From: Shewanella frigidimarina
GTDB taxonomy: Bacteria > Pseudomonadota > Gammaproteobacteria > Enterobacterales > Shewanellaceae
Assembly (NCBI RefSeq): GCF_003797125.1
Contig: NZ_RKKE01000003.1
Location: 372,001-436,000 of the forward strand
Direction of reading: 5' to 3'
Length of the DNA stretch: 64,000 nt
Shown: piece by piece, positions 1 to 64,000 of the stretch
Layout: each line of letters starts with the position of its first letter
Numbering within the stretch: the stretch's first letter is position 1
Made by a program: the position numbers and the translations under genes
The notes under the pieces: generated by a model
Seen by the model: the letters and a program-made list of their open reading frames with translations, nothing else
Databases searched by the model: none
What the model was told of the DNA's origin: nothing

Positions 1-396
1 CAAATTAGTTTTCCTGGCGGCAAAGTTGAGCCTGATGATATTAATGCCATCCACACTGCGTTGCGCGAAGCTCACGAAGAAATTGGCTTATTGTCAGAAA
101 ATGTTGATGTTTTAGGCGTGTTTCCAGCCCATAAAACCTTTACCGGTTTTGAGATCACCCCTGTCGTGGCGATGGTAAAGCAGCCATTTGAATTGGTGCT
201 CGACCCCGGTGAAGTGGATGATTGTTTCTCAGTACCATTGAATTTTTTTATTGAGCGAAGTAACCGTCACAAAATATTTCATTATCGCCACGGCGAACAT
301 TATCAAGTTCACTTTATGCCATTTGAAGACAAATTTATTTGGGGAGTAACGGCAGCCATTATCGATTTGCTGTGTTATCACATAGAAGATAATTAA
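1..396 (+). CDS. NUDIX hydrolase, CoA pyrophosphatase-like (5' end missing)
   Basis: The reading frame is open from base 1 to a TAA at 394-396, so the gene starts outside the window. The first 30 codons carry a NUDIX box: a G-G-K-V-E start, then R-E-A-H-E-E-I-G, the Mg2+-binding helix of hydrolases that cleave nucleoside diphosphates linked to another moiety. The downstream part (FPAHKTFTGF.., VVAMV) resembles the NudL/CoA pyrophosphatase group, which hydrolyses CoA to 4'-phosphopantetheine and 3',5'-ADP. The family assignment is firm from the motif; the substrate is inferred. Confidence 0.8.
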   Translation, partial: QISFPGGKVEPDDINAIHTALREAHEEIGLLSENVDVLGVFPAHKTFTGFEITPVVAMVKQPFELVLDPGEVDDCFSVPLNFFIERSNRHKIFHYRHGEHYQVHFMPFEDKFIWGVTAAIIDLLCYHIEDN

Positions 397-509
397 TCAC
401 ACCACACGCATGATGTAATACCCAATTGATGATTGAGATTGATAGTTGAAATAATCAACTTTTATCTATTCAGCTTAGTTCTATTGTTCCAAGCATCCAC
501 AGAGTGATG

Positions 510-845
510 TTACACCACATAGCGAATATACAAACCTGCTGCGAGTGATACCAAAAACAACAACGGAATATTGACCCAAAAACCAATTCGAGTGGTGGCT
601 TTTGCATAAAAGTTTACCAGCAGATTCAAAAAGCTAACCCCAGCACACCACCATATTAAATACTCTAATTTAATGGTTAACTCAGGATCCCAGTTTAATC
701 GTACCGATGCACCTTTACTCAAAAAATAACCTACCGCGCGATCAGGTCTGGCTTCTCCAAAAATAATCAAAGCATAAATGGCTAAGCTCCAGCCTAATAA
801 CGACAAAACGGTCAATACAACCTGTATAATTCCTAAACGAGACAT
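510..845 (-). CDS. Small hypothetical inner-membrane protein, about three helices
   Basis: This is a 111-residue protein with hydrophobic segments at roughly residues 8-29, 63-83 and 88-110. The middle part (about 30-60) is polar and contains R-P-D-R and a W-D-P-E stretch. The start ATG at 845 is preceded on the minus strand by an AAGGAAAGG Shine-Dalgarno-like sequence, which supports translation. It is divergent from asnS. I do not recognise a family; it is probably a conserved membrane protein of unknown role. Confidence 0.6.
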   Translation of the reverse strand: MSRLGIIQVVLTVLSLLGWSLAIYALIIFGEARPDRAVGYFLSKGASVRLNWDPELTIKLEYLIWWCAGVSFLNLLVNFYAKATTRIGFWVNIPLLFLVSLAAGLYIRYVV

Positions 846-1026
846 GGCCTTTCCTTGGTTTACGAGAGAATATAAAGGCTAATTAGCCATATATTTAACC
901 GACTTACTCAAAAGTATCACATTAATCACCCTAGAATAGCGTTTTCAGCTTGAGAAAAGCCACCAGCAAGGTAAGATAAACCCCAATTTTATATTTATAT
1001 TCGATACGTTGGAGAATAAAGCAACA

Positions 1027-2427
1027 ATGAGCATTGCATCTGTCGCTTCTGTATTTAAAGGTGAACACGCCGTTGGTTCGCAAGTCACTGTCCGTGGCTG
1101 GGTAAGAACTCGTCGTGATTCAAAAGCGGGTATCTCTTTCTTGGCCGTGTATGACGGTTCATGTTTCGACCCTATTCAAGGTGTCTTGCCTAATAGCCTA
1201 GCCAATTACAATGACGATGTATTGAAATTGACTGCTGGCTGCTCTGTCGTAATGACGGGTGAAGTAGTTGCCTCTCCAGGCGCTGGTCAAGCATTTGAAT
1301 TACAAGTCACTGAAATTGTGGTCACAGGTTTTGTTGACGATCCAGATACTTACCCAATGTCGGCCAAACGCCACTCTATTGAGCATTTACGTGAACTTGC
1401 CCATTTACGCCCACGTACCAACATTATTGGTGCCGTAGCTCGTGTACGTAACTGTTTATCGCAAGCGATTCACCGCTTCTATCATCAAGAAGGTTTTATC
1501 TGGGTATCTACCCCGTTAATTACGGCTTCTGACTGTGAAGGTGCTGGCGAAATGTTCCGTGTGTCTACTTTAGACATGGAAAATCTACCTCGCACAGCTG
1601 AAGGTAAAGTCGATTACGATAAAGATTTCTTCGGTAAAGAATCATTCTTAACCGTGTCGGGTCAGTTAAACGCTGAAACGTATGCTTGTGCATTATCTAA
1701 AGTATATACCTTTGGCCCAACGTTTCGTGCTGAAAACTCGAACACCACTCGCCACCTTGCAGAATTCTGGATGGTTGAGCCTGAAGTGGCATTCGCAACG
1801 TTAGATGATGCGGCTGAGTTAGCAGAAAAAATGCTTAAATTCGCGTTTAGCGCAGTGCTTGAAGAACGCATGGATGATTTAAACTTCTTTAACGAACGTG
1901 TTGATAAAACCGTTATCGAACGTTTACAAGCATTCGTAAGCAGTGATTTTGCTCAAGTGGATTACACTGATGCAGTTGAAATCCTTAAAAACTGTGGTAA
2001 GAAGTTTGAATTCGCAGTTGAATGGGGTATTGATTTACAATCTGAGCATGAACGCTACTTAGCTGAAGAGCATTTTAAAGCGCCTGTTGTAGTTAAGAAC
2101 TACCCGAAAGACATTAAAGCTTTCTACATGCGCTTAAACGATGATGGTAAGACCGTTGCCGCAATGGACGTGTTAGCACCAGGTATTGGTGAAATTATCG
2201 GTGGCGCACAGCGTGAAGAGCGTTTAGACGTGTTAGATGCACGTTTAGCTGAAATGGATTTAAGCCAAGAAGATTACTGGTGGTATCGTGACCTACGTCG
2301 TTATGGCACCGTACCTCATTCAGGTTTTGGTTTAGGTTTTGAGCGTTTAGTGTCGTATGTGACTGGCGTTAACAACATTCGTGATGTTATCCCATTCCCA
2401 CGCGCCCCACGCTCAGCCAGTTTCTAA
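1027..2427 (+). CDS. asnS: Asparaginyl-tRNA synthetase
   Basis: AsnS charges tRNA-Asn with asparagine in the cytoplasm. The 466-residue product has an N-terminal OB-fold anticodon-binding domain (about 15-110, with V-R-G-W-V-R-T-R-R) followed by a class II catalytic core: motif 2 around [15 protein letters not shown] and motif 3 near the C terminus (G-F-G-L-G-F-E-R-L). The N in 'RAENSNT' separates AsnS from AspS. An in-frame TTG at 1009 overlaps the GGAG ribosome-binding sequence (1011-1014), so the ATG at 1027 is the start; this gives the usual family length. A hairpin terminator follows. Five tRNA-Asn genes, its substrates, lie about 4 kb downstream. Confidence 0.97.
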
Positions 2428-2453
2428 TTATCTCCATAAAATAGAACCATATC

Positions 2454-2478
2454 AACGCGCCAATTGGCGCGTTTTTTT
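2454..2478 (+). terminator. Rho-independent terminator of asnS
   Basis: An 8-bp stem AACGCGCC/GGCGCGTT with an AATT loop is followed by a T run, 27 bases after the asnS stop. Confidence 0.9.
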
Positions 2479-2674
2479 ATGAACAAAATTTATCTTGTTT
2501 GTTCAAAATGTATTATCTAGTTCACAGTTTCCATAATACATTCTGCCTAGAATTTCCAGCAATCAAATACTGCCAGTATCCAAGTCGGTCTGTTATCGCA
2601 ACAGTAACGAGCTCAAATTGGTCAATTCAAGATAAATTAGCTGATATTGTATTGTCATTTTAAATAACATTTTC

Positions 2675-2716
2675 GGCCAGTTTTTCAGATTTTAATTGAT
2701 AAACTGGCCATCTTTT
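2675..2716. terminator. Hairpin at the 3' end of uvrB
   Basis: GGCCAGTTT (2675-2683) pairs with AAACTGGCC (2701-2709), and TCA/TGA inside the loop extend it. It lies just beyond the uvrB stop. The plus-strand side has a CTTTTT tail and the minus-strand side a weaker GAAAA tail, so direction is uncertain; it may be a backstop for both convergent genes. Confidence 0.5.
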
Positions 2717-2743
2717 TACCTTAAACTACACTTTTTCAGTCGG

Positions 2744-4765
2744 TTAACTATTTACAATGATCAGGTCGCGTAAATGTTTGACGTCATCACGCACTGCGGC
2801 AGCTTGCTCAAACTCTAGGTTTTTAGCATGTTCATGCATTTGTTTTTCCAGTTTATCAATTTGATGACTCAAGTCGGCAATACTGGTGTATTTCGCGCGT
2901 TCTTCTGCCACTTCAGCAAATTTAGAGTGATTTTTACGGGTACCTTTACTGAAGTTAGTATCACCCACATCCATTACATCGGTAATACTTTTCACTACTC
3001 CACGAGGCACAATACCCAGTTTAAGGTTGTGTTGATGCTGCTTTTCACGGCGACGCTCAGTTTCTCCCATGGCTTTAGCCATTGAGTTTGTTATTCGGTC
3101 CGCATACAGAATGACTTTACCGTTAACGTTACGAGCAGCGCGGCCGATGGTCTGAATAAGTGAGCGCTCTGAACGTAAAAAGCCTTCTTTGTCGGCATCT
3201 AAAATACACACTAATGACACTTCAGGTAGATCTAAACCTTCACGTAATAAGTTAATGCCAATCAGTACGTCAAAACGCCCCAAGCGTAAATCACGAATAA
3301 TTTCTACGCGCTCAACAGTATCAATATCCGAATGTAAATAACGAACTTTAACCCCATGTTCATCAAGGTATTCACTCAGATCTTCAGACATCCGTTTGGT
3401 TAATGTAGTTACCAGCACACGTTCATTAACCGCCACGCGTTTGTGGATCTCAGACAACAAATCGTCAACTTGAATGCCCACGGGCCGAACTTCCAGCACA
3501 GGATCGAGTAACCCAGTTGGCCTTACCACCTGCTCTGCTATCTCGCCGGTACTTTTTTCAAGCTCATATAAGCTGGGTGTTGCTGAAACAAAAATAGTTT
3601 GCGGCATCAACCGTTCAAACTCCTCAAACATTAACGGCCGGTTATCCAATGCTGATGGTAATCGAAACCCATACTCCACTAAGTTCATTTTCCGGCTTCT
3701 ATCGCCTTTGTACATCGCCCCTATTTGCGGTACTGTCACATGTGACTCATCAATAATCAGCAAACCATCGGCAGGTAAGTAATCTAATAATGTTGGTGGC
3801 CCATCTCCAGAGGATCTGCCTGATAAATATCGAGAGTAGTTTTCAATCCCTGAGCAATATCCTAGCTCGACCATCATTTCAATGTCGTATTGAACGCGCT
3901 CGGTGATCCGTTGAGCTTCAATTAATTTGTTGTTATCGAGTAAATATTGACGACGTTCTCTGAGTTCTTCTTTGATCTCTTCAGTTGCCGCTAATATTTT
4001 CTCTCTTGGCGTTACATAATGCGTTTTGGGATAAATGGTGGCGCGTGCTATTCGTTTGTTAATCTGCCCGGTCAAAGGATCAAATTCACTTAAGCGTTCT
4101 ATTTCGTCGTCAAATAATTCTATTCGAATAGCTTCGCGTTCAGATTCTGCCGGAAAAATGTCTATCACTTCACCGCGAACACGATATGTTCCGCGTTGTA
4201 ACTCAATATCATTACGTTTGTATTGTAATTCACTAAGCCGAATGAGGATGTCACGTTGGCCCATAAAATCACCTTGGCGCAAATGCAATAACATCTTCAT
4301 ATAAGAATCTGGATCGCCCAAACCATATATGGCAGACACTGAGGCAATAAGCACCACATCTTTACGCTCTAATAGCGCTTTAGTGGCCGATAAACGCATT
4401 TGTTCGATATGGGCATTCACCGATGCATCTTTTTCTATAAAGGTATTAGAAGCGGGTACATAAGCTTCTGGTTGATAGTAATCATAATAAGAAACAAAGT
4501 ATTCAACCGCGTTATGCGGAAAAAATTCTTTCATCTCACCATAAAGTTGCGCAGCAAGTGTTTTGTTGGGCGCCATAATGATAGTTGGCCTGCCCATTTG
4601 CTTAATCACATTCGCGATAGTGTAAGTTTTACCTGACCCTGTTACGCCTAATAACGTTTGGCTAGCAACGCCAGATTCTAAGCCATCTACTAATTTTTTT
4701 ATCGCTGTAGGTTGATCGCCGGCGGGTTCGAATTTGGACTCAAGGGAAAATACTGACTCTGACAC
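2744..4765 (-). CDS. uvrB: Excinuclease ABC subunit B
   Basis: UvrB is the damage-verification helicase of nucleotide excision repair, acting with UvrA and UvrC. The 673-residue protein shows a Walker A motif (G-V-T-G-S-G-K-T, about residues 40-47), the beta-hairpin region rich in Tyr ([10 protein letters not shown]), the DEAD-like motif D-E-S-H, helicase motifs V and VI ([21 protein letters not shown]) and the C-terminal UVR coiled coil that contacts UvrC ([13 protein letters not shown]). Length matches the family. I looked for a LexA box upstream and saw no convincing one. It converges on asnS. Confidence 0.98.
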
Positions 4766-6242
4766 AACATGATTTCCTATTCTATTTAACCATTTATCAT
4801 ATACCTAAACACAGGTTAATGGCGATACATAATAGCACTGAACATCTTCTGACCTAGTTTAAAATAATGACTCTATTGGTGAAAAAAATACATCACATTT
4901 TTTAATTTCGACCGGCTTTATTCAGATCAACATCCGTCACTTAGTTCATCAATATGACAACAAAATGATCGTAATATGAAAGTTATCAACAAATCGATTA
5001 GATCAGTATACAAGGCCATAAATGCGCTAAAAACCGAGCTTAAACCACAATTTAATACACAATCGGCTATCCAAAGAGATTACAATTTTGCATTTGAGAG
5101 AACAGTGAATAAATAAAGTAGTTGATTTTAGTATCTAACTGATAATAAACAACTTAACTTATCGCTAAATAATTGTACCAATTTAAGTCCAACTCAAGCA
5201 CTACAAGGGTTAGCAGCTCATTTACAGTAGAAGTCCACAAGTTTATCCACAGATTTAGTGGATAAGTCACTAAAGCCCAATACTACTGCGGGGTAGCGCC
5301 AGAGTGAGTTTCATAAAAACGTAAGAAAGTTGTGATGAAATTTAATTACATTTGCGCATTAATACGAAAGATAGCGACAATAGTTCAGCTATTATTTTAA
5401 AATTGTTGTCAGCTCATATTTTAGCAACGCATTGAGGACCGATCAACTTGGCGATCTTTGACCAATTACCCTACACATTCAACTCCCCCGTATCGCTAAA
5501 CATCATTGACTAACTACACACTCCGTCTCATCGATAATATCCATACTCAAACAGTTATCTTTCAGTCACAACTTCGTATGTAGTCGTAGCAGTACAATAG
5601 TATTCATCCCGTATGTGACGATAGATGAGTAATGTCACCAGTAATAGCCGTGTAATCTCATCAACAAAAACAATGTAATACTCGGTGACGAAGCTTACTA
5701 GCTAAATGTATCCATTCCTTCACTAACTAAAATATCATTAACGTACCTTTCCTTAAGAAACCGTCGATAACAACATCTATCAAGCTTCATCAAATCAATC
5801 CCTGTTCAGGAAAATAAAACAATTATCAAATAGCAAGGTATGCGGCTATCAGTTTGTTTAAAACGACATTGGGTTGCAATAAGGCCCTTGCTCGCATTTA
5901 AATTCGGCTTAATAAGTACCAACAATTGGTAAGTTGATATTACTGACTAGTCATTAATCCGATTTACTCTATCTCCCTAGACCAAGTTGTACTGATAAAG
6001 TGTTAAGTTCCAAAATAAAATCACATCGAGCTACAGCGGATGAACCTACAAACGCAAAAATTGACACCAAAAACATGATATGCGCAAAATATTGCCGTTA
6101 AAATCATGAAAACGAATGTTTAGAGTAAGTGATTCATTTTGTTTTCATTGTTTAAAAATCGACACAAATGCCCAAAAGTCGTTCACGATGTGTGTTTGGT
6201 AACCAATTAGTCACATAAATGCGTTTTTTTTTATAACTCGAG
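4766..6242. other. Long stretch without a recognisable gene
   Basis: About 1.5 kb between the uvrB start and the tRNA-Asn promoter holds no open frame with plausible coding character on either strand. It is AT-rich. A perfect DnaA-box-like TTATCCACA at 5243-5251 forms an inverted pair with GTGGATAA at 5258-5265. No tRNA, integrase or strong terminator is visible. It may be decayed DNA or contain a non-coding RNA; neither can be shown here. Confidence 0.6.
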
Positions 6243-6271
6243 TTGACTCAGTTACCAGAGCGTTTTACTAT
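6243..6271 (+). promoter_or_regulatory. Promoter of the tRNA-Asn array
   Basis: A -35 box TTGACT (6243-6248) and a -10 box TACTAT (6266-6271) are separated by exactly 17 bp. They are followed by a GC-rich discriminator GCGCTCCG, the type found in stable-RNA promoters under stringent (ppGpp) control. It lies 36 bp before the first tRNA. Confidence 0.8.
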
Positions 6272-6307
6272 GCGCTCCGTTCTCAGCAATACATTGCTAA
6301 AAACGTT

Positions 6308-6383
6308 TCCCCAGTAGTTCAGTTGGTAGAACGGCGGACTGTTAATCCGTATGTCACTGGTTCGAGTCCAGTCTGGGGAGCCA
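6308..6383 (+). tRNA. tRNA-Asn (GUU), copy 1
   Basis: A 76-nt cloverleaf with encoded CCA: acceptor arms TCCCCAG/CTGGGGA, anticodon loop CTGTTAA with anticodon GTT, and T arm GGTTCGAGTCC. It is the first of five tandem copies. Confidence 0.97.
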
Positions 6384-6416
6384 ATTTAGTGTTAAGAGTT
6401 GAGAAGTAAGCGTAAT

Positions 6417-6492
6417 TCCCCAATAGTTCAGTTGGTAGAACGGCGGACTGTTAATCCGTATGTCACTGGTTCGAGTCCAGTTTGGGGAGCCA
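6417..6492 (+). tRNA. tRNA-Asn (GUU), copy 2
   Basis: Identical to copy 1 except that the last acceptor pair is A-T in place of G-C (TCCCCAA/TTGGGGA). This compensated change keeps the stem intact. CCA is encoded. Confidence 0.97.
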
Positions 6493-6515
6493 ACGTTTAC
6501 CGTTATCGAAATAAT

Positions 6516-6591
6516 TCCCCAATAGTTCAGTTGGTAGAACGGCGGACTGTTAATCCGTATGTCACTGGTTCAAGTCCAGTTTGGGGAGCCA
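6516..6591 (+). tRNA. tRNA-Asn (GUU), copy 3
   Basis: Same body as copy 2 but with TTCAAGT in place of TTCGAGT in the T loop (purine 57 is A, not G), a tolerated variant. CCA is encoded. Confidence 0.96.
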
Positions 6592-6620
6592 TCGAGATAA
6601 CACATTTGAAATATTACGCT

Positions 6621-6696
6621 TCCCCAATAGTTCAGTTGGTAGAACGGCGGACTGTTAATCCGTATGTCACTGGTTCGAGTCCAGTTTGGGGAGCCA
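6621..6696 (+). tRNA. tRNA-Asn (GUU), copy 4
   Basis: Identical to copy 2, with acceptor TCCCCAA/TTGGGGA, anticodon GTT and encoded CCA. Confidence 0.97.
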
Positions 6697-6729
6697 TTTC
6701 AACATAAGTGTCAATAGTAATAATACGTT

Positions 6730-6805
6730 TCCCCAGTAGTTCAGTTGGTAGAACGGCGGACTGTTAATCCGTATGTCACTGGTTCGAGTCCAGTCTGGGG
6801 AGCCA
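6730..6805 (+). tRNA. tRNA-Asn (GUU), copy 5
   Basis: Identical to copy 1, with acceptor TCCCCAG/CTGGGGA. The outer copies (1 and 5) share one acceptor allele and the inner three share another. No clear terminator follows; a TTATCCACA sequence lies at 6821-6829. Confidence 0.97.
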
Positions 6806-7199
6806 TTATTAAACGCAACATTATCCACAATAATCCCGCAACATTCCCTACTAAAGCACAAAACAGCCTAACCTACCCTATAATTTCAATATCTTAATCA
6901 ATAGTTTAATTTACCGTCTCTGTAACCGTTAATTTAACGGTATTGATTAGTACTATATTGCTAGTTTTTCTATTATTAATAATACCTTAGATTAGTAATT
7001 ATTTATTCTCATTTCTGCTATAATGATATTGGTTATTATATAAACTATTCAAAGCATTATTATTTAAAGCATTATTATTTAAAGCATTATTATTTAAAGC
7101 ATTATATTATTGGCTAGACAACACGGTCGAACATCTATTGCACAATATCTGTGCAAGGCCGAGAAAGTTTAGCCACACACTCATGGGAATGGTTGTTTT
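6806..7199. other. AT-rich spacer between the tRNA-Asn array and csrD
   Basis: No gene is visible. The stretch is very AT-rich and includes a 15-bp tandem repeat (see separate entry). It should contain the csrD promoter, but I cannot fix its position. Confidence 0.6.
7051..7105. repeat. 15-bp tandem repeat upstream of csrD
   Basis: Three perfect copies of AAAGCATTATTATTT (starting at 7051, 7066 and 7081) and the first 10 bases of a fourth (7096). The array ends about 95 bp before the csrD start. Such arrays can vary in copy number by slippage. Confidence 0.95.
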
Positions 7200-9098
7200 A
7201 TGGGCTTATCGAAATCCTTTCAGCTTGTCCTTTTTATCGTTTTCGGTTTATTAATTTACCGAATTTACACGGTGGAAAACAACGAAGTACAAGAACAAGG
7301 TGAAATAGCACGTGCTAATTACCAGCAATATGTGCAAACCATAGATCAATGGCATGGTAGTGGAGAAGCGCTATACCAACGTATGTCTAAAGTGTTTTCT
7401 TTTCAATTTTTCCAATATATCCATAATACTGACAGCAATGAAAATTTTACTCATGGCAGCTTACTTCGTCCTGCTGACGATTTTGCCAGCGAGATTTTTA
7501 ATGTTGAATTAGGTCATGTGCAAGATTTTCCTGACGGGCGCTTACAAGTTAGATTAGACACTGCGAGTGTGTTGTCACCTAGTTTTAATGACTTAGAACA
7601 AACGGCAACATTATTGATTACCGCTTATATCGCTTTGATGTTGTTATTTGCAGTGTTAATGCAATTACATCGTAAAAGAATTAACTATGCCGCCGAATAC
7701 ATTACTCATATTCCAGACTTATCATTCCTAGCCATTGAAAAATCTCGCTTCCCAGGGGTGCTACACCCCATCGGCAAAGCATTAGAAATATGTCGTAGTC
7801 AATTAAAACTCAGTCTAGATCGCGTACGCAAAGAAAATGAACAATTAACTAAAGCGGCTTATCAAGATCCCGTGAGTGGCTTTTCTACTCGACAACGCTT
7901 TACACAACATATTGAAGCCATTAGCAAAAAAGATAAGCAACAGTATGGTGTTCTGGTTGTTATTAAGGCCGCAGAACTGGCAACGATTAACGAACTTCAT
8001 GGCCGTGCTGCTGGTGATGATTATTTAGCTAAACTGGCTACTTGTATTCGAAAATCAGTTACAAACCTCGGATTGAGTGAATGTTTTCGGGTATCTAGCG
8101 GTGATTTTGCTGTTTTCATTGAAAGTATTACTCTTAAAGAGGGTGAACGATTTTTAGAGCAACTTAAGCGCCATCTTGATGAATATGCTCAAAGCACAAA
8201 AAGTGACTCTGTTGCACATGCCGGTATGGTTCCGTACGAACAAGGAATTGAACCAGTAGCATTGATGACTTTAGCTGATACAGCCGTCAGCGTGGCACAA
8301 ACACTAGGACCCAATCGCTACTATCAATTGGAAAAATTATCCGCTAATGAGCAATTCGGTAATGACCATTGGAAAGTCACCATTGACGACTTGATTAACC
8401 GTCGAAGTATCAAATTCTATCAACAACCTATTCAGCCCTGTAATAATGACACCGAAGTTTACCGTGAGCTTTTGGCTCGGTTTTATAACTCCGAAGGTGA
8501 ACATTTACCCACAACCACAGTGATTGCAATGGCTGAGCGTTATGGAATGAGTGTAGAACTCGATAAAATGATAGTCACTCAAACCATTAAAGTGTTAAGT
8601 GAAAATCCGAGTATTTCAGGAAAAATGGGGGTGAATATTAGTGCATCCTCAGCACTACAAGACAGTTTTACCGTGTGGTTGAAGGATATATTATCTAAAC
8701 ACCGTGGTACTGCTGCCCGCTTAGTATTTGAACTCAATGAGTCTGGAATGCAAGCTAACTTAGAGTCTAGCCATAAATTTGTTACTGAGATCCATAAAGT
8801 TGGCGCTAAAGTCGCTGTCGAACGCTTTGGTTTAGGTTTTACCTCATTTAAATTTTTCCGCGAGGTCCGTCCTGACTTTATCAAATTGGACAGCAGTTAT
8901 AGTGATAATATTGAACAGGATAACAACAATAAATTCTTTATACGGATGATTGTTGATATCGCTAAACGCATCAGTATTCGTGTCATTGCCACCGGAGTTG
9001 AAAAACAAGATGAAAAGCTTGTCCTAGAAAAACTATTAGTGGATGGTCTACAGGGATATTATATTGCTAAACCTGAAGCATTGTTAATTAAACAGTAA
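7200..9098 (+). CDS. csrD: CsrD/MshH-type degenerate GGDEF-EAL regulator
   Basis: In enterobacteria CsrD binds and promotes RNase E decay of the CsrB/C sRNAs rather than making or breaking c-di-GMP; the Vibrio homologue is called MshH. The 632-residue protein has membrane helices at about 7-24 and 138-158 around a periplasmic loop, a coiled linker, a GGDEF-like domain (about 220-380) and an EAL-like domain (about 390-632). Both signatures are degenerate: GGDEF reads S-S-G-D-F, EAL reads E-L-L, the D-D-F-G-T-G loop reads E-R-F-G-L-G, and A-E-G-V-E reads A-T-G-V-E. Catalysis is therefore unlikely, as for CsrD. The length matches E. coli CsrD (about 646). It ends at a strong hairpin terminator before rsxA. 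Confidence 0.85.
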   Translation: MGLSKSFQLVLFIVFGLLIYRIYTVENNEVQEQGEIARANYQQYVQTIDQWHGSGEALYQRMSKVFSFQFFQYIHNTDSNENFTHGSLLRPADDFASEIFNVELGHVQDFPDGRLQVRLDTASVLSPSFNDLEQTATLLITAYIALMLLFAVLMQLHRKRINYAAEYITHIPDLSFLAIEKSRFPGVLHPIGKALEICRSQLKLSLDRVRKENEQLTKAAYQDPVSGFSTRQRFTQHIEAISKKDKQQYGVLVVIKAAELATINELHGRAAGDDYLAKLATCIRKSVTNLGLSECFRVSSGDFAVFIESITLKEGERFLEQLKRHLDEYAQSTKSDSVAHAGMVPYEQGIEPVALMTLADTAVSVAQTLGPNRYYQLEKLSANEQFGNDHWKVTIDDLINRRSIKFYQQPIQPCNNDTEVYRELLARFYNSEGEHLPTTTVIAMAERYGMSVELDKMIVTQTIKVLSENPSISGKMGVNISASSALQDSFTVWLKDILSKHRGTAARLVFELNESGMQANLESSHKFVTEIHKVGAKVAVERFGLGFTSFKFFREVRPDFIKLDSSYSDNIEQDNNNKFFIRMIVDIAKRISIRVIATGVEKQDEKLVLEKLLVDGLQGYYIAKPEALLIKQ

Positions 9099-9138
9099 AA
9101 AAGTCGTTAATAGACGGTAAAAATAGCCATTTTATTCC

Positions 9139-9173
9139 AAGGTTAAACATTTTATGTTTAACCTTATTTTTTA
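9139..9173 (+). terminator. Terminator between csrD and rsxA
   Basis: A 12-bp stem AAGGTTAAACAT/ATGTTTAACCTT with a TTT loop is followed by ATTTTTTA. The right arm holds the ATG of a spurious longer rsxA frame at 9154. Confidence 0.88.
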
Positions 9174-9237
9174 TCCGTTGTTTATCGGCGCCAAACCTAA
9201 GATAATACTGGGATCTATTGGTCAAAAAATTGTAGCA

Positions 9238-9816
9238 ATGTCAGAGTATCTTCTCCTGTTGATCGGCACAGTGCTGGTGAATAACTTCGTTCTGGTAAAA
9301 TTCTTAGGTCTATGCCCTTTTATGGGGGTGTCGAGCAAATTGGCGTCAGCAATTGGCATGTCGATGGCAACCACGTTTGTGTTGACCCTGGCCTCTATTC
9401 TGAGTTATCTCACCAATGAATTTCTACTGCAACCATTTGACCTCAACTACTTACGTACAATGAGCTTTATTTTGGTTATTGCAGTCGTAGTGCAATTTAC
9501 TGAGATGGTTGTGCAAAAGACTAGTGCATCTTTACATCGTGCTTTGGGCATTTACTTGCCGCTGATCACGACTAACTGCGCGGTATTAGGTGTAGCTTTA
9601 CTTAACGTCAATGAAGACCATAACTTTATTCAATCTGCTATTTATGGTTTTGGTGCGGCGGTTGGATTCTCCTTAGTATTAATTTTATTTTCGGCCATGC
9701 GTGAGCGATTAGCCGCTGCAGATGTGCCCTTACCTTTTAAAGGTGGCGCTATTGCCATGATCACTGCCGGTTTAATGTCATTAGCCTTTATGGGATTTGC
9801 GGGGCTAGTTAACTAA
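9238..9816 (+). CDS. rsxA: Rsx/Rnf electron transport complex subunit A
   Basis: This integral membrane subunit belongs to the Rnf/Rsx complex, which couples electron flow between ferredoxin-type carriers and NAD(H) to ion movement; in E. coli Rsx keeps SoxR reduced. The 192-residue protein has six hydrophobic segments and the conserved starts L-V-N-N-F-V-L and L-G-L-C-P-F-M-G-V, closely matching E. coli RsxA (193 residues). An in-frame ATG at 9154 falls in the arm of the preceding terminator, so the ATG at 9238 (MSEYLLL) is chosen. The stop overlaps the rsxB start by one base (TAATG), indicating translational coupling. Confidence 0.96.
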
Positions 9817-10397
9817 TGATATCGAGTATATTGATTGCTGTTGCTGTATTAAGCGTTTTAGCATTAGTGTTTGGCGTCATTTTAGGTTTTGCCTCAAAGA
9901 AATTCAAAGTTGAAGGAAATCCTATTATTGATCAAGTTGAAACCCTGTTACCGCAAACTCAATGCGGCCAGTGTGGTTACCCAGGTTGCCGCCCTTATGC
10001 TGAGGCAATAGCGAATGGCGATAAAATCAATAAATGCCCTCCAGGTGGTACTGCTACCATGGAAAAGATTGCTGAGCTTATGGGGGTTGAACCTGAAGCA
10101 TTAGGCGAAGAGGCGCAAGCCAGTGTAAAAAAAGTCGCTTACATCCGTGAAGATGAATGTATTGGTTGTACCAAATGTATTCAAGCCTGTCCGGTTGATG
10201 CTATTTTAGGCGCCGGTAAATTAATGCACACCGTTATTGCCAAAGATTGTACTGGCTGTGACTTATGTGTTGAGCCTTGTCCTGTCGATTGTATTGATAT
10301 GATCCCAGTTGAAACCACAATACAAAATTGGGATTGGAAGTTACGTGCTATCCCTGTCAACGTGATTAATCCTGAGCAAGAGGACAAACGGTGCTAA
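9816..10397 (+). CDS. rsxB: Rsx/Rnf electron transport complex iron-sulfur subunit B
   Basis: RsxB is the multi-cluster ferredoxin-like subunit that receives electrons in the Rnf/Rsx complex. The 193-residue product has one N-terminal membrane anchor (about 5-25), a 4Fe-4S domain with C-G-Q-C-G-Y-P-G-C followed by K-C-P-P-G-G, and two bacterial ferredoxin motifs (C-I-G-C-T-K-C...C-P and C-T-G-C-D-L-C...C-P). All the expected cysteines are present. It overlaps rsxC by 7 bases. Confidence 0.96.
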
Positions 10398-12409
10398 CGT
10401 TATTAGAGCAATTAGATAAAGGTACTTTGTGGCGCTCTCCTGGCGGGATCCATCCACCTGAACTTAAATCACTTTCCAATCAAAGCACCATCGCATCTTT
10501 GCCACTGCAATCGCGATTTGTGATACCGGTTCCTCTTGTTGGTCAACAAGCGACCTTGAGTGTCAAGGTCGGCGACTCGGTCTTAAAAGGACAACCACTC
10601 ACTGAAGGTGCTGGTTTTATTTATTTACCCGTTCATGCTCCTACTTCAGGGACCGTTGTCGCGATTGAGCAACATGGTAGCAACCATGCCTCATCATTGC
10701 CCGTGTTGAGTTGCATTATCGAAGCTGATGGTCTTGATACTTGGTGTGAACTTACCTCAAGTAAAATTGAACAACTGTCCAAAGCCGATATTTTAGCCAA
10801 AATAAAGCAAGCAGGTATTGCAGGAATGGGCGGCGCGGCGTTTCCAAGCCATGTCAAACTCAATCCAGCGAGTGAAATCGATTTAGTCATTATTAATGGA
10901 GTAGAGTGCGAACCCTACATTAGTGCTGACGATCGATTAATGCGTGAATTCAGTGATGAAATATTAACGGGTATTAGTATTATTCATCATTTGCTTAACC
11001 CACAGCGTATTATCATCGCTATTGAAGATAATAAACCTGAAGCGGCCCGAGCAATAGAGTCTGCTATTCGTCGCAGTTCATTGCCTAACGACATGATCCG
11101 TGTCACCGTTATTCCGACTAAGTACCCTTCTGGTGGCGAAAAGCAACTTATTCAAATTATTACTGGCAAAGAAGTACCCAGTGGCGCCATTCCTGCTCAA
11201 CTTGGTATTGTGGTGCATAACGTCGGCACAGCCTATGCCATTCAAGAAGCGGTATTACAAGGCAAACCACTCATTGAACGAGTGGTGACGTTAACCGGTG
11301 AATCCATCGGTAAACCCGGAAACTATTGGCTTAGAATAGGCACAACAGTTGAAGATGCCCTTAGTCAAGTCAGCTTCCAGCCAGAAAGTTCACAAAAAGT
11401 TATCGTTGGCGGCCCCATGATGGGATTCGCATTAGCCGATCTTAATGTACCTATATTAAAAGGCACCAACTGTTTATTAACACCAAGCCAAGCAGAAATA
11501 GCCCCAGATCCAGATGAAAAAGCCTGCATTCGTTGTGGTGAGTGTGCAGTCGCTTGCCCCGCATTATTATTACCGCAACAACTATTCTGGCACGCAAAAG
11601 CCGAAGAATACGACAAAGCTGCTAGTTTCAATTTAAAAGATTGTATTGAATGCGGTTGTTGCAGCTACGTATGCCCAAGTGACATTCCTTTAGTTGAATA
11701 TTATCGTGTCGCAAAATCAGCATTGAAAAATGCTGCTGAAGAAAAGCTACAAGCTGAACAAGCAAAAATTCGCTTCGAAACACGCTTGCAACGACTTGAA
11801 GATGAAAAAAATGCTCGCGAAGAAAAGTCAAAACAAGCAGCCGCTAAACGTCAAGCGAATATGAAATCCGGTGATAAAGATGCGGTAGCGGCTGCAATGG
11901 CACGCATCGCTGCTAAAAAAGCACAAGCAGCAGAAGGCATCACTGCTGATCCTGCGGCAACAACACCTGATACCACTACAACAAAAGCAGCAATAGACGC
12001 TACCAGCGCGAAGAAAACAGCGGTTAATGCTGCGATTGAACGCGCGAAAGCTAAAAAAGCCGCCTTGGCTACTCAGTCTCAGAAAGATAATCAAAGTGAT
12101 GTTGCTACGGTAACAACTGATATGCCTGTCGACACCATCGATCGCGCCAATGACAAAAAAGCACAAATTGCAGCTGCCATTGCCAGAGCTAAAGCCAAGA
12201 AAGCGGCATTAGCTAGTGATTCTAGCGCGACAAATGACGTAGACGGCGTTCAGACTCGCGATACGGTAAACGAAGTGAACCCAGCAATCGAAATGGATAC
12301 AACAATTGCAGCAATCCCAGTTGATGACAAAAAGGCTAGAATTGCTGCCGCGGTTGCTAAAGCGAAAGCCAAGAAACTCGCTAACAGTGCTAAGCAAGAG
12401 GAACTATAA
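10391..12409 (+). CDS. rsxC: Rsx/Rnf electron transport complex subunit C
   Basis: RsxC is the peripheral NADH/flavin- and Fe-S-binding subunit. The 672-residue product begins with GTG at 10391, inside the end of rsxB. The N-terminal part has the NADH-binding Complex1_51K-like region with G-M-G-G-A-A-F-P (about residues 143-150) and P-S-G-G-E-K. Two ferredoxin motifs follow (C-I-R-C-G-E-C...C-P and C-I-E-C-G-C-C...C-P, about 375-430). The last 200 residues form a low-complexity Ala/Lys tail with repeated A-K-A-K-K-A units. Tails of this kind vary greatly in length between species. It lies second to third in the tightly packed operon, two bases before rsxD. Confidence 0.95.
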
Positions 12410-12411
12410 CT

Positions 12412-13464
12412 ATGGCATTTAAAATTGCCTCATCTCCACATGTCAGCACAACGTTACACACCAATACGGTAATGAAGCGTGTGGCGCTATGCCTTATTCC
12501 AGGTATTGCAGTACAAAGCTATTATTTTGGTTATGGCACGTTAGTTCAATTATTACTCGCAATTACGGTGGCTTATTTAGCGGAAGCGGCGGTAATGAAA
12601 CTACGCAATAGAAATATTACCGCCACCTTAAAGGATAACAGCGCATTGGTTACCGCAAGCTTACTTGCGGTTGCAATCCCGCCATTAGCGCCTTGGTGGT
12701 TAATTGTCATAGGAACATTATTTGCTATCGTTATTGTTAAACAACTTTACGGTGGGTTGGGTAATAATGTCTTTAATCCGGCTATGGCCGCTTACGTCCT
12801 GTTACTGATTTCATTTCCGGTACAAATGACGTCTTGGGTTGCCCCTCAAACCTTAACGGTCAATTACGCTGATATGTTGCATACCTTCAACAGTATTTTT
12901 CAATTAAATGCAGGTTATGCAGCAGATTTTTTCCATTTGGCGATTGATGGCACCACCATGGCAACGCCGCTAGACACATTAAAAACAGACCTTTCTATGG
13001 GGCTTACCACAACAGAAAGTATGACTAAAACCATCTTCTCTGGCAGTGTTGGCGAAGGTTGGTTTTGGGTCAATATGGCCTATCTTGTGGGTGGCCTGGT
13101 GATGCTAAAGCTTAAGGTGATACGCTGGCACATTAGCGGCGCTATTGTGCTGACATTATTTGTCTGTGCCAGTATTGGTTTTTTGATAAGCCCAGATACC
13201 TTCGTTAGCCCGATAATGCATTTATTTTCGGGAGGAACCATGCTGGCGGCATTTTTCATAGCCACAGATCCCGTTACCGCTGCAACAAGCCCTAGAGGTC
13301 GACTTATTTTTGGTGCCATGATCGGCTTACTCATATACTTAATACGAACATTTGGTGGCTATCCTGATGCTGTCGCATTCGCGGTGTTATTAGCCAATAT
13401 GTGCGCACCATTTATTGATTATTATGTGCGCCCACGCAGTTATGGTCATCGAGTAGGAAATTAA
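12412..13464 (+). CDS. rsxD: Rsx/Rnf electron transport complex subunit D
   Basis: RsxD is an integral membrane subunit carrying covalently bound FMN. The 350-residue protein has eight to nine hydrophobic helices, the conserved [11 protein letters not shown] motif, and D-G-T-T-M-A-T-P-L around residue 180 containing the Thr expected to hold FMN. The ending F-x-A-T-D-P-V-T is typical of the NqrB/RnfD family. It sits between rsxC and rsxG with two-base gaps. Confidence 0.96.
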
Positions 13465-13466
13465 TA

Positions 13467-14114
13467 ATGTCTATTTTAACAACTAACCCGATGATTAAAA
13501 ATGGTCTGTTACTGGGCCTGTTTGCCTTATGTTGCACAGGCCTAGTTGCATTAGTCAATGCGCTAACCAGTGACACCATATTATTGCAACAGCAAAAACA
13601 ATTAACCTTAACGCTGAACCAAATTATTCCAACTGAATTACACGACAATGTACTCAGTGAGCAATGCATTTTGGTTAACTCTCCGGAGCTTTTAGGCACT
13701 AAAGCAGACTTACCGGCATATCTTGCCTATAAAAATGAACTGCCCGTAGCCATCGCGATAGAAGCTATTGCACCAGATGGTTATAACGGTGAAATAAAAC
13801 TCATTGTTGGCGTGAATAATCAGGGAGAAATATTAGGTGTCCGTACCCTCTCCCATCAAGAAACACCAGGGCTTGGTGATAAAATTGACCTTCGAAAATC
13901 TGATTGGGTCACTCATTTCAGTGGTAAATTATTTAAAGACAACACCAACATGTGGAAAGTAAAAAAAGATGGTGGCCAATTCGATCAATTTACGGGTGCC
14001 ACGATTACTCCGCGTGCTTATGTTAAAGCGATCGCCAATGCACTGACATTTGTCGAACAACATCGCCAAGCACTTTATCAAAGTCATTATGCCTGTGAGG
14101 CCAACCATGAGTAA
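13467..14114 (+). CDS. rsxG: Rsx/Rnf electron transport complex subunit G
   Basis: RsxG is a membrane-anchored periplasmic flavoprotein of the NqrC/RnfG family. The 215-residue product has one N-terminal helix (about 12-30) and the flavinylation motif T-G-A-T at 176-179, where the last Thr is the usual site of FMN attachment. The L-G-D-K-I-D and H-Q-E-T-P-G-L-G segments are also family hallmarks. Its last eight bases overlap the start of rsxE. Confidence 0.95.
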
Positions 14115-14802
14115 ATACAGTGAAATTGCAGCTCAGGGGCTATGGAAAAATAACCCCGGTTTAGTGCAACTATTAGGGTTGTGTCCGCTACTAGCTGTTA
14201 CGGCTACCATCACCAATGCATTAGGTTTGGGCGTCGCTACATTGTTGGTATTAATTGGCTCCAATGTTTTGGTCTCTTTGGTTCGCGATTTTGTACCTAA
14301 AGAAATTCGTATACCAGTATTTGTCATGATCATTGCCGCACTTGTTACTTGCGTGCAATTACTGATCAACGCTTATGCCTATAATTTATATTTGTCATTA
14401 GGTATTTTCTTACCTTTGATTGTAACCAACTGCGTCATTATCGGCCGCGCAGAAGCATTTGCCTCGCGTAACTCATTAGCGCATTCGGCATTCGATGGAT
14501 TAATGATGGGCTTAGGCTTTACCGCTGTACTGGTTGTTTTAGGTGCTAGCCGCGAATTGCTCGGCCAAGGAACGTTATTTGGCGGTGCAGATTTACTATT
14601 AGGTGATTGGGCAAGTGTGTTAACCATTCATGTATGGCATGTGGACACGCCATTTTTATTGGCTATGTTGCCGCCGGGAGCATTTATTGGCATGGGATTA
14701 TTAATAGCCCTTAAAAATGTCATCGATAGCCGAGTTAACGCCATGCAACCTAAAGTTGAAAGTGTTAGCGTAACGCGTGCGCGGATCACTAAAGTCAACT
14801 AA
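14107..14802 (+). CDS. rsxE: Rsx/Rnf electron transport complex subunit E
   Basis: RsxE is an integral membrane subunit homologous to RsxA. Starting at the ATG at 14107 (MSKYSEIA), the protein is 231 residues, the same as in E. coli. A longer frame from 14050 lies inside rsxG and is rejected. Conserved features are [13 protein letters not shown][10 protein letters not shown] and [14 protein letters not shown]. Six helices are visible. The operon continues into nth after a 58-base gap. Confidence 0.96.
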
Positions 14803-14860
14803 CACGACTGCACAGTTAATCTGGAGCGGCCGTAAACTTAACGATAAATGACCGATTATT

Positions 14861-15502
14861 ATGAATAAAGATAAGCGATACCAGATACTTAGCAGATTAA
14901 GAGACAATAACCCTAAGCCTGAAACTGAATTGAACTTTTCGAGTCCATTTGAGCTACTCGTTGCGGTCACGCTATCAGCACAAGCAACCGATGTGAGTGT
15001 CAACAAAGCAACTGATAAGTTGTTTCCGGTTGCCAATACGCCTCAAGCAATATATGACTTAGGGATTGACGGGCTTAAGCAATACATCAAAACCATAGGC
15101 TTATACAATAACAAAGCTGTTAACGTGATTAACGCTTGTAAAATGTTGATTGATTTACATGCTGGTGAAGTACCAGAGAATCGTGAAGCATTAGAGGCTT
15201 TACCAGGCGTAGGACGTAAAACAGCAAATGTGGTCCTCAATACCGCCTTTGGCTGGCCAACTATTGCCGTCGATACTCATATTTTTAGGTTAGCAAATCG
15301 AACTAAGTTTGCCCCTGGCAAAAATGTCGACCAAGTTGAATTGAATATGCTTAAAGTGGTGCCGAGCGAGTTTAAAATAGATGTGCATCATTGGTTTATT
15401 CTACACGGACGTTATACTTGTTTAGCACGAAAACCACGATGCGGCAGCTGTATAATTGAAGATTTATGCGAGTTTAAAGACAAGGTATACCCAGAAGAAT
15501 AA
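14861..15502 (+). CDS. nth: Endonuclease III (DNA glycosylase/AP lyase)
   Basis: Nth removes oxidised pyrimidines and nicks the abasic site in base excision repair. The 213-residue product has the helix-hairpin-helix L-P-G-V-G-R-K-T-A with the catalytic Lys, the V-D-T-H-I-F-R segment with the catalytic Asp, and the C-terminal 4Fe-4S loop C-x6-C-x2-C-x5-C (C-L-A-R-K-P-R-C-G-S-C..C). It is the last gene of the rsx operon, the same order as in E. coli, and is followed by a terminator. Confidence 0.97.
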   Translation: MNKDKRYQILSRLRDNNPKPETELNFSSPFELLVAVTLSAQATDVSVNKATDKLFPVANTPQAIYDLGIDGLKQYIKTIGLYNNKAVNVINACKMLIDLHAGEVPENREALEALPGVGRKTANVVLNTAFGWPTIAVDTHIFRLANRTKFAPGKNVDQVELNMLKVVPSEFKIDVHHWFILHGRYTCLARKPRCGSCIIEDLCEFKDKVYPEE

Positions 15503-15535
15503 CCCTCAAAGCACCGAAGGCACTTTGAGGGTTTT
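15503..15535 (+). terminator. Terminator of the rsx-nth operon
   Basis: A 9-bp stem CCCTCAAAG/CTTTGAGGG starts right at the nth stop codon and is followed by TTTTG. Confidence 0.9.
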
Positions 15536-15625
15536 GTATCAATATATTGGATATTAACTCATCAATTAATATCCAATACATCTTTCGTGATGGCGCAAAT
15601 GGGACTATCTATTTTTTGCTGACGC

Positions 15626-15709
15626 TTAAAACAACGACACAAAAAATGCACTAAAACAAATCGCAATAACAACAGTAGTACCTAATGCCATTTTCAATTC
15701 TGTATTCAT
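15626..15709 (-). CDS. YnhF-like 27-residue membrane protein
   Basis: A minus-strand frame of 27 codons runs from the ATG at 15709 to a TAA at 15626-15628. A strong GGAGGC Shine-Dalgarno lies 7 bases upstream. The product starts M-N-T-E-L-K-M-A-L-G-T-T-V-V-I and continues as a single hydrophobic helix. From memory, E. coli YnhF (29 residues) starts M-S-T-D-L-K-F-S-L-V-T-T-I-I-V, so charge pattern and helix align without gaps. YnhF-type proteins are inner-membrane microproteins of unknown function. It sits alone between nth and gloA, oriented opposite to both. Confidence 0.75.
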   Translation of the reverse strand: MNTELKMALGTTVVIAICFSAFFVSLF

Positions 15710-15880
15710 TGTCTTGCCTCCAAATGTGTATATGGCAACAATAACGCTTTTTAGCGTTTAACCCAAAAAATATCCTCACAAATGTGAGCTAAAGCAAAAT
15801 TTTATTGGTATCAACCGCTAATATTTTCATTGTCATCCGAGCTTGTTAAACTTAGATAAATTTTTATAAGAGAGCATATC

Positions 15881-16291
15881 ATGTCGCAATTACTTCATAC
15901 GATGATCCGAGTAGGCAACCTAGAACGCAGCATTCAATTTTATACCCAAGTGATGGGCATGAAGCTACTGCGTCAATCTGAAAACTCAGAATATAAGTAC
16001 ACCCTCGCCTTTGTTGGTTTTGGTGAAGAAACCACAGGCCAGGCCGTTATCGAATTAACCTATAACTGGGATGTCGATAGTTACGATTTAGGTAATGGTT
16101 TTGGACATTTAGCCATTGGCGAAGACGATATTTATGCGCGCTGTGAAGCCATCGCTGCTGCTGGCGGTAAAATCACTCGAGCCCCAGGCCCAGTAGCTGG
16201 CGGTAAAACTGAAATAGCCTTTGTAGAAGACCCTGACGGATACAAAATCGAATTAATTCAAAAGAAATCGGCGACCAAAGCACTTGGTTAA
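15881..16291 (+). CDS. gloA: Lactoylglutathione lyase (glyoxalase I)
   Basis: GloA isomerises the methylglyoxal-glutathione hemithioacetal to S-lactoylglutathione, which GloB (at 49805 in this window) then hydrolyses. The 136-residue product has both glyoxalase beta-alpha-beta-beta-beta modules, and the four metal ligands are visible as H6, E58, H76 and E124. This pattern and the short length fit the Ni2+-type bacterial enzyme. A GAGAGC ribosome-binding sequence precedes the ATG at 15881. Confidence 0.96.
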
Positions 16292-16351
16292 TATTGCCTT
16301 GCTGCAGCATTAGTTTTGCTTAAAGTACGCTTTAGAAACGCTAGATATAAT

Positions 16352-16382
16352 AAAACCAGCATAAGCTGGTTTTATTATTTTG
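16352..16382. terminator. Bidirectional terminator between gloA and ruvB
   Basis: AAAACCAGC/GCTGGTTTT with an ATAA loop. T-rich tails flank both sides, so it can serve both convergent genes. Confidence 0.85.
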
Positions 16383-16469
16383 ATGACCGAGATTTTGTAC
16401 CAACACATCACTGTTAATGACGGTATACCTGAACGTCATTAATGTATGGCTAAAATAGAAATAAACAGG

Positions 16470-17480
16470 TTAAGCTTTTTCAGGTCTAACCAAACTAAAA
16501 TGATCATAGGCTCTTTGAGAAGCGATACGCCCTCTTGGCGTGCGTTGTATAAACCCTTGTTGAATTAAAAAAGGCTCCAATACATCTTCAATTGTTTCGC
16601 GGTCTTCACCGATGGCTGCCGCTAGATTGTCCAATCCAACAGGGCCACCCATAAATTTATCAATAATGGCCAATAATAATTTACGGTCTAAGTAATCAAA
16701 ACCTTGGTCATCTACATCCAATAAATCCAATGCATATTCAGCCACTGTTTGAGACACTTTACCGTCATGTTTTACTTCGGCATAATCGCGTACTCGACGT
16801 AATAATCGATTGGCAATTCGCGGAGTTCCGCGTGAACGTTTAGCAATTTCAATAGCCCCTTGTTCATCTATATCAAGATTCATTACGTTGGCTGAACGAG
16901 TTACAATTGTGGTTAAGTCTGCGACGTTATAAAACTCTAAACGTAATGGAATACCAAAACGAGCCCGCAATGGCGAGGTTAATGCACCAGCACGAGTCGT
17001 GGCGCCGATAAGAGTAAATGGCGGTAAATCTAATTTAATTGAACGCGCGGCTGGACCATCACCAATCATAATATCCAGTTGGTAATCTTCCATTGCTGGA
17101 TAAAGAATTTCTTCCACTACAGGACTTAAGCGATGGATTTCATCGATAAACAGCACATCACCTTCTTCAAGATTGGTTAATAATGCAGCTAAATCACCCG
17201 CTTTTTCAAGCACAGGGCCAGAAGTGGATTTGATATTCACGCCCATTTCATTAGCCACAATCATGGCTAACGTTGTTTTCCCCAAACCTGGAGGACCAAA
17301 AATCAGCATGTGATCGAGGGCTTCACGACGATTTATCGCGGCTTGAATAAAAACCTTAAGCTGAGCTCGAGTATCATCTTGACCGGTATACTCATCCAAC
17401 ATTTTAGGGCGCATAGCACGATCAATCAGTTCATCTTGACCTTGTACCTGCGGTTGGATTAGTCGATCAGCTTCAATCAT
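16470..17480 (-). CDS. ruvB: Holliday junction branch-migration helicase RuvB
   Basis: RuvB is the AAA+ motor that drives branch migration with RuvA. The 336-residue product has Walker [10 protein letters not shown] (about 62-70), Walker B D-E-I-H, sensor 1 G-A-T-T-R-A-G and arginine-finger region R-A-R-F-G-I, and a C-terminal winged helix (R-T-P-R-G-R). It lies 30 bases after ruvA in the same direction. Confidence 0.98.
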
Positions 17481-17510
17481 TTTTACGTACCCTGTTTATG
17501 CATATCATAT

Positions 17511-18128
17511 TTATAGCATTGATTTTAATGCAGCTTTAATTAGCGTTTCTGAACTCATGCCTTCTTTAAAAGCCGCAGAAACTGACTTGCTGGCCTGAGC
17601 TGGTTTATAACCTAACGACAATAAAGCTGAAATGGCATCTTCTTCTGCACTATCAACAGCCGCTGCTGGAGTATAATTACTTTGCAGCATAAACTCGCGC
17701 TCTGAACCTGCAGAAGCTTCAAGTAAGCTTTTAAGTTTATCACGCATTTCAATCACCAAACGCTCTGCGGTTTTCTTACCAACGCCAGGCAGTTTTACTA
17801 AAGTCGCAATATCATCACGTTCAACACATGACACGAACTCAGACGCTGTCATACCCGACAAAATAGTTAATGCCAGTTTAGGCCCAACGCCATTGGTTTT
17901 AATCAATAAACGGAATAATGCACGTTCTTGTTTAGTGATAAAACCGTAAAGTAGCTGAGCATCTTCACGCACCACAAAATGAGTAAATAACATAGCAGCT
18001 TGGTTTAACGCTGGTAATTCATAAAAGCTGGTCATCGGCACTTGTAACTCATAACCGACGCCATTGACATCAAGCACCACTTCAGGCGCTTGTTTTTCTA
18101 CTAATATTCCGCTTAGACGACCTATCAT
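17511..18128 (-). CDS. ruvA: Holliday junction DNA helicase subunit RuvA
   Basis: RuvA tetramers bind the four-way junction and load RuvB. The 205-residue product starts M-I-G-R-L-S-G and contains an OB-fold domain, two helix-hairpin-helix motifs (G-V-G-P-K-L-A and [10 protein letters not shown]), a flexible acidic linker and the C-terminal RuvB-binding three-helix domain. Its start overlaps the ruvC stop by four bases. I saw no LexA box near it. Confidence 0.97.
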
Positions 18129-18646
18129 TTGTATCTTCCATATGTTCTGCTGCTAGCTTTACCGCCCATAGCGATAAGGCTTTGATAAGTATGAAAATGG
18201 CATATTGCTACCCCTAATGCATCAGCCGCGTCAGCTTGAGGAGAAGCAGGTAGTTTAAGTAATTGCTTAATCATATGTTGAACTTGCGTTTTTTGAGCTC
18301 GGCCGGTCCCCACTACAGCACTTTTAATCTGAGTTGCGCTATATTCCGCAACGGGCAGTCCAGCACAAGTAGCTGCAACAATTGCCGCGCCTCTGGCTTG
18401 ACCAAGCTTTAAGGCTGAATCAGCATTTTTAGCCATAAATACCCGCTCAATAGCAAACTCATCTGGTTTATATTGGGTAATGATTTCGCATAAGCCTGCA
18501 TAAATTTGTTGTAATCGTTGTGGTAAATCATCAGCAGAGGTACGAATACAGCCACTACCAAGGTAAATCTGTTGACGGCCTTGGCATTGGATCACACCGT
18601 AGCCTGTAATGCGGGAGCCGGGATCGACTCCTAAAATAATGGCCAT
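18125..18646 (-). CDS. ruvC: Holliday junction resolvase RuvC
   Basis: RuvC makes the paired nicks that resolve Holliday junctions. The 173-residue product has the RNase H-like fold with catalytic acidic residues in I-L-G-V-D-P-G-S (Asp7), F-A-I-E-R-V-F (Glu in strand 3) and the C-terminal A-D-A-A-D-A-L-G pair. It is eight bases downstream of yebC. Confidence 0.97.
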
Positions 18647-18653
18647 TCATGCC

Positions 18654-19406
18654 TCATGCGTTGTCTAACGCTTGCATAACGTCATCTGATATCTCAGCAT
18701 TATGATATACCTCTTGTACATCATCATGGTCTTCTAAGATATCGATTAAACGTAAAAATTTTTCGGCGGTATCAGCATCAAGTTCAGCTTTTAATGATGC
18801 AACCATAGTCACTTCAGCATGAACAGATCCAAAACTAGCACTATCAAGTGCATCTTTGACTTTGCCAAAAGTCTCTGGAGTGGTGAATACATCGATTGAG
18901 CCATCATCATGCGTGATGACATCTTCGGCACCAGCGTCTAATGCACTGTCGATTAAGCTATCTTCATCAATATCGGTGTCATAGGAAATAATGCCAGATT
19001 TTGTAAACAAATACGCCACTGAGCCATCGGTACCTAAATTACCACCCGACTTATTAAAAGCATTGCGCACACCAGAAACGGTGCGATTTCGATTATCGGT
19101 CATCGTTTCAACCATGACCGCTGTACCACCAGGACCATAGCCTTCATAAATAATGGTTTCTAATTGCTGACCATCCATTTCACCGGCACCGCGTTTGATT
19201 GCTCGTTCAACGGTGTCACGGGTCATATTATTGGATAAGGCTTTATCAACTGCAGCGCGTAATCTGGGGTTGGCATCAACATCTGAACCGCCTTCACGAG
19301 CGGCGACGGTAAGCTCTCGAATAAATTTGGTAAACAGCTTACCGCGTTTAGCATCTTGTGCGGCTTTACGATGTTTTATATTGGCCCATTTACTGTGTCC
19401 TGCCAT
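18654..19406 (-). CDS. yebC: YebC/PmpR family protein
   Basis: YebC-family proteins bind DNA as regulators and, in recent work, act as ribosome-associated factors that relieve stalling. The 250-residue product starts with the signature [14 protein letters not shown] and has the acidic middle domain. The gene heads a compact yebC-ruvC-ruvA-ruvB run, as in other gammaproteobacteria. It is separated from aspS upstream by a strong terminator, so it must have its own promoter in 19407-19455. Confidence 0.95.
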
Positions 19407-19455
19407 CTTAAACTCCTGTTATCCAATTGGATCATTCAAGTAGAAAACCATACCT

Positions 19456-19490
19456 GTTAAAAACATACCGAGGCAGCAGCCTCGGTATGT
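19456..19490 (-). terminator. Terminator of aspS
   Basis: A perfect 12-bp stem ACATACCGAGGC/GCCTCGGTATGT (19463-19474 and 19479-19490) has a four-base loop. On the minus strand it is followed by TTTTTAAC, so it ends the aspS transcript before yebC. Confidence 0.9.
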
Positions 19491-19529
19491 GGTGCTCTTT
19501 TAAGAGCCTATTACGCTGAACAATAATGT

Positions 19530-21305
19530 TTATTCTTCAGTTTTAACCTTTTCAATCACCGCTATACCCAATTCAGTTAACTGCACTGGGTTTGCAAAAC
19601 CAGGAGCGTTAGTTAATGGACATGCTGCGGTAGTTGTTTTAGGGAATGCCATTACGTCACGAATTGAGCTTGCGCCGGTCATCAACATAATAATACGATC
19701 CAAACCAAATGCTAAACCAGCGTGTGGTGGGGTTCCGTAGCGTAATGCTTCAAGCAAGAAACCAAATTTTTCTTGTGCTTCTTCAGCTTCAATACCTAAA
19801 ATACTGAATACAGTACTTTGCATTTCGGCGTTATGAATACGCACTGAACCGCCACCTAATTCACAACCATTTAATACCATGTCGTAGGCATCTGAAATAG
19901 CTGCTGCTGGATCTGCTGCTAATTCTGCTGGGCTAATACCGCGAGGCGCAGTGAATGGATGATGAACAGCGTGGAATCCACCGTTAATTTTCTCAAACAT
20001 CGGGAAGTCGACAACCCACATTGGGCGCCACTCACCTTCAAGTAACTTGAAATCTTCACCGGCTTTTAAGCGCAATGCGCCCAAAGCTTCTGCCACGACA
20101 TTGGCTTTATCTGCGCCAAATAGAATGATATCGCCGGTTTGTGCACCTGTACGACTAATAATGTCGTTAACAATAGATTCTGTTAAAAACTTAAGTACAG
20201 GCGACTGAATACCATCCATGCCTGCAGCTAAGTCATTTATTTTCATCCACGCTAAGCCTTTAGCACCATAAATGCCGGCAAATTTAGTGTAATCGTCAAT
20301 TTGCTTACGAGATAAAGATGCACCAGTTGGAATACGAAGTGCCGCAACGCGACCTTCAACATCATTTGCAGGGCCATTAAATACCGCAAATTCAACATCT
20401 TTAACCAAATCAGCAATATCAACTAATTCAAGTGGATTACGTAAATCAGGTTTATCTGAACCATAACGCTTCATTGCTTCGGCGTAGGTCATACGAGGAA
20501 AATCACCTAAATCTACATTCAATAAATCTTGAAATAAACCGCGCATCATTTGTTCAGTTTTTTCCATGACTTGTTCGGCAGACATGAATGAGGTTTCAAT
20601 ATCGATTTGAGTAAATTCAGGCTGACGATCTGCACGTAAATCTTCATCACGGAAGCATTTTACGATTTGATAATAGCGATCAAAACCAGACATCATCAAC
20701 AACTGTTTGAACAACTGTGGTGATTGAGGCAAAGCAAAAAATTGACCTTTATAAGTTCGACTTGGCACTAAATAGTCACGCGCACCTTCTGGAGTGGCTT
20801 TAGTCAAAATAGGCGTTTCGATATCTAAAAAGCCATTGCCGTCTAAAAAGCGACGTACTGAGCTGGTCACTTTTGCACGAAAAATAAGGCGCTCGGCCAT
20901 TTCTGGACGACGTAAATCTAAATAACGGTATTTTAAACGTTGTTCTTCACTATTGTTTTGATAGTTATCCATGCTTAATGGTAAAGGAGCTGACGCATTA
21001 ATAATGGTCAGTTGCTTACCCAAAATCTCAATTTCACCGGTTTTCATTTGTGAATTGATTTGGCTTTGTGGACGAGCGCGAACAACACCTTTTATTTGAA
21101 CACAAAATTCACTGCGCAATGTGCTTGCCATTTCAAAAACATCTTTTAGATCTGGGTCATAAACAACTTGTACTAGCCCTTCTCTATCGCGTAAGTCTAA
21201 AAATACAACTCCGCCTAAATCTCGACTACGGTTGACCCAACCGACTAAAGTAACTTCTTGACCTAGATGAGACTGATTAATGTCTCCACAATAATGACTG
21301 CGCAT
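19530..21305 (-). CDS. aspS: Aspartyl-tRNA synthetase
   Basis: AspS charges tRNA-Asp. The 591-residue product has the N-terminal OB-fold ([11 protein letters not shown]), class II motif 1, motif 2 ([16 protein letters not shown]), the bacterial GAD insertion domain (about 290-420) and motif 3 (G-L-A-F-G-L-D-R). Length and insertion are those of the bacterial discriminating type. The ATG at 21305 is the first residue of the conserved M-R-S-H-Y-C-G start. Confidence 0.98.
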
Positions 21306-21476
21306 TGAACTCTATCCTTTATCCACAAAGCGGTATTTTGGAAATCGAAAACGATAAAAACGGCATTATATACCGTGACTCAAACTTATGCATTGAAGTA
21401 TCAGGCAGATTGCATCAATTAACCAGACCTATAGCGAATAAACTGGATCAACTGACGGAAAAATCAGCAACTAAAA

Positions 21477-24302
21477 TCAGCTCATTTTATATTGATGACC
21501 GCCCACCTTTTTAGCTTGATACATTAACTGATCTGATTTTTTCAATAATGAAGCAGCGGTATCGGCATCATTAGGAAAAATAGCGATACCAATACTGGCC
21601 GAAATAGAGACATTAATATCATCGATTAATAACGGTTTCTTTAATCCTAATAAGATATTTTCAGCCACTTGACGGGCATTTTCTTTGGCTTCGATATGAT
21701 TTAATAACACCACAAACTCATCGCCACCAAAGCGAGCAACCGTGTCAGATTCTCTTACATGCTTGCCTAATAATAGGGCGATACGCTGTAATAACTTATC
21801 CCCAACATGATGACCATATTGATCATTTATTGCTTTAAAACCATCTAAATCAATAAACAACAGTGCAAATTTTGATTTATCTCGATGATGAGTCAATGTG
21901 GCTTGCGCTAATCTATCGTCAAGTAAACTGCGATTTGGCAATGCGGTTAAATTATCATGATTGGCCATAAATCGAAGATTTTCTTCAGCTTTAAGGCGTT
22001 TTTGAATTTCGACATTTAGGCGCCGATTCGACATTAATATTACAATGGCTATTAGGGTGATAATTAACAAACCAATCACTAATATTTTCAACCACCGTTG
22101 ATAGCGTAATGTGTCACTATTAAGATCTAGCGAGACCCATTTTTGGTACATGTTCTGTTGTTCGGTTTCATCGATAGTCGCAATTACTCTATCAATCAAA
22201 GGCACTAAATTTTTCACGCCTGGGAATAACCCTATGTGGCTGTGCTGCTCGGTTAACTCTGCTAATAAAGACATTTTCAAACTCGGATATTGGCCACCTT
22301 TTAACGTAGTCGCCAATGTTGCAACTTGTTCAACAAACATATCCGCGCTACCGGTGATAACGGCTTCCATACCTTGTTTAGTGTCTGCAACGGGCACTAA
22401 TTTTATACCTGGGTATTGTTGGCGAAGCTGATCGACAATATGGTAACCGTCAACAACAGCCAGACGTTTACCTGTGACCTGTGAAATATTAAAAATGGGA
22501 GGTTGGCTTAGCGACGTGACTATCGCCCAAGGTGATGGCCAATATGCTAAAGAGAATGCTAGTTTGTTTTCGCGCTCAACCGTTTTAGCCATACTGGCCA
22601 CTAAATGAATTTCACCTTTAATTAGGTCATTCATCATGTTACCAAAATCATCGTAAGCCACTGGGATAATAGTTAAATTGAGTTGCTTGACTAGTAAGTT
22701 TTTAATGTCTGCATTCACCCCTAAAAACTCACCATTTTTGCCCTGGAATTCCATAGGGGCCCAATTTTTCAGGTAACCCATTTTAATGGCTCCTAAACTA
22801 CTAACATATTGCTTTTGTTGCGTTGTTAATTTTATTTTATTGGCAGAATTCGCAAAAAAGCGGTCATCTGGATTAATTAACCATTTACGCTCAACCTGAA
22901 CTTGTTCTTCAACAGAAATTAAATTAAATCCAGCTTGAATCCGATCGGCTAAACCACTGTCGTCAATACGGGTTAATACATACATATCTGTCGAAAATTC
23001 GATATCAGTATATTGACGAAATTCTGCCCACAACTTATTAGCCAATAAATAATGAGACGTCATTGCTGCAGATGAAACAAAACCGCTGATTTCATCGTTA
23101 CGTGCGGCTTTAACCATGGCATCTAATGAATCATAAAAGCGTAATTGCGCCTTAGGAAAAGCTTTTTTAATATCACTGATATAAGGCGCGGTAGGATAAA
23201 CGCCAATCCGCATCGCAATGTCTTCAATGTTATTTAATGTTAAGTTTGAGCTAAAAAAACGGCTTTTAACCGAAATAATATGCCACGCTTGTTTCAAACC
23301 AGTGCGCATATCTTGGCTTTCAGGGTAACCAATATGAACATCTGCGACACCACGTTTAACATCATCAATTGTACTGCTCATGTCACCAGCGACAAAATCA
23401 ATATTGATACCGGTTTTTTCAGACCATAAAGTCCACAAATCCACCAACATTCCATGTGGTAATCCATCAGCACCGATATCCGCATAAGGTTCGACACCGT
23501 TTTGCATCGCGATAATCACCCCTGTAGTTTGTCGATGATAACCTAACCACCGCCGCTCTATTTGCTGAATAACTTTTGCAGGTATTAATTTAAAGCCCTG
23601 GTTAATCTTGTTGAGAAGATCCAAATCCCCTTTTACCACCGCAGGGGCTAGGTTGATTTTTTTGATGAGAATACGCGATGAACTGTAAAAGTTGGCGGCT
23701 ATGTCTTGTTCAAGCGCCAAATTGCGCTGGTATCCTTCAATACCGGCAAAAACAAATAGCTCACCTTTTACGGCGGCTTGTAATAATTGTTCACGATTTT
23801 GATAACGCTTAAAACTAAGCTTAGGTTCTAGCGCTAGTAATGTTGCTTCATGGGATGATCCACTGACGATACCGACTTGATAGGGAACCAAATCGCTAAT
23901 TTGTTTTTTACTACTCAGCGACTTATGAATGTATAAATAGGTATTTAAGGAAGTAAATGGTTTTGCAAAATCGAACTTTTTCAACCGTGCTTGGTTTTGA
24001 GACATACCAATATGTATGTCAGCTTTTTTCTGTTCCAGCTGATCAAGTGACTGTTGCCAATGCCGAGACACAAATTGTACCTTAGTATCAGTAATGATGG
24101 ACCACTCGCGCCATAAATCGACCAAAATCCCTGCTGGAGTGCCCTTCTCATCCAAATATTCAAATGGATAAGTATCTTCACCCATCACGATGACTAAGGG
24201 TACATGATCTACTGACAGTTCGGTTTTATCTGAATGTATTGCCTGCGCGGGTAATGATATCCACGCAAATAACATTGCTAATATCCAAGGTATAAATTTC
24301 AA
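21477..24302 (-). CDS. Diguanylate cyclase with three periplasmic solute-binding-like domains
   Basis: The 941-residue protein begins with a signal sequence (to about residue 21, A-Q-A). Three bacterial solute-binding family 3 (amino-acid-receptor-like) modules follow at roughly 33-255, 260-490 and 505-730. The repeats share P-F-E-Y/P-M-E-F and G-x-x-V-D-L-W or G-V-N-A-D segments. One membrane helix (about 740-758) leads into a GGDEF domain. The active-site G-G-D-E-F is at 859-863 and an intact RxxD inhibitory site (R-E-S-D) at 850-853, so the enzyme should make c-di-GMP from two GTP with product feedback. The ligand is unknown. The gene stands alone upstream of aspS. Confidence 0.9.
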   Translation of the reverse strand: MKFIPWILAMLFAWISLPAQAIHSDKTELSVDHVPLVIVMGEDTYPFEYLDEKGTPAGILVDLWREWSIITDTKVQFVSRHWQQSLDQLEQKKADIHIGMSQNQARLKKFDFAKPFTSLNTYLYIHKSLSSKKQISDLVPYQVGIVSGSSHEATLLALEPKLSFKRYQNREQLLQAAVKGELFVFAGIEGYQRNLALEQDIAANFYSSSRILIKKINLAPAVVKGDLDLLNKINQGFKLIPAKVIQQIERRWLGYHRQTTGVIIAMQNGVEPYADIGADGLPHGMLVDLWTLWSEKTGINIDFVAGDMSSTIDDVKRGVADVHIGYPESQDMRTGLKQAWHIISVKSRFFSSNLTLNNIEDIAMRIGVYPTAPYISDIKKAFPKAQLRFYDSLDAMVKAARNDEISGFVSSAAMTSHYLLANKLWAEFRQYTDIEFSTDMYVLTRIDDSGLADRIQAGFNLISVEEQVQVERKWLINPDDRFFANSANKIKLTTQQKQYVSSLGAIKMGYLKNWAPMEFQGKNGEFLGVNADIKNLLVKQLNLTIIPVAYDDFGNMMNDLIKGEIHLVASMAKTVERENKLAFSLAYWPSPWAIVTSLSQPPIFNISQVTGKRLAVVDGYHIVDQLRQQYPGIKLVPVADTKQGMEAVITGSADMFVEQVATLATTLKGGQYPSLKMSLLAELTEQHSHIGLFPGVKNLVPLIDRVIATIDETEQQNMYQKWVSLDLNSDTLRYQRWLKILVIGLLIITLIAIVILMSNRRLNVEIQKRLKAEENLRFMANHDNLTALPNRSLLDDRLAQATLTHHRDKSKFALLFIDLDGFKAINDQYGHHVGDKLLQRIALLLGKHVRESDTVARFGGDEFVVLLNHIEAKENARQVAENILLGLKKPLLIDDINVSISASIGIAIFPNDADTAASLLKKSDQLMYQAKKVGGHQYKMS

Positions 24303-24695
24303 GTTTTTTCCCTAATACTTTCACTTTTTATACTTATTTATTTAATAAGCTTAGTCATTGCCATTTTCAGGTGAATTTACTTACCCCTTAGGCACGATAT
24401 GAATCATGAAGGAGCGTAAAATGCTTGAAAGGCATAGCAAACATCTTTTGTTGCTATTTTGTAACAATGATAAATAATATCATTATTCAGTCTTGAGTCA
24501 TGCTAATTTTATGAATAGAAATTAATAATCTGAAGCTTATGTACATAATACCAGCATTCATGAGCATTCAAAACCAGCCTCATTAACATGATTGTCAACA
24601 AATTGAAAAAAAACTCACAAATTACCAGCTAGATACTTGCTGCAGTTCACCATGATTAGCTAAAATACATTTCTAACTTTTCCACATTACAGCTG
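24303..24695. other. Divergent intergenic region upstream of the cyclase gene and cmoA
   Basis: A 393-base AT-rich gap that must hold promoters for both flanking genes. The only coding-like signal is a possible 18-codon frame at 24421-24477 behind an AAGGAG sequence, reported under findings. No clear -35/-10 pair or operator was recognised. Confidence 0.5.
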
Positions 24696-25427
24696 ATGAA
24701 CTCTCAACAAGATACGATATACGCTCATGTGACCGACCAAATTACAGATTTTCAATTTGATCAACGTGTTGCCGGTGTATTTAATGACATGATCCGTCGC
24801 TCCGTTCCTGGCTACGCACAAATCATCAATACCATTGGTGATTTTGCTAACCGTTTTGTCACACCCCAAAGCAATATATACGATCTTGGCAGTTCATTAG
24901 GCTCAGCTACGTTAAGCATTCGTCGCCAAATTGAAGGGCGCGGATGTCAAATTTATGCGGTAGACAACAGTCAGTCGATGATTGAACGTTGCACTGAAAA
25001 TCTTGCAGCGTATGTCAGCGACATCAAAGTCAATTTATTGTGTGCTGATATCAGAGATATCGACATCAAGAATGCCTCTATGGTGGTGTTAAACTTTACC
25101 CTACAATTTCTACCCACTCATGATCGGGATGCTTTAATTAAACGTATTTACGATGGTATGTTACCGGGTGGAATTTTAGTCATTTCAGAAAAATTATTCT
25201 TTGAAGATAACCATATCCAACAATTACTAGATGAACAGCATTTAGATTTTAAGCGCTCAAATGGGTATAGTGAGCTCGAGATAAGTCAGAAACGCAGTGC
25301 ATTAGAGAACGTTATGCGTCCAGACAGCTTAAATGTACACCAACAACGCTTAACCGAAAACGGCTTTAGTCACTTCTCAGTTTGGTTTCAATGTTTTAAC
25401 TTTGCATCTATGGTAGCGATTAAATGA
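24696..25427 (+). CDS. cmoA: Carboxy-S-adenosyl-L-methionine synthase
   Basis: CmoA makes carboxy-SAM from SAM and prephenate; CmoB then uses it in the synthesis of 5-oxyacetyl-uridine (cmo5U) at the tRNA wobble position 34. The 243-residue product has a Rossmann methyltransferase fold with motif [19 protein letters not shown], and V-L-N-F-T-L-Q-F, all typical of CmoA. The stop overlaps the cmoB start by four bases (ATGA). Confidence 0.95.
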
Positions 25428-26416
25428 TCAATTTTAGCTCTTTTTATAAAGACATTGCTGATTCGAACCTACAACACTGGTTAGAAACTTTACCGGCAAT
25501 TTTAGGTAAATGGCAACGAGATCATAAACACGGTAATTTACCTAAATGGGAAAAAGTGCTCAATAAATTACATTATCCTCAACCGGATAATATCGATTTT
25601 AGTAGCAGTGTAACGATTGGAACAGGAGAACAACTCAGCCCCGGACAAGTTGAAAAACTCACTAATTTACTGGCGGTGTTTCAACCATGGCGTAAAGGTC
25701 CATTTTCCGTTCATGGTATTCAAATTGATACTGAATGGCGCAGTGATTGGAAATGGGATCGAGTCAAAAATTTTATTTCGCCATTAAAAAATCGCACTGT
25801 GTTAGATGTGGGTTGTGGTAGTGGCTACCACATGTGGCGGATGTTAGGTGATGGTGCAACTCGCGTTGTAGGCATTGATCCTTCACCGTTATTTTTATGC
25901 CAATTTGAAGCAATCAAACGAGTGGCCGGCAATCAGCACCCAGTATATTTGTTGCCTCTGGGCATAGAAGAATTACCTCCATTAGATGCCTTTGATACGG
26001 TGTTTTCTATGGGCGTGCTCTACCATCGTCGCTCACCGATAGACCATTTACTACAATTACGCGACCAATTAAGAGTCGGTGGTGAACTGGTACTTGAAAC
26101 ACTGGTGATTGATGGCGATGAAAATGCAGTACTTGTTCCACAAGATAGATATGGCAAAATGAACAACGTTTGGTTTATACCATCTGTTGCTGCCTTAATG
26201 TTATGGTTAAAGAAATGTGAGTTTATTGATATTCGTTGTGTTGACATCGATATCACCTCACTGGCAGAACAACGCAGCACCCACTGGATGAAAAATGAAT
26301 CTCTAGTCGATTATCTCGATCCTAATGATGTGAGTTTAACCGTAGAAGGTTATCCCGCGCCCAAGAGGGCCATCATTATTGCAACAAAGAACCAACCGAA
26401 TCACGATCTAGTATAA
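25424..26416 (+). CDS. cmoB: tRNA U34 carboxymethyltransferase
   Basis: CmoB transfers the carboxymethyl group of carboxy-SAM to 5-hydroxyuridine 34 in tRNA. The 330-residue product has an N-terminal extension, then motif [15 protein letters not shown] and G-I-D-P-S. The conserved [14 protein letters not shown] block is diagnostic. It is translationally coupled to cmoA. The next gene starts only 25 bases downstream with no terminator between, so the following envelope cluster may be cotranscribed. Confidence 0.95.
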
Positions 26417-26441
26417 ATATTACTATTCAACAGGAATTGAC

Positions 26442-27212
26442 ATGTTAAAGCAGGTAATTGCTCTATCCGTTGCAGCGGCCCTAATATCGGGTTGTACAAC
26501 CATCCAAAAACCAATAACACCTCCGCTGACAAATGCTGACTTGAATAGCAGTTTGCAAGTTTCGCAAACCGTCATTATTGATGCAATTAATTCACAGAAT
26601 AGTCAGCAAGCAAGCGACATAAGCGCTCTTTCTGAGGAAATGCGTAAGTTGAAGACTCAGATAAGCACCGCGATGAGTCAAAAACCAAAAACCATCATTG
26701 TTCAACCACCAATGCCAAAACCAGTCTCGGTTCCACAACAATGTCCGGAAGCTATGATTGGCGAGAAGTTTTTACTTGGTGAAGTCGAGAGTGTATTTGT
26801 TGATGAAGTCAAAGCCAAGTTTGCGACTCGCATCGATACTGGTGCTGAGTCATCATCTTTAGATGCGCGCAATATCGTATTGTTTGAACGAGAAGGCGAA
26901 CAATGGGTTCGCTATGACGTGATGACTAATGGAATAGACCAACCCGTCAATACATTTGAATCTAAAGTTGAGCGCTTTGTCCGTATAAAACAAGATGCTG
27001 ATACAGGTGATGATCGCCGCCCAGTTATCCACGCCCATTTAAAAATAGGTAAATATGCAGCCGAAACGGATTTAAACCTTACGGATCGAAGCCACCTAGA
27101 TTATCCTTTGTTACTAGGTCGTAAGTTTATGAAAGATATTGCCATTGTTGATGTAGGCCAAATCTACGTTCATGGTAAAGCCAAAAACCAAATTACCACG
27201 TTAATTAAGTAG
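26442..27212 (+). CDS. Retropepsin-like putative zinc protease lipoprotein (PF05618 family)
   Basis: The 256-residue product has a lipoprotein signal with lipobox I-S-G-C (Cys18), a helical and low-complexity linker (about 40-105) and a C-terminal domain of the type called ATP-dependent zinc protease or RimB-like, with a retropepsin-like D-T-G at 132-134 (followed by A-E-S-S). The L-L-G-R-K-F-M-K-D and V-D-V-G segments are also typical. Related proteins occur beside RimK-like ATP-grasp ligases. It is nine bases upstream of the next gene. Proteolytic activity is inferred from the motif, not shown. Confidence 0.82.
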   Translation: MLKQVIALSVAAALISGCTTIQKPITPPLTNADLNSSLQVSQTVIIDAINSQNSQQASDISALSEEMRKLKTQISTAMSQKPKTIIVQPPMPKPVSVPQQCPEAMIGEKFLLGEVESVFVDEVKAKFATRIDTGAESSSLDARNIVLFEREGEQWVRYDVMTNGIDQPVNTFESKVERFVRIKQDADTGDDRRPVIHAHLKIGKYAAETDLNLTDRSHLDYPLLLGRKFMKDIAIVDVGQIYVHGKAKNQITTLIK

Positions 27213-27220
27213 GATCCGTA

Positions 27221-28729
27221 ATGCATTCTCGTAAACCGTTTTACATATTCGTTGCGTTGCTATTTATCATTGGTATTAGCACCAGCATATATCGTGGTGT
27301 TGAACACAATGTGCCTTTTTTACCTGGTGAACAGGTACAAAGCTGGGCTGTGGATGCCAAAATCAGTTTTAATGGAACGAATCAACCTGCTGAGGTCAAT
27401 TTCTCATTACCGAACGATCCTGCATTTGACATCTTAGTTGAAAATGCATCATCACCAGGTTATGGCTTAAATATTTCAGCTGATGCCCATAATCGTCGCG
27501 CAGTATGGTCAATACGTGATGCTTCTGGCTCACAAGCATTATATTACCGAGTGACTTTAGTACCGACAGGCAAGCTTAATATTGAAGCTGTCGAAGAACC
27601 TGCCACGCCAGAATTATATTCATGGCCTGCAACAGAAAAATCAGCAGCAGAGCAAGTCATTGAAGAAGTATGGGCTCGCAGTGCGACTAATTTATCGTTT
27701 GCTCAACAATTGATGAATTTGATTAACGATAACGATCAAAGCCAGAATATGGCGTTGTTATTATCTGCTAATACTTCAACCAATTTGTTTGTACGCATGC
27801 TGCATTCAAAAGGTGTCCCTGCACGTATCGTTAATGGTTTGCAACTTGAAGATCAGCGACGTCGTCAACAGCTTACATCATATGTGCAAGTTTATAACGA
27901 TGGAGCATGGGAGCTTTTTGACGTCCCAAACAACAAAAAAGGCCGTGATAATACCCTAGTGCTATGGGAATATACTGGTCACTCTGTGCTAGATGTCATG
28001 GGAGGAAATAATTCATTAGTTAATTTCTCAATGCTACAAGATACTCGTTCAGCATTAGCAACATCTATCGACATGATGATGAATGACGATGCATGGGATT
28101 TCTCCCTATATCAGTTACCACTTGAAGAACAAAGCACCTTTAAAGGCATTCTATTAATCCCAATCGGCGTATTAGTCGTGGTGTTTTTACGTGTCATTGT
28201 TGGCATCAAAACATCAGGTACCTTTATGCCTGTTTTGATTGCGCTAGCGTTCATCCAAACTACCCTATTAACTGGCTTAATCGGTTTCTTATTGATTGTT
28301 GCCTTTGGTTTAATGATCCGCTCCTATCTGTCCACACTCAACTTACTGCTCATATCCCGAATATCGGCGGTCATTATAGTGGTGATTTTTATTATCGGCT
28401 TGTTTACCTTAATTTCATTCAAGTTAGGTTTAAGTGAAGGATTAACCATTACCTTCTTCCCGATGATCATTCTTGCCTGGACTATTGAACGTATGTCTAT
28501 TCTGTGGGAAGAAGAAGGTCCTAAAAAAGTCTTTGTATCGGGTGGCGGTAGCTTATTTGTGGCGACATTGGCGTACTTAGCTATGGACAACCAATTAGTT
28601 CAACATTGGGTATTCAACTTCTTAGGCATTCATTTAGTGATTTTAGCCTTGGTATTAGTGATGGGACAGTACACTGGTTACCGTTTAACTGAGCTAAAAC
28701 GCTTTAAACCATTAGTTGGAGAGCAATAA
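27221..28729 (+). CDS. Inactive transglutaminase-like protein with seven membrane helices
   Basis: The 502-residue product has one N-terminal helix (about 7-25), a periplasmic domain of about 280 residues with a transglutaminase-like core (A-T-N-L-S-F-A-Q-Q and the V-P-A-R-I-V-N-G-L segment) lacking a convincing catalytic Cys, and a C-terminal block of six to seven helices (about 305-490). This is the architecture of the Transglut_i_TM/7TM_transglut families predicted by comparative genomics to work with ATP-grasp ligases and zinc-protease-like proteins. It overlaps the next gene by one base. Substrate and role are unknown. Confidence 0.8.
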   Translation: MHSRKPFYIFVALLFIIGISTSIYRGVEHNVPFLPGEQVQSWAVDAKISFNGTNQPAEVNFSLPNDPAFDILVENASSPGYGLNISADAHNRRAVWSIRDASGSQALYYRVTLVPTGKLNIEAVEEPATPELYSWPATEKSAAEQVIEEVWARSATNLSFAQQLMNLINDNDQSQNMALLLSANTSTNLFVRMLHSKGVPARIVNGLQLEDQRRRQQLTSYVQVYNDGAWELFDVPNNKKGRDNTLVLWEYTGHSVLDVMGGNNSLVNFSMLQDTRSALATSIDMMMNDDAWDFSLYQLPLEEQSTFKGILLIPIGVLVVVFLRVIVGIKTSGTFMPVLIALAFIQTTLLTGLIGFLLIVAFGLMIRSYLSTLNLLLISRISAVIIVVIFIIGLFTLISFKLGLSEGLTITFFPMIILAWTIERMSILWEEEGPKKVFVSGGGSLFVATLAYLAMDNQLVQHWVFNFLGIHLVILALVLVMGQYTGYRLTELKRFKPLVGEQ

Positions 28730-29685
28730 TGAAGTACGCCTGGCCCTGGGAATTGAGCCGTAGCGGTGTACTCAACATGAACAGGCGCAATATTAGCTAT
28801 ATTGGTCGTTATAATCAGCGTAAGTTTTATAAACGCGTTGATGACAAACTAATTACTAAGCAACTTGCGCTTGCTAATGGCATTGCGGTTCCCGATTTAA
28901 TTGGGGTTGTTCATGAACAACATAAAATCCAAGAAATTCCAGCTATGGTTCTTGACCGTAGCGGTTTTGTCATAAAACCGGCAAAAGGTTCTGGCGGTAA
29001 AGGCATTATGGTAATCACCAGAGTGAGCAATGGCTGTTATTACAAGCCCAATGGCCACGAAGTGACTCATAGTGAAATTTATCGTCATGTATCTAACATT
29101 TTAAGTGGTTTATTCTCACTCGGCGGTAAGCCTGATGTCGCGATTGTTGAAGGACTAATTGAATTTGATCCAGTTTTTGAAGGCTTAAGTTATGAAGGTG
29201 TCCCTGACATCCGCTTAATTGTGTTTAAAGGCTTTCCTGTCATGGGAATGTTACGTTTATCAACTGCTGCATCTGATGGTAAAGCAAATTTACACCAAGG
29301 CGCTGTAGGTGTGGGTTTGGATATCGCTACCGGAAGCAGTTTGCATGCTGTGCAATTTGATTTACCCGTTGATAAGCATCCTGATACTCATTTTCCACTG
29401 TCGAACATCAAAGTTCCTCATTGGGAAACCTTACTCCACACAGCATCGAGTGCCTACGAAATGTGCGAGTTAGGGTATTTAGGTACTGACATGGTGTTAG
29501 ATAAAAACAAAGGCCCACTGCTACTTGAATTGAATGCACGACCAGGTCTAACAATTCAAATTGCCAACGGTAGAGGGATTTTACCTCGACTTAAGCATGT
29601 CGAAGCGATGAAAAGCTCAACAATGTCAGTTGAGGAACGCGTGGCTTATGCTAAAAAGCATTTTTGTAGCAACCCTATTTTTTAA
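28729..29685 (+). CDS. ATP-grasp alpha-L-glutamate ligase-like protein (TIGR02291 type)
   Basis: The 318-residue cytoplasmic protein has an ATP-grasp fold: V-I-K-P-A-K-G-S-G-G-K-G (nucleotide loop, about 82-93), the acidic metal-binding pair late in the domain and L-E-L-N-A-R-P-G-L, the typical Mg2+-binding segment. Length and sequence style match the RimK-related glutamate ligase-like group, which forms amide bonds between an amino acid and a carboxylate with ATP. The acceptor is unknown. Its 3' end overlaps the next coding sequence by 38 bases. Confidence 0.82.
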   Translation: MKYAWPWELSRSGVLNMNRRNISYIGRYNQRKFYKRVDDKLITKQLALANGIAVPDLIGVVHEQHKIQEIPAMVLDRSGFVIKPAKGSGGKGIMVITRVSNGCYYKPNGHEVTHSEIYRHVSNILSGLFSLGGKPDVAIVEGLIEFDPVFEGLSYEGVPDIRLIVFKGFPVMGMLRLSTAASDGKANLHQGAVGVGLDIATGSSLHAVQFDLPVDKHPDTHFPLSNIKVPHWETLLHTASSAYEMCELGYLGTDMVLDKNKGPLLLELNARPGLTIQIANGRGILPRLKHVEAMKSSTMSVEERVAYAKKHFCSNPIF

Positions 29686-31450
29686 TATTTTGGCCACAGC
29701 AAGCGCTGTGGCTAATCCCTTAGCACTGTTCGTCGAACAGTGCTTACAATATCAACCTGATTTAGGACAAGACAAGCTTGTTTCTTTTCAGTCTGTTGAA
29801 CAACAAGCTGTTGAATTTGAAAAACGCACACTTGCGTTAAATAATATCAACGACAGAATTCAATATTACCGCCCTTTCGCCAACGACAGCCTAAATAGAC
29901 AAGGCTTATTATGGTGTCAATTACACCTTGCCGATGAACTTTATGCGCTAGCTACAGCAACCAATACCCAACGCTTAATTGATCAGTTGCTACAGCTTCG
30001 ACCACCTTATGATCAATTAGGACAACGCTTAGTCGCCATAAGAGAATCGCAGTGGGAGTTAATCCAAAAGTCAAAACTGCACAGCGCCCAGGCAAGCAAT
30101 AATCAAGCATTATCACAGCAGCAATTTACCATGCAGTTTAATCAGCCGGACTGTGCATTAACTAATGAACTGAATGCGGATAGCAACAATACCAATATTG
30201 AAATTCGTATTGCCAAATATTTACTTAAACAGCCCAATGAACATTGTAGAAAACAGGCTTGGCTTGCCTATCAAATTCGAGCGAAAGACAAACAAGCTTC
30301 AGCGCTTGCATTAATCCATCAATTACAACAACAGCATGCTATTGCTCAAGACTATGATAATAGCGCACAGGCACAACTCTCATTACATGACCTAACGCCA
30401 CAGTTGTTAACGCAATTCTTAGCAAGCCAAACAATTAACCTTGATATTGCGCCATGGAATATCGCCAATGCTCTTAGCCGAGTCAGTAATTCATCGACCA
30501 TAAAGCCGATTGCTACGGATGCATTTTTACAGAAAATCTTCGAAAGCCTAAAAGCTTTAGATCTCAAGTTTGAATTCATCACAGTAGGTGATGCTAGAGT
30601 TGATCATTCTAAAATAGACAAAACGACGTCGCCTAGTGATAGTCAACAAAACAGCCTTAGTGATACGCAACTCATCCGCGTTTGGCACCAACAGCGATTA
30701 ATGGGAGAAATTTTTACATATACACAAGATGAACAACACGATCCTTTAAACGTAGATAGTCAATTGATAAAACAAACTGTTATAGGTCATCAATTCGGTC
30801 AATATTCGCTAAACTTTCCATCACAATTAACCCACGTAAAACAACAACAAAAATTAATTAACGCATTAAGTCGAGCAATAGTATCCTTGGCGCAAGGTCG
30901 TCAGTTTTATTTCCTCACCAATAGAGCACAAAACACTGAGGCCCATGCGATTGCCACGCAATGGCTCGCATACTACCTTGAGCAGCAGCTAAACCTACCA
31001 AAATTGTCTAAACGTCATCGATTAGTGGCGCAATATCAACAACAATTATGGGTATTTAGAGCAAAGGTTTCGCTAGCTTTTTATCAATATAAAGGTGATT
31101 TCAAAGGTGCGCAGCAGGAGGTTTGGTTAAGCCATAATCAATCTCTGTCTACAGCTTTTGAACAAAGCTTTGGCTTACCATGGCCAAACGCAACGGATGC
31201 AATATTTAGTTATCAAGCTATTGCTAATCAAGGTATTAATCATTATCTTCCTTTATGGCAAACGGCATTGGCTCAATTAATCATTGCAAAGACACCAGCC
31301 CAAATATCGCCTAATGAGATATTTGATTTATTGGTTGTAAACGAAACACATTTAACCTTAAACGATCAACTTGAGCGGCTTATTGGCCTACCAATTGACC
31401 CACATTCACTTATCAGGAGATTTAAACATGCTGGAACTACGCAAGAGTAA
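29648..31450 (+). CDS. Secreted protein resembling a degenerate M3 metallopeptidase
   Basis: The start is placed at the ATG at 29648, giving a signal peptide M-L-K-S-I-F..A-S-A-V-A-N and 600 residues; an upstream TTG at 29630 would spoil it. By eye the order of segments follows M3 oligopeptidases: a helical N-terminal part, a block at 219-258 like the M3 region before the catalytic domain, I-A-P-W-N-I (267-272) in place of the usual P-W-D-I/V, a R-V-W-H..L-M-G-E-I-F strand (344-356), and C-terminal helices. Where HEFGH should sit, residues 405-409 read N-A-L-S-R, so zinc binding and catalysis are lost. The family link is my inference and needs a profile search; otherwise it is an unrecognised periplasmic protein. 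Nested between an ATP-grasp ligase and a DUF3541-like gene. Confidence 0.6.
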   Translation: MLKSIFVATLFFNILATASAVANPLALFVEQCLQYQPDLGQDKLVSFQSVEQQAVEFEKRTLALNNINDRIQYYRPFANDSLNRQGLLWCQLHLADELYALATATNTQRLIDQLLQLRPPYDQLGQRLVAIRESQWELIQKSKLHSAQASNNQALSQQQFTMQFNQPDCALTNELNADSNNTNIEIRIAKYLLKQPNEHCRKQAWLAYQIRAKDKQASALALIHQLQQQHAIAQDYDNSAQAQLSLHDLTPQLLTQFLASQTINLDIAPWNIANALSRVSNSSTIKPIATDAFLQKIFESLKALDLKFEFITVGDARVDHSKIDKTTSPSDSQQNSLSDTQLIRVWHQQRLMGEIFTYTQDEQHDPLNVDSQLIKQTVIGHQFGQYSLNFPSQLTHVKQQQKLINALSRAIVSLAQGRQFYFLTNRAQNTEAHAIATQWLAYYLEQQLNLPKLSKRHRLVAQYQQQLWVFRAKVSLAFYQYKGDFKGAQQEVWLSHNQSLSTAFEQSFGLPWPNATDAIFSYQAIANQGINHYLPLWQTALAQLIIAKTPAQISPNEIFDLLVVNETHLTLNDQLERLIGLPIDPHSLIRRFKHAGTTQE

Positions 31451-32558
31451 AACACTCTCGTATTTACTATTGTCAGCTACGTTGTTTAGTAGTGTGGCGT
31501 TCGCTAAAGAGTCAGTTGAAAAAACATCACATAATTTAACGGCTGATCAAGTTTATCAAGGAATTAAAACCAATTTAGAAACCAACCTTTATTCATTACC
31601 TCCGCGTGTGCAAGGGCATTATGCTATTCGTCAATTTCGTATGACGGGCGAAACCAAATACGCTAATGGCTCATTAATCGATTTACTAACCATTGCAGAG
31701 CGCCAAGCTTACTATTCTTGTAATCTTGATAAACCCGGTTTTATTAAAAGCGAATCACAAATTGAAGTGGATAAGTTAGGCAAAGGTCCTCGCGGTATCG
31801 CGCGTAAAGAAGCCATCGCCCCTTACCCGAATTTTATGTTATATAGCGATGTTTTATTACGTTACGCCAGTCGTGTAGACGAGTTTGGTTTTACCGGACC
31901 GTGTCATGATTTAATGATTAAAACGTTAAAAAATGCCAACTTAGAACCCGCTTTAACAGATAAGAAGATGATCAGAGCTTGGGCGGCACAGCTAATTAAC
32001 TATGTGTACTGGGCTAAGCAAGTTGGTGTCGGTGATTATTATGAAGCTTACAAAAAAGCCTTCATTAACACTTATCCTGACAGCAATGATGCTAAGCTCA
32101 AAAAGAGTCAATATAAAAACAAAGTTTATGGTATGACTCACTTTATTTTTTCAGCTAGCGAGTATTATCAACATTCGGTTGACCCAAAAGAATATCAGTG
32201 GATTTTAAATTACTTTGAAAAAAACATTGATCGCATTTTGACCGATACTACCGAAGATATTATTACTGAAGTAGGTATTAGTTTCTTAATTACTGGCAAC
32301 GGTGATAACCCAGTGGTAGATAAAGTTAAAAAGCATGTGATTGCAGCTTACGATCCTAAACTGATGATGATCCCGTCACCACATGGCAAAGCTGAATTAT
32401 CTTCTGGTGAACACAGAAACGTATTAGCAATGATGTTACTAGATTGGCCTGAAACGTTACATAAAGGACCATATTTAAATAATATTCCTAGTACTAAGAA
32501 ATACTTACCTAAACTGGTTAAGCCTAAAGCGTCTATGAACGATGCCAAATCACACTAA
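31428..32558 (+). CDS. Secreted all-helical protein, DUF3541-like
   Basis: The ATG at 31428 is preceded by CAGGAG and gives a clean signal peptide (M-L-E-L-R-K-S...S-V-A-F-A, cut near residue 26) in a 376-residue protein. A longer frame from 31371 lies inside the upstream gene and is rejected. The mature part is helical, rich in Tyr and Lys, with conserved-looking Y-A-I-R-Q-F-R-M-T-G-E, G-P-C-H-D-L and S-G-E-H-R-N motifs. I associate it with DUF3541 from memory, at moderate certainty. Function is unknown. The overlap of 23 bases with the preceding gene suggests coupling. A terminator follows. Confidence 0.65.
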   Translation: MLELRKSKTLSYLLLSATLFSSVAFAKESVEKTSHNLTADQVYQGIKTNLETNLYSLPPRVQGHYAIRQFRMTGETKYANGSLIDLLTIAERQAYYSCNLDKPGFIKSESQIEVDKLGKGPRGIARKEAIAPYPNFMLYSDVLLRYASRVDEFGFTGPCHDLMIKTLKNANLEPALTDKKMIRAWAAQLINYVYWAKQVGVGDYYEAYKKAFINTYPDSNDAKLKKSQYKNKVYGMTHFIFSASEYYQHSVDPKEYQWILNYFEKNIDRILTDTTEDIITEVGISFLITGNGDNPVVDKVKKHVIAAYDPKLMMIPSPHGKAELSSGEHRNVLAMMLLDWPETLHKGPYLNNIPSTKKYLPKLVKPKASMNDAKSH

Positions 32559-32579
32559 ATGTTAACAGTGAAAAGTTGG

Positions 32580-32606
32580 GGCAAATGCAGTGCATTTGCC
32601 TTTTTT
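32580..32606 (+). terminator. Terminator of the envelope cluster
   Basis: A 10-bp stem GGCAAATGCA/TGCATTTGCC with a one-base centre is followed by TTTTTT, 21 bases after the DUF3541-like stop. Confidence 0.88.
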
Positions 32607-32664
32607 ATTTCAAAAAATGATATTATTTTTCGTCATTTTTACACAATAATAAAGAGAACACTTA

Positions 32665-33564
32665 ATGAGCAGAGCCAAATCAACCCTAGAACAATGGCGA
32701 ATTGTCCAAGCTGTCGTTGATTTTGGAGGTTATGCTCAGGCAGCAGAAAAACTCAATAAGAGTCAATCATCGCTAAACCATGCAGTGGCCAAACTGCAGC
32801 ATCAACTGGGTATAAACTTACTCGAAGTCAAAGGTCGCAAAGCCTATTTAACCGAGCAAGGTGAAGTGTTATTACGTCGTTCTCGTCATTTAACCCAATC
32901 GGTTGAAGAGCTTGAACAACTCGCCAATAATTTAGGTCAAGGCTGGGAACCTAACCTAACGATCGCCAGAGAAATCATTTATCCTATGGACACGCTAGTG
33001 GCAGCTCTAAACGAATTTTTACCACTAAGTCGTGGTACAAGGGTAACGATTATCGACTCGGTGATCACCGGTACTCATGAACTTGTGCTTAATAATGAAG
33101 TAGACATTGCTATTTGTGCTACACCACCTAAAGGTCATATTGCAGAGCCATTATGTGAATCAAATTTTGAACTTGTGTGCCATCCAGACCATCCGCTTGC
33201 GCAATTAGAACGCATAGATGATGACAAGCAATTAGCCCAACATTTACAAATTGTGATTAAAGATACGGGAATAAATGCAATCAATGATATTGGTTGGCTT
33301 AAAGCGGAACAACGTTGGACAGTATCGAACTTTCATGAAGCAAAATCCATTTTAGCGCGCAACATCGGTTTTTGTTGGATCCCGAACTTTGTTGTGCAGC
33401 AAGAATTGCAAAATAAACAACTCATCCGCCTGCATTTACGTGGAGGTAATAATCGAAAAGCAATATTGAATCTGGTTGTCCCTAATAGAGATCAGCAAGG
33501 CCCTGCCTGTAAATTATTAGAAAGCTTAATGTTAAAACAGCATAACTTACCTTTTAATGGTTAA
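32665..33564 (+). CDS. LysR-family transcriptional regulator
   Basis: The 299-residue protein has an N-terminal winged helix-turn-helix (about 8-65: W-R-I-V-Q-A-V-V-D-F-G-G-Y-A-Q-A-A-E-K) with the LysR pattern S-Q-S-S-L-N-H-A-V-A-K-L-Q-H-Q-L-G, then a linker helix and a periplasmic-binding-protein-like effector domain (about 90-295). Start ATG at 32665 follows an AAAGAG sequence. It lies behind a terminator, so it has its own promoter. A link with the upstream envelope cluster is possible but not shown. Confidence 0.9.
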   Translation: MSRAKSTLEQWRIVQAVVDFGGYAQAAEKLNKSQSSLNHAVAKLQHQLGINLLEVKGRKAYLTEQGEVLLRRSRHLTQSVEELEQLANNLGQGWEPNLTIAREIIYPMDTLVAALNEFLPLSRGTRVTIIDSVITGTHELVLNNEVDIAICATPPKGHIAEPLCESNFELVCHPDHPLAQLERIDDDKQLAQHLQIVIKDTGINAINDIGWLKAEQRWTVSNFHEAKSILARNIGFCWIPNFVVQQELQNKQLIRLHLRGGNNRKAILNLVVPNRDQQGPACKLLESLMLKQHNLPFNG

Positions 33565-34122
33565 TTATCAGCAAAAAAAGTTTACTTAGATTTGGTGTTG
33601 TAGATATTTAATCAATATGGCGACTTATTCAAGTCAGCTTCTACATAACACATGATTTTTGTCATGTTCGTGAATCCTTCTCTTTCTGCACGTCTCTGTC
33701 AATCCCTGTGCCCTGCACTTCCAATTAAGCATCTTGTCATCCATATAAATTAGTTCATTTGGCAAAAAAAAACATAGGCCATTATGATTTGGTTTGCGCT
33801 ACTAGGATGCTTTCAGCCAAGCTCTGCTTAACGACTTGATCAGAACTTGGAATAATAGGTGAGAAATATCAAAACTTAGTTATTAACCACTTTCAAACTG
33901 GGCATTTTACTCAAACCCGAATTCAGGCAAGACGAGTCGCTTACAAGCGAATAACAGAGTAAATAGATAACTAAATGACTGTTCTATTACAGTCAATTCA
34001 ATGCAGTCTGCAAGGCAAAGGGCTGTTTATTGGCGTTTGTTATCTTGAGTCAGATTATATAGCAGCGCTAAATTATCGAACTTAATCAGTGTTGTATGAA
34101 TACTGTAGAGACATAGAAAATA
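33565..34122. other. Convergent intergenic region, no feature recognised
   Basis: 558 bases between two converging genes. I found only a weak 6-bp hairpin TGACTG/CAGTCA at 33976-33995 and no terminator, RNA gene or coding frame. Confidence 0.5.
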
Positions 34123-35406
34123 TTATACGTAGATTTCGATGGATTGATGTTGTTGTGAATAACGTTCTGGGGAAGGTAGAGATTGACTAGTTGAATCGTT
34201 AACTGCTGTTGTGTCGTTTGCAATAGTAGAATGACTCTGTTCTGTTGATACTGAATGATTAGGAGACAATAGACTTATGTTTGAATCATCGGCATTAAGG
34301 GGATCATTGGTTAAAGTTTGACTGTTTTGAGCTCTAGAATTATTCATTTTTGTAGATGACACAGAATCTGAATTATTTGTTATTAACTCTTTCTTTGCTT
34401 CATTCATGTTTTGTAATGCTTGCGCCGCGACGCGAATATCCGCCATAGACGGTTGCACAGGAGCCATTGCTGCTGCATACACTTTCTGCATTTTAGTTAG
34501 GGTCGCTTGGGCGTCACCATCAACAGTAGACACATCGATATTAACCTCACCATCCACAGCATAACGACGTCCATCAGGGCCTTTTTCATATTGATAACTC
34601 GGGCTTTGCGCTAAACTTCCACCGACTGCAGCATGTGCTTGCTCGTGAGTTTTAACTTCGGTATCTCGCTGTGCAAGTTGATCAATCTGCTTAATTTCAG
34701 CTTGTTCTATTTGCTGTTGCTTGTCTTTTACCTGCTGCTCAACTTGCTGCTCTGCTGAATCATCCTGACTGTTTGACGTTTGAGGTTCTGTATTAACTGA
34801 CGATTCGTCTACGGATGAATTTTCTTCCGTCCTATTTGTCGCTACTGCTGAAGTATTTGTTTCTGTCGCTGAAGCATCCGAGGGTTGATTAAAGATATTA
34901 ACTATAGGCTGTTGAGCATTAACAACTTCACCATTACTCGTTCTTGTGGGTTTAGCTGTGCTCACAAATGTTCCAGCAGCGACATCAGTAGCCTGGGTTT
35001 GAATAGCTGAACGATTCAATACACCAGTAAGATTGAGCGGACCACTTTTCAAGCTGTAACTATTGAAGGGATCTGCAGCAACTATTTGTGGCGGCTTAAC
35101 CCCATTTGTATTTGCAGAAACAGAATTTGACGGAGCGTTCTGATGAGTATCCGTACTTAAATTGGGGTTAAAGTCGACTGATGCTTTAAAAGCTGATGTG
35201 ACTGTAGTTTGAATTGGGCTAGATTTGAGCGAACTGCTTTTTAATGAACTGTTTCTAACTTGATTTGAATGGATGATTTCAGGCCGAGCATCTATCACTT
35301 TAGCAGATGCCGGTTGAGCTTGTGGTGCAGATAAAGAATTGCGGTGGTTAAGTTGGGCAGTATTATTAACAGACCCAGTGTTAGCAGAAACCATCGCCGC
35401 ATTCAT
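34123..35406 (-). CDS. Putative metalloprotease of the SprA-related/CJM1_0395 type
   Basis: The 427-residue product has a long low-complexity Ser/Thr/Asn/Gln-rich first half (to about residue 215), a Gln-rich coiled segment (about 218-245), then the conserved core: H-E-Q-A-H at 254-258 (an HExxH zinc motif), A-A-V-G-G, Y-x-x-G-P-D-G-R-R-Y-A-V-D-G-E-V. This core is what is annotated as SprA-related or CJM1_0395-family putative metalloprotease. There is no signal peptide. The last 100 residues are again low-complexity. It starts two bases after the stop of the small upstream gene, so the two form an operon. Confidence 0.8.
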   Translation of the reverse strand: MNAAMVSANTGSVNNTAQLNHRNSLSAPQAQPASAKVIDARPEIIHSNQVRNSSLKSSSLKSSPIQTTVTSAFKASVDFNPNLSTDTHQNAPSNSVSANTNGVKPPQIVAADPFNSYSLKSGPLNLTGVLNRSAIQTQATDVAAGTFVSTAKPTRTSNGEVVNAQQPIVNIFNQPSDASATETNTSAVATNRTEENSSVDESSVNTEPQTSNSQDDSAEQQVEQQVKDKQQQIEQAEIKQIDQLAQRDTEVKTHEQAHAAVGGSLAQSPSYQYEKGPDGRRYAVDGEVNIDVSTVDGDAQATLTKMQKVYAAAMAPVQPSMADIRVAAQALQNMNEAKKELITNNSDSVSSTKMNNSRAQNSQTLTNDPLNADDSNISLLSPNHSVSTEQSHSTIANDTTAVNDSTSQSLPSPERYSQQHQSIEIYV

Positions 35407-35408
35407 GA

Positions 35409-35696
35409 TTACACTTCAATATCAATCAAGCTACCAACAGTCTCAGAAGCCACTTCAATCACTTTAGCAGATGCTTGAGCTTGGTTGGATGATTCAGTCG
35501 CAGACACTAAAGCAGATGTGGTGTCAGTTTGCCCAACAGCACGAGAACTTAAGGTCACAGTATCTTGTGCCGATGTATTTGGCACCGCAGGTTTTTGTTG
35601 ATCTGGAGTGGCAACAGATGTTGTTGCTTGCGCTAAACCTTGTTGAGCACTCTGCAATCCCTGCATACCTGACGCATAGGCTGATTGAACTTGCAT
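35409..35696 (-). CDS. Small protein resembling flagellar rod/hook termini
   Basis: This 95-residue protein starts M-Q-V-Q-S-A-Y-A-S-G-M-Q-G-L-Q-S-A-Q-Q-G-L, which resembles the N-terminal helix of flagellar rod, hook and hook-associated proteins. It ends A-K-V-I-E-V-A-S-E-T-V-G-S-L-I-D-I-E-V, which resembles their C-terminal helix (A-x-V-I-x-x-A-D-E-M-x-x-x-L-I-D-I). The middle is a short Ser/Thr linker. It could be a minimal motility-associated protein exported with, or mimicking, axial proteins; this is inference. No other flagellar gene is in the window. A GGAGCAG sequence precedes the ATG. Confidence 0.6.
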   Translation of the reverse strand: MQVQSAYASGMQGLQSAQQGLAQATTSVATPDQQKPAVPNTSAQDTVTLSSRAVGQTDTTSALVSATESSNQAQASAKVIEVASETVGSLIDIEV

Positions 35697-35713
35697 AATA
35701 CTGCTCCTGATTT

Positions 35714-35747
35714 TAAAAAAGTCGATTTATTATGGCCTAAACCGACT
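35714..35747 (-). terminator. Terminator of the thiamine operon
   Basis: On the minus strand AGTCGGTTTA pairs with TAAATCGACT (one G-U pair), has an eight-base loop and is followed by TTTTTT, 26 bases after the thiH stop. Confidence 0.8.
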
Positions 35748-35772
35748 AATATGTACAGTTTTCAAACAAAAG

Positions 35773-36888
35773 TTAGCTGTTAACCCAACCCATCTCCCAA
35801 TCTTTCCATACTGGATTAATTCCTCGTCGCTTCATTTGTTCAACAACTTGCTCTACTGGACGGTTATCACTGATTTCAAATTGATCAAGTTGGCTGTCTG
35901 GCGCCATATAACCGCCTGGTTGAGTAGAGCTTCCAGCACTCATGTGGGTAATTCCTAAAGGGAGTAAATTATCCCTTAATGATGGTAACTCTCGCGTGGA
36001 TAAACTGATTTCAAGCTGGGGGTTAAACAACCTAAATGCACAGATCATTTGTACTAATCCTGCATCGGTTAATTCAACTTTCGGTGTAATGCCGCCAGTA
36101 CATGGACGTAAACGAGGTAGTGAAATACTGTAGCGACTGCGCCAGTAGGTATTTTCCAAGTAATCTAGATGAAAGCCCATAAGTAATGCATCTAAGCGCC
36201 AATCATCTAACCCAAGTAATACCCCGAGGCCAATTTTATCGATACCCGATTTTGCCACTCGATCAGGGGTATCTAAGCGATAGATAAAATCTTGTTTTTT
36301 ACCGCGAGTATGATGCTGAGCATAAGTATGAGCACGATAGGTTTCTTGGTATACCATAACGGCATCAACACCTAGTTTGCCAAGACGCTGATACTGATCA
36401 GTCTCCAATGGTTGAACTTCCATTGCCACGTAATTAAAAGCCCTGCTAACTAACGGTAGCACCGACTCAAAATACTCCATTCCAACTTTAGTTTCGTGTT
36501 CGCCAGACACCAATAATATCGAATCAAAACCACGTTGTTTAATGATAGCCATTTCCGCTGCTAGTTCATCACGAGTAAGAGTTTTGCGCTTGACCTTATT
36601 GCTCATACTAAATCCACAATAATCGCACTCATTGGCGCACAAGTTTGATAAATATAAGGGTAAGAAAAGGCCGATATTGGCACCAAATCGCTGCCGAGTC
36701 AGCTGAGCAGCTTGCTGCGCCATCGGTTCAATGTATGGCATTGCGGCAGGAGATAATAATGCCAACAAGCTATCAAGATTACCGCTTGGATTTTTCAAAG
36801 CCAGCTCTACGTCTTTGGCGGTTGTTGAATACAACTTCATCGATAACGCATCGGGGGCTAATTGCGCAAATACACTTGAATAAGTCAT
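35773..36888 (-). CDS. thiH: 2-iminoacetate synthase ThiH
   Basis: ThiH is a radical-SAM tyrosine lyase that makes dehydroglycine for the thiazole ring of thiamine. The 371-residue product has C-x3-C-x2-C (C-A-N-E-C-D-Y-C), the 4Fe-4S site, with the aromatic residue before the last Cys typical of radical SAM enzymes. The C-terminal M-S-A-G-S-S-T-Q-P-G-G and C-terminal W-K-D-W-E segments are characteristic. It is the last gene of the thi operon; its start is one base after the thiG stop. Confidence 0.96.
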   Translation of the reverse strand: MTYSSVFAQLAPDALSMKLYSTTAKDVELALKNPSGNLDSLLALLSPAAMPYIEPMAQQAAQLTRQRFGANIGLFLPLYLSNLCANECDYCGFSMSNKVKRKTLTRDELAAEMAIIKQRGFDSILLVSGEHETKVGMEYFESVLPLVSRAFNYVAMEVQPLETDQYQRLGKLGVDAVMVYQETYRAHTYAQHHTRGKKQDFIYRLDTPDRVAKSGIDKIGLGVLLGLDDWRLDALLMGFHLDYLENTYWRSRYSISLPRLRPCTGGITPKVELTDAGLVQMICAFRLFNPQLEISLSTRELPSLRDNLLPLGITHMSAGSSTQPGGYMAPDSQLDQFEISDNRPVEQVVEQMKRRGINPVWKDWEMGWVNS

Positions 36889-36889
36889 G

Positions 36890-37702
36890 CTAGCCCCCCT
36901 TACTATTCACAGACTTTGCAAGTGAATTGATTGTTGGTTCTGACAAGAATCCGGTCAAAGGACTAGTCGCGTGAGCATGGTTGTTCACGGCCCCTAATCC
37001 AGCAAGATAAGCTTGTCTTCCAGTGGCAACAGCATCAGCAAAACATTTAGCCATTTGCTGAGGATTGGCACTACTTGCAATCGCGGTATTCACCAATACT
37101 GCAGCTGCGCCCATTTCCATAGCTCTGCAAGCTTGTGAAGGTGCACCAATGCCGGCATCCACTATTACCGGAATATTAGCCTGTTCGATAATAATGCTTA
37201 AGAATGTTTCCGTTGCTAATCCTTGATTACTGCCTATTGGACTGCCGAGTGGCATCACCGCAGCGCAACCGACTTCTTCTAAACGCATGCACAAGACTGG
37301 ATCGGCATGCACATAAGGCATGACAACATAGCCTTGTTCGCATAAGTGTTGAGCCGCTATTAATGTTTCAATAGGATCGGGCATGAGGTATTTAGGATCG
37401 GGATGAATTTCAAGTTTAATCCATTTAGTGCCCAACATTTCATAAGCGAGTTCAGCGGCAAAAATAGCTTCTTTGGCATTACGCGCACCAGCGGTATTAG
37501 GTAATAATTTAACCCCCATACTTTGCAAAGGACCGAGTAAGTTGTCATGGCCGCGAGTTAAATCAATCCGCTTCATCGCTAAAGTAACTAACTGCGACCC
37601 AGAACTTGCTATCGCTTGTAACATTGTATTGTGATTTGAAAATTTTCCCGTTCCAGTGAGTAACCGAGACGAAAATTGATGATCGGCTATAGTTAACATC
37701 AT
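36890..37702 (-). CDS. thiG: Thiazole synthase ThiG
   Basis: ThiG condenses 1-deoxyxylulose-5-phosphate, dehydroglycine and ThiS-thiocarboxylate into the thiazole phosphate. The 270-residue product is a TIM barrel with the family signatures [26 protein letters not shown] (Schiff-base Lys) and V-D-A-G-I-G-A-P-S. The first of two tandem ATGs (37702) sits behind GGAGG and overlaps the last base of thiS. Confidence 0.96.
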
Positions 37703-37929
37703 TAACCTCCAGCAACGGCAGAAAAGACGGTGATATTGTCATCGGCTTGACACACTGCATGCATCCAACGACTTCGAGGCACAACAGTATCGTTGACCAC
37801 AATGGCCACTCCTTGAGTGGGCAAATCACTCAGTATAAGTAGTTCAGCCAAGTTTAAATTAGCCCGAACTTGTTGCTCGACACCATTGAGGTGCAGAGTT
37901 ATTACCCCATGGGGATCAGTTTGTGTCAT
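37702..37929 (-). CDS. thiS: Sulfur carrier protein ThiS
   Basis: ThiS is a ubiquitin-fold sulfur carrier, 75 residues here from the ATG at 37929. It ends in the obligatory Gly-Gly (V-A-G-G), which ThiF adenylates and which then carries a thiocarboxylate. A frame extended to 37977 would lie in thiF and add a non-homologous leader. It overlaps thiF by 14 bases and thiG by one. Confidence 0.93.
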
Positions 37930-38728
37930 TAGACCGCTCCTGATGATCAGTAAATGGATATTGATGACACACTTCACACTGTGGGTCTTGACTCATGTTG
38001 GCATACTGCCAACGTAAATCCTGAGCATTAAATCGATGTAAAACACCGTATTTCGTAAAGGTATTGCAGATGTGCTGCAGGCCCACCAGCGCTTGCATAC
38101 TGGCTATAATGCCCACGGCGGGCCCAAACACGCCTGCTTGAGTACAATTTTGCATAATGGGGGTATCAAGTGGATATAAACAACAATAGCAACCGCTGTA
38201 TGAATGCGAATGTGAGTGGGAAAAATCAATACAAAATAATTGCCCCTGATATGCACTGATAGCACCACTAACCAAGGTTAACTGATGCTGTACACACAGT
38301 TGGTTTATCAATTGCCTCGCACTGACATTATCTGTGCAATCGAACACTACAGGTTTTACCGTAAATCGTTTAACAAGCTGATTAAAATGCGCTGAGGTAA
38401 TGGGTTGTGCTAACACGTCGATATTGATTTGAGGGTAAGCATCACTCAGTGCACTTTTTGCAATGTTGACTTTTGCTTGGCCAATATCAGATGCCCTGAA
38501 CAGGAGTTGCCTTGGTAAATTGGATAATTCCACCACATCATGATCAATTAACAGTATTTGCTGAACACCCGCAGCAGCTAAATAATGCGCCACTACATTT
38601 CCTAAGCCTCCTACACCGATGATCACTACAGGGCTATTCATAATGGCAAGCTGCCCTGCTTCTCCAATATCACCCAGTAGCATGGTGCGTGAATACTGAA
38701 TGTAATCCAGACTAGATAGAGAATTCAT
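37916..38728 (-). CDS. thiF: ThiS adenylyltransferase ThiF
   Basis: ThiF is the E1-like enzyme that adenylates the ThiS C terminus. From the ATG at 38728, preceded by AGGAGGGAG, the product is 270 residues. It has the ATP-binding V-G-G-L-G-N glycine loop, D-x-D-x-V-E-x-S-N-L-x-R-Q, and C-x-C-C plus C-x-x-C zinc ligands (G-C-Y-C-C-L-Y-P and C-E-V-C-H). A His/Ser-rich insertion (S-H-S-H-S-H-S-Y-S) precedes the first Cys group. The start overlaps the thiDE stop by four bases. Confidence 0.95.
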   Translation of the reverse strand: MNSLSSLDYIQYSRTMLLGDIGEAGQLAIMNSPVVIIGVGGLGNVVAHYLAAAGVQQILLIDHDVVELSNLPRQLLFRASDIGQAKVNIAKSALSDAYPQINIDVLAQPITSAHFNQLVKRFTVKPVVFDCTDNVSARQLINQLCVQHQLTLVSGAISAYQGQLFCIDFSHSHSHSYSGCYCCLYPLDTPIMQNCTQAGVFGPAVGIIASMQALVGLQHICNTFTKYGVLHRFNAQDLRWQYANMSQDPQCEVCHQYPFTDHQERSNDTN

Positions 38729-40395
38729 ACTCCCTCCTGAGGTGAACAGGCTTTTGCTAAAGGCCGCGTAAGCTGCAACCATTTATGATGCAAGGCTCGA
38801 TACGCTTTTGCAGGATCGTCAGCCATAGTTACCGCTCTAACAACAGCAGCATCACCAACGCCGGTTTCAGCGATCAACTCAAGGTTATTTAGATTTATCC
38901 CGCCAATTGCAACAGTAGGATAATGGCGCGCAAATAAACTGGCATAACGTTTAAGTTTGCTGAGCCCTTGAGGCGCGGAAGGCATTTGCTTGGTCGTGGT
39001 AGCAAAAATATGCCCAAGAGCAATATATGAAGGCGAACATTGGTGGGCTAACAAGGCTTCAAAATAACTGTGACTCGATAACCCTAACGCCATTCCTGTT
39101 GCCGCTATCGCGGTTAAATCTGCAATGACCAAATCCTCTTGGCCTAAATGAACCCCAAAAGCACCGTGTTTAATCGCCAGTTGCCAATGATCATTAATAA
39201 ACAACTGAGCATGATATTCGCGACCGAGTTTGATGGCCTCAATGATATTCGCTTCGAGTGTTAATCGTTGCCGATTATCGGTATCGGTATTAGTCGCTAG
39301 CTTGGCACGATATTGGACCGTCTTGCAGCCCGCTTTTAAGACATTTTTTAATATTCCAAGATCATCTAAAACAGGATAAATCCCCAAGGATTGATGCAGC
39401 GCTTTAAAACCATTCAGTGGAGCTGGCTTAAACCGATCTTGAGCGCGATAGTCAGAAGAGACTAACTTGATTGATGGCATCATTTCTAAATCAGCAGGCC
39501 AACCAGTACGGGCTAATACACCAGGTCCTTGGCCAAGGCTTACACCTAAAGTGAGTCCCTTATTGACATAGGCTTTTGCCAGCACAATAGCATCATGGAT
39601 CACGAACTCATGGGCAATAAAACACGCTATTGCAGATGATAATGTGCAACCACTGCCATGATTATTAGCCGTTGCTATCCGCGGGCTACTTAACGTAAAC
39701 ACCGCATGACTGTGTGCAAGGCTGGCGCCTTTAACGCTTTTACTCACATATACATCTATCGCCTGCTGTTGCTGCCACTGAGCATCACCGCCTTTAGCGA
39801 GCACATGACATTTAAATGTATCGGATAACAATTTGGCATCGCGGATCATTTGCTGTTGCTGAGAACCATTGCTGCCGACATCAGCACAATCTTGCGCTAA
39901 CGCATACTGAGAACATAAACGTTTCAATTCGTGCTGATTAGGCGTTAGTAAATCAATTAAACCAATGAGAGGGCTAAAATCGAGATCGATAGGATTAAAG
40001 TGCGCACCACTACTGGCGACCATGACAGGATCAAGCACCACAAAAGGTACCATCATCTGAATAACACGCATTTGAGCTAAACAGCCAGCTAATATGTCCA
40101 CCTGTGCTTGGGATGCCAACAGGCCAATTTTAATCGCCACTGGCGGCAGATCGGCAAGTAAACTGCTGAACTGAGCCAACAACATGGATTCAGAAACGGT
40201 TTCTACAAGACTCACACTGACTGAGTTTTGCGCAGTTACTGTGGTTATTACGCTACACCCGTGACACGACAAGTCTTGCATAGTTAATAAATCAGCTTGA
40301 ATCCCCGCACCACCACCACTGTCTGAACCGGCTATGGTCCAGACAATGGGTGGGATTTGCGTTATGGATTCACTGACAAATGTCGATGAATTCAT
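38725..40395 (-). CDS. thiDE: Fused HMP-P kinase and thiamine-phosphate synthase
   Basis: This 556-residue protein joins two enzymes. Residues about 15-300 are ThiD, which phosphorylates HMP and HMP-P: A-G-S-D-S-G-G-G-A-G-I-Q-A-D and the anion-hole G-S-G-C-T-L motif. Residues about 345-545 are ThiE, which couples HMP-PP and thiazole phosphate: Y-P-V-L-D-D, V-Q-Y-R-A-K, F-I-N-D-H, G-V-H-L-G-Q-E-D and A-I-G-G-I-N. All active-site motifs in both halves look intact. The linker of about 40 residues is variable. Such fusions are common in Shewanella and relatives. It is five bases downstream of thiC. Confidence 0.95.
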   Translation of the reverse strand: MNSSTFVSESITQIPPIVWTIAGSDSGGGAGIQADLLTMQDLSCHGCSVITTVTAQNSVSVSLVETVSESMLLAQFSSLLADLPPVAIKIGLLASQAQVDILAGCLAQMRVIQMMVPFVVLDPVMVASSGAHFNPIDLDFSPLIGLIDLLTPNQHELKRLCSQYALAQDCADVGSNGSQQQQMIRDAKLLSDTFKCHVLAKGGDAQWQQQQAIDVYVSKSVKGASLAHSHAVFTLSSPRIATANNHGSGCTLSSAIACFIAHEFVIHDAIVLAKAYVNKGLTLGVSLGQGPGVLARTGWPADLEMMPSIKLVSSDYRAQDRFKPAPLNGFKALHQSLGIYPVLDDLGILKNVLKAGCKTVQYRAKLATNTDTDNRQRLTLEANIIEAIKLGREYHAQLFINDHWQLAIKHGAFGVHLGQEDLVIADLTAIAATGMALGLSSHSYFEALLAHQCSPSYIALGHIFATTTKQMPSAPQGLSKLKRYASLFARHYPTVAIGGINLNNLELIAETGVGDAAVVRAVTMADDPAKAYRALHHKWLQLTRPLAKACSPQEGV

Positions 40396-40400
40396 GGCGA

Positions 40401-42620
<2,220 letters not shown>

Positions 42621-42703
42621 TTGTTTCCTTCGCAGGTTCTAGCCTGATCAGGTTCAACGGATCCCGAATAAACGGTCTCAGCCATAATGGCACTCCGACA
42701 AGA
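42621..42703 (-). ncRNA. TPP riboswitch (THI element)
   Basis: On the minus strand the aptamer core is clear: CGGAGTGCC, GGCTGAGA (pyrimidine-binding loop), CCGTTGAACCTGATC and the ending CCTGCGAAGGAAACAAG. These are the conserved THI-box blocks in order and spacing. It should repress thiC-thiDE-thiFSGH when thiamine pyrophosphate is high. Confidence 0.96.
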
Positions 42704-42711
42704 TGTCACGC

Positions 42712-42741
42712 AGTATAAGCAAGCTTGTCGCTAAATAACAA
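42712..42741 (-). promoter_or_regulatory. Probable promoter of the thiamine operon
   Basis: On the minus strand TTGTTA (42741-42736) and TATACT (42717-42712) are 18 bp apart and lie just upstream of the aptamer, so transcription would begin at its 5' edge. Confidence 0.6.
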
Positions 42742-42854
42742 GCACTAAAATAATCATTTCATACAAAAGTCATCAATCCACATGTCAGAAACTGATGCAG
42801 TGTCATTGATATCTCCATGATTCATTCATCACCACAGACAGCTATTCATCAAGG

Positions 42855-42899
42855 TGCGACACTATGTCGCATTCATCATATTTATTAGCAGGTTATAAT
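42855..42899 (+). promoter_or_regulatory. Palindrome and -10 box upstream of the copper receptor gene
   Basis: A perfect 7-bp inverted repeat TGCGACACTATGTCGCA (42855-42871) is followed by a consensus TATAAT at 42894-42899. The place of the -35 box is taken by the weak ATTCAT (42871-42876), directly abutting the palindrome. This layout fits an operator or activator site at a promoter with a poor -35. The regulator is not identified. Confidence 0.6.
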
Positions 42900-42970
42900 T
42901 TAACAGACTAATAAACACCTTTGAAATATATTCATCAAAGGTTGATAAAATAACAATAAAGGTGATGACA

Positions 42971-45109
42971 TTGACAAATAAAGTAATGCAAACCATTAAA
43001 TTAAATACTAATTCCCCATGGGTTTACTCATCAATTGCATTGGCTATAATGTTTGCTATTACGCAACCAGTGATGGCTGAACAGTATGATAAGCGAAATA
43101 GTGAAGGCATTGAGCGGGTTGAAGTACATGGACAAGCGGCCAATAACGATTTACTCGGTTCTGCCCAAAACTTATTAAATAAACAAGGTGTAGATTTTTC
43201 TGAAGCGGGTGGCGTATCTGCATTACCGATTTTAAATGGCATGATGGGTGATCGGATCAAAGTGCTCATTGATGGCAGCGACATTACCTCATCATGTGCA
43301 AACCAGATGAACCCGCCACTTTCATATGTGTCAGCCAATCAAATTAGTTCGACCCAAGTGGTTGCTGGAGTCTCTCCGGTGAGCGCCGGTGGCGATAACA
43401 TTGCAGGCGTAATTAACGTCACTAGCTTAACCCCTGTATTTACCGATAGCGACACAGTGACATGGCAAAGTGGTAACATATCTAGCGGTTATCGAAGCAC
43501 CAATGACGCCATTCTCGCAGGTGTAAATGCCACTGTTGCTAGTAAAACATTAAGCTTTAATTACCAAGGATCATTTGAAGATGCAAACAGCTATACAGAT
43601 GCCCATGGTGATAAAGTACTAGACACTTTATACCAATCACAAAATCATGCATTAACCGCTGCTTGGCAAGATGACATTCAACAAGTTGCTGTCAAACTGA
43701 CTCATCAACATATCCCCTTTCAAGGTTTTGCAAACCAGTATATGGACATGACGAATAATGACAGTTATGGCGCATTAGTACGTTATCAACGAACACTTGA
43801 AAACGAAGGCGAGTTCACAGCCCAAGCAAACTGGCACAATGTAGAGCATCAAATGGGCTTCTTTACCGATGAAAAAACCGGCATGATGCCAATGAAAACT
43901 AAGGGTAAAGATTACAGTTACCAACTGCATTGGCAGCTACCAATGAGCTCAGACAGCACCTTATTAATTGGCCAAGAATATTATGTTTATCAACTTGATG
44001 ATACATGGCCTGCGATTGAAGGTTCAGCCATGATGGGTCCCAATGACTATGTCAATATTAATGGTGGCGAACGCCAACGTGCAGCTCTTTATGGCGAGTG
44101 GCAACAAGCACTTAATACAGGTTGGTGGCTGTCTGCAGGTGTTCGTTATGAATACGTATCAACCAGCACAGGTGAGGTTCAGCCTTATAACACCATGAGC
44201 ATGATGGGCATGACCAATGTTAATGCCATAGCCGCAGATGAATTTAATAGCCTATATCGAAAGCGCAATGACAATAACATCGATGCGACCCTTCTTGCTC
44301 GCTATCAACTCAGCGATACTGAAGTGATAGAGCTTGGTTTAGCCCAAAAGAACCGCGCACCCAATTTATATGAGCGATACAGTTGGGGCCAAAGCACCAT
44401 GGCCACAACGATGATTGGCTGGTATGGCGATGCAAACGGCTATATAGGCAACCCAGACCTTAGTGCAGAAACTGCACATACATTGAGTATGGCTTACAAG
44501 CTAGTACAAGATGATTTAGCATTTAGTGCAACAGCTTGGTACAGCAGCATTAACGATTTTATTGATGCCAATGTGGTCAGCAGTTTTAATCGCACAAGCA
44601 TCGATAGTAATAGTCGTCATATTTTACAGTTTACAAATGTGGACGCTAACTTGTTTGGTGCACGCATAGATGCTGAATATCAACTAGCAGACAATGACAC
44701 TGGTAAATGGCTCTTTAACGCTAACATCAACGCAACTCGCGGCGAAAGAGATGACAATGACCAACCGCTGTATCAAATAAAACCTTTGCAAACAGAGCTA
44801 GCTTTACAACAACAGCTAGGTGATTGGCAAAATAGGTTCAGTTGGCAATGGGTTGCAAGTAAAGATCGCGTTGATGAACAGCGTTTAGAAAACACAACTG
44901 ATAGTTATTCACTGCTTAATTTAAGCAGTAGTATCCAATGGCATGATGCCACAATGACCATTGCAGTGAAAAATCTACTGGATGAGTATTATCAACTGCC
45001 TCTGGGGGGTGTCAGTATCGCTGAATATAAGGCTGACAGCAGTAACGGTTTTCAACAAATAGCCGGTTCGGGTCGCTCACTGGAGCTCAATGTCAGTTAC
45101 GTATTCTAG
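42971..45109 (+). CDS. TonB-dependent copper receptor, OprC-like
   Basis: The product is an outer-membrane TonB-dependent receptor with signal peptide (cut after P-V-M-A), a plug domain (I-E-R-V-E-V-H-G; V-L-I-D-G; G-D-N-I-A-G-V-I-N-V) and a 22-strand barrel ending in Val-Phe. Cys109-x3-Met113 and His293-x-Met295 match the C-x3-M/H-x-M copper site described for Pseudomonas OprC, including the spacing of about 180 residues between halves. External loops are Met-rich (M-M-P-M, M-S-M-M-G-M). For the start, AGGTGAT (42960-42966) fits anti-Shine-Dalgarno pairing and points to TTG at 42971; ATG at 42986 is possible and also leaves a good signal peptide. It is divergent from thiC. Confidence 0.85.
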   Translation: MTNKVMQTIKLNTNSPWVYSSIALAIMFAITQPVMAEQYDKRNSEGIERVEVHGQAANNDLLGSAQNLLNKQGVDFSEAGGVSALPILNGMMGDRIKVLIDGSDITSSCANQMNPPLSYVSANQISSTQVVAGVSPVSAGGDNIAGVINVTSLTPVFTDSDTVTWQSGNISSGYRSTNDAILAGVNATVASKTLSFNYQGSFEDANSYTDAHGDKVLDTLYQSQNHALTAAWQDDIQQVAVKLTHQHIPFQGFANQYMDMTNNDSYGALVRYQRTLENEGEFTAQANWHNVEHQMGFFTDEKTGMMPMKTKGKDYSYQLHWQLPMSSDSTLLIGQEYYVYQLDDTWPAIEGSAMMGPNDYVNINGGERQRAALYGEWQQALNTGWWLSAGVRYEYVSTSTGEVQPYNTMSMMGMTNVNAIAADEFNSLYRKRNDNNIDATLLARYQLSDTEVIELGLAQKNRAPNLYERYSWGQSTMATTMIGWYGDANGYIGNPDLSAETAHTLSMAYKLVQDDLAFSATAWYSSINDFIDANVVSSFNRTSIDSNSRHILQFTNVDANLFGARIDAEYQLADNDTGKWLFNANINATRGERDDNDQPLYQIKPLQTELALQQQLGDWQNRFSWQWVASKDRVDEQRLENTTDSYSLLNLSSSIQWHDATMTIAVKNLLDEYYQLPLGGVSIAEYKADSSNGFQQIAGSGRSLELNVSYVF

Positions 45110-45202
45110 TTAACCAGCTATAAGTAATAAGCCGATGCCCTGTAATAATTACCACATTATTGGCTAACCTGAAACGGCAGTTCTGCTGATGTTAAGATAG
45201 AC
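45110..45202. other. Spacer after the copper receptor gene
   Basis: This is the start of a 537-base gene-poor region (45110-45646) that is otherwise filled by two terminator-like hairpins and two decayed tRNA-Asp copies, each listed separately. Nothing else was recognised. Confidence 0.5.
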
Positions 45203-45236
45203 AAAAGCCTCTACATTGCTGTAGAGGCTTTTGTCT
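45203..45236. terminator. Hairpin after the copper receptor gene (tRNA-Asp-type terminator copy)
   Basis: A perfect 13-bp stem AAAAGCCTCTACA/TGTAGAGGCTTTT with TTGC loop. It is a copy of the hairpin behind the intact tRNA-Asp genes, but here it can also terminate the receptor transcript on the plus strand (tail TTTTGTC). Confidence 0.75.
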
Positions 45237-45240
45237 TATT

Positions 45241-45322
45241 TGGCGAAGCAGACGCTGATGTTGAAACAGTGAACCCGCGACCTCCGGCGTGACAGACCGG
45301 TTTCCATTGTTCTGCGATGGAA
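45241..45322 (-). pseudogene. Decayed tRNA-Asp, distal copy
   Basis: It begins TGGCGAAGCAGACG like the CCA end and acceptor arm of tRNA-Asp, then has an unrelated block of about 16 bases in place of the T-arm start, then GAACCCGCGACC, CGGCGTGACAG and ACCGG remnants. The 5' half of the tRNA is unrecognisable. It cannot fold as a tRNA. Confidence 0.75.
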
Positions 45323-45408
45323 TAACATTAATGCGCTGACATTTGATAATCTAGTAGGTATTGCATCCTAGTCTGAATAACCAATTCTGTTAATTTTTGA
45401 ACAGAAAA

Positions 45409-45434
45409 AAGTCCCTACATTGCTGTAGAGGCTT
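45409..45434 (-). terminator. Partly decayed copy of the tRNA-Asp terminator hairpin
   Basis: AAGTCCCTACA/TGTAGAGGCTT with TTGC loop. Two of eleven pairs deviate from the perfect copy at 45203, so the stem is weakened. Confidence 0.55.
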
Positions 45435-45444
45435 TCATCTTATT

Positions 45445-45525
45445 TGGCGGAGCGGACGCTAATGTTGAAACTGTGAACCCGCGACCTACGGCGTGATTGG
45501 CCGGATTCTATTGATCTGCGATGGA
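45445..45525 (-). pseudogene. Decayed tRNA-Asp, middle copy
   Basis: It keeps TGGCGGAGCGGACG exactly as the functional copies, then carries the same foreign block (GCTAATGTTGAAAC) as the distal pseudogene before GAACCCGCGACC, GGCGTGA and GGCCGG remnants. The D arm and 5' acceptor strand are lost. Confidence 0.8.
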
Positions 45526-45604
45526 ATTACATAAATACACTAACATTAGCTCATATGGCTGGTTTCTGGCTAAGTAAAAAAACCAAATCTTTTGATTTTT
45601 CATA

Positions 45605-45640
45605 ATAAAAAAGCCCCTACATTACTGTAGAGGCTTTTTT
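45605..45640 (-). terminator. Terminator of the tRNA-Asp transcript
   Basis: On the minus strand AAGCCTCTACA pairs with TGTAGGGGCTT (one G-U pair) around GTAA and is followed by TTTTTTATTATG, eleven bases after the second tRNA-Asp. Confidence 0.88.
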
Positions 45641-45646
45641 CTTATT

Positions 45647-45723
45647 TGGCGGAGCGGACGGGACTCGAACCCGCGACCCCCGGCGTGACAGGCCGGTATT
45701 CTAACCAACTGAACTACCGCTCC
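45647..45723 (-). tRNA. tRNA-Asp (GUC), promoter-distal copy
   Basis: A 77-nt cloverleaf with encoded CCA, acceptor GGAGCGG/CCGCTCC, anticodon loop CTGTCAC (anticodon GTC) and T arm GGGTTCGAGTCCC. Sequence is identical to the neighbouring copy. Confidence 0.97.
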
Positions 45724-45737
45724 AAAACGGTTTGTAT

Positions 45738-45788
45738 ACACTTAATAAAACTAACAATAGTATAAATATTATCTGTTTTATTAAGTGT
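45738..45788. other. Inverted repeat between the two tRNA-Asp genes
   Basis: A perfect 14-bp inverted repeat ACACTTAATAAAAC (45738-45751) and GTTTTATTAAGTGT (45775-45788) with a 23-base AT-rich loop fills most of the 80-base spacer. In the precursor RNA it would bring the two tRNAs together and may help processing (inference). It lacks a T tail. Confidence 0.8.
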
Positions 45789-45803
45789 AAACAGTCACTT
45801 GAA

Positions 45804-45880
45804 TGGCGGAGCGGACGGGACTCGAACCCGCGACCCCCGGCGTGACAGGCCGGTATTCTAACCAACTGAACTACCGCTCC
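45804..45880 (-). tRNA. tRNA-Asp (GUC), promoter-proximal copy
   Basis: A 77-nt cloverleaf identical to the distal copy, with encoded CCA and anticodon GTC. It is first in the transcript, 16 bases after the -10 box. Confidence 0.97.
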
Positions 45881-45895
45881 ACACAAGTGCGATGA

Positions 45896-45924
45896 ATAAT
45901 AAAGTTGTGATAATTAATCGTCAA
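45896..45924 (-). promoter_or_regulatory. Promoter of the tRNA-Asp genes
   Basis: On the minus strand TTGACG (45924-45919) and TATTAT (45901-45896) are exactly 17 bp apart, 15 bp upstream of the first tRNA-Asp. Confidence 0.8.
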
Positions 45925-46007
45925 CAGTTTTTTAATTGTTTTTGCTCATTTAGTTAAAAAACGTACAACTATCAAGTTTTAGTACAAAAAGCACTCACTT
46001 CCGTGGG

Positions 46008-47345
46008 TTAGTTTTTGTCATCAGGCATACTTAAATCAATATCATCTAGGTCGACGCTTTCTAGAATACTGTCTTTAGGTTTATCCTCATTAACGGGGTT
46101 TTGCTTTAACCTTTCTTCCGCCGCAGCCATCGCCTTTGCCAGCGTTTGTTTTTTACGCCATATAACCAAACCGATAATACCAACAAAAAAGAGTACGCCA
46201 TTAATGGTAATAATCCAGAACATTGCATCGTCTTTAGCTACTTTCTCTTCAATTTCTGCTTGAATGGCCGCTTTTTCAGCAAGTTCTTCAACTGATGGAG
46301 GTGGAGCTGGCGGCTCTACTAAATTAAAAAACATTTCAGGTAAATTGAGCACAATTTCTCGGCCATCAACCGTCGTAGAAACCGCACTGCCTTTAACACG
46401 ATAACTGCCAAACTCAGTCACTTTAGGTAAGTATAATATTTGATCTGCACTGGTCATGGTTTGCAAGGTGATAGGCAGCAACAATCCTGCAGGGCCGACT
46501 AAATCAAACTCAAAATGCGTTTCTGCTAATTTCACCACAGATTCATCAACGGTTAATTGTATCTGCCATATGCCTTTTAATGGATCACTATTAGGCACCA
46601 TTTTGACTGTAATTGGTTGTGGCGATAAAGCAAACGGCATCACATATTCACGCTCAAATATATTATTTCGGGCAGTAACATTCAGTACATAATGACCGGT
46701 AGGTTGTTGTAAATTATGGTTTCCGGTAAAGATGCCATCATCAGGGGCTTCGTCTAACAATTCACCATTGTCTTTATAGGCACCGACAATAATAGTGCCC
46801 GTTGCAAAGTTATCGTCAGTAGGAAGATGCTCACTCGCAAACCGAGCAGTCCATTCAACCATATACTCCAAACCCGGCATTCTCATGGTTAAATTATCAC
46901 CCAAGAGTCTTGCTGTTACTTTCAACCTTTCGCCCTGATAAAGTGGTTGCGGTAACGGTTGCACTGCAATGTCTAATGCAGATATTTTTTTTATTGTCGA
47001 CCCTTCAACCACACTTCCCAATAACTGCCAAGGCCCTGGCATTGGTTTTTCGATATAAATCATATCAGCAGCAATACCGTCTACCCATTTTACCGTTTGA
47101 GGATGACGATTTGAGTACCATTTACTGCCATCAGGTAAAATGACCACGACAGGGGCGGAACCATAGCTTCGTTGGATAACCAACGTTAAATGATCGACCA
47201 TGTGATCGATTCGAAAACGATTTTTAAGTTCTGCTGCTTGCGATGCATTGACCACTGCAGCCTGGGCATTAGGTTGCCACGCTAAGATAAGACTCAGCAA
47301 CAATAAACAAAGAATAGCAAGATAACCGGCGCGAGTAGCACTCAT
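46008..47345 (-). CDS. TIGR03503-type periplasmic/membrane protein of unknown function
   Basis: From the ATG at 47345 the product is 445 residues: signal peptide (about 1-30, ..A-W-Q-P-N-A-Q-A-A), a periplasmic region of beta-rich domains (E-G-S-T-I-K-K, P-D-D-G-I-F-T-G with a bacterial Ig-like/Cna-like style), a Pro/Glu hinge (P-A-P-P-P-S-V-E-E-L), one membrane helix at about 375-395 and an acidic C-terminal tail in the cytoplasm. Extended starts up to 47537 overlap dnaQ and lack homology character. The gene begins 10 bases after the dnaQ stop. This family accompanies dnaQ in Shewanella and Vibrio as I recall. No function is known. Confidence 0.75.
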   Translation of the reverse strand: MSATRAGYLAILCLLLLSLILAWQPNAQAAVVNASQAAELKNRFRIDHMVDHLTLVIQRSYGSAPVVVILPDGSKWYSNRHPQTVKWVDGIAADMIYIEKPMPGPWQLLGSVVEGSTIKKISALDIAVQPLPQPLYQGERLKVTARLLGDNLTMRMPGLEYMVEWTARFASEHLPTDDNFATGTIIVGAYKDNGELLDEAPDDGIFTGNHNLQQPTGHYVLNVTARNNIFEREYVMPFALSPQPITVKMVPNSDPLKGIWQIQLTVDESVVKLAETHFEFDLVGPAGLLLPITLQTMTSADQILYLPKVTEFGSYRVKGSAVSTTVDGREIVLNLPEMFFNLVEPPAPPPSVEELAEKAAIQAEIEEKVAKDDAMFWIITINGVLFFVGIIGLVIWRKKQTLAKAMAAAEERLKQNPVNEDKPKDSILESVDLDDIDLSMPDDKN

Positions 47346-47355
47346 AAAGGTTGGT

Positions 47356-48084
47356 TTACCCTCTCCAGAGACATTTACCTGACTTCGCAATGAGGTCAAG
47401 TCGTTGTTCGTGTAATAGTATTTCATCGGCAGATGCACCAACGACTTTAAGATTAAACGCCGAAGGATCGATATTTTTAATTCCGCCACCTTCTTGACCC
47501 GCTTTTTCATTAGACAAATTAAACTTAATTTGTCCACCAGTCATGATTAAATAAACATCAGCAAGAATTTCCGCATCGAGTAATGCGCCGTGATAAGTGC
47601 GGCGGCCATTATCGATACCATAACGTCGACACAATGCATCTAGATTGTTTTTTTGGCCTGGATGCAGACGTTTGGCAATGGCCAAACTGTCGAGAATACT
47701 GCAAATTTCTTTGGTTTTAGGCCCAATTGGATTGAGTTTTGAAAACTCATGGTCCATAAAGCTCACATCGAAGTTGGCGTTATGAGCGACAATTTCAGCA
47801 CCATCGATAAAATCGATAAAATCTTTGGCTATTTGATGAAAACGCGGTTCGTTGGCCACACGGTCATTGGTAATACCGTGAACTTGAATTGCCTCTTCAT
47901 CAATCGCTTGACCAGGATTAATATATTGGTGATACGTTCGACCTGTTAAGCGACGATTAATCACTTCAACACAACCAATTTCAATAATGCGATGGCCCAC
48001 ATAAATAGGTCCACCCGCTTGGTTCATACCGGTAGTTTCGGTATCGAGGATCACTTGACGACTTGCACTAGAAATAATGTTCAT
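47356..48084 (-). CDS. dnaQ: DNA polymerase III epsilon subunit (3'-5' proofreading exonuclease)
   Basis: DnaQ is the proofreading subunit of the replicative polymerase. The 242-residue product has Exo I L-D-T-E-T-T-G (Asp14, Glu16), Exo II H-N-A-N-F-D, and Exo III with H-G-A-L-L-D-A-E. The C-terminal tail would bind the alpha subunit. It is divergent from rnhA, the conserved enterobacterial arrangement, with both promoters in the 77-base gap. Confidence 0.97.
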
Positions 48085-48161
48085 ATTTTTTACTCATTCA
48101 GCCCTCGCCTTTGTATAAATTGAGTATACTGGCGCGAATATTTCGCTATGGTAACAACTTG

Positions 48162-48635
48162 ATGGCCGAACTCAAACAGCTGTATATTTTTACTGATGGC
48201 TCTTGCTTAGGAAATCCAGGACCTGGCGGTTATGGCGTGGTAATGAAATATAAACATCAGCAACATGAAATCGCCGATGGATTCTCATTAACAACCAATA
48301 ATCGTATGGAACTTTTAGCCCCAATTATCGCGTTAGAAACGTTATACGAACCCTGTAATATTATTTTAACCAGCGATAGCCAGTATATGCGCCAAGGTAT
48401 TATGACTTGGATCCATGGTTGGAAGAAAAAAGGCTGGATAACCTCAACTAAACAACCGGTCAAAAACGTCGATTTATGGAAGCGTCTAGATGCGGTAAGT
48501 CAATTACACAAGATTGACTGGCACTGGGTAAAAGGCCATGCAGGCCATATTGAAAATGAACGTTGCGACGTATTGGCACGCAAAGCAGCCGAAGCTAAAC
48601 CTCAACAAGTTGATACTGGTTATAATCCTGAATAA
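48162..48635 (+). CDS. rnhA: Ribonuclease HI
   Basis: RNase HI degrades the RNA strand of RNA-DNA hybrids. The ATG at 48162 gives 157 residues, the usual size; a longer frame from 48111 runs into the dnaQ promoter area. Catalytic residues are visible in F-T-D-G-S (Asp12), R-M-E-L (Glu), S-D-S-Q-Y (Asp), and the H-x-G-H..E-N-E-R-C-D loop (His and Asp). Confidence 0.97.
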
Positions 48636-48674
48636 TTCGGTTTTAGTTATTTAACCTTCGCGCTGGATGATCAC

Positions 48675-48845
48675 AGTTATCAAACTGTTCTTTGCCATGC
48701 TAACAGGGTTGCACTGACCTGCAATAAGCTAGATATTGACTCGTCAATCAGCCCTGTTAGTACAAAATGGCATATTGATATGAAAATAGTTCAAATATTC
48801 AGGTGTTGGCTTTCGGACTTCATATCTTAAACCGAGCGGAGGTTA
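48675..48845. repeat. Structured intergenic element, copy A
   Basis: A segment in the convergent gap between rnhA and the methyltransferase gene that is clearly related to 52541-52715. Its core (48700-48760) has a nested fold: outer stem CTAACAGGG/CCCTGTTAG, and inside it two hairpins TTGCA/TGCAA (48709-48724) and ATTGAC/GTCAAT (48735-48748). No coding frame lies in it. Confidence 0.7.
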
Positions 48846-48848
48846 TTT

Positions 48849-49628
48849 TTATGATTTTGAACGGTTCAATGTCTGGGTCTCAATACTCGGAGTATGAGTT
48901 AATCCGTTACGGCCAGCCGATGGCGCCGTTGACCAGTTGGGTGCTTTTACCTTCGACTTATCTTTAATCGGTGTAAGTGGAGTCGTCATTTTGCGAGCCA
49001 CAATTAAGTAAACACTGCCGGTACTAGGTAGCCAGTTAGCGATACTTTTTTGCCACAATGGTGCTTGTTGAGGCTTGCTCGGTTGATTAGGTGTGCTGAC
49101 CCCGCGTTGGCCTAATAACGAATGGTACATTAACCGTTCATCTGCTAATACTTTATATCCCAGTAACCCAAGCCAATCTTTTACCCTTGATGGCATAAAA
49201 AACTGCCCGTTCCAAGGTAATTTAGTTTGATATTTTGGCAAGATTTTGCCTATAAAAGCTGGACTGATGGGATTAAAGCCGACAATAAAAATATAACCAC
49301 TGCTGATGAGCACTCGGTCGAACTCTCGTAAAATTTGATAAGGATCAGATTCAAATTCTAATAGAAAACAACTTAACACCGCATCAATTGCACTTTGTTG
49401 TACGGGTAAATGATGCGGATCAGCCTGAATATTCGCATCTGAGCCGTCATAGACAGAAAAATGTCGTGCGATGTTGCAATGTAAACTGTTTAACTGGCTA
49501 CTTAACGCCCCGGCTTTAAGAAAATGATAGCCAAATATTCGCGGCCACCAAGGGGCTAATTTAGCTTCAATCTCAGCTTGCAATAATTCACCAAAAGGCA
49601 AATCTTGCCAAATAAGGGGTTTTAACAT
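48849..49628 (-). CDS. SAM-dependent methyltransferase, YafS-like
   Basis: The 259-residue product (ATG at 49628) lies between rnhA and gloB, the position of yafS in E. coli. It has the distinctive A-D-P-H-H-L-P-V-Q-Q-S-A-I-D-A-V-L segment, then L-L-E-F-E-S-D-P and L-R-E-F-D-R-V-L..G-F-N-P-I-S-P, of a small methyltransferase group. The glycine-rich motif I is poorly kept (the corresponding place reads F-S-V-Y-D-G-S-D). The Thr/Pro/Lys-rich C terminus is low-complexity. Substrate unknown. Confidence 0.8.
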   Translation of the reverse strand: MLKPLIWQDLPFGELLQAEIEAKLAPWWPRIFGYHFLKAGALSSQLNSLHCNIARHFSVYDGSDANIQADPHHLPVQQSAIDAVLSCFLLEFESDPYQILREFDRVLISSGYIFIVGFNPISPAFIGKILPKYQTKLPWNGQFFMPSRVKDWLGLLGYKVLADERLMYHSLLGQRGVSTPNQPSKPQQAPLWQKSIANWLPSTGSVYLIVARKMTTPLTPIKDKSKVKAPNWSTAPSAGRNGLTHTPSIETQTLNRSKS

Positions 49629-49804
49629 GGAGCCCGCCAACTAATACTTTGCAAAAATGTCATATTTTCTCAACCCATCAACTTTACCATAGCTTGTTTG
49701 ATGTTCAGCTAACCATCATTGATACTTTCAGAATAACTTCACTTGAAGTTATTTAACGATATCCGTTACCCTAACAGATAGTCAATCATCACTCGAGTCA
49801 GATT

Positions 49805-50584
49805 ATGCTTAACGTTCACGCCATTCCAGCTTTTAATGACAACTACCTTTGGTTAATTCATCAAACAAGTAGCCTTGATGCTTACGTAGTTGATCCAGGC
49901 TGTGGCCAAAGTGTTATCGATTATTTAGCCACCACAGAACTTAACTTAGTCGGTATTCTCATTACCCACCACCACAGCGACCACACTGGCGGTATAAAAC
50001 AACTGCAACAGCACTTCAACAATAGTCTTATTGTTTATGGTCCGAGTAACGAACGTATCGATGGTTTAACCCACCCATTAACAGTTACATCGGATATAAA
50101 TATTGAGATACCTCATTTAGGGCTTACTCAGGTGATAGCCGTACCAGGACATACTTTAGGTCATATTGCCTACTATATTGATGATAAATTATTTTGTGGC
50201 GACACCTTATTCAGTGGCGGATGTGGACGGTTATTCGAAGGCACTCCGACGCAAATGCTGCAATCGTTGACCGTGTTGGCAAACTTACCCGACCAAACCC
50301 AAGTTTTCTGTGCTCATGAATACACACAATCCAACCTTAATTTCGCCTTACATGTCACACCCAATAATTTACAGTTGATTGATTATGCCCATAAAGTTAA
50401 TCAATTACGCTCACAAAACATACCAACCATCCCTAGCACAATCGCGACAGAAAAAGCCATAAACCCGTTCCTACGTTGTCATATAAATGAGACTCAAGTC
50501 GCAATATCAACAGAATACAAAATAGCGAATATAGATGATATTCAGACATTTACATTATTAAGGGAATGGAAAAATCAATTTTAG
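49805..50584 (+). CDS. gloB: Hydroxyacylglutathione hydrolase (glyoxalase II)
   Basis: GloB hydrolyses S-lactoylglutathione to lactate and glutathione, completing the pathway begun by GloA. The 259-residue product has the metallo-beta-lactamase signature T-H-H-H-S-D-H (54-60) with both metal-site sets, the G-H-T-x-G-H and D-T-L-F-S-G-G-C-G-R motifs and the C-terminal glutathione-binding helix (N-P-F-L-R). It is divergent from the yafS-like gene. Confidence 0.96.
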   Translation: MLNVHAIPAFNDNYLWLIHQTSSLDAYVVDPGCGQSVIDYLATTELNLVGILITHHHSDHTGGIKQLQQHFNNSLIVYGPSNERIDGLTHPLTVTSDINIEIPHLGLTQVIAVPGHTLGHIAYYIDDKLFCGDTLFSGGCGRLFEGTPTQMLQSLTVLANLPDQTQVFCAHEYTQSNLNFALHVTPNNLQLIDYAHKVNQLRSQNIPTIPSTIATEKAINPFLRCHINETQVAISTEYKIANIDDIQTFTLLREWKNQF

Positions 50585-50734
50585 ATTAACATGAAAACAC
50601 TTTAATAAGACATGCCAAATAATTTAATCTACAATGCCAAACTGAACTAAAGCATGTCCAAAAGAGTCTCATAGGCATTTGGTATGTTCGCCCTTTTTTT
50701 TACGCCCTGAGAACTTGAGGAAGTGTATCTTCAA

Positions 50735-52288
50735 ATGAAAGCAAACTTGATTATTATAGCTGGCAGTATGCTGGCTATAACGGGGTGCCAGACACTCCAT
50801 ACTGCAGAGCCAAGTTCTGATAGTACAACCCAGACTGTTACAGCTAACGCTAAAAACAAAAAATCAGCGACCGTAACCCTTGAGCAAATTGAAGAACAAG
50901 TTGCTCAAGTTAACGATTTATGGCTCAGGATCAGCAACCAAATGCGCTTTCCTGTTGTCGATAATGCTTTGGTTGCTCAGTACCGCCAATGGTACATCGA
51001 TAATCCTATGCATTTAGAAATCGTGACTCAACGTGCTCAGCCATATCTGTATTACATTGTTGAACAGTTAAAAAAACGCAATTTACCTTTAGAGCTAGCA
51101 TTGCTGCCTATTGTTGAAAGTGGTTTTGACCCACTAGCCCATTCACCAAGTGATGCATCGGGTTTATGGCAATTAACCTCACCAACGGCCATGTCGTTTG
51201 GCGTAAAGACAAATTGGTGGTATGACGGACGCCGTGATGTTGCCTCATCGACAAAAGCAGCTTTAGATTTAATGGAATACCTTTACGCCAAAATGGATCA
51301 CAATTGGTTATATACCATTGCCGCTTATAACTCTGGTGAAGGTCGAATATTCAATGCCATAAAACATAACCAAGCCCGCGGAAAATCGACAGATTTCTGG
51401 TCATTATCGCTGCCAAGAGAAACCGCTCACTATGTCCCCCAGTTATTAGCATTGGCAGATGTCATTAAACATGCAGATAAGTACGGCATCAATTTAACGC
51501 CTATAGATAACTCACCTCAAATAGAGGTAGTCGATATTGAAAGCCAACTCGACATTAATTTAGCGGCTGATTTGGCTCAAATTGACATAAATGATTTAAA
51601 AGCGATTAATCCAGGTTTAAAGCGCTGGGCAACAGCCCCACAAGGTCCACATCAATTGATTGTGCCTAGTGATAAAGCGGCATCCTTTAAACGAGCATTA
51701 GCCACTATTGAACCAAACTCCCGTATTAACTGGGTTCGTTATAAAATTAAGTCTGGTGATAGCATCAGTGAAATTGCCGACCAATTTGAAACCACGGCTA
51801 CATTAATAAGAAGCAGTAACGGTATTAAAGGCAATAATATTATTGCTGGTCGATTTTTAATTATTCCTGTTGCGGCAAAAGATCCAGATTTAGCCACCAT
51901 GACCGCAGACCAAGTACTGGCACGCAAAACGGTGGTCAAATCAAGCCCAAACAAGCAAGCTTATATCATTAAATCTGGTGATTCATTATGGAAGATAGCG
52001 CAGTCACAGCAAGTGACTGTCGCACAATTAATGAAATGGAATAATCTTAAAAAACAATCCACGTTAGCCATCGGTAAATCATTAGTTATTTTTCCTAATG
52101 AAGTCGCCATTAACACTGCAAGCAATGATAAAACGGTTAGCTATCGCGTCCAATCAGGTGACTCTTTAGCGCGTATAGCACTTAAATATAAGGTTACCGT
52201 TGCAGAGTTAATCGAATGGAACAGTTTACAAAATAGTAAATTGATCCAACCTGGACAGATACTGAAACTGATTGTGACCAATAGCTAG
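50735..52288 (+). CDS. mltD: Membrane-bound lytic murein transglycosylase D
   Basis: MltD is an outer-membrane lipoprotein that cleaves peptidoglycan glycan strands, releasing anhydromuropeptides. The 517-residue product (ATG at 50735) has a lipobox I-T-G-C, an SLT domain (about 100-220) with catalytic Glu in L-P-I-V-E-S-G-F and S-G-L-W-Q-L/A-Y-N-S-G-E-G, and three LysM repeats with Y-x-I-K-S-G-D-S at about 330, 400 and 460. A GTG start at 50723 lies too close to its GAGG. Terminator follows. Confidence 0.95.
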   Translation: MKANLIIIAGSMLAITGCQTLHTAEPSSDSTTQTVTANAKNKKSATVTLEQIEEQVAQVNDLWLRISNQMRFPVVDNALVAQYRQWYIDNPMHLEIVTQRAQPYLYYIVEQLKKRNLPLELALLPIVESGFDPLAHSPSDASGLWQLTSPTAMSFGVKTNWWYDGRRDVASSTKAALDLMEYLYAKMDHNWLYTIAAYNSGEGRIFNAIKHNQARGKSTDFWSLSLPRETAHYVPQLLALADVIKHADKYGINLTPIDNSPQIEVVDIESQLDINLAADLAQIDINDLKAINPGLKRWATAPQGPHQLIVPSDKAASFKRALATIEPNSRINWVRYKIKSGDSISEIADQFETTATLIRSSNGIKGNNIIAGRFLIIPVAAKDPDLATMTADQVLARKTVVKSSPNKQAYIIKSGDSLWKIAQSQQVTVAQLMKWNNLKKQSTLAIGKSLVIFPNEVAINTASNDKTVSYRVQSGDSLARIALKYKVTVAELIEWNSLQNSKLIQPGQILKLIVTNS

Positions 52289-52540
52289 TTAGCTTTGCCT
52301 ATAAGGGACTGTAACTCAACAAAGGTTATTGGTATTAGAATCGCTATTGGTATGAATTAAATACTCAGTTAAATTCAGCCATAAAAAACGGACAAGTTAT
52401 TACTTGTCCGTTTTTTATGGCATAACATTAATAAATCAACTGTTTCGCAGTGTTCAATAATTTGATTAGGCTAACCATACTGCCATTACAGCACATTACT
52501 ATCCATTTTTAACCTAGTTAACCTCAACTGGGATAATAAA
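52289..52540. other. First part of the mltD-asmA convergent gap
   Basis: The 523-base gap 52289-52811 holds a bidirectional terminator, copy B of the structured element and a second hairpin next to asmA, all listed separately. Nothing else is visible in the remainder. Confidence 0.5.
52383..52416. terminator. Bidirectional terminator after mltD
   Basis: A 10-bp core stem ACGGACAAGT/ACTTGTCCGT, extended by flanking A and T runs, with TATT loop and TTTTTT tail, 95 bases past the mltD stop. Confidence 0.88.
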
Positions 52541-52715
52541 CGTTTATCAAACAGTCCTTTGTATCGCTAACTGTGTTGCATTGACTTGCAATAGGCTAGC
52601 TATTGACGTACCAATTTGCCTTATTAGCAAAACAAAAGACAAGTTTGATATAAAATAGGCCGAATATTGTCATTTCGACTCACATATCCCACTTCTTAAC
52701 ACGAGTTGAGGTTAG
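52541..52715. repeat. Structured intergenic element, copy B
   Basis: Related to copy A with about three quarters of bases shared in the first 90 positions (TTATCAAAC, CTTTG, GCTAAC, GTTGCA, TGCAATA, GCTAG, TATTGAC blocks in the same order). The inner hairpin TTGCA/TGCAA (52576-52591) is kept exactly. The second inner stem is reduced to ATTG/CAAT (52602-52615) and the outer stem to GCTAA/TTAGC (52566-52628). Confidence 0.7.
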
Positions 52716-52757
52716 TTAACTGCATACCATATAGCAGTAACAAAAGCCGCTTTGGAC

Positions 52758-52794
52758 AAGGCTGTAGTCCTCATATCGAATCATCTACAGCCTT
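52758..52794 (-). terminator. Hairpin at the 3' end of asmA
   Basis: A 10-bp perfect stem AAGGCTGTAG/CTACAGCCTT with a 17-base loop, 18 bases beyond the asmA stop. The T tail on the minus strand is poor (TTGTCC), so function as a terminator is uncertain. Confidence 0.45.
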
Positions 52795-52811
52795 TGTTAT
52801 TAATGGATGAT

Positions 52812-54632
52812 TTAAATTCCAAGCTTCTTAAACAATCCTTCTTTTAGCTTTTCTTTGGCTTTATCTGCTTCATCTTTAAATTGGCCTTCCAATAACGCTT
52901 TGGTATCAATGCCAAACTTAGGCTCTTGGAAAGTACCTTTAATAGTTAACGGAATGTCGATACCTTTAAGAGACTCATCAGCAGCTTCGCCTTGTCCTGA
53001 TAATGACCCAACGACACTGGTTGTTAAGGTGTAATCTAACGCTTCAGTAGCAATGTTTGCCGTACCTTTACCATTTAAGCGAATTAACGGTGAAGCCATC
53101 GCTAAATCAGGGTTAGTTACAACAGCATCTTTCATGGTGAAACTTCCCGTTAAACTGGTAAAATCGGTTTTCAACTCTTCTTTCTTATCCGCCGATAAAT
53201 CACCTTTCAGCTTTTGCTGTGCGCTACGGATCATCTGTGGAATGTTAACTCCATACAATGATCCATCTGCTACTTCAAACTTACCCACGGCATTAAGATT
53301 GTTTTTAAGATTATCGACAATCAAACTGGCACCACTACCTTTAACTTCAAAACTCGCTGTTCCAGAAAGCAAATCTACTTCAGCGGCATCGGTTAATAAC
53401 GGACGAATTTGCACCCCAGTCAACTTTTTATCAAACACATAAGTTGGTACCGCTTTACGACCATCAAGCTTAGCGCTAAGTGCTAGCTTACCTTCATATA
53501 AATCGGCAGTCAGCGACGACAACGTTAATACGCCTTTATTAACGGCCATTTTCATTTGCCAATTTTGCGTTAGCATATTACTGACTTTAATTGATTTAGC
53601 GGTTAAGTTTAGGGTTAAATCGACACTCTTTAATCCCGACAAATCAGGTTCTTTGCTTGGTGAAGTTTCGGGAGTTGCCTCATTTTCTTTGGCATCGCCT
53701 TCTTGCTTTGGCAGTAATGCATCGACATCAATATCACCAACATCAAGATTCATCGCAATTTTAGGAATGCTATTACCATAGTTGATCTTAATATCGCCAG
53801 TGGCGGCTAAGTCCATAGCTGACATTTTAGTCAATTGCAGCTCAATGGTTTTTGCATCTAATGCCATCTTCATTTGTGTACTCAGCTCAGCGGTAATCGC
53901 TTTGCCTGGCAAACTATCGCCTTGGGCTTTATGCACCATGTCAAAATCATTAATCGTGACATTCTGTAATGCTTGGTCGACTTTAATTTTGCCTTGTCCA
54001 GATGACGCTAACTGCATATCAGGCAGTGTCGCTGAAAACTCGTAAGCAAAATCAGCGAATTGTCCTAGGCTGAACTGTCCTAAAGTAAAACTTTTTAGAC
54101 TGAAAGTTTGAGTCGTATTGCTGGCCATATCAATAATATTGATATTCGTATTGGTAAGTTCAATACCGCCAATATCTAACGTCTGTAAAGACATTGCCTC
54201 TGAATTGCTTGAGGTTGATTGTGGTTTTTCTGCCGATGTTTCAGCAGTCAAACCATCAAAACTAGTCTTGCCGTCTTTTTGAGTGACTAAGTTAAGTGTT
54301 AAGCCATCTAGCTTTAATAAATCAACTTCAATTTGTTGGCTAAACAATGGCATCAACGCCACATTGGCCACGGCCTCATTAACATCAAGCATCGAAGCGG
54401 GCGTAAACCCATTTGGGTTCGATAACGAAATGCCCCCGAGCTTGATGCCTAAAGATGGAAACACGCTCCAGCTTAAATCTTGGCTGATTTGTAAGTCACG
54501 GCCAGTTTGTTTTTTTACCGCATCAACAATTTGCGGTTTAAAATTATTTAAATCGAAAAACATTGTGAGGTAGACGGTTATACCGACCACTATGGTTAGC
54601 ACTATCGCTAACAACCACTTTACTACTTTCAT
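52812..54632 (-). CDS. asmA: AsmA-family protein
   Basis: AsmA-like proteins are inner-membrane-anchored periplasmic proteins linked to outer-membrane assembly and phospholipid transport. The 606-residue product has an N-terminal helix (about 5-25), the conserved F-D-L-N-N-F-K-P-Q-I start, an AsmA N-terminal domain (G-R-D-L-x-I..L-S-W-S-V-F-P-S-L-G-I), a Glu/Ser-rich middle and the AsmA_2 C-terminal region (G-T-A-S-F-E-V-K-G-S-G; L-Y-G-V-N-I). E. coli AsmA is 617 residues. It lies 25 bases downstream of rraA on the same strand. Confidence 0.88.
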   Translation of the reverse strand: MKVVKWLLAIVLTIVVGITVYLTMFFDLNNFKPQIVDAVKKQTGRDLQISQDLSWSVFPSLGIKLGGISLSNPNGFTPASMLDVNEAVANVALMPLFSQQIEVDLLKLDGLTLNLVTQKDGKTSFDGLTAETSAEKPQSTSSNSEAMSLQTLDIGGIELTNTNINIIDMASNTTQTFSLKSFTLGQFSLGQFADFAYEFSATLPDMQLASSGQGKIKVDQALQNVTINDFDMVHKAQGDSLPGKAITAELSTQMKMALDAKTIELQLTKMSAMDLAATGDIKINYGNSIPKIAMNLDVGDIDVDALLPKQEGDAKENEATPETSPSKEPDLSGLKSVDLTLNLTAKSIKVSNMLTQNWQMKMAVNKGVLTLSSLTADLYEGKLALSAKLDGRKAVPTYVFDKKLTGVQIRPLLTDAAEVDLLSGTASFEVKGSGASLIVDNLKNNLNAVGKFEVADGSLYGVNIPQMIRSAQQKLKGDLSADKKEELKTDFTSLTGSFTMKDAVVTNPDLAMASPLIRLNGKGTANIATEALDYTLTTSVVGSLSGQGEAADESLKGIDIPLTIKGTFQEPKFGIDTKALLEGQFKDEADKAKEKLKEGLFKKLGI

Positions 54633-54657
54633 TTTTGCTTCCTTGTCTGTCGCTACT

Positions 54658-55152
54658 TTAAGCTAAAATAGCTAAATCCAGTGCCTGCCTACTGACAGCA
54701 ACACCATTTAAATCAGCGTAGATCATCATTCCAGGAAAAATACTGATGCCAGCAATCTCGATTGTGACATTGACCTCACCTACGTCTTTTTTGTCTGTTT
54801 TAATGGGATTAGTGCCTAAAGCTTGCACACCAATTAGCATAGTGTTGATGGTTCCAGCGTCGCGAATACAACCATTGATGATAATACCTTCCCAACCATT
54901 ATCGCATGCATTTAAGGCTATCATGTCACCAAGCAATGCTCGTCTTGTTGAGCCACCACCGTCAACAACTAATACTTTACCGTGACCCTTTTTGGCTAAT
55001 TCAGATTTTACTTTTGAATTGTCTTCAAAACATTTAACGGTCACGACTTCACCGTAGAATATCGATTTTGCACCAAATGCTTTCCATGGATTTGACAACA
55101 ACGTCAATTGTTCAGGGTAGTGATCAAATAAGTCTGGCAATAGATCTAACAT
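54658..55152 (-). CDS. rraA: Ribonuclease E activity regulator RraA
   Basis: RraA binds RNase E and inhibits mRNA decay; the fold is that of aldolase-like HMG/CHA proteins. The 164-residue product has the family pattern F-x-D-N-S-x-V, V-V-D-G-G-G-S, A-L-L-G-D, G-x-I-I-N-G-C-I-R-D and P-I-K-T-D-K-K-D-V-G-E. Length is close to E. coli RraA (161). It may be cotranscribed with asmA. Tandem repeats lie at its promoter. Confidence 0.93.
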   Translation of the reverse strand: MLDLLPDLFDHYPEQLTLLSNPWKAFGAKSIFYGEVVTVKCFEDNSKVKSELAKKGHGKVLVVDGGGSTRRALLGDMIALNACDNGWEGIIINGCIRDAGTINTMLIGVQALGTNPIKTDKKDVGEVNVTIEIAGISIFPGMMIYADLNGVAVSRQALDLAILA

Positions 55153-55205
55153 GACTCCTCCTTGTAGATCAAAATCTTAGGTTACCGAGAATGAGTATAT
55201 TCAAC

Positions 55206-55287
55206 AAGTATTGTTAACGATATATTATTACACTCAGAAAGTATTGTTAACGATATATTATTACACTCAGAAAGTATCGTTAACTTA
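55206..55287. repeat. 33-bp direct repeats upstream of rraA
   Basis: Two perfect 33-bp units and a third partial one, with GTATTGTTAAC starts at 55208, 55241 and (GTATCGTTAAC) 55274. Each unit contains the near-palindrome TTGTTAACGATA. The spacing of 33 bp is close to three helical turns, so bound proteins would lie on one face. They fall between the divergent rraA and 104-residue gene. Confidence 0.9.
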
Positions 55288-55378
55288 GTATATCAACACA
55301 TCCACAAATCAAGTAAAAGAGTGACTTATTCAATAAAAATGAATATAATTTCTAAAAATAACGTAGAAAATCATACTT

Positions 55379-55693
55379 ATGAGTGAAGATTTAAATTTAC
55401 AGAAAATGATGGATGCGTTTGATGAGCTAGATTTCGAACAACGCACAACCACAAACCTTGAAAATGCCCGTAATAAGCAGCAAATGACAGCGTATATTGA
55501 GTCGTTAGATTTTAGCCTGCGCCGTTTATTAATTTTGCAAGACACGGTAAATACCATTGTTGAGCAAAAACAAGTAAACCTGCTTAAACAAGAGCATATT
55601 CAAACTTATAAAACTAAAATTATTAACCTCTCACGCCAGTACAATATCTCATATCAAGATGTCATCAATATAATGGTGCAAATATCACGTTAA
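55379..55693 (+). CDS. Small hypothetical cytoplasmic protein
   Basis: This 104-residue, largely helical protein is rich in Gln, Asn and Leu with heptad-like spacing (M-M-D-A-F-D-E-L; R-R-L-L-I-L-Q-D-T-V-N-T-I-V). I recognise no domain. There is no signal sequence or membrane helix. The upstream ribosome site is weak. It is divergent from rraA and shares the repeat-containing promoter region. Codon use looks like its neighbours, so I treat it as a real gene at moderate confidence. Confidence 0.55.
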   Translation: MSEDLNLQKMMDAFDELDFEQRTTTNLENARNKQQMTAYIESLDFSLRRLLILQDTVNTIVEQKQVNLLKQEHIQTYKTKIINLSRQYNISYQDVINIMVQISR

Positions 55694-55910
55694 TAACGAT
55701 TAACTAATTGAATCAACTTCGTAAAGAAAATGAATTTATTCTCATTCTGCAATATTAAACTTGTTATGTGATTTGCTCACAAGGTGTTTTCGCTTGGTGC
55801 TTGTCATACGAGTAACAGTCTTAATTTAACTAAAAATACTGTAGATAGTAAATGAGAGATTCAGTGAGATAGAGAACATTTAGACATCGTTGATTATCGC
55901 TAACGGAAGC

Positions 55911-55943
55911 TAGTCAGGCTAATTGAATTAATCAACCTGACTA
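55911..55943. terminator. Stem-loop between the small gene and the chemoreceptor gene
   Basis: TAGTCAGG/CCTGACTA (8 bp) with an inner TTGA/TCAA. It lies 9 bases from the chemoreceptor stop. Neither side has a strong T run. Confidence 0.4.
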
Positions 55944-55951
55944 TCAGTGGG

Positions 55952-57601
55952 CTATTTTACTTTAAATTGATCCACAAGTTGATGTAACTGAATTGCACCT
56001 TGTTCGATACCTATACTGCCTTTATTAATGAGCTCATTCTGAGTTCGGTTTTCTAACGACATATCATTGATGCGAGTAATATTCATATTCAGTTCGCCAA
56101 TAACAGTGCTTTGCTCGTCTGTGGCTGCTGCTATTTGAACATTCATTTGCGATATTTGCTCAATTGAAGACTTAATATTTTCAAGCGCAACTACAACTTG
56201 TTGAGTTTCATTGACCGTTTCAGATGATTTAACTTTAGCCCTAGCAACAGAAGCATTAACACTGTCAATGGCACTTCTGATTGCGTCGATGATAAGATTA
56301 ATTTCACTTGTTGAAGCTTGAGTTCGGCTAGCAAGCGTTCGAACTTCATCAGCAACAACAGCAAAACCACGACCAGCCTCACCTGCTCTAGCGGCTTCGA
56401 TGGCAGCATTCAACGCTAACAAATTAGTTTGATCTGCTATTCCCACAATCACATCCAGAATTTGACCAATCTTACTTGAACTTACTTGTAAGCCTTTAGC
56501 AACCTCTTCTGTCGCGGCTAATTCACTGGATAATTCAGATATTTTTTTCATTGCATTATCAACAACGTTAGCAGATTTGTCTGCCTCTTTATCAGCATGG
56601 TGGGTACTGTCTGCTGCCAGTTGCGCATTAGAAGCCACTTCTGATGCGGTCATCGACATTTCATTTATCGCGGTTGCCACATTCTCAGTTTCGGCTTGCA
56701 CATTGGATGAAATTTGATTGGCCTGTTGTGCAATCGTCGACATATTTTGTGCTAAGCGACTCGATTCATCAACCGAATGGCTGACAGAAATAATGACTTT
56801 CTGGATTTTATCAATAAAGGCATTGAAATGATGTGCGATTTGTTTGAGTTCATCATTACCCTCTTCAGACAAACGTAAGGTCAAGTCCCCCTCGCCCTTG
56901 GCAATGTTTTTAAACGCACTAATGGTTTCAATCATTGGCCCTGAAATACTGCGAATGATAAAAAACAGCAGTAAGATGACTGGCAGCCAAACCAGTGCCA
57001 ATAACAATAAGTATTGCGTAATAAATTGGTTTTTATCATTTTGAATGTCATCGACATAGATACCCGTCCCGATAATCCATCCCCAGGGTCTAAAACGCTT
57101 GACCACTGACATTTTTGGACTGGGTTGTTCCTGTTGTGGTTTGTTCCACATATAATCTACTCGTGCCGAATCCTGCTGTTCGGTACGTAGGATCATTTGT
57201 TCAAACAGCTTAACGCCATTTGGATCTTGCATTGCTAATACCTTGGTATTCACTAATTGCTTAGCAAAAGCATGTTGGATCATCGTCCCTTGAGTATCAA
57301 TACTGAAATAATACTCATTGCCTGAATAGCGTAATTTATCAATTGCCGCCAAAGCCATGACTTTGGCCTCATCTTCGCTCAGGCTTCCAGACTGAGCATC
57401 TTGATAATATTTATCCGCGATGGTGGTAGCGATGTCTACCAAAGCATTCAGTTTGGCTTCTTTCTCATTAATTAACACGTTTTCAACTCGTGTTAATGAA
57501 AACCAGAACACGATAACAGTAGCAATGATCGCTAATGCCAACATTCCTAATAAACGGTTTGCAATTGTCGTTTTACGAAAAAACATATTAATTGGGTTCA
57601 T
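55952..57601 (-). CDS. Methyl-accepting chemotaxis protein with a Cache domain
   Basis: The 549-residue chemoreceptor has helices at about 13-33 and 195-217 around a periplasmic single-Cache domain ([30 protein letters not shown]). A HAMP segment and the signalling hairpin follow, with the near-invariant A-A-R-A-G-E[13 protein letters not shown] at about 400. It lacks a C-terminal CheR-tethering pentapeptide. The D-P-N-G and G-W-I-I-G-T-G motifs are shared with receptors for small carboxylates; the ligand is not known. The TTGTTAACGATA motif seen at rraA occurs about 140 bases upstream. Confidence 0.93.
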
Positions 57602-57910
57602 ACAGGCACCATGACATTATGATTATTATTAAAATGGTTATGAGATGAAAACTGACACGAACTCAGCAATGTTAGTTATAGTATAAAATATGATCAGTAA
57701 TAGAACTGTTTTATCACTGAGGTGTTTTGTTTAGAAGTTGTTAACGATAGTGCTTTACTACCGGTAAATATAGTAGACTTTGTTATAATTGTTAAAAATG
57801 GCCATTTAGTTTTTTCATGCTGAATCTATTGTAATAATGCAGCTTGATCCGGTTCAATATGCCAAGCGATATTTCTGCTCTATAGCATTCCTATGCCGTA
57901 ATAAAGCTTA
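57602..57910. other. Gap between the chemoreceptor and LysR genes
   Basis: A 309-base AT-rich stretch with a TTGTTAACGATA motif at 57738-57749 and a small inverted repeat GTAATAA/TTATTAC at 57898-57914 overlapping the LysR gene's stop. It should include the chemoreceptor promoter; no gene is visible. Confidence 0.5.
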
Positions 57911-58837
57911 TTACTTCGCAATAATAGCCTGCTCGATTTGTGCTCTTAACCAAACAAAAGCGGGATCCGTTTCAGTATTCATGTGCCAGTATAAATGAGT
58001 ATCAATGTCCGGTAGTTCAAATGGCATGGTGCACACATGTAAATCTGGATGTATAAACTGCTCCGCTATAGAGCGCGGTAAAGTCAACATTAAAGGCGAC
58101 CCGATGACAATTTTAGCAGCGGTTTGGTAACTCTGGCATCGGTATTTAATGTGCCGATTTACACCTTGTTGTTGTAACAATATATCTTCCATCACTCGAC
58201 CAATAGGTCTGCTTGATACGGCTACATGTTCAGCATTAGCATAATCAGTCGGAGTCAATTTGGTACTAGGCTCTAAATACATTGCATGTTGTCGACGGTC
58301 TATCAACACACAAAATGGATCTGACAATAGGGTTTTGTGAGCTAAAGGGGCATTCACCGCTCGCGCAACATCAATGGCTAAATCCACCTCCCCATTGGCT
58401 AACTGACGCGCTATATTTTCCCGAGATAATGACATACTGGCTATTTTCGCATGCGGAATTAACTTCACAACTTGCTTAATCAGCGTTGGCATTATTTGGC
58501 TTTCTAGCGCTTCATGAATGGCTATTTTAAAAGTTTGCTCCGTAGTAAGCGGGTCAAATTCACCACATTGCTGCAGTACTTGCCTTATTCGATTTAGCGC
58601 ACTAATAAGTTGCGGAGCCATACGTTGACAAGCTGCTGTTGGTTGCATTTGCAGACCTTGGCGTACAAACAGCGGGTCGTTTAACACTAAACGTAATCGT
58701 TTTATCGCATGGCTCACTGCTGAAGGCGTTATAAACAACGACTTTGACGCTAAAGTCATGTTTTGCTCCAAATAAAGAGCTTCAAATATTTTTAACAAAT
58801 TAAGGTCAAGTTGCTGAATTGCTTTGGTATCTGCCAT
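57911..58837 (-). CDS. LysR-family transcriptional regulator of the adjacent acyl-CoA genes
   Basis: The 308-residue product (ATG at 58837, M-A-D-T-K-A-I-Q-Q-L) has a LysR helix-turn-helix (L-N-L-L-K-I-F-E-A-L-Y...S-A-V-S-H-A-I-K-R-L-R) and a substrate-binding effector domain. It is divergent from the acyl-CoA dehydrogenase operon, the classical arrangement for a LysR activator of its neighbour, so control of that operon is inferred. A longer frame to 58891 adds a leader without homology. Confidence 0.88.
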   Translation of the reverse strand: MADTKAIQQLDLNLLKIFEALYLEQNMTLASKSLFITPSAVSHAIKRLRLVLNDPLFVRQGLQMQPTAACQRMAPQLISALNRIRQVLQQCGEFDPLTTEQTFKIAIHEALESQIMPTLIKQVVKLIPHAKIASMSLSRENIARQLANGEVDLAIDVARAVNAPLAHKTLLSDPFCVLIDRRQHAMYLEPSTKLTPTDYANAEHVAVSSRPIGRVMEDILLQQQGVNRHIKYRCQSYQTAAKIVIGSPLMLTLPRSIAEQFIHPDLHVCTMPFELPDIDTHLYWHMNTETDPAFVWLRAQIEQAIIAK

Positions 58838-59011
58838 TTTGGTCTCTATTGTTAAATGAATTTGCAACACACAACTATGAATAGTATTCATTGCAACCTA
58901 ACATGTTATTTCATTTTATTCACTTATATTACTGCGATATGCTAACCACACAAATAATAGCTCGGTCACGTAATCACAATAATTGTGGTTTACGTCACGC
59001 AGGATGCTTAC

Positions 59012-60232
59012 ATGAATATCTACGCTACAGAAAAATCACAACAATATTTAGCGAAAGTAACCTCATTTATTAATGACAAAATTTTACCCATTGAAGCAGA
59101 ATTGTTTGCAGAAAATAGACGCCTTAATCACAGTAGCGACTGGACTCAATGGCAATTATTACCGCAAATAGAAGCGCTTAAAGCACAAGCAAAAGCAGAG
59201 GGGTTATGGAATTTATTTCTGCCTGATGCCGAATTAGGTAAAGGGTTAACCTGTGTTGAATATGCCCCTTTGGCTGAAGAAATGGGACGCTCAATTTTAG
59301 CACCCGAAATTTTTAACTGTAATGCACCCGATACCGGCAACATGGAGGTGCTTTATCACTTTGGTGATAAGCAACAGCAGCAACAATGGTTAACGCCGCT
59401 ACTTGCTGGTGAAATACGCTCAGTATTTGCGATGACAGAACCTGATGTCGCCTCATCGGATGCCACTAATATGCAAGCTACCATCATTGAAGACGGTGAT
59501 GATGTAGTGATTAATGGCCGTAAATGGTGGTCAACGGGTTTAGGTCATCCAAACTGTAAAGTAATGATCTTTATGGGCTTGTCACATAACGATGCACCTA
59601 AACATCAACGTCATAGTATGGTATTAGTGCCGATGGACGCGCCTGGGGTCAGCATCACACGTATGTTAACCGCCTATGGTGATTATGATGCCCCTTATGG
59701 CCATGGAGAAATGGAACTCGTTAATGTATGTGTACCTAAAAGTAATGTCATTATGGGTTTAGGTAAAGGCTTTGAAATAGCTCAAGGTCGATTAGGCCCC
59801 GGTCGTATTCATCATTGCATGCGGGCTATTGGCGCAGCAGAACGCGCCTTATCATTAGCGATTGAGCGCGGACAATCTAGAGTTGCCTTTGGTCAACCTA
59901 TTATCAAGCTCGGTGGCAATCTTGAACGTATTGCCCAAGCGCGCATGGCAATAGAACAAGCACGATTACTGACACTGAATGCCGCATGGAAAATCGATAA
60001 CTTAGGCGTCAAGCACGCCATGACCGATATTTCGGCAATTAAAGTGGTTGTCCCAAATATGCTGACCCAAGTCGTCGACATGGCGATTCAAATGTATGGT
60101 GGCGCAGGGATTAACCATGACACACCATTAGCAGGGTTTGCAGCAATGGCCCGCAGTTTACGTTTAGCTGATGGACCGGATGAAGTGCATATGGCCATGG
60201 TGTCACGTCTTGAGTTAGCTAAGTACAAGTAA
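59012..60232 (+). CDS. Acyl-CoA dehydrogenase, ACAD10/11-like
   Basis: The 406-residue product (ATG at 59012 behind AGGA) has the three ACAD domains, with F-A-M-T-E-P-D-V-A-S-S-D (FAD contact), W-W-S-T-G at the middle domain, and C-terminal Q-M-Y-G-G-A-G-I. It belongs to the branch in which the enzyme works with an APH-like kinase, as in human ACAD10/11, on 4-hydroxyacyl-CoA substrates. The kinase is two genes downstream. Its stop overlaps the next ATG by one base. Confidence 0.85.
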   Translation: MNIYATEKSQQYLAKVTSFINDKILPIEAELFAENRRLNHSSDWTQWQLLPQIEALKAQAKAEGLWNLFLPDAELGKGLTCVEYAPLAEEMGRSILAPEIFNCNAPDTGNMEVLYHFGDKQQQQQWLTPLLAGEIRSVFAMTEPDVASSDATNMQATIIEDGDDVVINGRKWWSTGLGHPNCKVMIFMGLSHNDAPKHQRHSMVLVPMDAPGVSITRMLTAYGDYDAPYGHGEMELVNVCVPKSNVIMGLGKGFEIAQGRLGPGRIHHCMRAIGAAERALSLAIERGQSRVAFGQPIIKLGGNLERIAQARMAIEQARLLTLNAAWKIDNLGVKHAMTDISAIKVVVPNMLTQVVDMAIQMYGGAGINHDTPLAGFAAMARSLRLADGPDEVHMAMVSRLELAKYK

Positions 60233-61074
60233 TGGTGATGACTATGAAACCAATAACACAATCACAAAATGTAGTGATCACTGGCGCGGCATCGGGTTTA
60301 GGTAAAGCACTGGCACTAAAATGGGCGAGTCAGCACGCCGAAGTGTGCGTTGCAGATATTAATCAACCAGCTGGAGAACAGGTGTGTCAAGAAATCCAAG
60401 CGTTAGGAGGTAAGGCATTTTTCGTACCTTGCGATATTACCAACACAGACAGCATTACAGCGCTCGTACAAGTACTGAATGAGCGTTGGCAACATATCGA
60501 TGTCTTAATCAATAATGCCGGCGTTGCGTCAGCAGATAAAATTGAAGTTGAATCTATTTTGCAATGGCGCTGGGTAATGGAAATCAACCTGTTTGGTATT
60601 GTGAATATGTGCCAACAGTTTGTTCCCATTTTTAAACAGCAAGGCGTTGGCAGTATTGTCAATGTCGCATCACAAGCTGGACTGACTCCAATCCCATTTA
60701 TGTCTAGTTACAACGCATCAAAAGCGGCTGTGGTGTCGTTGTCAGAAACCTTGCGCTTAGAACTTGCCGATGACAATATCAATGTTAGCGTGTTATGCCC
60801 AGGCTTCTTTAAAACCAACTTAGGCAGCAGTCTGCGTACTCAACTGCCCACAATGGAAAAGCTGCTGGGTAAGCTATTTGATAAGTCACCCATAAATGCA
60901 ACGCAAGTCGCCGACATTGCTTATCAAGGTGAAAGTAAAAAACAATTCCTCTTACTGACACATCAACAAGGCAAACGGCTTTATCAGTTAAAACGCTTAT
61001 TGCCTTTGCATTGGTATTTTAAATTAGTATTGAAACAAACACATCGTCTTAGGCAATTGTTAAGGGAGGAATAA
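60232..61074 (+). CDS. Short-chain dehydrogenase/reductase
   Basis: The 280-residue SDR has the Rossmann cofactor loop T-G-A-A-S-G-L-G, D-I-x-D/N-x-A-G motif (N-N-A-G), and catalytic Ser, Tyr and Lys in S-Q-A..Y-N-A-S-K. The acidic Asp after strand 2 (V-A-D-I-N) suggests NAD preference. Starts at 60232 or 60244 are both possible. It is coupled to the dehydrogenase upstream. Confidence 0.86.
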   Translation: MVMTMKPITQSQNVVITGAASGLGKALALKWASQHAEVCVADINQPAGEQVCQEIQALGGKAFFVPCDITNTDSITALVQVLNERWQHIDVLINNAGVASADKIEVESILQWRWVMEINLFGIVNMCQQFVPIFKQQGVGSIVNVASQAGLTPIPFMSSYNASKAAVVSLSETLRLELADDNINVSVLCPGFFKTNLGSSLRTQLPTMEKLLGKLFDKSPINATQVADIAYQGESKKQFLLLTHQQGKRLYQLKRLLPLHWYFKLVLKQTHRLRQLLREE

Positions 61075-61079
61075 GCTTA

Positions 61080-62147
61080 ATGAACCAACAATATCTGGAT
61101 AAAGCCAAAGCGGTTCGTACCGGCGAGGAGCTTGATGCTGCGATAATTGACCCGTGGTTAAAACAACATATCGACGGACTTGAGGGAGACTTAACCATAA
61201 CCCAGTACACTGGAGGTGCATCCAATTTGACTTACTGCTTAAGTTACGCCAATCGCGAGCTTATTTTACGCCGCGCGCCCAAAGGCACTAAAGCTAAAGG
61301 TGCTCACGACATGGGGCGCGAGTATCGATTACAACAAGCACTTAAACCTGTTTACCTTTATGTACCTGCAATGCTGGCACATTGTGAAGATGAAAATGTA
61401 TTAGGAACTGAATTTTATGTCATGGAAAAGCTCAATGGCATTATCCCAAGACAAAACCTCCCTAAAGGCTTAAAAGTCGATAAGACGCAAGCCAGAACGC
61501 TTTGCACTAATGTAATTGATTGTTTAATCGAATTACATAAAGTGGATGTAGATGCCGCTAATCTTAACCATATCGGCAAAGGCGAAGGATATACGCAACG
61601 CCAGATTGATGGCTGGAGCCAACGCTACACTCAAGCTAAAACCTGGAATGTGCCCTCTGGCAAAAAAGTGATGGCTTGGCTACAACAACATAAACCAGCA
61701 CAAGAAAGCATTTGCCTAACCCACAATGACTTTCGGTTTGATAACGTAGTGTTAGATCCAAATGACATCAGTAAGGTCAATGGAATACTCGACTGGGAAC
61801 TGGCGACGCTGGGGAACCCATTAATGGATTTGGGTAATACCCTCGCCTATTGGGTTGAAGCAGATGATGACTTTTTAGCACAAATGACTCGCCGCCAACC
61901 CACACACCTTGCCGGTATGCTAACTCGACAACAAGTTGTTGAATATTATTGCGATAAAATGAATATCACCATTGATGATTTTCATTTTTATGAGGTGTTC
62001 GGTTTATTCCGTTTAGCAGGCATAGTGCAGCAAATTTATTATCGCTATCACCATAAACAAACACGCAATCCTGCATTCAAACAATTTTGGATTTTTTCAC
62101 ATTATTTATTGTGGCGTTGTCATCAAACAATGAAGCAAAAAGGATAA
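61080..62147 (+). CDS. APH-family phosphotransferase, ACAD10/11-associated
   Basis: The 355-residue protein has an aminoglycoside-phosphotransferase-type fold: L-I-L-R-R-A-P (ATP-site Lys/Arg strand), H-N-D-F-R-F-D-N-V (Brenner motif with catalytic Asp) and I-L-D-W-E-L-A-T-L-G (metal-binding Asp). In the human ACAD10/11 proteins this domain is fused to an acyl-CoA dehydrogenase. Neighbours therefore suggest phosphorylation of a hydroxyacyl-CoA rather than antibiotic resistance. It starts five bases after the SDR stop. Confidence 0.85.
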   Translation: MNQQYLDKAKAVRTGEELDAAIIDPWLKQHIDGLEGDLTITQYTGGASNLTYCLSYANRELILRRAPKGTKAKGAHDMGREYRLQQALKPVYLYVPAMLAHCEDENVLGTEFYVMEKLNGIIPRQNLPKGLKVDKTQARTLCTNVIDCLIELHKVDVDAANLNHIGKGEGYTQRQIDGWSQRYTQAKTWNVPSGKKVMAWLQQHKPAQESICLTHNDFRFDNVVLDPNDISKVNGILDWELATLGNPLMDLGNTLAYWVEADDDFLAQMTRRQPTHLAGMLTRQQVVEYYCDKMNITIDDFHFYEVFGLFRLAGIVQQIYYRYHHKQTRNPAFKQFWIFSHYLLWRCHQTMKQKG

Positions 62148-62149
62148 CC

Positions 62150-62863
62150 ATGGCGAATATCTATTTAATCCGTCATGGGCAAGCCAGCTTTGGCGCTAAT
62201 AACTATGACAACTTATCAAGTTTAGGCCATAGTCAAGCAAGGCATTTAGGTGAGTATTTTAACCTGCGCTTAATTCAACCTAGCCATGTTATTTGCGGCA
62301 ACATGACTCGACATCAACAAACACGAGATGCCTGTTTATCGACGTTGTCACCGCCTTTATTGCATGAGTCATTACAGATAAGTACCCCTTGGAATGAGTT
62401 TGATCATGAAAATGTGATTGCGGTTTATCGACCAGACTTGGCAACCCCAGATGCAATGAAGTACTACCTCCAACAACAAGCTTCACCCACAAGAGCCTTT
62501 ATCGAATTATTCAGTCAAGCCATTGAACAATGGCAACAACAATCAAATTCCGCTAACGATAACAGTAACTACAACGAATCTTGGCAACACTTTACTCAAC
62601 GAGTCAACCAAGGGTTACAACAACTCATCGAGCAGACAAATGACAATGACACTGTGTTTGTATTCACCTCTGGTGGCGTCATTAGTGCCGCGATGATGCA
62701 AATATTAACAGTGCCAGAAGGTCAATTTTTTAATATCAATAAACAGCTAGTTAATTGCGGCGTGACCCAGTTACAGTTGAAACGGCAACGATTGAGTTTA
62801 ATCACCTTAAATGAGCATAGCTTTTTTGATGGATCACAACGCCATTTACACAGCTTAATTTAA
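62150..62863 (+). CDS. Histidine phosphatase family protein
   Basis: The 237-residue product (ATG at 62150, three bases after the kinase stop, behind AGGA) starts with Y-L-I-R-H-G-Q-A, the catalytic R-H-G of the phosphoglycerate-mutase-like phosphatases, and has later conserved Arg, Glu and His positions (C-G-N-M-T-R-H; F-T-S-G-G-V). It may remove a phosphate from an intermediate of the same pathway. Overlap of ends implies operon membership. Confidence 0.83.
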   Translation: MANIYLIRHGQASFGANNYDNLSSLGHSQARHLGEYFNLRLIQPSHVICGNMTRHQQTRDACLSTLSPPLLHESLQISTPWNEFDHENVIAVYRPDLATPDAMKYYLQQQASPTRAFIELFSQAIEQWQQQSNSANDNSNYNESWQHFTQRVNQGLQQLIEQTNDNDTVFVFTSGGVISAAMMQILTVPEGQFFNINKQLVNCGVTQLQLKRQRLSLITLNEHSFFDGSQRHLHSLI

Positions 62864-62956
62864 GTTATATTCACTTTGTGAGTATCGTTAAGTGACGATG
62901 TTCAACACGTTTAGCAAAACAATTAAAACAATTAAAACAAAAATAAAGAGCACATT

Positions 62957-63706
62957 ATGAAACGGACAAACATATTAATCACAGGGGCGAGTTCAGGTTT
63001 AGGCCGCGGTATGGCAATTGAGTTTGCTAAGCAAAATCATAATCTTGCTTTGTGCGCGAGACGAATAGACCGTCTTGAAGCATTAAAGCAAGAGTTACTA
63101 GTGATTAATCCCAATATCCAAGTATTGATTAAATCATTGGATGTTAATGACCATCCGCAAGTTTTCGACGTTTTCAGTCAATTCAAACAAGAGTTCGGTC
63201 AACTTGACCGCGTCATTGTCAACGCAGGCATGGGTAAAGGTGCCTCTATCGGTACTGGTTTTTTTGAAGCTAACTTACAAACGGCGCAAACCAACTTTAT
63301 TGCTGCAATAGCCCAGTGTGAAGCTGCGATGGCTATTTTTCGTGAACAAAATAGTGGTCATTTAGTTACCATTTCATCCATTAGTGCTGTGCGTGGGTTT
63401 AGACGAGCCATGACGGTTTATGCGGCGACTAAAGCCGCCTTAACGTCGTTATCTGAAGGTATCCGTATCGATATGATGAACACACCAATAAAAGTGACCT
63501 GTATACACCCTGGCTTCATTCGCAGTGAGATTAATGAAAAAGTGAAAACGGTTCCGTTTATCGTCGACACCGAGACAGGTTGTAAAGCGATGGTGAAAGC
63601 GATTCAAAAAGAGAAAGATAATGCTTATGTACCGAGTTATCCATGGGCTATTTTACATTGGGTATTACGTATAGCCCCGCTTAGTGTGATCCGTAAAATG
63701 AGCTAA
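62957..63706 (+). CDS. Short-chain dehydrogenase/reductase
   Basis: The 249-residue SDR has T-G-A-S-S-G-L-G-R-G, an Arg-rich strand-2 end (C-A-R-R) that suggests NADP preference, N-A-G, and Ser/Tyr/Lys in S-S-I-S..Y-A-A-T-K. It is separated from the operon above by 93 bases, so an own promoter is likely. A hairpin terminator follows. Confidence 0.86.
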   Translation: MKRTNILITGASSGLGRGMAIEFAKQNHNLALCARRIDRLEALKQELLVINPNIQVLIKSLDVNDHPQVFDVFSQFKQEFGQLDRVIVNAGMGKGASIGTGFFEANLQTAQTNFIAAIAQCEAAMAIFREQNSGHLVTISSISAVRGFRRAMTVYAATKAALTSLSEGIRIDMMNTPIKVTCIHPGFIRSEINEKVKTVPFIVDTETGCKAMVKAIQKEKDNAYVPSYPWAILHWVLRIAPLSVIRKMS

Positions 63707-63735
63707 ATGTTTTTAAGAAAATGAGCTAAAACAAA

Positions 63736-63765
63736 AATGCCAAACTCTATGTTTGGCATTCTTTT
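63736..63765. terminator. Bidirectional terminator between the SDR gene and the last gene
   Basis: AATGCCAAAC/GTTTGGCATT with a five-base loop, followed by CTTTTATT on the plus side and preceded by A-rich sequence on the other. Confidence 0.85.
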
Positions 63766-63790
63766 ATTACGCACATTAACTTAAGCGATA

Positions 63791-64000
63791 TTAAGCTGCC
63801 ACGACTTGTCTGGCTTTACGCAATGGGTGCAAACGATTATGCATCACTTTAATGGTGTCGAATTGTACTAGCGACTTGCTGTCTGATAACTGACAGTATT
63901 GCGATAAAATCATCACTGTGGCAGCTTGTAAGCCATTATCAACGACTAATGCTAATACTTTTGAATAGCCGCAATTAAGTTGAAATAATTTACCGACTTC
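63791..64000 (-). CDS. Hypothetical protein, C-terminal 69 residues only
   Basis: A minus-strand frame is open from the window edge to a TAA at 63791-63793. The visible end contains Y-S-K-V-L-A-L-V-V-D-N-G-L-Q-A-A, C-Q-L-S-D-S and the C terminus H-P-L-R-K-A-R-Q-V-V-A-A. No family was recognised. It ends at the shared bidirectional terminator. Confidence 0.55.
   Translation of the reverse strand, partial: EVGKLFQLNCGYSKVLALVVDNGLQAATVMILSQYCQLSDSKSLVQFDTIKVMHNRLHPLRKARQVVAA

What the first reader, a model, noticed from the sequence alone, without database searches (positions are those of the whole stretch)
29648..31450. Probable dead M3-family peptidase inside an amidoligase cluster
The protein has a signal peptide and a segment order that follows oligopeptidase A/Dcp-type M3 enzymes, but the place of the HExxH zinc motif is taken by N-A-L-S-R (405-409). 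A secreted catalytically dead relative of a cytoplasmic peptidase family, between an ATP-grasp ligase and a DUF3541-like secreted protein, suggests peptide or amino-acid-tag binding rather than cleavage.
Basis: inference. Interest (0 to 1): 0.66.

Follow-up and report, generated by a model that had tools for sequence, protein, structure and literature searches.

The report
Dead secreted peptidase in rlo operon
This gene encodes an exported protein built like a known family of zinc peptidases but stripped of every zinc-binding and catalytic residue; relatives at the same place in other bacteria still carry the intact active site, and the dead version has been kept even where the genes around it were lost.

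Summary
Window 29648-31450 (+) encodes a 600-residue protein with a signal peptide and the M3 (thimet oligopeptidase/neurolysin) fold. Profile-profile comparison gives E 1e-12 over 543 columns and places N405-A-L-S-R409 exactly on HExxH. No full-length genus sequence read (0 of 73) has HExxH; the third zinc ligand and the C-terminal catalytic His/Tyr are gone too. Pfam misses the window protein. It is the fourth gene of the known rloA-rloB-rloC envelope-stress operon. New here: orthologues in the same slot in other families (one named, Thalassotalea) keep HEFGH/HESGH and the third Glu, so an active secreted M3 peptidase became a pseudopeptidase inside one operon. Four cysteines are invariant in active and dead members. 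In the genus, 127 of 129 genomes keep the gene and only 108 keep RloC; in 19 it survives without rloC, under purifying selection. Active forms are strongly basic, dead ones are not. Best reading: an oligopeptidase that once trimmed RloA products and is now a non-catalytic envelope-binding protein. 'Dead M3' is solid; the binding role is inference, and binding of the amidoligase's tag is weakened by the RloC-less genomes.

The parts
29648..31450 (+). secreted M3-fold pseudopeptidase (here called M3L), 600 aa
29648..29713 (+). signal peptide (about residues 1-22, no lipobox Cys)
   Evidence: hydrophobic N-terminus, similar in homologues; read from sequence, no signal-peptide program run
30860..30874 (+). 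N405-A-L-S-R409, the place of the HExxH zinc motif
   Evidence: column make-up in 73 genus sequences
30947..30949 (+). A434, the place of the third zinc ligand (Glu in SDLxExP)
31205..31258 (+). FSYQAIANQGINHYLPLW (520-537), the place of the C-terminal catalytic His/Tyr segment; His and first Tyr replaced by A524 and Q528
29741..29743 (+). C32, one of four Cys invariant in active and dead members
29915..29917 (+). C90, invariant Cys
30152..30154 (+). C169, invariant Cys
30245..30247 (+). C200, invariant Cys
26442..27212 (+). rloA-like: secreted retropepsin-like peptidase (PF05618; best NCBIfam RloA3, below cut-off)
27221..28729 (+). rloB-like: inactive transglutaminase fused to 7 TM helices (PF14400/PF14402); the only copy in the genome
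28729..29685 (+). rloC-like: ATP-grasp glutamate-ligase-like protein (TIGR02291 over its cut-off)
31428..32558 (+). DUF3541 protein (PF12060), N-terminus looks like an export signal
   Evidence: signal read from sequence
32665..33564 (+). LysR-type regulator, downstream border of the locus also in genomes without rloC

Best explanation
M3L descends from a secreted, probably disulfide-braced M3 oligopeptidase that is the fourth gene of an extended rlo operon (rloA-rloB-rloC-M3L-DUF3541). In lineages that keep the zinc site it most likely degrades the acidic peptides released by RloA in the periplasm. In this genus all zinc ligands and catalytic residues were lost while the fold, export signal and four cysteines were kept. 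It now most likely works without catalysis, as an envelope protein that binds a peptide or a protein partner in the former substrate cleft, and it has become independent enough of RloABC to survive their loss. Shown: fold, family relation, loss of all catalytic residues, orthologues with an intact zinc site in the same slot, retention and purifying selection. Inferred: periplasmic place, disulfides, activity of the intact orthologues, RloA products as ancestral substrate, and binding as present function.
For: M3 relation. Orthologues directly after rloC with HEFGH/HESGH plus third Glu and His/Tyr; five found, PF01432 at 149-156 bits in the three scanned. Tree: rlo-linked M3L is one clade (100/100) apart from canonical M3, dead forms nested with intact ones. 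Dead state: 0 of 73 sequences with HExxH, ligand columns unconserved. Four Cys in 81 of 81. Not a relic: present in 127 of 129 genus genomes, dN/dS 0.14-0.23 in six pairs. Independence: 19 genomes with M3L and no RloC; in the loci read, M3L sits directly between cmoB and lysR. Acidic ancestral substrate: intact forms have net charge +15 to +26, against -6 to +4 for RloA in the same loci and mostly negative canonical M3; RloA itself cleaves polyglutamate (PMC12239564). Envelope role: rlo mutants affect osmotic tolerance and shape in P. aeruginosa (PMC12239564); disrupting an inactive transglutaminase gene causes vesicle overproduction in Shewanella vesiculosa (PMC12096838).
Against: No ligand, partner or phenotype is known for M3L. 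Loss of the rlo genes without loss of M3L means rlo biology may say little about its present role. Dead forms evolve faster than RloC or DUF3541 (dN/dS 0.23 against 0.02 and 0.06) and share no evident ligand motif at the old active site. The charge difference rests on two lineages with an intact site only.
Confidence: 0.5

Rival explanations
1. M3L is a structural or regulatory partner of the RloABC machinery, such as a scaffold or substrate presenter for RloA, and has no role of its own.
For: Every genus genome with RloC also has M3L sequence (108 of 108). The genes overlap by 38 nt, suggesting translational coupling.
Against: 19 genomes keep M3L with no RloC; in 18 of them the frame is full length. 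Many families have rloABC without M3L. Three relatives in another family also carry dead M3L with no rlo genes nearby and no RloC hit.
Confidence: 0.2
2. M3L binds the amino-acid or peptide tag made by the ATP-grasp ligase.
For: Position next to rloC; polyglutamate-cleaving RloA in the same operon (PMC12239564).
Against: M3L persists without the ligase. RloC is predicted to be cytoplasmic (PMC12239564) whereas M3L is exported. The positive charge seen in intact members is lost in dead ones.
Confidence: 0.15
3. M3L is a decoy or inhibitor-like regulator of other periplasmic peptidases, such as the two Dcp-type M3 lipoproteins of the same genome, by sharing their substrates or partners.
For: Dcp-type relatives with lipoprotein-like signals exist in the genome; a Dcp disruption also raised vesiculation in S. 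vesiculosa (PMC12096838).
Against: No direct link found; M3 enzymes are not known to need partners (general knowledge).
Confidence: 0.1
4. M3L is a decaying relic or a chance resemblance.
For: Pfam does not detect the window protein; two genomes with RloC and one without have broken copies.
Against: Presence in 127 of 129 genomes, dN/dS well below 1, invariant cysteines, significant profile and fold matches.
Confidence: 0.03

Closest known systems
Peptidase family M3 (PF01432): thimet oligopeptidase, neurolysin, OpdA, Dcp
   Same: Whole-length fold, order of segments, conserved stretch around CRkxvWqaYqxRA...N...A...GF.dYA, C-terminal YY..LW segment
   Different: No HExxH, no third Glu ligand, no catalytic His/Tyr; four invariant Cys and an export signal; about 600 instead of 680 residues
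rlo operon of Pseudomonas aeruginosa (RloA/RloB/RloC, PMC12239564)
   Same: Homologous retropepsin-like, inactive transglutaminase-7TM and ATP-grasp genes in the same order
   Different: The described operon has three genes; here and in several related families an M3L gene and, usually, one or two DUF3541 genes follow
RimB/RimK polyglutamylation system
   Same: Retropepsin-like peptidase paired with an ATP-grasp glutamate ligase (PMC12239564)
   Different: Cytoplasmic, no inactive transglutaminase, no M3 gene
ACE/ACE2 (family M2), a related metallopeptidase fold
   Same: Similar fold at lower Z (16) over about 470 residues
   Different: M3 enzymes match better in fold score and sequence

Membership tests
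Peptidase family M3 (fold and descent) | Significant profile similarity to PF01432 / solved M3 enzymes | tested here: met
   (window protein alone gives no Pfam hit)
Peptidase family M3 (fold and descent) | M3 fold over the full length | tested here: met
Peptidase family M3 (active zinc peptidase) | HExxH zinc motif | tested here: not met
   NALSR at this place; 0 of 73 genus sequences
Peptidase family M3 (active zinc peptidase) | Third zinc ligand Glu in the DxxExPS-like motif | tested here: not met
   A434 here, mixed residues in the genus
Peptidase family M3 (active zinc peptidase) | C-terminal catalytic His and Tyr | tested here: not met
   A524 and Q528 here
Peptidase family M3 (active zinc peptidase) | Oligopeptide hydrolysis | not testable with these tools
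   needs purified protein
rlo operon | rloA-rloB-rloC homologues in order | tested here: met
   RloA and RloB are below the cut-offs of NCBIfam's RloA/RloB models, RloC family TIGR02291 is over its cut-off
rlo operon | M3L as a necessary part | tested here: not met
   rloABC without M3L in many families and M3L without RloC in 19 genus genomes

The most novel reading that the evidence does not exclude
A five- to six-gene polyglutamate-processing operon carries its own secreted, disulfide-stabilised M3 oligopeptidase; in one or two lineages this enzyme turned into a pseudopeptidase with a new envelope function that no longer needs the operon, so that the dead copy is kept after the living partners are deleted.
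Probability: 0.4. Interest if true: 0.65.

Novelty: new variant of a known kind. Interest (0 to 1): 0.55.

Why it matters
Pseudopeptidases are often studied one at a time and without their active counterpart at hand. Here intact and dead versions stand at the same place in the same operon, with the dead one still kept after loss of its neighbours in at least two places on the tree. That makes it possible to compare directly what an M3 enzyme does before and after losing catalysis. It also adds two genes, a peptidase and DUF3541, to the rlo system, whose physiological substrate is unknown, and the basic intact enzymes point to acidic peptides. Annotation pipelines miss this: the window protein has no Pfam hit.

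Tried and rejected
Single-protein searches (Pfam, NCBIfam) gave nothing for the window protein, so homologue profiles were needed. A profile that includes the intact members rings on canonical M3 enzymes across the class, which supports the family link but is useless for counting orthologues. The structure prediction of DUF3541 was run on one sequence by my own choice and failed (pLDDT 40); its profile has no match among solved structures, so the role of DUF3541 stays open. The protein comparison failed and hhalign was run in the Python box instead. One outgroup row in the first tree (M3_L114, branch 3.86), probably a wrong reading frame, was dropped in the second. Whether catalysis was lost once or twice could not be settled: the dead forms group together with active-site columns in (98/97) but this is unresolved when these are left out. 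Paper searches for a described M3 pseudopeptidase of this kind and for DUF3541 found none in the library held. The source genus is not named by the tools; Shewanella is my inference from gene order.

Full report
What is there. The window carries cmoA-cmoB (24696-26416), then rloA-, rloB- and rloC-like genes (26442-29685), the gene in question (29648-31450, here M3L), a DUF3541 gene (31428-32558) and a lysR gene. M3L overlaps rloC by 38 nt. The genus is not named by the tools; I infer Shewanella from the gene order.

Is it an M3 protein? The window protein alone finds nothing in Pfam. A profile of 29 sequences from the same genus (31-84% identity to the window protein) finds thimet oligopeptidase and neurolysin at E about 5e-7 to 4e-6, and 21 of the 29 hit PF01432 on their own, best E 2.7e-8. 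hhalign against 12 canonical M3 enzymes gives probability 97.8 and E 1.1e-12 over 543 columns from residue 17 to 596, against 0.7% for DUF3541 and 0-0.2% for column-shuffled M3. The AlphaFold2 model (mean pLDDT 81.6, pTM 0.82) matches neurolysin and thimet oligopeptidase at Foldseek E down to 6e-13 and VIA Z 21-22 over about 535 residues. The relation is secure.

Is it dead? hhalign places N405-A406-L407-S408-R409 on HEFGH, and multiple alignments agree. Among 73 full-length sequences of the genus none has HExxH anywhere, and the ligand and catalytic columns hold unrelated residues (for the catalytic Glu: Ala in 44 of 73). The His and first Tyr of the C-terminal catalytic segment are replaced as well. 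The four cysteines C32, C90, C169 and C200 are present in all 81 sequences compared, intact and dead. They are presumably two disulfides; this is inference.

Intact orthologues in the same slot. A search of 295 genomes of the order found distant members in three other families. Four of them (L045, L049, L050, L051) lie directly after rloC, carry HEFGH or HESGH, the third Glu and the His/Tyr segment, and are followed by two DUF3541 genes or one double one. A fifth, named, example is Thalassotalea (L112; rloA-rloB-rloC-M3L with HEFGH-DUF3541-DUF3541). The three intact members scanned score 149-156 bits against PF01432. A second dead group (L044, L046, L047, L048) has QQLG or RQLG in place of HEFG and scores 46 and 59 bits in the two scanned. 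In the tree the rlo-linked M3L form one clade apart from canonical M3 (100/100), in which intact forms do not group apart from dead ones. Since canonical M3 enzymes are intact, the dead state is derived. Whether it arose once or twice is open.

Retention without the operon. In the genus, M3L is found in 127 of 129 genomes and RloC in 108. All 108 genomes with RloC have M3L sequence. Of the 21 without RloC, 19 keep M3L, broken in one (G705). In the loci I read, it sits directly between cmoB and lysR, with DUF3541 gone too. On the tree such genomes fall in at least two places (L102 near L011; L103 with L104). The other genus of the same family that was sampled has rloABC and lysR but no M3L (G064/L098). 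dN/dS is 0.14-0.23 in six close pairs, so the protein is under selection, but less tightly than RloC (0.02) or DUF3541 (0.06) in the one pair where these were compared.

Mechanism. In Pseudomonas, RloA is a secreted retropepsin-like peptidase that cleaves polyglutamate and has a positively charged channel; rloB and rloC deletions suppress the rloA phenotypes in osmotic tolerance and, in part, in shape, biofilm and antibiotic resistance (PMC12239564). In Shewanella vesiculosa, disruption of an inactive-transglutaminase gene (hm2192) raises vesicle release (PMC12096838). That this is rloB is an inference from its description and from the single copy of PF14402 in our genome. The intact M3L are strongly basic (net +15 to +26), unlike RloA in the same loci (-6 to +4) and most canonical M3. 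This fits an acidic peptide substrate, such as the products of RloA. The dead forms range from -15 to +10, so an acidic tag is not an obvious present ligand. I therefore commit to: an ancestral periplasmic oligopeptidase of the rlo pathway, turned into a non-catalytic binding protein of the envelope. The first half is better supported than the second.

What this does not show. No binding, partner, localisation or phenotype of M3L has been measured, and no activity of the intact orthologues. The export signal was read from sequence. The charge argument rests on few lineages. DUF3541 remains without a fold.

Verdict. The extra point that it binds the amidoligase's tag is untested and weakened. 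The family is a new variant of a known kind; its interest lies in the intact and dead versions in one operon slot and in its survival after loss of the operon.

Noticed in passing
31428-32558; L045:8004-10109; L049, L050, L051, L112: DUF3541 is single in this genus at this locus but tandem, or fused as a double-domain protein of 702 aa, downstream of M3L in families with the intact M3L; in family f21 (two replicons) it is unlinked to rloC, often on the other replicon.
   Followed up: partly
L102, L103, L104, L192-L207: Loss of rloABC together with DUF3541 around a retained M3L, seen in 19 of 129 genus genomes by RloC absence and in at least two places on the tree.
   Followed up: yes
G035 (L013), G705 (L195), G727 (L209): M3L is interrupted by stops or frame breaks in three genus genomes, two of which keep rloC; natural loss-of-function cases.
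   Followed up: no
34123-35406 (-): ORF with a HEQAH motif in a low-complexity Ser/Asn/Gln-rich protein, resembling a SprA-like putative metallopeptidase (from memory); not examined.
   Followed up: no
L099:4790-7207 and other genomes of family f7: RloC-like ATP-grasp domain inside a protein of about 806 aa, without rloA or rloB homologues detected nearby; a fused variant.
   Followed up: no

What the first reader, a model, noticed from the sequence alone, without database searches (positions are those of the whole stretch)
48675..52715. Diverged foldable element present twice in convergent intergenic gaps
Copies at 48675-48845 and 52541-52715 share ordered sequence blocks. Both sit between convergent genes, and both can form a nested three-stem fold. 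The TTGCA/TGCAA hairpin is identical while other stems changed. This could be a non-autonomous mobile element, a bidirectional 3'-end structure, or an RNA family.
Basis: seen in the sequence. Interest (0 to 1): 0.58.

Follow-up and report, generated by a model that had tools for sequence, protein, structure and literature searches.

The report
Structured hitch-hiker transposon of IS982 elements
The two repeats are old copies of a roughly 195-base mobile DNA element found in many marine gamma-proteobacteria; it carries no gene, has the same ends and insertion pattern as IS982-type jumping genes, and keeps an elaborate hairpin whose paired bases changed together in the lineages that spread.

Summary
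They belong to a MITE family. A covariance model gives 42 matches (E<=0.1) in this genome, three of them antisense repeats, and finds the family in 60 of 394 genomes of the order (18 of 115 genera, 8 families). Of 142 elements, 77 have an exact target duplication (12.3 expected after shuffling), consensus T-ANNT-A. Two clean empty sites show a precise 195-bp insertion plus a 4-bp duplication. IS982-family insertion sequences have the same ends and duplications, so IS982 is the probable mobiliser; this genome has no such transposase at E<=1e-50. The 51-pair fold covaries strongly: 52 inner compensatory events in 42 held-out elements, against 3.6+-1.9 expected. In ten comparisons of resident orthologues pairing decays as neutrality predicts. 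The fold is thus probably selected during spread, not for host use; how it acts is unknown. No Rfam family matches. IS982-derived MITEs are known (MITECca01), but I found no report of a family this widespread with a covarying fold.

The parts
48653..48844 (+). copy 1: full element, 192 bp, old and diverged
   Evidence: TIR pair with direct repeats; model R1 109.1 bits; orthologues in relatives G025 and G078
48649..48652 (.). left target duplication ATTT of copy 1
48845..48848 (.). right target duplication ATTT of copy 1
48678..48781 (+). long conserved hairpin of copy 1 (helices 2 to 5 of alignment A2)
   Evidence: A2 columns 28-142
52520..52713 (+). copy 2: full element, 194 bp, closer to the family consensus
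   Evidence: TIR pair with direct repeats; model R1 172 bits; orthologue in G025
52516..52519 (.). left target duplication AGTT of copy 2
52714..52717 (.). right target duplication AGTT of copy 2
52520..52536 (+). left terminal inverted repeat of copy 2 (one base missing against the 18-base consensus AACCTSARYTCNGGATAA)
52696..52713 (-). right terminal inverted repeat of copy 2
52545..52650 (+). long conserved hairpin of copy 2 (helices 2 to 5 of alignment A2)
   Evidence: A2 columns 28-142
52651..52695 (+). variable right arm of copy 2; differs between subfamilies
   Evidence: alignments

Best explanation
Both loci are copies of a gene-less transposable element (MITE) of about 195 bp that is moved in trans by IS982-family (DDE) transposases. 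SHOWN: terminal inverted repeats, target duplications with consensus T-ANNT-A, precise empty sites, many copies, IS982 elements with the same ends and the same duplications, recent amplification in a genome that also holds IS982 ends, and a covarying fold. INFERRED: that the IS982 transposase does the moving; and that the fold (a long hairpin plus a variable arm, closed by the paired ends) is selected while the element spreads, because lineages that spread keep pairing through compensatory change and resident copies do not. MOST LIKELY MECHANISM (about even odds): the single-stranded element folds so that its two ends meet, giving the transposase a better substrate. A fold that makes insertions harmless to neighbouring transcripts is the alternative. 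In this genome the copies are probably immobile now, since no related transposase was found.
For: Copies: 38 BLAST matches at E<=1 in the own genome and 42 model matches at E<=0.1, three of them antisense rows of the same places; 60 of 394 order genomes, 18 of 115 genera, 8 families. Ends and target: 77 of 142 elements have an exact 4-bp duplication against a shuffled mean of 12.3, maximum 24; of those 77, T precedes 75 and A follows 73. Empty sites: the L012 insertion is absent in G078, which reads ...ATGATAAATATTG..., and the L017 insertion is absent in G044...CTTAAATAAACTG...; each holds AAAT once. Partner: S. decolorationis plasmid pNi1-3 carries a 997-bp IS982 whose left end is AACCTGAACTCGGGATAA with duplication AATTT; the transposase matches PF13612 at 2.1e-75. 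Sixteen further IS loci of the 32 scanned show exact 4- or 5-bp duplications of the same kind. G339 holds at least 27 paired copies plus IS982 ends; six copies read are at least 99% identical, all with exact duplications. 15 of 24 IS982-positive genomes against 45 of 370 others carry the MITE, p=4.8e-8. Fold: 36 compensatory events against 4.5+-2.1 in 61 sequences; 52 inner events against 3.6+-1.9, maximum 10 of 300 nulls, in 42 held-out sequences.
Against: The own genome has no IS982 relative at E<=1e-50, so movement here is past. 45 of 60 MITE-positive genomes also lack one at that threshold. The co-occurrence test is not corrected for phylogeny. MITE and IS share only about 18 to 25 terminal bases, so the MITE is not a simple deletion product. 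The IS right end (AACCTGAGATCGGTTTAA in pNi1-3) differs from both MITE ends. No transposition was observed. The resident-copy test rests on ten comparisons from nine sites with 73 changed pairs, and paired columns did change less than unpaired ones (8.3% against 14.3%, p=4e-5). I attribute part of that to poor alignment of the variable arm, but it could mean some constraint in place.
Confidence: 0.85

Rival explanations
1. Host-selected RNA: the element is a bidirectional 3'-end structure or regulatory RNA that the host keeps because it terminates, protects or cleaves transcripts.
For: Enrichment between convergent genes (49 of 133 against 39 of 181); strong RNA folds; fewer substitutions in paired columns of resident copies.
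Against: In resident orthologues 23 of 73 changed pairs stay canonical against 18.3 (11-26) under neutrality, and 3 are compensatory against 1.9. Contexts are mixed. Empty orthologous sites occur. Exact target duplications and a clear transposon partner explain the distribution without host function.
Confidence: 0.1
2. The covariation is a by-product of DNA: quasi-palindrome correction by template switching makes the arms match without any selection for structure.
For: The element is a long imperfect palindrome; such correction is known in bacteria (recalled, not looked up).
Against: Correction should also act on resident copies, yet these show 3 compensatory pairs of 73 changed. A mismatched internal loop (CTGCGTT/CGCCTTG) stays nearly invariant instead of being corrected (columns 61-113 and 65-109 keep G.T in 58 and 57 of 61).
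Confidence: 0.1
3. The fold matters only after insertion: it insulates neighbouring genes (for example as terminator or RNase III target), so folded copies are tolerated and are the ones that survive to spread.
For: Only 1 of 133 elements lies inside an ORF of 90 aa or more; published examples of RNase III cleavage of Correia/NEMIS MITE transcripts (PMC10969869, passages).
Against: No data here separate this from a direct role in transposition; no in-place maintenance seen.
Confidence: 0.3
4. An attC-like or IS200/IS605-like element moved as single-stranded DNA by a tyrosine recombinase or Y1 transposase.
For: Conserved hairpin and strand asymmetry: the - strand folds better in 113 of 132 elements.
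Against: Variable 4-5 bp target duplications and 18-bp inverted ends identical to DDE-transposase IS982 elements.
Confidence: 0.02

Closest known systems
MITECca01/MITECca02 of Cardinium (PMC9769881, passages read)
   Same: Short gene-less elements with the ends of an IS982-family IS (ISCca4), mostly intergenic, thought to be moved by the IS982 transposase.
   Different: About 240 bp, confined to one Cardinium strain, retains a little internal IS sequence next to the left end; no conserved fold is reported in the passages read (the term 'secondary structure' does not occur in the text). The present family spans 18 sampled genera, shares only the ends with IS982, and has a covarying 51-pair fold.
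IS982-family insertion sequences (PF13612), e.g. on pNi1-3 of Shewanella decolorationis
   Same: Same 18-bp end AACCTGAACTCGGGATAA and same 4-5 bp A..T target duplication in a T...A context.
   Different: About 1 kb with a transposase gene; right end differs; no similarity inside.
MITEAba12 (PMC6382973, passages read)
   Same: Fixed-length bacterial MITE with ends matching an IS and target duplications, shared across a family of bacteria.
   Different: 113 bp, partner ISAba12 with 9-bp duplications, only weak predicted secondary structure.
ERIC / Correia (NEMIS) elements (review PMC10969869, passages read)
   Same: Intergenic MITEs with folding transcripts; ERIC also occurs in Vibrionaceae.
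   Different: Different sequence, ends and length as far as I recall; not compared by alignment here.

Membership tests
MITE (miniature inverted-repeat transposable element) | short, no transposase gene | tested here: met
   about 195 bp in nearly all model matches; no ORF of 60 aa or more listed within either copy
MITE (miniature inverted-repeat transposable element) | terminal inverted repeats | tested here: met
   17-pair terminal helix, 92.5% of cells paired
MITE (miniature inverted-repeat transposable element) | target-site duplication | tested here: met
   77 of 142 exact against 12.3 shuffled
MITE (miniature inverted-repeat transposable element) | insertion polymorphism / empty sites | tested here: met
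   two clean empty sites; two further absences with untidy junctions (L015 in G044, L019 in G025 and G078)
IS982-dependent MITE | ends match an IS982-family IS | tested here: met
   exact 18-bp left end in L289 and L291; right MITE end matches the same IS left end
IS982-dependent MITE | same target duplication as the IS | tested here: met
IS982-dependent MITE | mobilised by the transposase in trans | not testable with these tools
   needs an assay; co-occurrence and G339 amplification are indirect
IS982-dependent MITE | internal deletion product of the IS (not needed for dependence, but usual for type I MITEs) | tested here: not met
   six MITEs against 32 IS-bearing loci: matches beyond chance confined to the terminal 18-25 bases
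known Rfam RNA family | match at gathering score, or any convincing weak match | tested here: not met
ERIC | ERIC consensus sequence | not tested
   no ERIC sequence was aligned; difference is from recall
integron attC site | site-specific recombination without target duplication, next to cassettes | tested here: not met
   variable duplicated targets, dispersed intergenic copies

The most novel reading that the evidence does not exclude
An ancient parasite of a parasite: a gene-less DNA element that has lived off IS982 transposases across at least eight bacterial families by means of a conserved structured nucleic acid (RNA or folded single strand) that is required for its mobilisation or recruits the transposase, making it a DNA-transposon analogue of SINEs, which hijack a partner through a structured nucleic acid.
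Probability: 0.3. Interest if true: 0.85.

Novelty: new variant of a known kind. Interest (0 to 1): 0.6.

Why it matters
Bacterial MITEs are usually described as short-lived internal-deletion products of one IS in one lineage. This family is old, widespread, almost constant in length, unrelated to its partner beyond the ends, and keeps a covarying fold that seems to be lost once a copy is stuck. That makes a clear question testable: does nucleic-acid structure help a non-autonomous element compete for a transposase? It also supplies an annotation model for many unexplained intergenic repeats in Shewanella, Pseudoalteromonas, Colwellia, Catenovulum, Thalassotalea and other genera.

Tried and rejected
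Rfam search of the window and of each copy: nothing. RNAalifold on the + strand of A2 gave only 17 pairs, so I named a structure from column covariation. A single-pair covariation test with a branch-preserving null gave no individually significant pair (0 of 18336 at E<0.05; the best, E about 0.2, were canonical pairs of the fold); only the aggregate tests are significant. I first took fixed G.T pairs as evidence for the + strand; counting then showed more A.C than G.T outside those two columns (68 against 38) and better folding of the - strand, so strand is stated only as a lean to -. TIR pairs 500-6000 bp apart in the fetched loci gave no autonomous element; the one candidate was ordinary genes beside a solo end. 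Phage collection: no match. Two viral-contig matches to the end pattern looked like chance. Motif searches in the literature found only unrelated papers. Literature searches for Shewanella/marine MITEs, IS982 MITEs and covarying MITEs; no description of this family seen in the listings or in the passages read, but only open-licence papers are held, and the 2008 paper on Shewanella oneidensis mobile elements is not.

Full report
What is there. The two stretches are related (89 nt at 75% identity), and each is a complete element bounded by terminal inverted repeats: 48653-48844 and 52520-52713, flanked by ATTT/ATTT and AGTT/AGTT. Both lie between convergent genes, an rnhA-like gene and a methyltransferase-like gene for copy 1, a LysM/lytic-transglycosylase-like gene and an AsmA-like gene for copy 2 (gene names by inspection of the translations, not searched).

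A family. BLAST with copy 2 gives 38 matches at E<=1 in the own genome. A covariance model built from 61 full-length elements (R1) gives 42 at E<=0.1; three of these are antisense rows of places already listed, and the weakest are doubtful. In the genus 31 of 117 genomes have a BLAST match at E<=0.001 (at most a few candidates scored per genome). In the order 60 of 394 genomes, 18 of 115 genera and 8 families match R1 at E<=1e-6. Named carriers: Shewanella, Colwellia, Thalassotalea and Catenovulum by an exact end pattern (26 stretches), Pseudoalteromonas and Catenovulum replicons by BLAST (8 plasmid-collection records). No phage record matches. End patterns occur 2 to 82 times in 11 further genomes or replicons, with one match in all to the reversed control. 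Nearly all model matches span the full model and are 190 to 200 bp long.

It is a transposon. Of 142 distinct elements 77 have an exact 4-bp direct repeat, against 12.3 on average and 24 at most when right flanks are shuffled; the repeats read A-N-N-T (A in 77, T in 72 of 77), preceded by T in 75 and followed by A in 73. A few elements show 5 bp. The convention could equally be 6-7 bp with shorter ends. Joined-flank queries for six prepared sites and part of a seventh found clean empty sites in relatives for two: the L012 insertion in G078 and the L017 insertion in G044, each with AAAT once. Two more sites (L015 in G044; L019 in G025 and G078) lack the element but have untidy junctions. Copy 1 is absent in G020, G008 and G044 and present in G025 and G078; copy 2 is present in G025.

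The partner. In genome G339 the ends occur 45+42 times (reversed control 0), giving at least 27 paired 195-bp copies. Six copies read are identical or differ at one base, and all have exact duplications. In the same genome nine contig ends carry related ends followed by other sequence: five lead into a reading frame, four are the opposite end. These match the left (95% over 126 nt) and right (80%) ends of an IS982 element in another genome of the same genus. The plasmid collection gave the annotated case: Shewanella decolorationis pNi1-3 holds a 997-bp IS982 with left end AACCTGAACTCGGGATAA and duplication AATTT; its transposase matches PF13612 at 2.1e-75. Of 32 IS loci scanned, 27 gave a pair of such ends (a few of them poor), five gave none, and besides pNi1-3 sixteen have exact 4- or 5-bp duplications. 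MITE and IS share only the terminal 18 to 25 bases. Of 394 genomes 24 have a transposase at E<=1e-50; 15 of these 24 and 45 of the other 370 have the MITE (Fisher p=4.8e-8, not corrected for phylogeny). The own genome has none at that threshold.

The fold. The ends pair with each other and enclose a long hairpin (five helices, 51 pairs in the named structure) and a variable right arm. On the 61-sequence alignment 89.8% of cells pair; the covariation score is 0.220, against 0.097 for shuffles and 0.040-0.056 for slid partners. On a tree, 36 double compensatory changes fall on single branches against 4.5+-2.1 (maximum 11 of 500 nulls); 23 of these are in inner helices against 2.4+-1.5, and slid controls give 1-3. 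On 42 held-out elements, aligned without structure, the inner count is 52 against 3.6+-1.9 (maximum 10 of 300), slid controls 0-4, and the ends 13 against 2.1. These 42 are what remained of 49 listed elements after near-duplicates were dropped in the script. No single pair passes a test over all column pairs on its own. Tree and ancestral states come from about 195 columns and are rough.

When is the fold selected? I compared ten pairs of resident orthologues (nine own-genome sites; copy 1 counted in two relatives). Of 73 changed pairs 23 stay canonical (neutral simulation 18.3, 95% 11-26) and 3 are compensatory (neutral 1.9). Elements with exact duplications pair slightly better than those with two or more mismatches (0.890 against 0.856, p=0.05). 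Both fit decay after insertion, so the fold seems to be selected while elements spread. Against this, paired columns changed less than unpaired ones (8.3% against 14.3%); poor alignment of the variable arm may explain part of that. The - strand folds better in 113 of 132 elements, with mean z-scores -6.4 against -5.0 in 61, which hints at one functional strand, as RNA or single-stranded DNA.

Known and new. IS982-derived MITEs exist (MITECca01 in Cardinium, PMC9769881, passages). Fixed-length, family-wide MITEs exist (MITEAba12, PMC6382973, passages), and stable transcript folds are a known MITE trait (PMC10969869, passages). IS982 expansions are known in luminous symbionts (PMC6020299, passages), without mention of MITEs there. 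What I did not find described, within the searches listed in Tried and rejected, is an IS982-type MITE that is spread over many genera, unrelated to its partner inside, and held together by a covarying fold. I file it as a new variant of a known kind.

Noticed in passing
L289 2523-2595 and corresponding leaders in 17 further IS982 loci printed: The IS982 elements carry a conserved leader hairpin directly before the transposase start: apical CTTTCGACCAAG-like loop, and a lower stem whose two arms change together between elements (GCCCTCC/GGAGGGC, GCTGGTTC/GAACCAGC, GCCCACC/GGTGGGC, GCCTGTTCC/GGAACAGGC). It may hide the ribosome site; no Rfam match.
   Followed up: partly
window 52378-52421: A perfect 20-bp inverted repeat with a 4-nt loop, ending in a T-rich stretch, between the lytic-transglycosylase-like gene and copy 2: a likely bidirectional terminator, separate from the element.
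   Followed up: no
own genome, loci L067-L086: Many single or decayed element ends without a partner (for example L069, L070, L074), some beside terminator-like hairpins.
   Followed up: partly
L324 525-732 against L015 1936-2130: At the place where the own genome has a subfamily B copy, relative G025 seems to hold a copy of a different subfamily; independent insertion at one site, or exchange.
   Followed up: no
L100 7630-7684: A 55-bp derivative in a Thalassotalea contig that keeps both ends and a TAAATA duplication but has lost the interior, suggesting the ends alone can move or that the interior was deleted later.
   Followed up: no
L095 2869-3340: A 472-bp pair of element ends in Shewanella basaltis with other sequence inside the element.
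   Followed up: no
window 42608-42707: TPP riboswitch on the - strand, and tRNA genes at 6308-6802 and 45650-45880, all ordinary.
   Followed up: no
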